From a virus, in the IMG/VR virus record IMGVR_UViG_3300044678_002197, positions 1-27,519 of that record: a stretch of 27,519 nucleotides of DNA. One strand, given 5' to 3'. Positions 1-27,519 of this stretch are shown here, in pieces. A program made the translations under genes and the position numbers. The notes below the pieces were generated by a model, which saw only the letters and a list, made by a program, of their open reading frames with translations, did not search any database and was not told the DNA's origin. Position 1 is the stretch's first letter. Every line of letters starts with the position of its first letter.

Positions 1-10
1 CAATCCCCAT
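1..10 (-). CDS. possible start of a further leftward gene (partial)
   Basis: An ATG at 10-8 on the minus strand is preceded by a good Shine-Dalgarno-like GGGGGA six bases upstream, just after the stop of the 31-327 gene. Only three codons are inside the window, so nothing can be said of the product. It would continue the leftward early operon. Confidence 0.35.
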
Positions 11-30
11 GCCGAATCCCCCGGCGAAAA

Positions 31-327
31 TCAGAAAATCAGCACGTCGCGGTTCTTGATCGCGTAGTGCTGCCGACCGCGCCCCGGCACATGGCACGCG
101 ACGTGGTACTCAGAGTCCTCGCCGTCATCCGTGAGCACCTCGATGACGCATACCTGACGTTGGCTGCCATCGGGAAGCCGCGCCGTCACCCAGTCGCCAA
201 CGCCGAACACCGTGACTAGGCGTCCGTTGTGGATCGCGCCGCGGCCCAGCGAACGCTTGCCGTAGGTTTCTTCCATGCCGGCGACGGCCGCGAAGTACTC
301 GTTTTGGTGGGGATCTGTGGTCATCAT
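31..327 (-). CDS. small hypothetical protein, early leftward region (98 aa)
   Basis: I do not recognise the family. The protein is acidic to neutral and its C-terminal two thirds read as short beta strands (VGDWVTARLPDG, VCVIEVL, YHVACHV), as in a small SH3-like barrel; this fold is a guess. The start was placed at the ATG at 327-325 because the purine stretch GGAAAGGAAA lies just upstream of it; a longer reading from 345 would put that stretch inside the gene. Two promoter-like sequences with operator repeats lie 30-130 bases upstream. It is probably an early or lysogeny-associated gene, being the leftmost complete gene after the integrase/HTH divergon. Confidence 0.6.
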   Translation of the reverse strand: MMTTDPHQNEYFAAVAGMEETYGKRSLGRGAIHNGRLVTVFGVGDWVTARLPDGSQRQVCVIEVLTDDGEDSEYHVACHVPGRGRQHYAIKNRDVLIF

Positions 328-355
328 GGGGGATTTCCTTTCCATTTTCGGGGCG

Positions 356-383
356 AATGTACCGACGTTCAGTTGCTCGTCAA
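356..383 (-). promoter_or_regulatory. sigma70-type promoter candidate, proximal, for gene 31-327
   Basis: On the minus strand TTGACG (383-378) and TACATT (361-356) are separated by 16 bp. The spacer carries ACTGAACG, a one-base-expanded version of the operator octamer seen at the other early promoters. Confidence 0.55.
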
Positions 384-420
384 GCGTTCACTTTCAGGAT
401 TTTTTCAGGCGTGGCGTTAG

Positions 421-450
421 CGTCAGTTAGGCTAGCGGATAGCGTCAGTT
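421..450 (+). repeat. operator-like direct repeat CGTCAGTTAG x2, 22 bp apart
   Basis: CGTCAGTTAG occurs at 421-430 and again at 443-452, exactly 22 bp (about two helical turns) apart. The same octamer recurs at 938-945 and as an inverted pair at 1294-1314, always in the control regions of the leftward small genes. This spacing and placement are what repeated repressor sites look like; the protein that binds is not identified. Confidence 0.7.
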
Positions 451-456
451 AGTCAA
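429..456 (-). promoter_or_regulatory. sigma70-type promoter candidate, distal, with two operator repeats
   Basis: On the minus strand TTGACT (456-451) and TAGCCT (434-429) are 16 bp apart. The -35 hexamer overlaps the stop codon of the upstream 453-587 gene. One operator octamer lies inside the spacer and a second directly after the -10. The -10 is weak (TAGCCT), so this call rests mainly on the shared architecture. Confidence 0.45.
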
Positions 457-587
457 CCGAGAATACCGGCCAGTGTGAGCACGAGCGTGATCGCATCGTG
501 GACCAACCGTGCCAGCGTCGAGTCGCTGCCGAGCTCCTGGCCCAGGCGGACCAGCACTAGGGCTCGGATCGTGGCGTCGTAGTTCAT
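453..587 (-). CDS. very small hypothetical protein (44 aa)
   Basis: The family is not recognised. The start at 587-585 is fixed by a perfect AAGGAGG eight bases upstream, the best ribosome binding site in this region; a longer frame back to 656 lacks one. The C-terminal half (residues about 30-44) is hydrophobic (AITLVLTLAGILG), so it could be membrane-associated or form an amphipathic helix. It lies downstream of the 670-873 gene and is probably cotranscribed with it. A short protein with such a good ribosome binding site in a phage early region is typical of host-modulating or regulatory peptides, but no function can be assigned. Confidence 0.6.
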   Translation of the reverse strand: MNYDATIRALVLVRLGQELGSDSTLARLVHDAITLVLTLAGILG

Positions 588-615
588 CGTCGTGCCCTCC
601 TTGGCGTGAAAGGAT

Positions 616-658
616 GCCACCCGTTTCGCGGCTGTCGGCAGGCCGGGTGGCCCCACCC
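616..658. other. two mutually exclusive hairpins between two early genes
   Basis: GCCACCC (616-622) can pair with GGGTGGC (645-651), or the latter can pair with the adjacent CCACCC (653-658). The two pairings share the same middle arm. They lie in the 82-bp leader between the stop of the gene at 670 and the start at 587, so they could act as an attenuator or partial terminator. There is no clear U tract. Confidence 0.3.
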
Positions 659-669
659 TTGTGCGGCGG

Positions 670-873
670 TTAGCGGTAGTAGGTCACGCGGCTGCCGACG
701 GCGTTGATCGTGCGGCGTGTGCCGTCTGCGAACACTTGGAAAAGCAGGGTCGAACCCTTCACGCCCTCGATGATGCACTGGCGAATGATGCCAAGTTCAC
801 GGGCGACGTTCACGCCAACGCCAAGCTCTTCGGCAACCCGGTACTTCCGATTGTTCAGCGTGATCGTTTCCAT
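670..873 (-). CDS. small hypothetical protein (67 aa)
   Basis: The family is unknown. The protein starts METITLNNRKYRVAEELG and has alternating hydrophobic residues near the end (STLLFQVFADG, INAVGSRVTYYR) that suggest a small beta-containing fold. The start at 873 has GGGAGACGAG upstream at a workable distance. It is the first gene after a promoter (954-926) whose spacer holds an operator repeat, so it is probably expressed early and under the same control as its neighbours. No catalytic or DNA-binding motif is visible. Confidence 0.6.
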   Translation of the reverse strand: METITLNNRKYRVAEELGVGVNVARELGIIRQCIIEGVKGSTLLFQVFADGTRRTINAVGSRVTYYR

Positions 874-917
874 TGTCTCGTCTCCCGGCTGGCGTTGCGT
901 CAGGTCTCATGTGCCCG

Positions 918-945
918 ACTGACGTACTCTAGGCTATCGTCAGTT
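918..945 (+). repeat. operator-like inverted repeat ACTGACG / CGTCAGT
   Basis: ACTGACG at 918-924 and CGTCAGT at 938-944 form an inverted repeat with a 13-bp centre, around the -10 of the promoter at 926-954. It belongs to the same motif family as 421-450 and 1294-1314. Confidence 0.65.
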
Positions 946-954
946 AGGCGTCAA
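926..954 (-). promoter_or_regulatory. sigma70-type promoter candidate for gene 670-873
   Basis: On the minus strand TTGACG (954-949) and TAGAGT (931-926) are 17 bp apart. The octamer AACTGACG (945-938) lies in the spacer and a further ACTGACG in opposite orientation (918-924) lies just past the -10, so a bound protein would cover the polymerase site. Confidence 0.6.
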
Positions 955-999
955 GGGCATGAATCGGATTTTCTGGTGGGCGTTTTCTCCGTGGAAACG

Positions 1000-1272
1000 C
1001 TACTTCTTCCGCTTTGCCTTCTTGCGGCTGGCGGCTGGACGCTTGGCGAGGTGCTGTTTCCCGAGCGACCTAGTTGTCAGGGCATCCCGAGCTTCGGTGG
1101 CGGCGGCCTTTGGAATGAGCCAGACACGCTGGCCGATCCTCCTGGCACCAGGCAGAAGCCCACGCCCTAGCAGGGTGCGGACCCAGGCTTCAGAGCAGCC
1201 CATGTGCTCCACTGCCTCGAGCACCGTGAGGTATTCGCCGCCATCTAGTTTTTGCGGTGTCATTGCAACCAT
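1000..1272 (-). CDS. helix-turn-helix DNA-binding protein, probable excisionase or early regulator (90 aa)
   Basis: Residues about 14-55 (YLTVLEAVEHMGCSEAWV followed by LLGRGLLPGARRIGQRVWLIP) match the pattern of the MerR/excisionase-like winged HTH domain: a helix-turn-helix then a short wing with an arginine and WLIP. The last 30 residues are very basic (RKKAKRKK), fit for non-specific DNA contact. It is divergent from the integrase gene, the usual place of a recombination directionality factor. The same protein could also be the factor that binds the nearby operator repeats. The predicted promoter places the transcript start at or next to the ATG at 1272, so the message may be leaderless, as for lambda cI from PRM; an alternative start is the ATG at 1263. 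Confidence 0.8.
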   Translation of the reverse strand: MVAMTPQKLDGGEYLTVLEAVEHMGCSEAWVRTLLGRGLLPGARRIGQRVWLIPKAAATEARDALTTRSLGKQHLAKRPAASRKKAKRKK

Positions 1273-1279
1273 CCCATGA

Positions 1280-1307
1280 AATGTACCGCCGATCGTCAGT
1301 TGGTCAA
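1280..1307 (-). promoter_or_regulatory. sigma70-type promoter candidate for the HTH gene
   Basis: On the minus strand TTGACC (1307-1302) and TACATT (1285-1280) are 16 bp apart. The -35 is the centre of the palindromic operator at 1294-1314. The -10 ends only seven bases before the ATG at 1272. Confidence 0.6.
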
Positions 1308-1314
1308 ACTGACG
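1294..1314. repeat. palindromic operator-like site CGTCAGTT-N5-AACTGACG
   Basis: Perfect 8-bp arms (1294-1301 and 1307-1314) flank a 5-bp centre. It is the most symmetric member of the repeat family and covers the -35 of the HTH-gene promoter. It is a good candidate for an autoregulatory operator. Confidence 0.75.
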
Positions 1315-1351
1315 CCTGCGTTGCCTGTCTCACTCGAAACTCTGTACACTA

Positions 1352-1410
1352 TCAAACAGCCGCCAAGGGGGCGATTGTTTGAACGGACGGGGTGACGATT
1401 GAACGTCCGT
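1352..1410. repeat. inverted repeats in the integrase control region
   Basis: TCAAACA (1352-1358) pairs with TGTTTGA (1376-1382); ACGGAC (1383-1388) pairs with GTCCGT (1405-1410), the latter overlapping the start of the spacer of the integrase promoter. TTGAACG also occurs twice, 20 bp apart (1379 and 1399). These could be integrase arm sites, a second operator, or part of an attachment site; the sequence alone does not decide. Confidence 0.45.
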
Positions 1411-1426
1411 ACAGTACCGCTACAAT
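1399..1426 (+). promoter_or_regulatory. sigma70-type promoter candidate for the integrase
   Basis: TTGAAC (1399-1404) and TACAAT (1421-1426) are separated by 16 bp and lie 33 bp before the integrase ATG. A GGGAGAG ribosome binding site (1448-1454) follows. It lacks the CGTCAGTT octamer, so control may differ from that of the leftward genes. Confidence 0.6.
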
Positions 1427-1459
1427 CTCCTCCCTTGGCCCAACAAAGGGAGAGTTGCG

Positions 1460-2398
1460 ATGACACTAAGAGAGCTGCTGATTGACCGCGTGGCGGAACT
1501 GAAAAACTACGAAGCCCGCACCACGGAGATGTATTGCCAGACCCTAGACCGCTTCCGCGATTTCTTGGGGCACGAGCCAACGGTGGACGACCTTGACGAC
1601 CTCGTGGTCAGCAAGTTCCTCCGCTGGCGAGCCAAGACGGTTCACGACCCGCGCCGAGGGCTCATCACCCCTGCCTCACTCGCCAAGGATTCCGCCCACA
1701 TCCGGGCCCTGTGGACGTGGCTGGCGAAGAAGCGGTGGAAGAAGGGCGACGGCGAACTGCTGGAGTTCCCCGATTACGCCCGCCCCAAGGTTCCCAAGCC
1801 CATACCGCGGGCCTACAAGGCCGATGAACTGCGGGCCTTGCTGGCAGCAGCCCGGCACCGAAAGGGGCTTGTAGCGGGCAGGCCGGCGGCCTGGTACTGG
1901 ACGACGAAACTGTGGGCCATGTTCGTCACCGGGGAGCGGATCGGCGCGGTCATGCGGCTGCGGTGGGGGCAGGTGGACCTCGAAGGCTGCACGGTCACCT
2001 TCTTGGCAGACACGCGCAAAGGCCGCAGGGAGTCGCTGACAGCCCCGATACCGCAGGCCCTGGCCAAGATGCTGGCCGCCCACAAGGGGGCTCCTGGCGA
2101 GCTCGTGTGGCCTTGGCTTGATGATCGGCAAATGTTGTCGTGCTACGCCTCGCTCAAGGTGCTCTGCCGCACGGCGGGCGTGGAATACAAGGCGTTCCAC
2201 TCTATCCGCAAATCGACGGCGTCCTACTTGAAAAAGGCGGGGATCTCGGCCAAGGGGCAACTAGGCCACGCTTCGGAGGAGATGGCCGAAACCCACTACT
2301 ATGACGAGGACATCGTGGGAAGGGAAAGCAACCTGGACTACCTGCCCGACATCACGGAAAAGCCGCCCGCCAAAGACGACGACCGGCCAGCCGCCTGA
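1460..2398 (+). CDS. int: tyrosine recombinase, phage integrase (312 aa)
   Basis: This enzyme joins phage and host DNA at attachment sites. Residues 1-90 form the SAM-like core-binding domain. The catalytic domain covers about 115-295 with the family residues in order: Arg160 (VTGERIGAVMRL), Lys187 in the beta hairpin, His247-x-x-Arg250 (FHSIRKS), His270 (LGHAS), and the nucleophile Tyr280 or Tyr281 (THYYDED). Length is usual for short phage integrases; no arm-binding domain is obvious before residue 1. The ATG at 1460 has GGGAGAG six bases before it. It is the only convincing plus-strand gene, convergent with the late genes and divergent from the HTH gene. Confidence 0.95.
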   Translation: MTLRELLIDRVAELKNYEARTTEMYCQTLDRFRDFLGHEPTVDDLDDLVVSKFLRWRAKTVHDPRRGLITPASLAKDSAHIRALWTWLAKKRWKKGDGELLEFPDYARPKVPKPIPRAYKADELRALLAAARHRKGLVAGRPAAWYWTTKLWAMFVTGERIGAVMRLRWGQVDLEGCTVTFLADTRKGRRESLTAPIPQALAKMLAAHKGAPGELVWPWLDDRQMLSCYASLKVLCRTAGVEYKAFHSIRKSTASYLKKAGISAKGQLGHASEEMAETHYYDEDIVGRESNLDYLPDITEKPPAKDDDRPAA

Positions 2399-2406
2399 GC
2401 ACGGGC

Positions 2407-2443
2407 GAGCGGCGCGGGTGAAAGGGTAAGCCCCGCGCCGCTC
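2407..2443. terminator. strong GC-rich hairpin between convergent genes
   Basis: Perfect 12-bp arms GAGCGGCGCGGG (2407-2418) and CCCGCGCCGCTC (2432-2443) enclose a 13-nt loop. It lies just after the integrase stop and just after the stop of the opposing late gene at 2458, so it could end transcription from both sides. No U tract follows on either strand. Confidence 0.7.
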
Positions 2444-2457
2444 AAGCCCGGCCCGGC

Positions 2458-2835
2458 TCAAAGTGCGTCGCCATCGATGAAGATCGAGTGACCGCCGAGC
2501 GCCCGTCGTTCCATTTCGGCCACCTTGTCTCGCGTGCCCGGCTTCGCCTGTGTCGGCGATGCCGCGTCCATGATCGCCTGTACCTCATCTCTGACTTCCG
2601 CGAATTCATCCATGGCCAGCGTAAGGGCATCGTAGAGGATCGTTCGATCGGCTTTCGCGGCGCGCTGCTTGTACGCCTGGTTGAACAGTGAGCACCCGCC
2701 TACGTCGCGTTTGGCCGAGTAGATGGCAAGCGTCGACCGCAAGTGAGCCTGCACGCGCTGCACTCTTGTTAGCCACTTCCGCAGTTTCGGATCGAGGTCG
2801 TCCGGCCATCGCAGCCGGCGATCGGGCACCGCCAC
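2458..2835 (-). CDS. hypothetical protein, last gene of the late operon (125 aa)
   Basis: I do not recognise this family. The protein is mainly helical and rich in Arg, Asp and Ala, with a probable amphipathic or coiled region at about 15-95 (KWLTRVQRVQAHLRSTLAIY, then ALTLAMDEFAEVRDEVQAIMDAA). No signal peptide or membrane segment is seen. The start is uncertain: GTG at 2835 or GTG at 2829, neither with a strong ribosome binding site. The Arg-rich N-terminus and its place next to the unknown gene 2880-3275 suggest the two work in the same late step, but which step is not visible. Confidence 0.65.
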   Translation of the reverse strand: MAVPDRRLRWPDDLDPKLRKWLTRVQRVQAHLRSTLAIYSAKRDVGGCSLFNQAYKQRAAKADRTILYDALTLAMDEFAEVRDEVQAIMDAASPTQAKPGTRDKVAEMERRALGGHSIFIDGDAL

Positions 2836-2879
2836 TTGCGCTCGCTTTCTACCCTTCGCCGCTCATCTTGGCTGGCGTG

Positions 2880-3275
2880 TCAAGCGCGAGGCGCTCGCCG
2901 GATCGCACCCATGATGGCGCGCATGCCGATGCGGGCCTCTGGTGCCGAGAACCAGAGATTGGCAAACTCGGCGACGCAGGCCCGCAAGACGAGATCGAGT
3001 GCCGCCTTTTCGCTGGAGCGGCAGCGCCACCGCGCCTCTATCTGCTCGCCGACGCGGGCTTGGATGACGGCCAGCGCGTCGAGGACTTGCATGTAGAGAT
3101 TTGGCACCGCCGTCTTTCGCGCGAGGTCCGCCATGTGCCGCTCTGGCCATTGGCGGCAAATCTCGTCGACGATCACGTCGCAGGTGTGCTCCAGCACCTT
3201 GCCGGGCGGCCCCACGGCCGACCGGATGGCATAGCGAAGCCCCTCATGGGTCAGCGTGTCGAGAGCGTCGCCCAC
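2880..3275 (-). CDS. hypothetical helical protein (131 aa)
   Basis: The family is unknown. The sequence is helical with two cysteine-containing stretches (LEHTCDVIVDEICRQWP and CVAEFANLWF). The start was set at GTG 3275 because AGGAGG stands five bases before it; the in-frame GTG two codons earlier would overlap that site. It follows the Cys-rich small protein by a 15-bp gap and precedes gene 2458-2835, all on one strand. No catalytic motif can be named. Confidence 0.65.
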   Translation of the reverse strand: MGDALDTLTHEGLRYAIRSAVGPPGKVLEHTCDVIVDEICRQWPERHMADLARKTAVPNLYMQVLDALAVIQARVGEQIEARWRCRSSEKAALDLVLRACVAEFANLWFSAPEARIGMRAIMGAIRRAPRA

Positions 3276-3290
3276 CGTCACCTCCTGCGA

Positions 3291-3632
3291 TTAGTGCGCG
3301 GCCGGTGAACCAGACGCGGGCGACGCTCCCGGCACACGGCACTTGCCGTCAGGGCATGTCGGCAGGGCTCCCGGCTTGGCCTTGCACTTGCAAGTGGCCG
3401 GGCACGGGCACGGCGTCCGGTGGCCGTCTCCATGCGTGATGAAGCCCGTTCCCTTACAGTCGCCGCAGCACTCGCCCGGCTTTGGGCCTGGTGCAGGCGG
3501 GGCCGCGTCGACGGCCATGGATGCGTAGGCCGCCTGGCAGGCCGCTGCGGCCCGCGGATGCTCCTCCCCCACAGCCCCCGGCTCGGCCGATAGGCTCGCG
3601 AGGAACGCGATGGTCGCTTCCCAGATGGTCAC
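3291..3632 (-). CDS. cysteine-rich protein with DnaJ-like zinc-binding motif (113 aa)
   Basis: The central part (residues about 54-85) reads CCGDCKGTGF then TPCPCPATCKCK: a CxxCxGxG unit as in the DnaJ zinc finger followed by a second cluster of cysteines. This suggests a small metal-binding module. An Ala/Pro-rich stretch precedes it and an Ala/Ser/Pro-rich tail follows. The N-terminus (TIWEATIAFLASL) is hydrophobic. GTG at 3632 is chosen because it overlaps the TGA of the upstream membrane protein as GTGA, a coupling junction used repeatedly here. It closes the membrane/peptidase cassette. Role unknown; it may chelate zinc or stabilise a partner. Confidence 0.65.
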   Translation of the reverse strand: MTIWEATIAFLASLSAEPGAVGEEHPRAAAACQAAYASMAVDAAPPAPGPKPGECCGDCKGTGFITHGDGHRTPCPCPATCKCKAKPGALPTCPDGKCRVPGASPASGSPAAH

Positions 3633-3898
3633 CAGCCTGCTCCATGATTGAGAAGAGGCTCGCCGTCCGCCCCGACGCGGGCGTGGGCATACTGGGCCTC
3701 GTGCGTCTGCGGTGGCTGTTCTGCGATGAGCATGAACCACAGGGCGTTTTTAGCCGCCTTGGCAATCCAGCGCAGCACCGGCCGCTGCGGTTGTCGGTCA
3801 GGCACAATCGGCGACGACGGCGACGACGTGAGCCACCAGCCGGCCGCCATGCAGACGATGCAAAGGAAGGCGAGATGCTTTCGCGAGAGCGTGATCAT
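3629..3898 (-). CDS. small membrane-anchored protein (89 aa)
   Basis: A hydrophobic segment at residues about 8-24 (HLAFLCIVCMAAGWWL) follows a basic start (MITLSRK), so the protein is probably an inner-membrane protein with its C-terminus outside, or carries an uncleaved signal. A second weaker hydrophobic patch lies near 52-60 (NALWFMLIA). The start at 3898 is preceded by TAGGAC and follows the stop of the peptidase gene by seven bases. Its place next to a papain-like peptidase and further small membrane proteins makes a role in lysis or envelope modification plausible; no family was recognised. Confidence 0.6.
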   Translation of the reverse strand: MITLSRKHLAFLCIVCMAAGWWLTSSPSSPIVPDRQPQRPVLRWIAKAAKNALWFMLIAEQPPQTHEAQYAHARVGADGEPLLNHGAGW

Positions 3899-3905
3899 GG
3901 CAGTC

Positions 3906-4988
3906 CTACTGGGCAAGAGTCAGGGAATCGGTGGGCACCGGCGCGAGCCACTCGCCGTGGTGGAGGTCTCGCCAGCCAAAGCCCTGGACGGAGCCCACGG
4001 CAAAGCTGTCGAGGCCGGCAAGCATGGCGTCCACGGTCTCTCGCGAGACCCAGAACGACCCTTCCGGCTGATCGTCTGGCCACACTGGGCCAGAGTTCCA
4101 CGAAGACCAACTATTCAAGGCCAACAGGCCATCGCGAGCACTTCCATTCTTTTTGTAGCGCACCGCTGCGAAGCAAAGACAATGCGCCCATCGAGTCGTG
4201 CTGCGGCCTTCCGGCGATGCCCACCCGCCATCGTCACGGCGAGACGAAAACCCACTCATGGAACAAACGGCGATGGGGAAGCCCGCTTCAATGGCGGCCG
4301 CGGCCTCGTCAAAGCTGCGAACTAGCGCGACGTGCTTGGCTGGGTGTTTCTTGGCAATGCCATCGAGCTTGCCTTTGTCGCCCTGGCCGCCATTTCCCCA
4401 GTTGCCCCACTGTTTGGCCCGGTCAGGCGAATACTCGCGCAGATCGTGGCCGCCAATGTTGTCGCGAAACACTGTGCCCCAGTCGCGATACCATCGGGCA
4501 GCAGCCCCGCCATACGACCCGTCGCTCCACCCGCCGCCGCCTTCTGGCTTGTTCCTCGCCTCCACTCGGGAGCCGCCGTAAGAACTTTCCGACGATACGC
4601 GGAGCGGAGGCTCGGCAAGCCGGCCAGTCTCCCAGTCGACGCACAGAGCGATGTAGACGGCGTGCTCGCCCCAGCCCATCGACACACAGTCGCCGATGCC
4701 TTGCCTAATGCACCGCCACGGCTTCCCGTAGCGGGCCGCGTGTGCCTTGTACATCGAGCGGTACAGAAACGTGTCGACTCCTTTTGCCTCGCGGATCGTC
4801 TCGGCCCCAGCGTCGCGGAAAAGCGGCTGGTCGAGCTCGGCAAGAAACTCGCGAACGCCCTCCGGGTTTGGCGTGTAGCCGTAGTCGGCGCTCATCTGCT
4901 GCCGCGGGCGCACCCCGACGTATATGGCCAAGCCCACGAGAAGGCCGGCGACGAAGATCCGCAGCGTCCACACGTCAACGAGCCGCAT
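3906..4988 (-). CDS. membrane-anchored papain-like (C1 family) cysteine peptidase (360 aa)
   Basis: An N-terminal transmembrane anchor (residues about 6-26) is followed by a papain-like domain. The conserved positions are visible in order: Gln96 (RQGIGDC) for the oxyanion hole, Cys101 in GDCVSMGWG in place of papain's GSCWAF, His269 in RWAHCLCFAAV, and Asn292 in LNSWSSWNSGP, which matches the NSWG..W box. This supports a cysteine peptidase or amidase fold acting outside the inner membrane. The start is ATG 4988, with a GGGGGG run before it, overlapping the upstream gene by 14 bases. Its place among small membrane proteins suggests a lytic or envelope-processing enzyme; the substrate could be peptidoglycan peptide or a protein. 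The family usually cuts proteins, so a lysin role is inference. Confidence 0.75.
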   Translation of the reverse strand: MRLVDVWTLRIFVAGLLVGLAIYVGVRPRQQMSADYGYTPNPEGVREFLAELDQPLFRDAGAETIREAKGVDTFLYRSMYKAHAARYGKPWRCIRQGIGDCVSMGWGEHAVYIALCVDWETGRLAEPPLRVSSESSYGGSRVEARNKPEGGGGWSDGSYGGAAARWYRDWGTVFRDNIGGHDLREYSPDRAKQWGNWGNGGQGDKGKLDGIAKKHPAKHVALVRSFDEAAAAIEAGFPIAVCSMSGFSSRRDDGGWASPEGRSTTRWAHCLCFAAVRYKKNGSARDGLLALNSWSSWNSGPVWPDDQPEGSFWVSRETVDAMLAGLDSFAVGSVQGFGWRDLHHGEWLAPVPTDSLTLAQ

Positions 4989-5424
4989 CGGCGCACGCCC
5001 CCCCAAGCTCGCGGTAGGCGGCGACCCACTTGGAGCGGCCTTCGGGACCGATCGGCCCGCCCGAGGTGCCCACGGCTGCGTTCAGAAACTCCTCGATGGC
5101 GGCCCTCGCGTGCGGCTGCCGCTGGCCGATCGACTCGCCGCGGCATCTCCCCTCGCGGGCGGCGACACGCAACTCGTCATAGGCGATGCCCGATTTCAGC
5201 CGGGGCTCGGCTTTCATGCCGTCCCATTCAATGATGGCCGCCAGTTCATCGCACAGCCCAGCCAGCATGGCAGCATCGGCCGCGGCGGTCGGACCGATGA
5301 ACTTCCCGCGGAGGTTGAGCCCGACCGGATCGGGGGCTGGCGTCGGAACCGGCGCGGGGCCTGCGACCATCGACCACACGCCGATGGCAAGCAGCACAAG
5401 GGCTGTGATGACGCGGGCGCTCAT
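4975..5424 (-). CDS. hypothetical membrane-anchored protein of the peptidase cassette (149 aa)
   Basis: The start (MSARVITALVLLAIGVWSM) is a signal anchor or signal peptide, then comes a Pro-rich linker (PAPVPTPAPDP) and a mainly helical outer domain (about 35-149) with two cysteine-containing stretches (LAGLCDELAAIIEWDG and EGRCRGESIG). ATG 5424 overlaps the stop of the upstream gene as ATGA. The pattern of anchor, Pro linker and outer domain is like that of spanin-type or envelope-spanning lysis proteins, but no known family was recognised. Confidence 0.65.
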   Translation of the reverse strand: MSARVITALVLLAIGVWSMVAGPAPVPTPAPDPVGLNLRGKFIGPTAAADAAMLAGLCDELAAIIEWDGMKAEPRLKSGIAYDELRVAAREGRCRGESIGQRQPHARAAIEEFLNAAVGTSGGPIGPEGRSKWVAAYRELGGACADAAR

Positions 5425-5663
5425 TGGTCGCTCCCCGCCACGAGGGCGAGCGTGAGCGTGTCGATCGCCTTCTTCGCCTGGTCGTCCAGCGTGTTCGTGT
5501 CGGCAAGCCGCTTGCGGACGTTGGCGAGGTCCGCGATGGCGGCCTGATAGCCGATGCCGCGCGGGGCCACCGGCTTGGCGGTCAGCACTTGGGCACCGAG
5601 CCTCACGGCCCACGGCGAAAACAGGAGCAGCAGCGCCGCCCCGACTAACAAAGAGGCAATCAT
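5421..5663 (-). CDS. holin-like small membrane protein (80 aa)
   Basis: One strong hydrophobic segment at the N-terminus (MIASLLVGAALLLLFSPWAV) is followed by an amphipathic helical tail with alternating charge (LANVRKRLADTNTLDDQAKKAIDTLTLAL). Single-span holins have this size and layout, but so do many other small phage membrane proteins. Both junctions are ATGA overlaps (with 5660-6034 upstream and 4975-5424 downstream), so its expression is tied to theirs. Assignment as holin rests on context only. Confidence 0.6.
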   Translation of the reverse strand: MIASLLVGAALLLLFSPWAVRLGAQVLTAKPVAPRGIGYQAAIADLANVRKRLADTNTLDDQAKKAIDTLTLALVAGSDQ

Positions 5664-6034
5664 GTGCGGGACATCCTCACGAGGGGCAGCAGGGATTCGA
5701 TGGCACCGTCAGCAGCCAGCAGCACGAGTGACCGCACCGCCGACCGCACGAGCACCCAGACGGGCCAAGCAAGCGTGGGGATGCACTTGTCGGCCACGGC
5801 GTCAAAGAGCATCGCCACGGCGTCAAGAGCGAGGGCCTTCTTTTCCACCCCGCTCTGCGGCATGGCGTCGATGGTTTGCATGACGATCCGAAGCAAGGCG
5901 ACTGCAAGCTCGGCAAACTCGGAGATGCTGACGCCGCCTTGGGCCTTCAGTCGAGCGATGGAGATGAACGCCGAAATCTTGTCGCGGACGTTGCTCAAAT
6001 CCAGCGTTGCTTGAATTGGTGCGGATGTGATCAT
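5660..6034 (-). CDS. hypothetical helical protein (124 aa)
   Basis: The protein is helical with a moderately hydrophobic C-terminal half (LAWPVWVLVRSAVRSLVLLAADGAIESLL at about 88-116) that could lie in or on the membrane. ATG 6034 overlaps the TGA of the upstream structural gene, so the longer frame back to 6538 is only an open-frame extension. It opens the cassette of membrane proteins that contains the peptidase. Family not recognised. Confidence 0.65.
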   Translation of the reverse strand: MITSAPIQATLDLSNVRDKISAFISIARLKAQGGVSISEFAELAVALLRIVMQTIDAMPQSGVEKKALALDAVAMLFDAVADKCIPTLAWPVWVLVRSAVRSLVLLAADGAIESLLPLVRMSRT

Positions 6035-6495
6035 GCCTTCTCTCCAACGAGGTACAGTTCGATGTCGGCGGCCGTGCCGCTTGAATTGGTGAGCGTGATG
6101 GATGTTGCCGCCCACCCGGTTGCGTCGGTCTTGGTGGCGTAGACCACGCCGCCAGGCCCGAGCGTTGCCGTGACGTGTGCGTTCATGGCGAGCGTGACCG
6201 TCGCCGAGGTCGAGCGGTTCACGGCGAGAACGACCTTGGTGGCGGCGAGGTTCAGCGTCCCCGTGCCGCCGAACACATTGAGCGGCAGCGAGGAAAACGT
6301 GACGGTCTGTGATCCGCTGCCGGCCACGGTAATCACGTCGCGCCAATAGGCATTTGCCTGATTCGCCGCTGTGCCATTGGCAAGGGCAAACGTGAGGTTC
6401 ACCGTCGCCGTGTCGGTGATGTCTGTGAGGTTGAGCGTGTCGACCAGGCGGGGGACGACGCGGAGCGACCCGGATAGCGAGAACGTGGTAGCCAT
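6031..6495 (-). CDS. beta-rich virion-type protein (154 aa)
   Basis: The composition is rich in Thr, Val, Ala, Ser and Asn with regular alternating hydrophobic strands (TATVNLTFALANG, SQTVTFSSLPL, SATVTLAMNAHVTATLG). This is typical for phage decoration, fibre or tail-tip subunits. It has no cysteine. It ends with DIELYLVGEKA, which resembles the end of the upstream 6495-7028 product (YSLFLIGTSTAAG), so the two may be distant relatives. The start overlaps that gene's stop as TGATG. The exact virion position is not known. Confidence 0.65.
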   Translation of the reverse strand: MATTFSLSGSLRVVPRLVDTLNLTDITDTATVNLTFALANGTAANQANAYWRDVITVAGSGSQTVTFSSLPLNVFGGTGTLNLAATKVVLAVNRSTSATVTLAMNAHVTATLGPGGVVYATKTDATGWAATSITLTNSSGTAADIELYLVGEKA

Positions 6496-7028
6496 CAGCC
6501 GCTGCCTCCAGAGCCGCCCGCTGCGGTGCTCGTGCCAATTAGAAACAGGGAGTAGGTCACGGATGCCGCGTTGGGGTTGGCAATGCGGATCACCGAATTT
6601 TCAGCCACCACTTCCCATGCGTCGGTCTGGTTGACCGCAATCCACTCGGAGCCGGGCCCGACCTCGGCTGCGTAGACAACGGTGGGGCGGCCTGGGTCAA
6701 CGCCCACCAGTAGCCGCCGGCCGGCTGTGGTGCTTTCGTTCACAAGGCGGATCACCCGCAACTGCCGGAACACGAACGGCACCGTCACGCCCAGCGTTTG
6801 CTGGGAGAGGTTGAGGAGGTCAAACTCCTCGATTGCGTTGGCCGGGATCGTCCGCTGATCGGCAAAAACGAGATCGGCCTCCCCAGGGCCGTCGCCATCA
6901 CTGATCGCGTAGGTGGCGCTCTGCGTTTTGCGATTGGCAATAGAGCCGACTTCCTGCGTGTCGGTCCGCGTCCACTGCAACGAGGTGCGAACCGTGCCGG
7001 TAAGGGTGTCCGTGAGTGTGTCAGCCAT
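6495..7028 (-). CDS. beta-rich virion-type protein (177 aa)
   Basis: The start MADTLTDTLTGTVRTSLQW is followed by strands typical for a jelly-roll or similar all-beta virion protein (VVYAAEVGPGSEWIAVNQTD, ASVTYSLFLIG). The tail is Gly/Ser rich (AAGGSGGSG). ATG 7028 overlaps the stop of the upstream gene as TGATG; a frame extending to 7076 has no ribosome binding site. Probably a structural or host-contact protein that pairs with the product of 6031-6495. Confidence 0.65.
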   Translation of the reverse strand: MADTLTDTLTGTVRTSLQWTRTDTQEVGSIANRKTQSATYAISDGDGPGEADLVFADQRTIPANAIEEFDLLNLSQQTLGVTVPFVFRQLRVIRLVNESTTAGRRLLVGVDPGRPTVVYAAEVGPGSEWIAVNQTDAWEVVAENSVIRIANPNAASVTYSLFLIGTSTAAGGSGGSG

Positions 7029-7261
7029 CAGACGATCCCCAGTTCGATAGCCCGGCGAGCGGCATCCACGGTGCAACCAAGGCGAAAGGCGACGAGCTCT
7101 AGGTCGGCTTTAGATAAACGTGTGGGCGGCCGGCTCGTGACCTTTCCCCAGAATTGCTGCGATGGTTTGAAGTGGCTGGCAAACGACAGGATTTCGCCGG
7201 GGGCCGCGATTGCCTCGCGTCCATCCGCACCGCCTCTGCGCCAATGCGCCGCCGCGATCAT
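7028..7261 (-). CDS. small hypothetical protein (77 aa)
   Basis: ATG 7261 has CGGAGG six bases upstream, much better than any longer reading of the frame, which would overlap the DUF6378-like gene by 95 bases. The C-terminal region (LSKADLELVAFRLGCTVDAARRAIELGIV) is a predicted helical bundle and could be a small DNA- or protein-binding domain. No family was recognised. Confidence 0.6.
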   Translation of the reverse strand: MIAAAHWRRGGADGREAIAAPGEILSFASHFKPSQQFWGKVTSRPPTRLSKADLELVAFRLGCTVDAARRAIELGIV

Positions 7262-7313
7262 CGCAAGCCTCCGGCCCTCTAGCGTGGCTGTCGGAGGCGG
7301 TGAAACGGAGGGG

Positions 7314-7883
7314 CTATGGATGCTCGCGGCACTCTGCCCGGCACGCGGCGTAGCCGGCCAAGTCGACATCGTTATCGCGGCAGTCCGCCGGCCCGCGAGA
7401 TCGGGCAATCTTGTCGAGCACCATGATCGTCGCCCAGTCGCGCTCGGAGAACGTCGTGCCGAAAGCCGCGTTCACGAGTGCGACCGTGATGGAGAAGTGA
7501 CCTTGCGGCGGCCCGTACTTTCCGCGCCGATCCCGCACCGCCTCCAAAGCATCAAGGAGCAGACGCTCGGCCGCCGTTTCGCTGCCGCAGCCGTCTGCGA
7601 TGACGCCACGCCCCAAGGGCATCGCGGGCGTTCTCAGTTCCCGCTCGCCACGGAGAATCCAGTCGGCGGGGATTTCCTGCCGCTCATAATCGGCATCGGC
7701 GGGGGCGTCGCAGGCGGCGTGGGCGGCATCAAGCGTCATAGTGCGTTCCTTCTGAAGTTGGCGAATCATCTGGATCTGGCGAAGCGAGTCGGCGGCCAGC
7801 GTGCCGCTTGTACCGGTGTACGCGCCACTGAACTGGCGAGCGCGGTACTCGGCGGCCTGGAGGTCGTCGTCTGAAAGCATCAT
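7314..7883 (-). CDS. DUF6378-like phage protein (189 aa)
   Basis: The C-terminal half (residues about 105-185) has the features of the DUF6378 phage family: a Leu-rich helix ending in VRDRRGKYGPPQGHF, then a helix and WATIMVLDKIARSRG, then DNDVDLAGYAACRAE. The function of this family is unknown; it is frequent in phage genomes and looks like an all-helical fold of the MazG/dUTPase sort (my inference). The N-terminal 70 residues are extra and helical. The start ATG 7883 overlaps the TGA of the phosphoesterase gene (ATGA). Confidence 0.75.
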   Translation of the reverse strand: MMLSDDDLQAAEYRARQFSGAYTGTSGTLAADSLRQIQMIRQLQKERTMTLDAAHAACDAPADADYERQEIPADWILRGERELRTPAMPLGRGVIADGCGSETAAERLLLDALEAVRDRRGKYGPPQGHFSITVALVNAAFGTTFSERDWATIMVLDKIARSRGPADCRDNDVDLAGYAACRAECREHP

Positions 7884-8962
7884 GGGCGGCGCTGCAAGTC
7901 ACGGTCACAGAAAATCGGGAACGCCTGCGTCACTTCGTTGCGGCCGTGGTCGATCACGATGGCCGCTTGGCATGGAGGCTCGTAGGCGGCCTTTATCCGC
8001 ACGGCGTAGGCGTTGTGGCCGATGAGCGACCCGTTGCTGACGTAACGTCCAGCCCGCAGCCATGACCACTGATGCCAGTGCCCGAAGACCGTCAGGTCGG
8101 CCCGCTCGATAGCCTGCCACGCCGCGTTGGCCTTGCTGACGGGCACATGGATGCCGCCGATCCCGCCCGAGAACGAGTAACCATGGCCGTGGTGCGCTCG
8201 AATCTTGAAACCGTCGAGGTTGATGTAGTTCAAATAACTTTCGCTCACCTTCCACGCGACGTTCTTGTTGCGTTCGTTTTGGGCGAGCGTGATATAGAGG
8301 TTTTGTTCGTAACTGTGCTCGGCCTCTGTGCCGATCCGGGGCTTCCTCTCGCCGGCATTTGAGCGGCCGTGGTTTCCGCACGAGGTTGCAACGATGACCT
8401 CGCGAGCCAGCCCCGACACGGTGTCGATGAAACCGCGGATGCGTTCGCCGGCCCAGCGGGTCGCGGCGAGCGGTGCCAGTTGGGCCAGCTCGGCAGTGTC
8501 GGGATGGATATGCCCACTCAAAAAGTCCCCGCCAAGCCAGACCAAAACGCGATCGATGTGGGCCAGCCGCCGCTGATGCTCAAGCATCTGTGAAAAACGC
8601 TCAGTCAGTTCGCCGATGCGGCGGTCGGCCGTGTCTAGGTCGAACGAGTTGAGCCCGTTACAAGTCTCCGGGTCGACACGTTCCTCAACGTGCCAGTCGG
8701 AAAGAAGAACGACCATCGTGGCCGGATGCTTTGCCCGTACCTTTTTTGGTGCAGGCTTTGGCCGTACCGGCTTGATGCCCTGCAACTGGATAAGTGCGTC
8801 GGCCCGATCGCGCTCGCGGTCAATCTGTTGGAGGGCGGCCTTGTAGCGGCCCTTCAGCATGGCGACTTCAGCCCGCAGCTTGGCGAGTTCCGCGTCCGCC
8901 GCCAGCCGCTCATTCATGGCGGCATTGGCGAGCACGTCGTCGGCTAGTCGAGGTTTAGCCAA
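7880..8962 (-). CDS. calcineurin-like metallophosphoesterase (360 aa)
   Basis: The metal-binding motifs of the family appear in order: LLSDWHVEE (Asp89, His91), WLGGDFLSG (Asp146), SCGNHGR (Asn197, His198), HHGHG (around His258) and FGHWHQW (His295, His297). The enzyme should bind two metal ions and cut phosphoesters, most likely nucleic acid or nucleotide. The first 60 residues form a charged coiled coil. Start is TTG 8962 with GGGGAT eight bases before it, overlapping the upstream gene by 19 bases. Such enzymes occur in phages as DNA-processing nucleases, though here it is set among late genes. Confidence 0.9.
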   Translation of the reverse strand: MAKPRLADDVLANAAMNERLAADAELAKLRAEVAMLKGRYKAALQQIDRERDRADALIQLQGIKPVRPKPAPKKVRAKHPATMVVLLSDWHVEERVDPETCNGLNSFDLDTADRRIGELTERFSQMLEHQRRLAHIDRVLVWLGGDFLSGHIHPDTAELAQLAPLAATRWAGERIRGFIDTVSGLAREVIVATSCGNHGRSNAGERKPRIGTEAEHSYEQNLYITLAQNERNKNVAWKVSESYLNYINLDGFKIRAHHGHGYSFSGGIGGIHVPVSKANAAWQAIERADLTVFGHWHQWSWLRAGRYVSNGSLIGHNAYAVRIKAAYEPPCQAAIVIDHGRNEVTQAFPIFCDRDLQRRP

Positions 8963-9201
8963 TGGACAATCCCCGCATCGTTTGAGGTTCTAAAGCCACG
9001 ATCGGAAACGGCCGCACGGATCGCCCTGGCAAGCGAGTATTTGCGGACGCTTAACTCGCCGCGGCGGTATTGGTTTTTGAGGTCTAGCAACTGCCGACGC
9101 AGATCCTCCGGGAGTTGATCCACCCAGGCCGCCGGGCCGGGCCGCAGATTGGTCGCCCTGCCGAGAACGTCGGCAACAAGATTTCCTTTGCCCTTTGCCA
9201 C
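8944..9201 (-). CDS. small hypothetical protein, possible DNA-binding (85 aa)
   Basis: GTG 9201 is preceded by GGAGG six bases away. The start (AKGKGNLVADVLGRATNLRPG) is basic, and the rest is helical with PEDLRRQLLDLKNQYRRGEL and a C-terminal HTH-like stretch (SLARAIRAAVSDRGF then TSNDAGIVHWL). It could bind DNA or be an adaptor of the phosphoesterase, whose start it overlaps. Family not recognised. Confidence 0.6.
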   Translation of the reverse strand: MAKGKGNLVADVLGRATNLRPGPAAWVDQLPEDLRRQLLDLKNQYRRGELSVRKYSLARAIRAAVSDRGFRTSNDAGIVHWLNLD

Positions 9202-9202
9202 G

Positions 9203-9490
9203 TCATTCCTCCGGGGCGTGGTGGTCGGGCATCAGCAGAGCAGAGGCGTCAAGGAAACCGCTCAAGGTCTCGGCGAAGTCGGCGACGGCGTCCTCGTGGA
9301 GGTCAGGCCACCGGGCGTGGATCAACTCGTGGACGATCGTGTCGACTAGGTCGGCCACGTTCATGCCTCGTCGCAATTTGATGGTCTTCCGTTCGTAGTC
9401 GCAGAGCCCATCAAGGCCGCGCAGACGGCAATCCCACTCCACCTTCCACCGCTGGTTTCCGATGTAGACGGTGCGGCGGCGGCGCTTCAC
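9203..9490 (-). CDS. HExxH zinc-metallopeptidase-like protein (95 aa)
   Basis: The motif HELIH (His54, Glu55, His58 from the chosen start) lies in DTIVHELIHARWP, followed about 15 residues later by an acidic helix (AVADFAETL) that could give the third ligand. This is the layout of short zinc peptidases related to SprT/ImmA-type minimal gluzincins. The N-terminus is basic (KRRRRTVYIG). GTG 9490 is preferred because GGAG lies six bases upstream and the codon overlaps the TGA of the glycosyltransferase gene as GTGA. Its substrate is unknown; roles in phage protein maturation or against host factors are possible. Confidence 0.75.
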   Translation of the reverse strand: MKRRRRTVYIGNQRWKVEWDCRLRGLDGLCDYERKTIKLRRGMNVADLVDTIVHELIHARWPDLHEDAVADFAETLSGFLDASALLMPDHHAPEE

Positions 9491-10389
9491 GTCCCGCTCC
9501 ACTTTGAGGCAAGGCTGGCCGCAGCATCGGCAATGAACCGCCGATTGATGATGCTCGGCAGCAGCACGCCGGAAGCGATTTCAGCCTTTGCCCCGCAAGC
9601 GTGCTGGAACAGCAGATCACCGGCCGTGTCGTGCTGGTGGATGGCTGGAGCCACCCACCGCGGATTACGCGAGGGCATGGCATAGGGACGGTCGACAAGG
9701 TGCCACGCCAAGAGAAACGTGTCCTTATCCCCGTAGACCCATTTGTAGACGTAGTCGCTCCACTGGTTGAGCAGGAGCGCCACATCAAGGCAGGCAAGGT
9801 GACGGGCACGGCTCACCAGAATCTGCCCACTCTCAAACGGGCGGGCGGGCTGCGGCTCTAGGCCGACGTTTTCCCAAGCCGCGACGGGCACCCATTCTTT
9901 GCGCTCCCGTTGCGGCGGCAAATCCGGCCAGAACATCGCTCCCGTCCGCACAAAGTTCGTGTCGTTGAACAGCCGCGTCGGGTCGACAACCGGGCACTGG
10001 TCGGCGTCGAGCAGGAGCACCTCCGCAAAGGCCGCGTGACGCAAGGCAAACGCTTTTAACTCCCACCCGCACTTGGGCACGACACAGCCATGGAGTCGGC
10101 AATACTCGTCCGCAAGCGTGACGCTTACGCCCGGCCATTCCTCAAGCAGTCGCCGCTGGGTGACGCTCATTTCCCACGCCCCGAGCGACCAGACTTGGAT
10201 GGGCAGCCGGCAACCGAGACCACGCAGGCAGGTGATGAGGTGCCACGCTAGTCGGTAGTAGAGGTCGCCGCCGGCAACGATGACGATCCCGCGCCAAGAC
10301 GCGACGGGCGGCAGTGCCGGGGGTGGCGTGACGAGGCGGCTGGCCAGGGCCTCGCGGAAAGTGCCAGAAAGGGCGTCCATGGCCCTCAT
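9487..10389 (-). CDS. MNN1-like (alpha-mannosyltransferase family) glycosyltransferase (300 aa)
   Basis: The segment GWELKAFALRH followed by FAEVLLLDADQCPVVDP (Lys112; Asp128-x-Asp130) matches the core of the Mannosyl_trans3/MNN1 family, where the DxD binds metal and nucleotide sugar. The middle and C-terminal parts (SGQILVSRARH, DKDTFLLAWHL, AIHQHD) also follow the pattern of this fold. The enzyme should transfer a sugar from a nucleotide donor; the acceptor is unknown. The start is uncertain, ATG 10389 or ATG 10380, both with weak ribosome binding sites. It sits after the tail-tip genes, separate from the other glycosyltransferase genes at 19-21 kb. Confidence 0.8.
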   Translation of the reverse strand: MRAMDALSGTFREALASRLVTPPPALPPVASWRGIVIVAGGDLYYRLAWHLITCLRGLGCRLPIQVWSLGAWEMSVTQRRLLEEWPGVSVTLADEYCRLHGCVVPKCGWELKAFALRHAAFAEVLLLDADQCPVVDPTRLFNDTNFVRTGAMFWPDLPPQRERKEWVPVAAWENVGLEPQPARPFESGQILVSRARHLACLDVALLLNQWSDYVYKWVYGDKDTFLLAWHLVDRPYAMPSRNPRWVAPAIHQHDTAGDLLFQHACGAKAEIASGVLLPSIINRRFIADAAASLASKWSGT

Positions 10390-10440
10390 GGTGGGCTATC
10401 GGTCAAGCCGCCCGGAGGGGGTTAGGTGGCTTGTGTGTCG

Positions 10441-12000
10441 TCAGGTGACCAACTGCATAGACCATTGCCCCGCAAATGCGAGGGGCGGGTTGCCGAGAAA
10501 GCTCGCCGGCCACGGGCTTACGCCGAAAGGCCCGAACCCATCGGCACCGCGTTGCGGATAAAGACCTGCCACATCAAACGATACAGAGTCTCCCTGCAAA
10601 AACGCGACATTGGCCGGAGCATTCACGCGCAGCGCGTACCTGACAAACTGCTGTCCGACGCCAAAGGTGCCGACGAGCTCAGCCGGCAACTCAATGACCC
10701 ATGACACAAGCAGTCTCGCGATAGGCGTCCACGCATTGGACGAGCACGGTGCCGTGTTGATTGGAACCGAGTCAAAGTCTAGGACCGCGGAAATCTCAAT
10801 CGCCTTTAGTAGGAGCGTGTGCTCTTCGGTAACCTCTTCTGTGAAGGCATTGTAGACGCTGCCGGTAAACGATGAATCAGGCTCGTCGGCATACCAAAAG
10901 GCAGCGTCGGAAAGCCTGTCAGCGCCTTGGTATTGGGTGAGTTCATATGTTCCCTGCAACAGGCCAGTCACTGCGGCGACTATAAGTCGTTCGCGGTCTA
11001 AGAATGGCCCAGGCCATTCGCTCGGCTCTGGAATTGTGAGCGACAACGCAGTCTTTGCGGAGTCATGCTGAGCGCCGATGATGTTGTTGCAATATTTCCA
11101 CACGGTGCATTTGCCGTCGGACCTCCAAGGCCATTTGCTGCGCTGGTCAGCAAACTCGCCTTGGCCGCAAAAAGGCGACGTGTCGTCGGGGATGCACGCT
11201 TCCTTGAAACTGGACCGCCGCCTTGCGTAGTGAGCAGCGACAACGTCTGTCAGCACTTGTGCCGTGCGCGAAACGGCAATTCTGTTGTGCGATGGAACGC
11301 CAACAGACTCCGGCTCAAACACAGCCGTCGGGAAGGCAACGTATGAATTTCGGTCCACAGGGTCGCCGTTGTAAGCGTCAGCGCTGGCGTAGATTTTGCC
11401 GTCGTGCAATGCGAACCGCCATTCGACAGTCAGGTAGTTTGCGCTGCCGCCCGCCGGCGCGTTGGCGAATCTGTGCGGCAGGCTTTCTACTCCTGGGATG
11501 TTGATGAATCTGCGCGACTGCCTCACGCTGCCGCCGACAAGCACCTCGGCATACAGCCTTACTTCCGCCAATTCCGTGGCTGGGGAATATTGCGTGCTCC
11601 CAAAGTTGCCGGCGTCGTCGCGGTGGGTCATGGTGTGCGATCCATACCCGGCCGCCGTCAGTGGCCCGGCGTTGCTGTTGAACTCGTGAGCGGTGCCGAC
11701 TTCAACGCGAAACCGCAATTCGGCAAGTGCGTTTTGACCGTTGGCATCGCACCAGAGCAGCGTGCTCACCGTAACCGGCTTCGCCCAAAAACGAGGTGAC
11801 GTAGTGTCGCCTGCCGGCCTTTTGTCATAGGTAATCCACTGCACCACGCGGTGATTTCGTTCGCCGAAATAGTCAAACGGCTCAAACGTCACCAGCGGGT
11901 CAACGAGGTATAGGGACTGAGACGGCACGTCGTCGGGCAAGCGGTCAGTCACCCACGAAAAGCGTTCGCAACACTGGCGGCATGTGCAGTCGCCGGCCAT
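10441..12000 (-). CDS. large tail-tip or receptor-binding candidate (519 aa)
   Basis: This is the third gene after the tape measure. The protein is beta-rich, with many aromatic residues and Asn/Ser/Thr, and a cysteine-rich start (AGDCTCRQCCERF). Further cysteines at about 270-310 (CIPDD, FCGQGEF, KCTVWKYC) could form disulfides or bind metal. The place suits a baseplate hub, tail spike or receptor-binding protein. No enzymatic motif is visible. ATG 12000 overlaps the stop of the upstream gene as TGATG. Family not recognised. Confidence 0.65.
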   Translation of the reverse strand: MAGDCTCRQCCERFSWVTDRLPDDVPSQSLYLVDPLVTFEPFDYFGERNHRVVQWITYDKRPAGDTTSPRFWAKPVTVSTLLWCDANGQNALAELRFRVEVGTAHEFNSNAGPLTAAGYGSHTMTHRDDAGNFGSTQYSPATELAEVRLYAEVLVGGSVRQSRRFINIPGVESLPHRFANAPAGGSANYLTVEWRFALHDGKIYASADAYNGDPVDRNSYVAFPTAVFEPESVGVPSHNRIAVSRTAQVLTDVVAAHYARRRSSFKEACIPDDTSPFCGQGEFADQRSKWPWRSDGKCTVWKYCNNIIGAQHDSAKTALSLTIPEPSEWPGPFLDRERLIVAAVTGLLQGTYELTQYQGADRLSDAAFWYADEPDSSFTGSVYNAFTEEVTEEHTLLLKAIEISAVLDFDSVPINTAPCSSNAWTPIARLLVSWVIELPAELVGTFGVGQQFVRYALRVNAPANVAFLQGDSVSFDVAGLYPQRGADGFGPFGVSPWPASFLGNPPLAFAGQWSMQLVT

Positions 12001-12611
12001 CAAAGCACCCCGACGGCCCAGCGGTCGCTAATAACCTGCCCGAGCTCCTTCCACAGCAACTTCACGGGGCCGCACTCTCCAGAATAGAGCTCCCACCGGC
12101 CGCCGCCTGGAGACGTTACAGAGTTTGGCTGTGCCGTCCGCAGCGGCCCGGCGTATCCATGACTGGAGTTGTTGATATAGACCTTCACGGCCAGACACCC
12201 GCTCACGGCTGCCCTCCCCACCGCACCAGCGGCGATGGGCTCTAGGGCAATGCCGATGCGGTCGCCGATCGTGGCGCTTGCGCTGGGATGCACGCCGGCC
12301 ATTACAGGGCCAACAAGGAAATCGCGAGCCCGCGATGAGGCATCGTTCGTGCCGGTCAGTGTGCCGCCGGACGGGTCATTCACGACGCCGCTGAGTCCGA
12401 TGACGCCGTGGAGCGGGATCGCTTCGCCGCTGTCATTCCTGACGAGCACAGTATTTTTCACGAGCATCGCCGGAATGCCTTGGTCGGCATTGATGCTCGG
12501 TCGATTGCCCAAGACGATGTCTGCGGCATCTTGGGCGCGGTTCCACGCACGAGCGCTGATGGCTGCGCCGATCCGCTGGCCCTTTTCGATGCGGCCGTCT
12601 GGGCGTGCCAT
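12000..12611 (-). CDS. tail-tip structural protein candidate (203 aa)
   Basis: The start MARPDGRIEKGQRIGAAIS is followed by a helix and then a beta-rich middle (VLVRNDSGEAIPLHGVIGLSG, DFLVGPVMAGVHP, IGDRIGIALEPIAAGAVG). The repeated hydrophobic strand pattern resembles virion proteins of phage tails. ATG 12611 has GGGGTG upstream and overlaps the preceding stop (TGATG). Located between two other post-tape-measure genes, it is most likely part of the tail tip; the family was not recognised. Confidence 0.65.
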   Translation of the reverse strand: MARPDGRIEKGQRIGAAISARAWNRAQDAADIVLGNRPSINADQGIPAMLVKNTVLVRNDSGEAIPLHGVIGLSGVVNDPSGGTLTGTNDASSRARDFLVGPVMAGVHPSASATIGDRIGIALEPIAAGAVGRAAVSGCLAVKVYINNSSHGYAGPLRTAQPNSVTSPGGGRWELYSGECGPVKLLWKELGQVISDRWAVGVL

Positions 12612-13570
12612 CACGACACCCCGATGCCCAGTTGGGCAAAGTTGGACGAAGTGTAGACCGGATTGACGTACACATATTTGGGGCGTTTGAGCATGTCTGC
12701 GGAGCCGGCACCAACGGTCGCCTCGTACTTTACCCACAGATATTCGTGGCCCTTTTTCTCGATGCCTCCAATGTTGCCAATCTTGAGTGCCTTTGTGGTT
12801 TCGTTAGCCCCCGCGTTAGGCGATGCCACGAACTTGTACGAAAGCGACCAAGGGCCGTCGCCCTTTTCGCTGTCCCAGTCCTGCGAGCCAGAGCAACCAA
12901 GAAACAACACCTCGCCAGCGCGGAACGTGCGAAAGGCTGCATTGTTTACGGTGCCGGTCATGAACGCCGTGCGCTTAATGTAGTTTGCCGTGACGTAGGA
13001 GCTCGGCACATCGTATGTTTCGGTCCACGACAACGCCGGAACCACGATATCCACGCCCGCTACGCTGTCGCCGTCGACCCCAATGGCACCGAACTGGTCA
13101 GGCGTCATTGAGCCGGTAGGGCCATACTTCCGTTCGCCCGTAACGGTGCGAGTGACGATCGGCAGGCCGTCTGGGCCTTCAACGGCCGTCGTGGTGTCGT
13201 CAAAAAGCGGGCTTTGCGTGATGTGCTGCGTGCCGCCCGAGGTGTCGAACGACCGTGACCTCCGCAGCGGGTCCGGCTGATCTTCGTTGTCGGCCCCGGT
13301 CTTTTCGTAGGAAATCGTCACCTGCCATGCGTCGTCGCCCAGATACGAGACGCTGTAGCTTTCCGCGAGCAACTGCACGTCTGGCCGACCGGGGTACTGC
13401 CAAAAGCGAAGCTGCGATGAAATTCTCGAATTGGCTTCGGCGTGAACGGCCACGTCGTCGGTTGTGCCGAAGACCTTGTAAGACCGCGTCATTGTGGACG
13501 ACGCCCGCTTGCCCAAGCGAACAATCGTGGAGGACCGCGATTCGTTGTCTTCAACCCAGGTGAGTGCCAT
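12611..13570 (-). CDS. distal tail or baseplate protein candidate (319 aa)
   Basis: This is the first gene after the tape measure (in the direction of transcription), the usual place of the distal tail protein. The protein is beta-rich (VQLLAESYSVSYLG, WQVTISYEKTG, WSLSYKFVASPN) with aromatic-rich strands and few helices. The end (YVYVNPVYTSSNFAQLGIG) is also strand-like. Similarity to a named family was not recognised. The assignment as tail protein follows from position and composition. Confidence 0.65.
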   Translation of the reverse strand: MALTWVEDNESRSSTIVRLGKRASSTMTRSYKVFGTTDDVAVHAEANSRISSQLRFWQYPGRPDVQLLAESYSVSYLGDDAWQVTISYEKTGADNEDQPDPLRRSRSFDTSGGTQHITQSPLFDDTTTAVEGPDGLPIVTRTVTGERKYGPTGSMTPDQFGAIGVDGDSVAGVDIVVPALSWTETYDVPSSYVTANYIKRTAFMTGTVNNAAFRTFRAGEVLFLGCSGSQDWDSEKGDGPWSLSYKFVASPNAGANETTKALKIGNIGGIEKKGHEYLWVKYEATVGAGSADMLKRPKYVYVNPVYTSSNFAQLGIGVS

Positions 13571-13572
13571 GG

Positions 13573-16077
13573 CTATGCGGCTACAACGCCGTCGTCTCCG
13601 GGCCGCGTGTTTTCCTCGATGGCCTTGAGCGCGTCGAGTTGTTTCTGCGCAAGACTTGAGCCAAACCCAAGCCCCCCAAGCGCAGCCGATGAAAATGTTC
13701 CAGCCACCTCGGCGGTGCTCGTGGCGGCATCGCCGCCAGCGGCCCCAGCACCACTGCGAATCTTTTCGCTCGGAGACCCGCCCATCGAGCCTGTCGATTT
13801 GCTGATTCGCTCTTGGGCATCTTCGAGGGCTGTCTCCAATGCTGCGGTCTGCGTGGACGTGAGCCGACCGCTTGATGACAGGGCGTCGAACTCCTCGTAC
13901 ATGCCCCGCAGGGAGTCCATCGAGGTCGCCCCCTCGATGTCCTTCATGAGCCTTGTGAACTGGTCGTTGCGGACCCGCTGCTCGCGCTTGCCACGGGATT
14001 TGCTTGTGACATCCGCTTCCGCCGCCTCGGTGTCGGAGCGCCGCTGATCAGCCCGGCGGCGGTTTTCGGCCTCGCGCTGGTCAACGGTTGCTTGCGTGTT
14101 CTCGTCAACGGCCTTTTTCCGGTCTTCCAAATCCTTGTTCGCCTGATCGTTCTCGCGGCGAGCCTGCTCGGTGCGGCCCTCAACGCCTGGTCTATCAAGC
14201 TCACGCTGGCGGCTGCGAGCGGTCATCTCGCTGTCGACCTTCTCGTTTTCCTTTTTGAGATCAAATCCTTTTCGGAAAAACGATTGGACGTAGTTCCACG
14301 ATTTGCGGATGCCGGCCTCCAAGTTGTCCCACGCTGCCATCACACCGTTGATCACGTTGTCGAACGCGCCTTGCAGGTAGGCCCCAAACGTGTTGAATGA
14401 GTTGGAAACGCCAACCCAAATCGAGTCCCACGCCTTGTAGATTTCCGCCCCGAGGATCGTGAATGCGTTTTGGAACGTAGAAATCCACGGGTCGACGTAG
14501 CTCATCAGAGCCTCGACGCCGCGGAGCCAGCCGGCCTTGAGGCCCGCCCACAGAACATCCATCGCCCCGGCGAGGTCGCCGTCAGCGATGGCTTCGTAGA
14601 TGCCGTTGAAGGTCGTGCTTGCCGTTGAAGCCAGATCGGAAAAAACGACCGACGCGTCGGATGCCAAAGACCGGAACGAATCACCAACAACCCCGGCCGC
14701 ATCGGCAACCCCATCCAGCGCGCCGGCGAACGCCCCACGGATTTGCGGCCCAAGCGCTACTACCGCAGTCACTCCCGCGACTAGCAGACCGATCGGGCTG
14801 AGTAGAGCCCCGACAACTGACGCTACAAGACCAAACCCAGCCAGCAGGCCACCCATTGAAAAGCTCGCCAACTGAATGGCAGATCCAAGCGCGACCAGTG
14901 CCAGCCCGACGCCAGTGAAGATGGCGACGCCCTTCGCGGCCGAGACAACCAGCGCTTCGTTTTCCTTGACGAACTTGGTCAGGCCAGTGGCGATGTTCTC
15001 AACGCCTTTCAGCAGGCTTTGCAGGCCAGGGGCCAAGGCGTCGCCAACGGCAAGCGCCGTCCCCTCTACCGCCGACAAGGCAATTCGCAGTGCCCCGCCA
15101 AGACCAGCGTCCATCTCCTTGGCGGCCTTTGCGGCCGTGCCTTCGGCATCCCGCAGGCTGTCGGCCAGGTCGCGCACGCCGTCGGCGCTCTGCGAAAGCA
15201 CATTGGCACTCGTGATGCCAAGCAATCCGAACGCCTTGGCCATCTTTGCCGTTCGCTCGGCCACCGGCATGTTTTTTGTGGCTTCGTTGATCTCATCCAG
15301 AATGTCGACGAGCGGTTTGAGGTTGCCCGCGGCGTCCGTGTTCGTCACGCCGAAAAGGTCTTGAAGCTCTTTCCCGGCCCCAGCAGAAATGACCGACAAG
15401 CGTCGAAGGGCCGTGCCGGCCTCGCTCCCCTGGATGCCGACGTTGCCGAGCACGCCAAGGATCGCGGTCGTGTCCTCAAGGCTCATGCCCAGCGACTTTG
15501 CCACAGGGCCGGCGTATTTCAACGATTCGCCAAGCCCTTCGACCGTGTTAAACGTGCTGTTGGCGGCCTTCGTCAGCACGTCGGCAGCACGGCCAGCCTC
15601 CGTTGCCCCCAGCCCGAACTGCCGCAGCGTTGCCGCCATGATCCCGGCAGACAGCGCGGCATCGGTTCCAGTTGCCCTCGCGAGATCAAGGACGGCCCCC
15701 GTCATGGCGTTGATCTCGTCGGGCTTGAAACCCGCGCGGCCAAGCTCGGTCATGAGGTTGGCAACCTGCACGGCGGTGAACGAAGTCGTGGCCCCGAGCT
15801 CGCGGGCCTTGTCGTTCAACTTTTGAAGTTGCGCCCCGCTTGCACCGGAGACGGCAGCCGTCGCCCGAATGGCATCGTCAAACTGGGCGAACTGCCGCAT
15901 TGCCAAGCCGATCGGAGCCGCGATAGCAACGCCGATGGCGGTCATCCGCGTGCCGAGGTTGGTCATCGACTGACCAATCTTGCCGATCGACTTGTTAAGG
16001 TCGGTCAGCGCCTTGAAGAGCTTCCGCGGGTCGGCCCCGATCTCGACAAATACCTGACCGCCGCGGACCTTGCTCAT
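13573..16077 (-). CDS. phage tail tape measure protein (834 aa)
   Basis: The protein sets the tail length and is ejected with the DNA. The N-terminal 330 residues match the TP901/PhageMin_Tail type: FVEIGADPRKLFKAL at the start, a small amphipathic helix array, then AVSGASGAQLQKLNDKARELGATTSFTAVQVA and VLGNVGIQGSEAGTALRRL. Hydrophobic segments lie at about 375-450, and a strongly charged helical region at about 600-700 (rich in Arg, Glu, Asp, Gln). By the usual ruler of 0.15 nm per residue it would give a tail of about 125 nm. ATG 16077 overlaps the stop of the chaperone fusion as ATGA. Confidence 0.93.
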   Translation of the reverse strand: MSKVRGGQVFVEIGADPRKLFKALTDLNKSIGKIGQSMTNLGTRMTAIGVAIAAPIGLAMRQFAQFDDAIRATAAVSGASGAQLQKLNDKARELGATTSFTAVQVANLMTELGRAGFKPDEINAMTGAVLDLARATGTDAALSAGIMAATLRQFGLGATEAGRAADVLTKAANSTFNTVEGLGESLKYAGPVAKSLGMSLEDTTAILGVLGNVGIQGSEAGTALRRLSVISAGAGKELQDLFGVTNTDAAGNLKPLVDILDEINEATKNMPVAERTAKMAKAFGLLGITSANVLSQSADGVRDLADSLRDAEGTAAKAAKEMDAGLGGALRIALSAVEGTALAVGDALAPGLQSLLKGVENIATGLTKFVKENEALVVSAAKGVAIFTGVGLALVALGSAIQLASFSMGGLLAGFGLVASVVGALLSPIGLLVAGVTAVVALGPQIRGAFAGALDGVADAAGVVGDSFRSLASDASVVFSDLASTASTTFNGIYEAIADGDLAGAMDVLWAGLKAGWLRGVEALMSYVDPWISTFQNAFTILGAEIYKAWDSIWVGVSNSFNTFGAYLQGAFDNVINGVMAAWDNLEAGIRKSWNYVQSFFRKGFDLKKENEKVDSEMTARSRQRELDRPGVEGRTEQARRENDQANKDLEDRKKAVDENTQATVDQREAENRRRADQRRSDTEAAEADVTSKSRGKREQRVRNDQFTRLMKDIEGATSMDSLRGMYEEFDALSSSGRLTSTQTAALETALEDAQERISKSTGSMGGSPSEKIRSGAGAAGGDAATSTAEVAGTFSSAALGGLGFGSSLAQKQLDALKAIEENTRPGDDGVVAA

Positions 16078-16834
16078 GTTGCAACCTCGTGCCAGTTAGG
16101 CCCCAGAAGCTTTTGCATCTCTTCGGGGGTGGCTTGGCGTGCGGCTTTCTTTTTGGCGAATGGGTTGAGCTTGCTTGGGTCCGTGCTTGGGGCGTGCTTG
16201 GCTTTGTTGATGTTGGCTTGTTGGGCGAGCAGATTGGCGGTGTGCCACCAATCCATCTCTAAGCGGCTGTTGCGGGCAATGAGGAGGTTTCGGAGGGTCC
16301 ACTCTCCTGGGTGGATGCCAAGGATGCCGGCGGCTTCGTAGATGGCGTGCCAGACGGTACGAGCGTCTCCACCGTTGCCGCCTCCAGCCCCGCCTCCGCT
16401 CTGGCCATGAGCTCCCCGCTCATCTCGTCCATCTTTGTGACGAGCAGGCCGACCATCTTGCGGAGGCGTGTCGGGAAAAAATCGACGAGTTCTCCTTCGA
16501 GCGCTTTCACGCCCGCCTCCAACGCATCCCCGCGGAGCCCTTCGAGGAATTGATCCTTCGTGAGTTTTTTGTCTTCCACCTGCTGGCGACAGCAGGCGTA
16601 GAGCACCTCGCCAATCTTGGCGTAGTTCGTCCGCAGCACCTCCAGCGTGCGGTGAATGTTGCCGGCGTCGATCAGGTCGAACGGCACCGCGCGAGTCTGC
16701 CGCTGGACGCCGCCGTCTGGCTGATCCACGTCCTCGGTCACGTCAATGCTCACCAGGCCGCGAACGCGGTCGGCCGCGGCCACGGTAAGTGCCACGACCC
16801 ACGGGCGGCCCTGGTCGTCACGAAACTCCCTCAT
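16074..16834 (-). CDS. tail assembly chaperone G-T fusion by -1 frameshift (253 aa)
   Basis: Two frames cover this locus. Residues 1-120 come from the G frame; a -1 shift at U UUU UUC (16481-16475) leads into an open frame of 133 codons to the stop at 16074. That frame has a Gly-rich linker (QSGGGAGGGNGGD) and then a compact domain (TVWHAIYEAAGILG, WTLRNLLIA, MDWWHTANLLAQQ, LNPFAKKKA), which looks like the T domain of tail chaperones in its Trp and NPF features. The last 60 codons could also be read from an internal ATG at 16256, but the open frame without stop back to the slip site makes the fusion far more likely. Confidence 0.8.
16259..16834 (-). CDS. tail assembly chaperone G (191 aa, unshifted product)
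   Basis: This lies immediately before the tape measure and after the tube genes, where lambda-type phages have gpG. The first 120 residues are well-formed (REFRDDQGRPWVVALTVAAADRV, then helices, EGELVDFF). After Phe120 the frame still codes but the composition turns Ser/Thr/Pro rich (TPSTKPPASLAST), as expected for a frame used only by the short product. The ATG has GAGGGG upstream. It should work as a chaperone for tube assembly around the tape measure. Confidence 0.8.
   Translation of the reverse strand: MREFRDDQGRPWVVALTVAAADRVRGLVSIDVTEDVDQPDGGVQRQTRAVPFDLIDAGNIHRTLEVLRTNYAKIGEVLYACCRQQVEDKKLTKDQFLEGLRGDALEAGVKALEGELVDFFPTRLRKMVGLLVTKMDEMSGELMARAEAGLEAATVETLVPSGTPSTKPPASLASTQESGPSETSSLPATAA
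16475..16481 (-). promoter_or_regulatory. -1 ribosomal frameshift site U UUU UUC
   Basis: Heptamer T TTT TTC (16481-16475) in G-frame register (GAT TTT TTC CCG). A Shine-Dalgarno-like AGGAG at 16496-16492 ends ten bases before it, in the range where it stimulates -1 slippage (as in dnaX). Possible downstream stems are CCGAC/GTCGG (16474-16470 with 16453-16449) and CTCGTC/GACGAG (16444-16439 with 16429-16424). Confidence 0.8.
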
Positions 16835-16836
16835 GG

Positions 16837-17196
16837 TTATCCCCTCAGTCCGCTCTTAGTCATCCGCGCCTCCACCGTGAAGGTCGCCACACCGTCGATT
16901 GGGTCGCTTTCCGAGATGCCGGTGATTACGGCCGGAAACGACCACCCACCCGCACCGCCCGACACGGTCACCTCGGTCCCGTTCTGGCACGCCGTGAACA
17001 GCGCCCCCACGGAGGTCGTGTCGTTCACCTCCAGCGAAAGACTCGCCTCGCGGCCAGTGCTGTAGACCGACGCGAATCGGCTGCCGTACTCCTCGATGTC
17101 GATCGTCCGGGCGGACTGCGAAAACGTCACGCTGCGGACGCCAACAATGCTGCCGTCGATGGAGATGGAGCAATCTTTCCCGAGGGTGATCGGCAC
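16837..17196 (-). CDS. tail tube-like protein, paralogue 3 (119 aa)
   Basis: The protein begins PITLGKD and ends with a SDPIDGVATFTVEAR block, both shared with the two upstream genes. Between these are beta strands (VGVRSVTFSQSARTIDIEEYG, ASLSLEVND, GTEVTVSGGAGGWSFPAVITGIS). The design (short, all-beta, in front of the tail chaperone) matches phage major tail or tube proteins. The start is GTG 17196 with GGGAG about ten bases upstream. It may form a ring of the tail tube or a special terminal ring. Confidence 0.7.
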   Translation of the reverse strand: MPITLGKDCSISIDGSIVGVRSVTFSQSARTIDIEEYGSRFASVYSTGREASLSLEVNDTTSVGALFTACQNGTEVTVSGGAGGWSFPAVITGISESDPIDGVATFTVEARMTKSGLRG

Positions 17197-17200
17197 GGGA

Positions 17201-17515
17201 TCACATCTCCCGCAGCGACACGGTGTAGGTCACCGCCCCGTCAATGGAAGCCGACTCCGAAACACTGATCGCCGTCCATCCGGCGCTGTTGCTCGCGAGC
17301 GAGGAAATCAGCCCCGTCGGGTCATGGCATTCAATCTCCCACATCTTCGTGGTGAATCCGGCCTTGTAGGCCCGGTGGCCGGCGGCACCAGTCGCCCCGC
17401 CTTCGTTGTCACGGTTGGTGACATCCACAACCTCGCACTCTTCGGTGTAGGTCGCGTTGATGATGTTGGTGCCAAGCGGCGGTGCGGAACCGTCCTTGCC
17501 GAGAGAAATGGCCAT
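17201..17515 (-). CDS. tail tube-like protein, paralogue 2 (104 aa)
   Basis: The start AISLGKD and the end ASIDGAVTYTVSLREM match those of its neighbours at 16837 and 17534. The centre (ECEVVDVTNRDNEGG, TKMWEIECHDPTG) differs most. It lacks the Pro before IDG. The AGGAG site stands about ten bases before ATG 17515. Three related genes in a row suggest duplication of an ancestral tube subunit. Confidence 0.7.
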   Translation of the reverse strand: MAISLGKDGSAPPLGTNIINATYTEECEVVDVTNRDNEGGATGAAGHRAYKAGFTTKMWEIECHDPTGLISSLASNSAGWTAISVSESASIDGAVTYTVSLREM

Positions 17516-17533
17516 GTGCGTGATGCTCCTGGA

Positions 17534-17863
17534 TCAGGTCTGGGTATCGGACCGCGAGGCGGAAACGGTGTAGGTGGCGATGCCGTCGATCGGGTCGGCC
17601 TTGGCCACGCTGGTCACCACGAACTCAACGCCGGAGCCCATGGAGAAGTTGGTGCCGGACAGCGTGAACGTGTCGCCGGCATCGACGCCGGGGTCGTCCA
17701 CGCATTCAAGCTCGACCGTCTGCTCAATGAGCGCCTTGCGGAACTTGCGGGCGGTGTCGCCAAACTTCGTAACGTCGATTTCCGAGGCGGAATTGTTGAT
17801 CGTGATGCTACGGGCGTTGCTGACGCCCGTTACGGTCACGTCCTTGCCAAGCGTTACAGCCAT
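17534..17863 (-). CDS. tail tube-like protein, paralogue 1 (109 aa)
   Basis: The start AVTLGKD and the end ADPIDGIATYTVSASRS define the shared family. A central block (SEIDVTKFGDTARKF and VELECVDDPGVDAGDTFTL) is typical of tail tube folds: a DVTKFGD-type loop followed by beta strands. GGAGG lies five bases before ATG 17863. It is the first of the three in transcription order and the best candidate for the main tube subunit. Confidence 0.75.
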   Translation of the reverse strand: MAVTLGKDVTVTGVSNARSITINNSASEIDVTKFGDTARKFRKALIEQTVELECVDDPGVDAGDTFTLSGTNFSMGSGVEFVVTSVAKADPIDGIATYTVSASRSDTQT

Positions 17864-17938
17864 TGCGGCCTCCGGTGTGCGGGTGATGCGTCGAAAATAC
17901 GGCGATCACAGCGACTGCCAGAGGGGGTATGGATGGGC

Positions 17939-18640
17939 CTACGGGCCGGAAATCTTGTTGCCCCACTCGGCAGCGAGGCGGTCGCGCTTGGCGGCGAGGC
18001 CCTTCGCCATAAAGCGGGCCGGCGGCACACGCGTCGATTGCGTCGCCAGGTCGACGGTCCGGCGACGGCGGGTGTGCGCTGGGTCAACCCAGATGCCGAC
18101 ATAGGCACCGCGGCCGGAGCCGCGTGATCCAGTCCGCCTGCTACGGCGACCGCCGCCAACAAGCGACGCAGGTGGAGAGAACTTCTCAAGCACCTTGTTT
18201 TTCCGCTTGCCCTGCGGATACGCCCCAATCATTCGCAGCACCCGCGGCCCAGATCCGCCGAACTCTTGGAGCTTGTTAAGCCACACCGCCGCATCGGTCG
18301 GCCCGATGGCCACTGACTCCCGACGCTTGTCGACATCAAACCTGATAAGCGTCCGCAGGAAGCCAGTGCGGGCGGCACCGCGACCGCGAGGGTTTTTCCA
18401 CGACGTGATCTTCCCCGCCATTGGCGGCCGAAACTCCATGGCGAGCACAGGCCGCCCGTTCTTCTCGCCCACCTTCTGCCACTGTGGCTTGCTCTTCACA
18501 TTGCGATGGCTGAATTGCTTCCGGGCGGACCGCTGGACGATCACGCCAGCCCCATACAGGGCTTTTTGCGTTCCCTCCTTGGTCCGCTTCTTGATGTGGC
18601 GGACGTTGATCTTGCCTTTCACCCGCGCTCGCACACGCAT
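17939..18640 (-). CDS. HK97 gp10-like head-tail / tail completion protein (233 aa)
   Basis: A very basic protein with an N-terminal helix (RTKEGTQKALYGAGVIVQRSARKQF) that fits the start of HK97 gp10-type proteins, followed by conserved-looking GAARTGFLRTLIRF (the common 'TG.LR.SI' position) and LQEFGGSGPRV (the common 'EFG...' motif). The length is greater than most gp10 proteins because of a basic insertion (GGGRRSRRTGSRGSGRG). Its position before the tube genes agrees. GGGGGCG stands before ATG 18640. Confidence 0.75.
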   Translation of the reverse strand: MRVRARVKGKINVRHIKKRTKEGTQKALYGAGVIVQRSARKQFSHRNVKSKPQWQKVGEKNGRPVLAMEFRPPMAGKITSWKNPRGRGAARTGFLRTLIRFDVDKRRESVAIGPTDAAVWLNKLQEFGGSGPRVLRMIGAYPQGKRKNKVLEKFSPPASLVGGGRRSRRTGSRGSGRGAYVGIWVDPAHTRRRRTVDLATQSTRVPPARFMAKGLAAKRDRLAAEWGNKISGP

Positions 18641-18649
18641 GGACGCCCC

Positions 18650-19090
18650 CTATCGGTGGACGCGGTACGTTGCCGTGATCACGGCACGCCAGACGTTTCG
18701 CTCGGTAAGGGCGTCGTCTGGATTCATGTCAATCTCGACGGTCATGGGGCTGGTAACGCCCGTCGGCCACTGGATGTCACCCCACGAGTGATCGCGGATA
18801 AGGTCGAGCAACTCCTCGGCCATATCAATCATGGCGTCGGCATCTGCCTCGGTCGGCGTGTGGCGGCCAAGAAAGACGTTGATGCCGTAGTCGTACTGAA
18901 AGAAATCGCGGCTTGCCCGCGTGGCCTCGGCCGTGGCCGGCGTAACCGCTATCACGGGGTTGATGAGGTCTTCCACCTCATACGCCGGCCAGTTCTTCCG
19001 CTCCACGGTCGGCTGGGTTTGGACGCTCGTAAAGGTCGCGGCGTCTAGGCCGTCCGCCAGGGCGTCGGCGATGTCCTTCAACACGCTCAT
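18650..19090 (-). CDS. tail terminator-like protein (146 aa)
   Basis: Small acidic alpha/beta protein: DIADALADGLDAATF at the start, strand-like segments (NPVIAVTPA, FFQYDYGINVFLG), a helix (DADAMIDMAEELLDLIRDH), and VWRAVITATYRVHR at the end. This layout (helix, strands, long helix, final strand pair) is that of lambda gpU / tail terminator proteins, and the position just before the gp10-like gene fits. ATG 19090 overlaps the TGA of the glycosyltransferase gene (ATGA), coupling the accessory block with the tail operon. Confidence 0.7.
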   Translation of the reverse strand: MSVLKDIADALADGLDAATFTSVQTQPTVERKNWPAYEVEDLINPVIAVTPATAEATRASRDFFQYDYGINVFLGRHTPTEADADAMIDMAEELLDLIRDHSWGDIQWPTGVTSPMTVEIDMNPDDALTERNVWRAVITATYRVHR

Positions 19091-20148
19091 GCGGCCTCCA
19101 CCGTCCCAGCCTCTAGGATTCGCTCCATGGCCGCGACGTTTGCCGCGAGCCGCTGATCGTCTGGCAATCGTGACAGAGCCTCACGGGCAGCGGTAAGGGC
19201 TTCTGGACGCCTCCCAAGCTCCCACAGAGCAACGCCCAGAAGGTCGAATGCCTTTGTCTTCGCGTGCGGATCGCTCGCGTGTGTCATGGGGGCACCGGAC
19301 GCGATTGCCTGCCGGGCGAAGCCGATGACGTTTCTCCATTCACGGCGGCGGTAGTTGAGCAACGCCAAGTGCATCCACGCATCGGGCTCGCCCTGGGCCT
19401 CGCGGGCAGAGTCGTGGAGGTGCTGCTCATTGCCCGTCCAGCGGTACAGCACTCGATGGGCGTAGGCCCGCTCGGTCGCCGCCCCGCCGTCCATAGCGAG
19501 GTATTTTTCAAACGCCGCCACCGTGTCCGCGTGGCCGGCATAGTCCATCTCGCGGGCCAGATACCACTGGGCGCGAGCGTCCTGCGGGGCCTCGCGCGTG
19601 GCCACCTCCAAAAGAAACAGGTCTGTCTTGTGCTTCTTCCCGGCATCTCGGTGGTGGTGGATCTCAAGCCCTTTGCAGAATTCCTGCCGCTTGTCGCCGG
19701 CCCAGCAGATCAGCCCCTCGTGGGTAGCCTGGGACCAACGGAATCCTTGCCGGGCATGGACGCGGTCGCAATGAAACTCCAGCCCCGGCGAGCCGTCCGG
19801 CTTCCACGACCAAACGTAGCGGTAGCGGAGGCTGTTGACCTCGCCCTGCCACGCCGCCTCAATCGCCTGCCGCCATCCCGGCTGGAGTCGCTCGTCGAGG
19901 TCTAAGCGGACGCAGACATCTACGTCGGGCGGGACGTGGTTGAGCGAAATATTGTGGGCGTCGTCCCACCGCCATGGCACGACGTAGCCGCGCGCCACCG
20001 TCACGCCGGCGGCTTCCAGGGCCTCGACGGTGCCGTCGGTGGAGCCCGTGTCGGTGACAATTCGCAGGTCGGCATCCTCGCACGAGGCGGCCCATTCGGC
20101 GACGTGCTTCGCCTCGTTCTTCGCTAGGGCGTAGACGGCGATCCTCAC
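19087..20148 (-). CDS. family 2 glycosyltransferase with TPR-like C-terminus (353 aa)
   Basis: Residues 1-150 form a GT2 (GT-A) domain: IAVYALAKNEAKHVAEWA, then DTGSTDGT (33-40), and the metal-binding DLD (83-85) in CVRLDLDERLQPGW. The acid region near ATHEGLICW may be the catalytic loop. From about 190 the sequence is helical repeats (ARAQWYLAREMDYAG, AFDLLGVALWELGRRPEAL), as in TPR proteins, a domain pair known from SunS-like peptide glycosyltransferases. GTG 20148 is chosen because it overlaps the TGA of the upstream gene and has GAGGTG before it. Substrate is likely a protein. Confidence 0.85.
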   Translation of the reverse strand: MRIAVYALAKNEAKHVAEWAASCEDADLRIVTDTGSTDGTVEALEAAGVTVARGYVVPWRWDDAHNISLNHVPPDVDVCVRLDLDERLQPGWRQAIEAAWQGEVNSLRYRYVWSWKPDGSPGLEFHCDRVHARQGFRWSQATHEGLICWAGDKRQEFCKGLEIHHHRDAGKKHKTDLFLLEVATREAPQDARAQWYLAREMDYAGHADTVAAFEKYLAMDGGAATERAYAHRVLYRWTGNEQHLHDSAREAQGEPDAWMHLALLNYRRREWRNVIGFARQAIASGAPMTHASDPHAKTKAFDLLGVALWELGRRPEALTAAREALSRLPDDQRLAANVAAMERILEAGTVEAA

Positions 20149-20762
20149 CGCACCACCTCGCCGCACATCCTCTCAAGCAACGGCAACCGTCTGGCGTGCT
20201 CAACGCCGCAAGGGTGAAACACGAAGTCGCCAGGCTGCCAATGGTTTCCGCCGCCAGAGTGGTCCCACGCCACCGAGTTGAACGCCCGCTGCGGAAGCGC
20301 CGTCAGCCATGCGCCCAGCCGCTCCGCGTGAATGGCCAGCCACGACTGCCAGATAAACTCGCACTTCGATGGATTCCGCCACTCTGGCTCGCTGGCTATT
20401 ACGTCGTGAATCAGGTTTCGGGTGCCGTCCGTGTTTCTCCAGACGATGGCCCCGCAGTTGAAACGATTGCGGGCGATGATGCCCTCCTCGCACACCGTGA
20501 CGTGCGGCCCCAGGCCGGGCACGTCCTCTATGCGGCGGGTGTGGTCCGTGATCAGGCAGTCGGCGTCCAACCCCCACACGAGGTCGTATTCGTCGATTAG
20601 TCGCATGATGCGGTGCAGGCCATCCGAAATGCCGTGCCCGTATGTCTCGTGAACGGCAATGAGCGAGTAGCCGTGCCGCATGGCGTATTCAAGACGCCCC
20701 GGCATCGTTGCCTTCGCCCACGGCGTGCCAGCGCTAACGCTGGATATGATCGCAACTCTCAC
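20145..20762 (-). CDS. GT34-like galactosyl/xylosyltransferase (205 aa)
   Basis: The order of motifs fits the Glyco_transf_34 family: LVWGLDADCLITD (Asp66-x-Asp68 for metal and nucleotide sugar), NCGAIVWRNTDG (the 'N.G...lrns' site), IWQSWLA, LPQRAFNSV and GDFVFHPCG. The length is short but includes the complete core. GTG 20762 has AAGGGG eight bases upstream and overlaps the GH130-like gene by 29 bases. Together with the GT2 enzyme it should make a short glycan on a common acceptor. Confidence 0.82.
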   Translation of the reverse strand: MRVAIISSVSAGTPWAKATMPGRLEYAMRHGYSLIAVHETYGHGISDGLHRIMRLIDEYDLVWGLDADCLITDHTRRIEDVPGLGPHVTVCEEGIIARNRFNCGAIVWRNTDGTRNLIHDVIASEPEWRNPSKCEFIWQSWLAIHAERLGAWLTALPQRAFNSVAWDHSGGGNHWQPGDFVFHPCGVEHARRLPLLERMCGEVVR

Positions 20763-21828
20763 GCAAAAGCCCCTTCACGTCATCGCCTGCCAGTTCCACG
20801 AGCCATGCCTCCGCGTCGCGGACGCCAAAGCTCACGACAACGCGGTCGCCCATGGCGGCCAAACCGGCGGCAAACTCAATCGCCCGCGGCTCACGGAAAA
20901 CAAACGGCATCGATATACGCCGCAAAGCAAGCGAAGCGTCGAACCACACGAACCGATGCTCGTACACTCGCTGGCCGTTCTCTGGGACGGCGACTTCGTG
21001 GATGACGCCTAGATAGCCACCGCGCCACCAGATCAACTGCCCGCCGCCGCGGAACTCTTTGGCCAGGTGCGGAGCGGCGGCATGCTGGAGTAACTGGTAC
21101 GCCCCGCCAAGCGTTGGGTCGGCAGCGACGGCAACCGCGTGCCCGTTGTGATAGCAGGCGTAGACCCACCCGCCGTGAAGCGGGCCGTCCTCAATCGGCA
21201 TCCAGTTCTTCTCGTGCTCGGCGGCCGATAGCCCATCAAGCACGCGGAGCCGCGTCGCCTCGCCAGTGTCGATATCAAGATCCGCGACGCCGATCCGGCA
21301 TCGGCCGTCGAACGGGGCCGCGTTGCGGACGGTCGCCGAGACGCCTATACCCGTTTTGGTATGCCGCAGCCGGCAATCTTCCAGGCCGAAGACCGGGTAT
21401 TCGGTCGTCTCGTATTCCGGCCCCCTGACTGCCCGGCACGAGGCAACGGTGAGGTCGCTGCCGTAGCGGACGAGTAGGTTGTCGGTGCGGATGGTGCCGC
21501 GGTCCGTTTCGTCGCACGGCTCGTAGACGCCGTCGCGGATCTTGTAGTTGCTTGACCGGACCAGGCCGACGAGCTCGCCGCGGTGCACCAAGAGCGTCGG
21601 GTTGAAAAGGCTCCAGCCTTCATGGGCCGGCTCCACGTCGATCCGGTGGTAGCGGGCCGGAACAAGGTCGTCTAGGCGCTCTGAATACCATGTCCGATTC
21701 CTGCGGGTCTGCATCTCGACCTCCGGCGGGAGCGGCATCGAGAGCAGACGCTCGCAGGCCCGGCGGCCGGTTTCGATTTCGCCGGCGTAGTAGGCGTGGA
21801 TGGCGAGGGCCTGGAGATGCTCGATCAT
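20734..21828 (-). CDS. GH130-like five-bladed beta-propeller protein (364 aa)
   Basis: After a helical, TPR-like N-terminus (about 1-55) comes a propeller of the GH130/GH43-related clan: LFNPTLLVHRGELVGLVR, DNLLVRYGS, FGLEDCRL, EKNWMPIEDG, GGGQLIWWRGGYLGVIHEV, YEHRFVWFDA, and MPFVFREPRAIEFAAGL. These blocks are those of mannoside phosphorylase-related proteins often found beside glycosyltransferase genes. Asp in LEDCR corresponds to the catalytic or sugar-binding position of GH130. Whether it hydrolyses, phosphorolyses or only binds sugars cannot be told from the sequence. Confidence 0.8.
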   Translation of the reverse strand: MIEHLQALAIHAYYAGEIETGRRACERLLSMPLPPEVEMQTRRNRTWYSERLDDLVPARYHRIDVEPAHEGWSLFNPTLLVHRGELVGLVRSSNYKIRDGVYEPCDETDRGTIRTDNLLVRYGSDLTVASCRAVRGPEYETTEYPVFGLEDCRLRHTKTGIGVSATVRNAAPFDGRCRIGVADLDIDTGEATRLRVLDGLSAAEHEKNWMPIEDGPLHGGWVYACYHNGHAVAVAADPTLGGAYQLLQHAAAPHLAKEFRGGGQLIWWRGGYLGVIHEVAVPENGQRVYEHRFVWFDASLALRRISMPFVFREPRAIEFAAGLAAMGDRVVVSFGVRDAEAWLVELAGDDVKGLLRESCDHIQR

Positions 21829-21860
21829 GGCCGGCGATTGTGCCGGGGGCCGAGCTCAGG

Positions 21861-22187
21861 CTAGAGGGGGTCGGGAACCCTCTCTCGTCGCAAAAGCGCA
21901 CCGGGCCTGTCGGCGAAGGCGGCCTTCAGTTCCGGCACCAGCATCCAGAAGGCCACGCCGTCATGCCCGCCGATCGGAAACGGGTCGGAGCAGTGCTCCA
22001 TGTACAAGGCTCGGAAAAAGTTTTCCTCGCGGTAGCCAAGGTAGTACCGCCCCTCTGCCGATCCGTCGTCGATCAGAAACAAGACGCTTGCGAACTCGTC
22101 AGGCAGACCGTACTCGCACGGCACCCACTCGCCAGCCTTGGGCTTAGGGAACAGGCTCTCGAGAAGTTCTTTTGCATCGAATGGCAT
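21861..22187 (-). CDS. DUF551-like small phage protein (108 aa)
   Basis: The pattern GEWVPCEYGLPDEFASVLFLIDD followed by FFRALYME and VAFWMLVPEL fits DUF551, small phage proteins with a W-[IV]-P-x(3,5)-LP start and a W-x-P end. Function is unknown. ATG 22187 has a perfect AAAGGAGG five bases upstream, so the longer frame is not used. Its own promoter candidate lies at 22213-22240. Confidence 0.7.
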   Translation of the reverse strand: MPFDAKELLESLFPKPKAGEWVPCEYGLPDEFASVLFLIDDGSAEGRYYLGYREENFFRALYMEHCSDPFPIGGHDGVAFWMLVPELKAAFADRPGALLRRERVPDPL

Positions 22188-22212
22188 GACTGCCTCCTTT
22201 CGGGATGGCGGG

Positions 22213-22240
22213 ATCATACGCCCACAATCCAGCCCGTCTA
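22213..22240 (-). promoter_or_regulatory. promoter candidate for gene 21861-22187
   Basis: On the minus strand TAGACG (22240-22235) and TATGAT (22218-22213) are 16 bp apart, the same spacing as at the early promoters. It lies 25-50 bases before the start of the DUF551-like gene. Confidence 0.5.
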
Positions 22241-22303
22241 GGCGTGGTCACGCATGGCATCCGATGGCACTGGGTGGCACGACTCGATGTTCGCTCAAGA
22301 GCG

Positions 22304-22561
22304 TCACTTCACCCGATTCAGCAGCGACCGGAGCGTTACGGCGTACTCATGGGGCGGCTCGTCATCGGCGTGAATGTCTGCGAAAAACTCAATCGCCTCC
22401 CGCTCCTCGTCGGTGAGCGTCGGCCCCGCGTAGAGCGGCGCAACATCCCAGTTCCACTCGTCCGCTGCGGCGCGAGCCTGTTCATATAGCGAGTAGACCG
22501 AAGAAATCTCGCTGCCATCGGTGGCGAAGGCGATCCATGCCACCGGATCTTTGTTGCTCAT
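22304..22561 (-). CDS. small hypothetical phage protein (85 aa)
   Basis: The start SNKDPVAWIAFATDGSEISSVYSLYEQA then VAPLYAGPTLTDEEREAI resembles the PVAW... / ...PLY type of short proteins found in accessory regions of phages, whose function is unknown. The C-terminal half is acidic and helical. A ribosome binding site AGGT lies seven bases before ATG 22561, and a -10-like TACAAT (22600-22595) lies shortly upstream. Confidence 0.65.
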   Translation of the reverse strand: MSNKDPVAWIAFATDGSEISSVYSLYEQARAAADEWNWDVAPLYAGPTLTDEEREAIEFFADIHADDEPPHEYAVTLRSLLNRVK

Positions 22562-22594
22562 GTCTTTACCTGCGGCGTGTACCGTCTGGCAGAA

Positions 22595-22600
22595 ATTGTA
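22595..22600 (-). promoter_or_regulatory. -10-like element for gene 22304-22561
   Basis: TACAAT (22600-22595) on the minus strand, 33 bases before the start codon. No good -35 was found at the right distance, so it is a weak or activator-dependent promoter at best. Confidence 0.35.
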
Positions 22601-22660
22601 CCCAGTTTTTCTTTCGGATTGGTCGTTTTTCGGGGCTGTCTTCTGGTGCTATAGCGCAAT

Positions 22661-22861
22661 TCAGCCCGGCGGCTCGGGGTGCGGCATCCAATGCGTAGCA
22701 TCTACGTCATCGTCGCCGACAATCCATTGATTGCCCCAGTTCAGTTCCGTCGTGAACCAGCCTTTGTCCACTGCCCTTCCGCCTTCGGGCGTGTTGTAGC
22801 AGACCAAGACATCTACCATCTGTTCTGGCAAGCGCTCGCTCACTGGAATCCATTCACTCAC
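22661..22861 (-). CDS. DUF551-like small protein (66 aa)
   Basis: Classical DUF551 order: SEWIPVSERLPEQMVDVLVCYN, then a strand region, and THWMPHPEPPG at the end. The whole domain fits in 66 residues. GTG 22861 overlaps the stop of the upstream gene as GTGA, so the longer frame to 22903 is not used. It is cotranscribed with gene 22858-23025. The biological role of DUF551 is not known. Confidence 0.78.
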   Translation of the reverse strand: MSEWIPVSERLPEQMVDVLVCYNTPEGGRAVDKGWFTTELNWGNQWIVGDDDVDATHWMPHPEPPG

Positions 22862-23025
22862 GACATCATCTCCGGCATCGGCTGCTTCGGCGAAAGCCCG
22901 CACAGTGCACGCAGGCGGTAGTTTTCCTGCTGAAGGTCCGACAACTGGTCGGCTGCCTTGTCAATCAATCGCATCAGCCTAGCGATCTCTTTTGCAGGAT
23001 CGGCGCACACCTTGTGGTCGTCCAT
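22858..23025 (-). CDS. small coiled-coil protein (55 aa)
   Basis: The middle (KEIARLMRLIDKAADQLSDLQQENYRLRALCGL) has heptad-like Leu/Ile spacing, so it probably forms a coiled coil; the two ends are polar. ATG 23025 has AAGGAAGG a few bases upstream. A near-perfect promoter lies just before it. Function unknown, possibly regulatory or adaptor. Confidence 0.65.
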   Translation of the reverse strand: MDDHKVCADPAKEIARLMRLIDKAADQLSDLQQENYRLRALCGLSPKQPMPEMMS

Positions 23026-23049
23026 GATCCACCTTCCTTTCGTGGCGTG

Positions 23050-23077
23050 ATTATACCCCATCGGCAAGGCGGCGCAA
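23050..23077 (-). promoter_or_regulatory. sigma70 promoter for the 22858-23025 / 22661-22861 pair
   Basis: On the minus strand TTGCGC (23077-23072) and a perfect TATAAT (23055-23050) are 16 bp apart, 25 bases before the start. It is the best promoter match of the right half of the window. Confidence 0.65.
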
Positions 23078-23110
23078 TGCCTTTTCCGACTCTATCTGGT
23101 GGATAGCGCA

Positions 23111-23959
23111 CTAGAACAGCATCTCGGCTGCCAGCTTCTCGGCTTCCGCGACTCTGGCTCTAGCCGTCGCAACGTATTCGGCTTCTTTTTCTATCCCAAT
23201 GAAATCGAAGCCTCCGCTAACGGCCGCAATGCCCATAGTCCCGGCCCCGCAGAATGGATCCATTGTCGTGCCGCCCGGCTTCGTCAGGTATTTGGTCCAC
23301 CACTCAGCTAGCGGCCTGGGCGTGCCAGCTCCGTGGCCGTGAGCGCCAGAGCCGTTCGACGAGTCGCTATTCCCGCAGACAACTACGTTGAACGGGGTGC
23401 ATCCGCCTCGCTCGCGAAACGCAGCCAACGCCCGCCCGTGCCGCATGCTCAACCCGCTGGTCGAATAGCCCAAGTCCATACGCGAAACCCGCTTGTCGTT
23501 TTTGGTCGCCTCGGCCGCAGTGATTAGCACCTCGTCTTGGTTCCTATAGCAGTCGCTCGGCCCCAGCCAGACGCACGCTTTCATACTTGGGCGCATTAAA
23601 CCGCGATTGCGATGGCAGTGAACGGTTGGCGGCGTGCAGTGATTCCACCACCAAGCGTCTTGCACCATATTCCACTCCCGAGACCATTTCGCCATGAACT
23701 CCCAGAGCCAAGGCCGCATCCTGCCCACCCGCTCGCTGTTGGGCTGGAGAATGAAAACGGCGCTGCCATGTGGCTTTAGTATCCGCCGAACCTCGCCCAC
23801 CACGCCGTCCATGATGCCGTGCCAGGATGATTCCGACAGTCGCCCATACGGGCGGTCGATCTCAGCGTATGGCGGGTCCGTGACAACAGCATCGACCGAC
23901 TCGCTGGGGAGTCTGGAAAGCGTCTCCACGCTGTCGCCGTGATGGATCGTCCATGCCAT
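23111..23959 (-). CDS. solitary DNA methyltransferase, beta class (282 aa)
   Basis: Order of motifs: DPPY (TDPPYAEID, 28-31) near the start and the AdoMet-binding DPFCGAGTMGIAA (234-246) near the end, i.e. motif IV before motif I, the beta-class arrangement of N4-cytosine and N6-adenine methyltransferases. GFDFIGIEKEAEYVATARARV closes the domain as usual. The target recognition region lies at about 100-220 and includes several Cys/His (WWWNHCTPPTVHCHRNRG). No restriction gene is next to it, so it probably protects phage DNA or regulates. Start is ATG 23959, with a weak ribosome binding site. Confidence 0.9.
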   Translation of the reverse strand: MAWTIHHGDSVETLSRLPSESVDAVVTDPPYAEIDRPYGRLSESSWHGIMDGVVGEVRRILKPHGSAVFILQPNSERVGRMRPWLWEFMAKWSREWNMVQDAWWWNHCTPPTVHCHRNRGLMRPSMKACVWLGPSDCYRNQDEVLITAAEATKNDKRVSRMDLGYSTSGLSMRHGRALAAFRERGGCTPFNVVVCGNSDSSNGSGAHGHGAGTPRPLAEWWTKYLTKPGGTTMDPFCGAGTMGIAAVSGGFDFIGIEKEAEYVATARARVAEAEKLAAEMLF

Positions 23960-24023
23960 CCCCGCAGCCTACGCGCGGAGTCAATTTCTGAAATGCCCCG
24001 AATTGCCGTCTCTAAGGTGAGTA

Positions 24024-24118
24024 GCGCACCAGCGGCTCGCCGGGTTCCCCAGTCCGCCGCCAGTGCGCCAAGGTCGGTCCTACGTCTCGCGGCAGGCGAG
24101 GGTCAGACCGAATGTCTG
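24024..24118. other. three stem-loops in the 180-bp gap before the methyltransferase
   Basis: The gap 23960-24139 holds a 45-nt hairpin (GCGCAC 24024-24029 with GTGCGC 24063-24068 and, inside a 2x2 mismatch, GCGGC 24032-24036 with GCCGC 24056-24060), then CTCGC/GCGAG (24086-24100, loop 5), then CAGAC/GTCTG (24104-24118, loop 5). It may end the fibre transcript, or be a structured leader. No U tract is present and no coding frame was found here. Confidence 0.5.
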
Positions 24119-24139
24119 TATGTTGTGGGTGTACGGCAA

Positions 24140-24355
24140 CTAGCCCGGCAGCACCGGCCACTCCGCTTCCGGTCGCATCACCACCGACCGGCTCGCCGCA
24201 TCCCAGTAGCCACGCCCCTTGTTGAGCGCGTCGGCGTTGGCATCCGAGAGCGGGATGGCGACGAACTCAGCAGGCATCGGGTCGGCAATGTCTGTGCCGA
24301 CTGAATACGCTTCTCCCGTGTCGCATTGGATGACGGCAAACCAGCTCTCAGCCAT
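24140..24355 (-). CDS. small fibre-associated protein (71 aa)
   Basis: A short protein with AESWFAVIQCDTGEAYSVG at the start and an acidic-neutral helical middle (DANADALNKGRGYWDAASRSVVM). It follows the fibre-like gene with an 8-base overlap and has GGGGTG before ATG 24355. The layout (small two-strand domain following fibre genes) is common in phages, but its role is not known. It might be a fibre chaperone or an attached tip piece. Confidence 0.65.
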   Translation of the reverse strand: MAESWFAVIQCDTGEAYSVGTDIADPMPAEFVAIPLSDANADALNKGRGYWDAASRSVVMRPEAEWPVLPG

Positions 24356-25217
24356 ACGGCACCCCGATGACGCAGCACTCTACGCGGTCAGGATTCGCAG
24401 CTATGTTGTGTTTGACAGAGAGCCGCGATCCGGCCGGGATGTAGCGCCCGGCTGGCAGCGAAACAATCGAACAAAAACTGTTCGATACTGCAAAAGTACC
24501 GCCGCCCTGCTGGTTTGCCTCACAACTGCACAAGTCAACTTCGCTTCCGGGTGGGCCGATTGCTAACGTCAAGCGGAAGTTTGCGGAAATTCCCGTTTTG
24601 CTCCCAGCGCTCGGATACAGGATGACGGACTGGTACGCCCGCGATGTAGCGCCTGTGATCTGCGTATAGGTGCCGCTCGCGCCAGACAGCGCCGTTGCGC
24701 GGCTGGTTGCTGTCGATGTACCAATTACGTCTAAAGAACGAGGCAGAACTTCCATAAAATCCGTACGCATCAGAAACGCCACTGCATACAGGGTCTGCGA
24801 TCCAGAGGCCGCCACCTGTCCGCGATAGGCAACGCGAGTTCCTGACGGGATGAATACAGGCAGCAGGATCGCAGGCTGGCTGCCGTTGGCTTCGTAGCCG
24901 CCGCAGCCAATATTGGACGCGATGACCGTTTCCGATCCGCTCGCGCCAATGCCTATGTCATAAAGCGCGCCGTTGTTGCCTGCATAAATAGTCAGCGGCG
25001 TATACAGCAGCATCATTCCTGTGTCGCTGGTGTTTTGTGCCGCAGAAAATAGCTGCGTCCACGCCGTCTTAGTGTTGGGCGATGTGGCGCTGACGTTGAC
25101 TAGAGACGACACGCTTGTGGTGACAGCCGTCGGCGCGTAACCGACCCAAGGCTGACGGGCAGTTTTCAGCGACCGTCCGGCCGCAGCGCTCATTGTGTAT
25201 TGCCTGCGGAGGCTCAT
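24348..25217 (-). CDS. beta-rich fibre or decoration protein (289 aa)
   Basis: Mostly Ser/Thr/Ala/Gly with strands throughout (AILLPVFIPSGTRVAYRGQVAAS, YAVAFLMRTDFMEVLP, YQSVILYPSAGSKTG). A few cysteines lie near the end (DLCSCEANQ, FCSIV, ECCVIG). ATG 25217 overlaps the upstream stop as ATGA. It is placed between two other fibre-type genes. It is probably a virion surface protein; no family was recognised. Confidence 0.65.
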   Translation of the reverse strand: MSLRRQYTMSAAAGRSLKTARQPWVGYAPTAVTTSVSSLVNVSATSPNTKTAWTQLFSAAQNTSDTGMMLLYTPLTIYAGNNGALYDIGIGASGSETVIASNIGCGGYEANGSQPAILLPVFIPSGTRVAYRGQVAASGSQTLYAVAFLMRTDFMEVLPRSLDVIGTSTATSRATALSGASGTYTQITGATSRAYQSVILYPSAGSKTGISANFRLTLAIGPPGSEVDLCSCEANQQGGGTFAVSNSFCSIVSLPAGRYIPAGSRLSVKHNIAANPDRVECCVIGVPYG

Positions 25218-25543
25218 GTGACCTCGCACCCAAAGAGGCTAAAGGCGAGATTCGCGTTGCCAGCGTAGACCGTCACCACATCGGTGGCGGCGAGCGAGAT
25301 TCCGAGCGTCAGGCAAACCGTGTCGTTTCCAGCGATTGCCACGTCATAAGCGAGGTAGTGCTGATTGGCGAGCGTGGCCCCGGCTGGCCTCACCGCCACC
25401 CTGTAGGTCGTGGCCGCCGTCCCGATGTTGGCAATCGTCAGCGTTGAGCAGACCACCTGCGTCGATGACGGCACCGTGTAGAGCGTGGTGGCCGTCGTGG
25501 CTGATGGGTTGCTCTGTCCCAAAACCCGGTGCGTCTGCGGCAT
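25214..25543 (-). CDS. beta-rich phage structural protein, LGQ-start type (109 aa)
   Basis: The pattern HRVLGQSNPSATTATTLYTVP then STLTIANIGTAATTYRVAVRPAGA and NDTVCLTLGISLAATDVVTVYAG belongs to a common group of small all-beta phage proteins that are found beside fibre genes and form surface decorations. Its start overlaps the stop of the collagen-like gene as TAATG. Exact partner unknown. Confidence 0.75.
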   Translation of the reverse strand: MPQTHRVLGQSNPSATTATTLYTVPSSTQVVCSTLTIANIGTAATTYRVAVRPAGATLANQHYLAYDVAIAGNDTVCLTLGISLAATDVVTVYAGNANLAFSLFGCEVT

Positions 25544-26331
25544 TACATGCCCCCCAACAAAAACGGATGAAAGATGGTGTTCGCGTCAACGCTGGAAACG
25601 GTCGCCCACGTCTGATCACCGCGCAGATAGGTGGTGCTGTTGGCGGTGCCGCTGGCGAGGCGGGCGGTAGCGACGGTGCCACTGGTAATCGCAGATGCGC
25701 TATGCTCATGAGAGAGCGGCGTGCGGGCATCCGACAGCCGAGCGTCATTCCCCTCGCACGCGGTGCCGGCACTCGACCCGTAGCTCACCACGAGCGAGCC
25801 GCCGGAAGTGGTGAGCCCCGTGCCAACGCTGAGCCCCACCGTTTGTGACGAGTAGGTGATCGGAGCCGTGGAAGAGACGACGCCGGGGTCGCCCTGGGGG
25901 CCGGTGGCTCCCGCCGGGCCGGCGGCCCCAGCGGGGCCAGTGACGCTCGATGCCTCTCCAGTAGGCCCGGTGGGGCCGGTAGCGGCAGCACCGGCCGGGC
26001 CCGTGGGGCCGGTGCCCCCCTCGCTGCCAGAACTGCCGGCAGGGCCGGTCGCCCCGACGCCCGTTGGGCCTGTCGGGCCGGTGGCACCGGCGCTACCAGA
26101 GTCGCCTGACACGCCCTGCGGGCCGGTAGGACCGGTCACAGACGCTCCAGCGGCACCTTCGGGCCCGGTAACGCCGACTCCCGTCGGGCCGGTAGGCCCA
26201 GCCGCTGCAAAGAACTGGGCCAGCGTCGTCAGCGTGACGCGCTTGGTGGCACCGTCGGAGACGATTGGCACCACGTCCGGTCCGGTCACGGCGTTGTCGA
26301 GCGGCAGTTGTGAAATGCGTCGGATGGCCAT
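25543..26331 (-). CDS. collagen-like fibre protein (262 aa)
   Basis: Residues 1-44 form a small globular start ([21 protein letters not shown]), residues about 45-152 a Gly-x-y stretch rich in GPT and GPA with short interruptions ([17 protein letters not shown]), and residues about 155-262 a C-terminal domain with [18 protein letters not shown] and [11 protein letters not shown], both usual in phage fibres. The repeats should form a collagen triple helix, so the protein would be a trimeric fibre. Threonine in the third position of GPT is an O-glycosylation site in bacterial BclA. Start ATG 26331 follows the upstream stop by four bases. Confidence 0.88.
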
Positions 26332-26335
26332 GGCA

Positions 26336-27019
26336 CTAATACGCTGACGTTGGCGGTGTGAAATTGGAAACCCACACGGCTTCGTGCTTTACGATACGGA
26401 ACTCGTCAATAAAACCATCAAGGGTCACTTGGCCCGCGTTCCAACTTAAATCGCCCAGCCGCAGCACGTTTCCAGTGTCCGTGTTGGTCGATAAGAATTC
26501 GGCAGATTGCCATTCATTCCCAACGAGAGCGCCATTGAAAAAGAGCCGCATCGTCTCGGCCTGTCGCGTCAAGGCAACGTGATGCCACACGTCCTCCTCG
26601 ACGACTGTTCCATAAGCCAACGGGTTCCCGCCGCTGTCGCCTGCGTACATGACGTTGCCGCCTAAGCCAGCCGATTCGTCTACAAACCCCACGAGAAGGG
26701 TTGCATACTCAAAGATGCACTGCGACTTACTTCCAACGTCGCGCGCGTAAAACCAGCATTCGATGGTGAAATCAGAAAACCCCACCGCGAGTTGCTGGCT
26801 GGTTGCTTCGGCATAGGAGTCGACGCCATCCAGTTCGAGCGACGCCGTGCCGAACTTGGCTTGCGACGTAGACAGAGCCGCCCCGTTAAAGGCCGTCACG
26901 GCCAAAGCGTTCGAGCTCGAATCCGTGAAGGTCGTGCTGCCGTTTGAGCCATCAAAGTGCAGCAAGAGTTCCACCTTCGGAAACACCCTCGCGGAGACTA
27001 AGCCGGCCTTGCCCCTCAT
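26336..27019 (-). CDS. LamG / concanavalin-like domain protein (227 aa)
   Basis: The sequence [73 protein letters not shown], and [14 protein letters not shown] is a complete LamG-like (Laminin_G_3) jelly roll. Such domains bind sugars or cell surface proteins and are common in phage fibres. ATG 27019 overlaps the stop of the upstream collagen-like gene as ATGA. It is probably an adhesin of the virion surface. The ligand cannot be told. Confidence 0.85.
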
Positions 27020-27519
27020 GACAAATCCCCAACCACGAGCCATGTGTCGCCCGCGTAAAGGATCGCCGTGCCGCTTGAATACCGTGCCCGCAGGTTGTTG
27101 CCTGGCGTCGCGTTGACCGTCACGCCAGCGGCACCCGCCACAGTGACGGCCGCGTTGCCCAATCGGGCAATGTCGACATGCGTTCCAGTCGGAAACGCTA
27201 CCGAGCTATTCGCTGGGATCGTGACCGAGATCGTGCCGGTGGCGGCATCCATCGTCACCAACTTGCCAGCATCCGACAGAGCCAGCGTGTAGCTCGCCGT
27301 TTGAGAGTTGATTGCTTGAGCATCAGAAAATGTGCCGACCCCACCCGTGGGGCCCGTGCTGCCGACGCTGCCAGCCTCACCCGTGGGCCCCGTGGGGCCG
27401 CCGCTTGGGCCCGTGGGCCCCGGCACCGTGGAAGCCGCACCCGTGGGGCCCGTGCTGCCGACACTGCCCGTGGGGCCCGTCACAGTTGATGCCTCACCCG
27501 TGGGCCCCGTGGGGCCGCC
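27016..27519 (-). CDS. collagen-like fibre protein, 5' end beyond the window (partial)
   Basis: The frame stays open to the right edge ([11 protein letters not shown] and onward), so the true start is outside. Inside the window are many GPT units followed by an approximately 100-residue C-terminal domain ([62 protein letters not shown]), a type common at the ends of phage fibres. The interruption ([12 protein letters not shown]) breaks the repeat. It should be a trimeric fibre like its relative at 25543. Confidence 0.85.

Follow-up and report, generated by a model that had tools for sequence, protein, structure and literature searches.

The window analyzed here is the whole of a linear virus record of 27.5 kb. 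Near its start, a gene for a 90-aa winged-helix protein faces away from a tyrosine integrase gene and is accompanied by four leftward promoters (P1 to P4), copies of a candidate operator, and small early genes (Table 1). The product of the winged-helix gene (hereafter the 1000-1272 protein) matched the Pfam family HTH_17 (E 1.2e-6) as well as excisionase and HTH families of PHROG. Its AF2 model is a winged helix with a mean pLDDT of 74, in which the recognition helix comprises residues 28-37 (SEAWVRTLLG corresponds to residues 27-36) and the part past residue 63 consists only of a short helix and a basic tail. The nearest solved structures by sequence profile and by fold were Pukovnik Xis (4j2n) and MerR-type domains. 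These matches were weak (E 0.025 by sequence, Foldseek E 0.05), and the shared fold is by itself no proof of function.

Table 1. Features of the locus, with positions and strands as in the window.
Feature	Position	Strand	Basis
90-aa winged-helix protein gene (HTH_17, excisionase-like), proposed regulator	1000-1272	-	Pfam, PHROG, AF2, covariation with the operator
Tyrosine integrase, divergent from the regulator gene	1460-2398	+	Pfam Phage_integrase 1.6e-9
Regulator gene promoter P1; -35 1302-1307, -10 1280-1285, spacer 16	1280-1307	-	Promoter pattern; counterpart in relatives
Operator AACTGACG in P1	1294-1301	-	Exact octamer and TTGAC-octamer pattern
Inverted operator copy, 5' of and overlapping the P1 -35	1307-1314	+	Exact octamer; not kept in most relatives
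Promoter P2; -35 949-954, -10 926-931, spacer 17	926-954	-	Promoter pattern; 79 viral contigs
Operator AACTGACG in P2	938-945	-	Exact octamer and TTGAC-octamer pattern
P2 transcript 5' leader; hairpin GTCGGG 914-919 / CCTGAC 899-904	898-925	-	Compensatory stem changes in relatives
67-aa gene, first of the hypervariable P2 slot	670-873	-	No Pfam or PHROG family
Promoter P3; -35 451-456, -10 429-434, spacer 16	429-456	-	Promoter pattern; doublet in 45 viral contigs
P3 operator copy A, in the -35/-10 spacer	443-450	-	Exact octamer and TTGAC-octamer pattern
P3 operator copy B, immediately past the -10 and 22 bp from copy A	421-428	-	Exact octamer; spacing 22 in 28/28 distinct doublets
Promoter P4; LexA-box-like dyad GAACN4GTAC (358-371), without octamer operator	356-383	-	Promoter pattern and conserved dyad
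Early gene for a 104-aa product, following P3 and P4	31-345	-	

Promoters and operator copies in the window

The octamer CGTCAGTT was found on the plus strand at 421-428, 443-450, 938-945, and 1294-1301 and, inverted, on the minus strand at 1307-1314. Thus, all the copies named in the original prediction (at 421, 443, and 938 and as an inverted pair at 1294-1314) are present. Counted over the whole window, the exact octamer occurs six times versus 0.79 expected, and none of 100 shuffles reached six; the single further copy lies at 14815-14822 on the minus strand, within the tape-measure ORF. When one mismatch was allowed, the excess was weak (29 versus 20 expected, with 4 of 100 shuffles reaching 29), and near copies are thus no evidence by themselves; the exact copies alone count. 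The pattern TTGACN{0,4}AACTGACG occurs three times, always in the early-promoter region, as compared to 0.00 expected from shuffles.

The promoter pattern TTGACN{15,18}TANNNT has exactly four matches in the 27.5 kb (0.63 expected), at 1280-1307, 926-954, 429-456, and 356-383, and each of them points leftward (minus strand). They correspond to the -10 hexamers that had been proposed at 1285-1280, 931-926, 434-429, and 361-356. The octamer operator is carried by three of them, P1 to P3, and is missing from P4. The claim that four promoters contain the motif was therefore upheld for P1, P2, and P3, while the degenerate fourth (356-383) falls outside the operator set. The near copies at 364-374 and within 898-924 were rejected as operators. 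The former is part of a different conserved dyad that belongs to P4, and the latter (898-905 and 917-924) fall mostly within a hairpin with which the P2 transcript begins. The stem of this hairpin differs between phages through compensatory changes, and its loop, TGAGA, is largely conserved; a search of Rfam with the region that includes it returned no family. Past the -10 of P2 there is an inverted CGTCAG in the window, as in a few other phages of its operator class, which may be a minor extra half-site.

Recurrence of the layout in related phages

A search with the integrase retrieved 71 viral contigs and a search with the HTH protein 40, and the set was enlarged by two more searches, for which divergent HTH proteins were chosen without regard to their operators. 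All of these were made without the operator pattern; another part of the set was retrieved by a degenerate operator pattern that allowed all classes. Pattern searches detected the second promoter in 79 viral contigs and the doublet of the third promoter in 45. The layout recurs in more than 100 metagenomic phage contigs, and about 25 of the contigs retrieved with the integrase and the HTH protein have these promoters at corresponding positions. One precedes the HTH gene, the next typically lies ~45 nt past that gene, the third mostly carries two operator copies, and the fourth follows at a greater distance. In 39 of 57 testable integrase relatives, the divergent neighbor of the integrase is a regulator of this HTH family; five contigs with the same kind of integrase (L028, L054, L056, L008, and L035) have other HTH proteins at the place of the regulator. 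The region and its integrase had no match among 50,697 phage records, and alignment of the integrase against bacterial genomes gave no relative. The promoter pattern also matched a single short phage contig that had been placed in a Proteobacteria MAG, which is too little to name a host.

Spacers in the relatives measure 16-18 bp, with a mode of 17 for single sites and 16 for doublets. The position of the operator relative to the -35 box floats by 1-4 nt, which sets it apart from the promoter consensus. The operator cores fall into the classes TGACG, TACCG, and TAACG plus rarer ones, the fuller forms being AASTGACG, AACTACCG, AACTAACG, and AAGTAACG, again with rarer ones. Within a genome, P2 and P3 were of the same class in 34 of 35 cases versus 15.7 by random pairing (the maximum of 2000 shuffles was 25). 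The two copies of the P3 doublet agreed with each other in 28/28 cases and were 22 bp apart in 28/28.

P4 shows a different kind of conservation. In the relatives, a dyad close to GAAC-N4-GTAC lies over its -10 whatever the class of P2 and P3. The form across relatives is [GA][AGT]AC-N4-GTAYA, with the right half coinciding with the -10. It resembles a LexA box of the GAACN4GTTC kind and may be one; the operator of P1 to P3 does not look like one. The motif TGNACN4GTACA has only two sites in the window (0.08 expected), at 358-371 in P4 and at 1400-1413 in the integrase leader, the second of which may be part of the att core instead of a LexA-like box. In many relatives, the early operon includes a gene for a LexA DNA-binding domain that stands alone, measures 78-81 aa, and lacks an S24 peptidase (for example, L218:13259-13504), and comparison by eye of the P4 dyad with the helix of this domain revealed no clear covariation.

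The interval between P2 and P3 appears as a variable small-gene slot behind a conserved promoter, operator, and leader hairpin, and its cargo may possibly serve counter-defence. For the first gene after P2 there were 53 distinct ORFs of ~40-130 aa, which fell into 33 clusters with no detectable similarity to each other. When ten of these cargo proteins were sampled and compared to Pfam and PHROG, one had a match (LPD29, phrog_15549) and nine had none. The 670-873 product is 96% identical to a copy in a phage of another operator class, which suggests that cargo and regulator are exchanged separately. Just upstream of P3, a small conserved ORF (453-587, minus strand) of ~45 aa with an RLGQELG motif occurs in most relatives and matches no Pfam or PHROG family.

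Covariation of the recognition helix and the operator

We compared the operator classes with the sequences of the HTH proteins, excluding the partial or frameshifted L155, L193, and L246 and the doubtful L362. Arginine at residue 36 was accompanied by C before the CG of the operator in 31/31 proteins, and any other residue by another base in 71/72. The exception is the divergent L006, which has glutamine at residue 36 with TTCCG; it was left out of the tree and counted as the single exception. After clustering at 90% identity, residue 36 ranked first among all columns for the base before CG (MI/H 1.00), with residue 28 second, while residue 33 ranked first for the base preceding that one; the exceptions to this second rule are L062, L253/L254, and L131. 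All three residues lie in the recognition helix.

When the helix was masked for tree building, the residue required seven changes and so did the base. Three independent switches fall on well-supported branches and all agree, with a sign test on those alone giving a p of 0.25. Because independent switches are few, the strength of the argument lies in the joint picture. In L298, the helix YIRRLLR goes with TGCCG as compared to YIRRLLI with TAACG, and in L183/L138 an Arg-type protein stands among Gly-type relatives with the operator switched as expected. Outside the data set, L054 and L056 have a helix ending in arginine and spacers that hold CTACCG, and L028 has a different HTH protein and a different shared spacer element. 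P1 followed the same trend more loosely, as TACCG-type half-sites were present in 25 of the 28 phages with Arg-type proteins and T[AG]ACG-type half-sites in 41/59 of the others. This looseness would fit a weaker, self-limiting site.

Because the site changes in step with one or two residues of the protein across ~100 relatives, it seems that regulator and operators have undergone a joint diversification. The form of the operator tracks the helix of the 1000-1272 protein and not the LexA-type protein, which argues that the 1000-1272 protein is very probably the regulator that reads the operator, as the original prediction had offered as one option. Its broader idea of a regulon under one regulator was supported, with the fourth promoter falling outside the set. 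These comparisons strongly support the view that three early promoters share one operator, set in the spacer between their hexamers, which answers to one element-encoded regulator, and the word repressor expresses what the promoter geometry suggests.

The candidate regulator and related systems

Together, these data suggest that the 1000-1272 protein is a sequence-specific regulator of a small temperate-phage regulon, acting through the sites of P1 to P3 and most likely repressing them; from sequence comparison, we put the probability of this reading at about 0.8. The protein would bind a short site (core TGACG here) in the spacer of P1, from which it is itself transcribed, the same site in P2, the promoter of the variable small-gene slot, and two copies 22 bp apart around the -10 of P3. 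We infer that this binding is direct. As the spacers are 16-18 bp and the boxes near consensus, bound protein would most likely block RNA polymerase, and repression is thus the likely mode of action. P2 and P3 would be repressed, and synthesis of the protein itself would be limited at P1, whose sites vary more. Such a circuit could serve lysogeny or early shut-off, possibly together with excision.

The same protein might instead activate from between the -35 and -10 in the manner of MerR, since its fold resembles MerR DNA-binding domains and the sites sit in the spacer. MerR activation requires long spacers of ~19-20 bp, whereas those found here measure 16-18 bp, and a protein of 90 aa with a basic tail is too short to accommodate the coiled coil and sensor of MerR; the model shows no C-terminal coiled coil or effector domain. 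We consider activation unlikely. It is also improbable that the sites serve excision or assembly of the att complex, with their location in promoters being secondary, even though the protein has much of an Xis about it: it is small, basic, and winged-helix, adjoins a divergent tyrosine integrase, and has excisionases as its closest matches in sequence and fold. At att, excisionases bind direct repeats spaced 10-11 bp (PMC7498355), while the sites described here form doublets 22 bp apart (in 28/28) or are single or inverted (P1 and P2), and they lie in promoters at variable distances of up to ~1.6 kb from the integrase side.

A further possibility is that another phage protein reads the operator, most plausibly the stand-alone 78-81 aa LexA-type domain of the relatives' early operon, which lies outside the window. 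Many of these phages have it, and its sequence marks it as DNA-binding (Pfam LexA_DNA_bind 2.4e-17). Copies of this domain are 97-99% identical across different operator classes (for example, L238 with AA and L236 with AC), whereas the HTH proteins there are ~45% identical. With up to 98.7% identity between phages of different class, the LexA domain does not appear to read this operator, and we rejected it as the reader of P1 to P3; the operator is also unlike a LexA box, whereas P4 resembles one. P1 to P3 thus do not behave as a LexA/SOS regulon, as their classes differ among near-identical LexA-domain proteins, and reading by another phage protein seems very improbable. A conserved HTH_3 protein beside the switch, as in the CI/S24 arrangement of lambda, was not seen in 36 records: two of these had an HTH_3 match above the cut-off, neither of them conserved, and the records are fragments, so a CI-type repressor may lie elsewhere. 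Last, the octamer could be merely a host promoter consensus or the product of chance, given that every site sits inside a -35/-10 pair. This is hardly credible, as the site floats relative to the boxes and is missing from P4 of these genomes, the core at P2 varies together with that at P3 and with the helix of the HTH protein, and the shuffle counts exclude chance.

A wider picture can be sketched, which we regard as tentative and rather doubtful as a whole. The integrase-linked winged-helix protein would be the immunity-type repressor of a large phage group, reading its operator by a near one-residue/one-base code (arginine at residue 36 specifying C and other residues mostly A before CG, and residue 33 the preceding base) that would divide the phages into separate immunity groups. 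The same operator would control a hypervariable slot of small early genes, perhaps for counter-defence, with a second, LexA-type control at P4. The analysis identifies a likely regulator for an uncultured phage group and points to a simple helix-operator specificity code with ~100 natural variants, a natural set of candidate orthogonal regulator-operator pairs. Since the promoters and the cargo slot are marked, small early genes, possibly including counter-defence genes, could be collected systematically.

Among characterized systems, Apl of phage 186 and Cox of P2-like phages are small winged-helix/HTH proteins linked to tyrosine integrases that also regulate early promoters (PMC7498355). The 1000-1272 protein is like them in being encoded by the first gene of the early side and in its proposed repression of promoters from sites in or beside them. 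However, Apl and Cox bind with low specificity to direct repeats that are spaced by one helical turn (10-11 bp) (PMC7498355), in contrast to the single sites, dyads, or 22-bp doublet with sharp class-specific cores found here. The geometry of P3 is the same as that of the operator of the phage P2 C repressor, a 99-aa protein, in which two 8-bp direct repeats 22 bp apart flank the -10 of the early promoter (PMC4752584); in P3, the copies at 443-450 and 421-428 flank the -10 at 429-434. Unlike the C operator, the same site is here also used singly, in promoters P1 and P2. The profile search against solved structures did not list C, an absence that is compatible with homology.

The joint divergence of protein and sites recalls Cluster A mycobacteriophages, in which the immunity repressor and many asymmetric sites diverge together into specificity groups (PMC6550527, PMC9283540). 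Those repressors have two domains, use up to ~30 sites along the genome, and also stop elongation, whereas the sites described here are confined to three promoters. Aca repressors are small HTH proteins proposed to shut down the early promoter of small variable phage genes (PMC9410906, PMC9410881). In contrast to the Aca arrangement, in which the regulator gene lies within the anti-CRISPR operon, the regulator gene here has its own promoter, P1, and stands outside the cargo operon of P2, and no anti-CRISPR gene was identified. The stand-alone LexA domain of the relatives is like gp6 of phage GIL01, in which a truncated LexA homologue is an activator (PMC6182141). In L218, the gene for this domain has a homologue of the DNA polymerase III beta clamp beside it (L218:13765-14943), and the early operon of this one relative also contains a second tyrosine-recombinase-like gene (L218:11030-11911).
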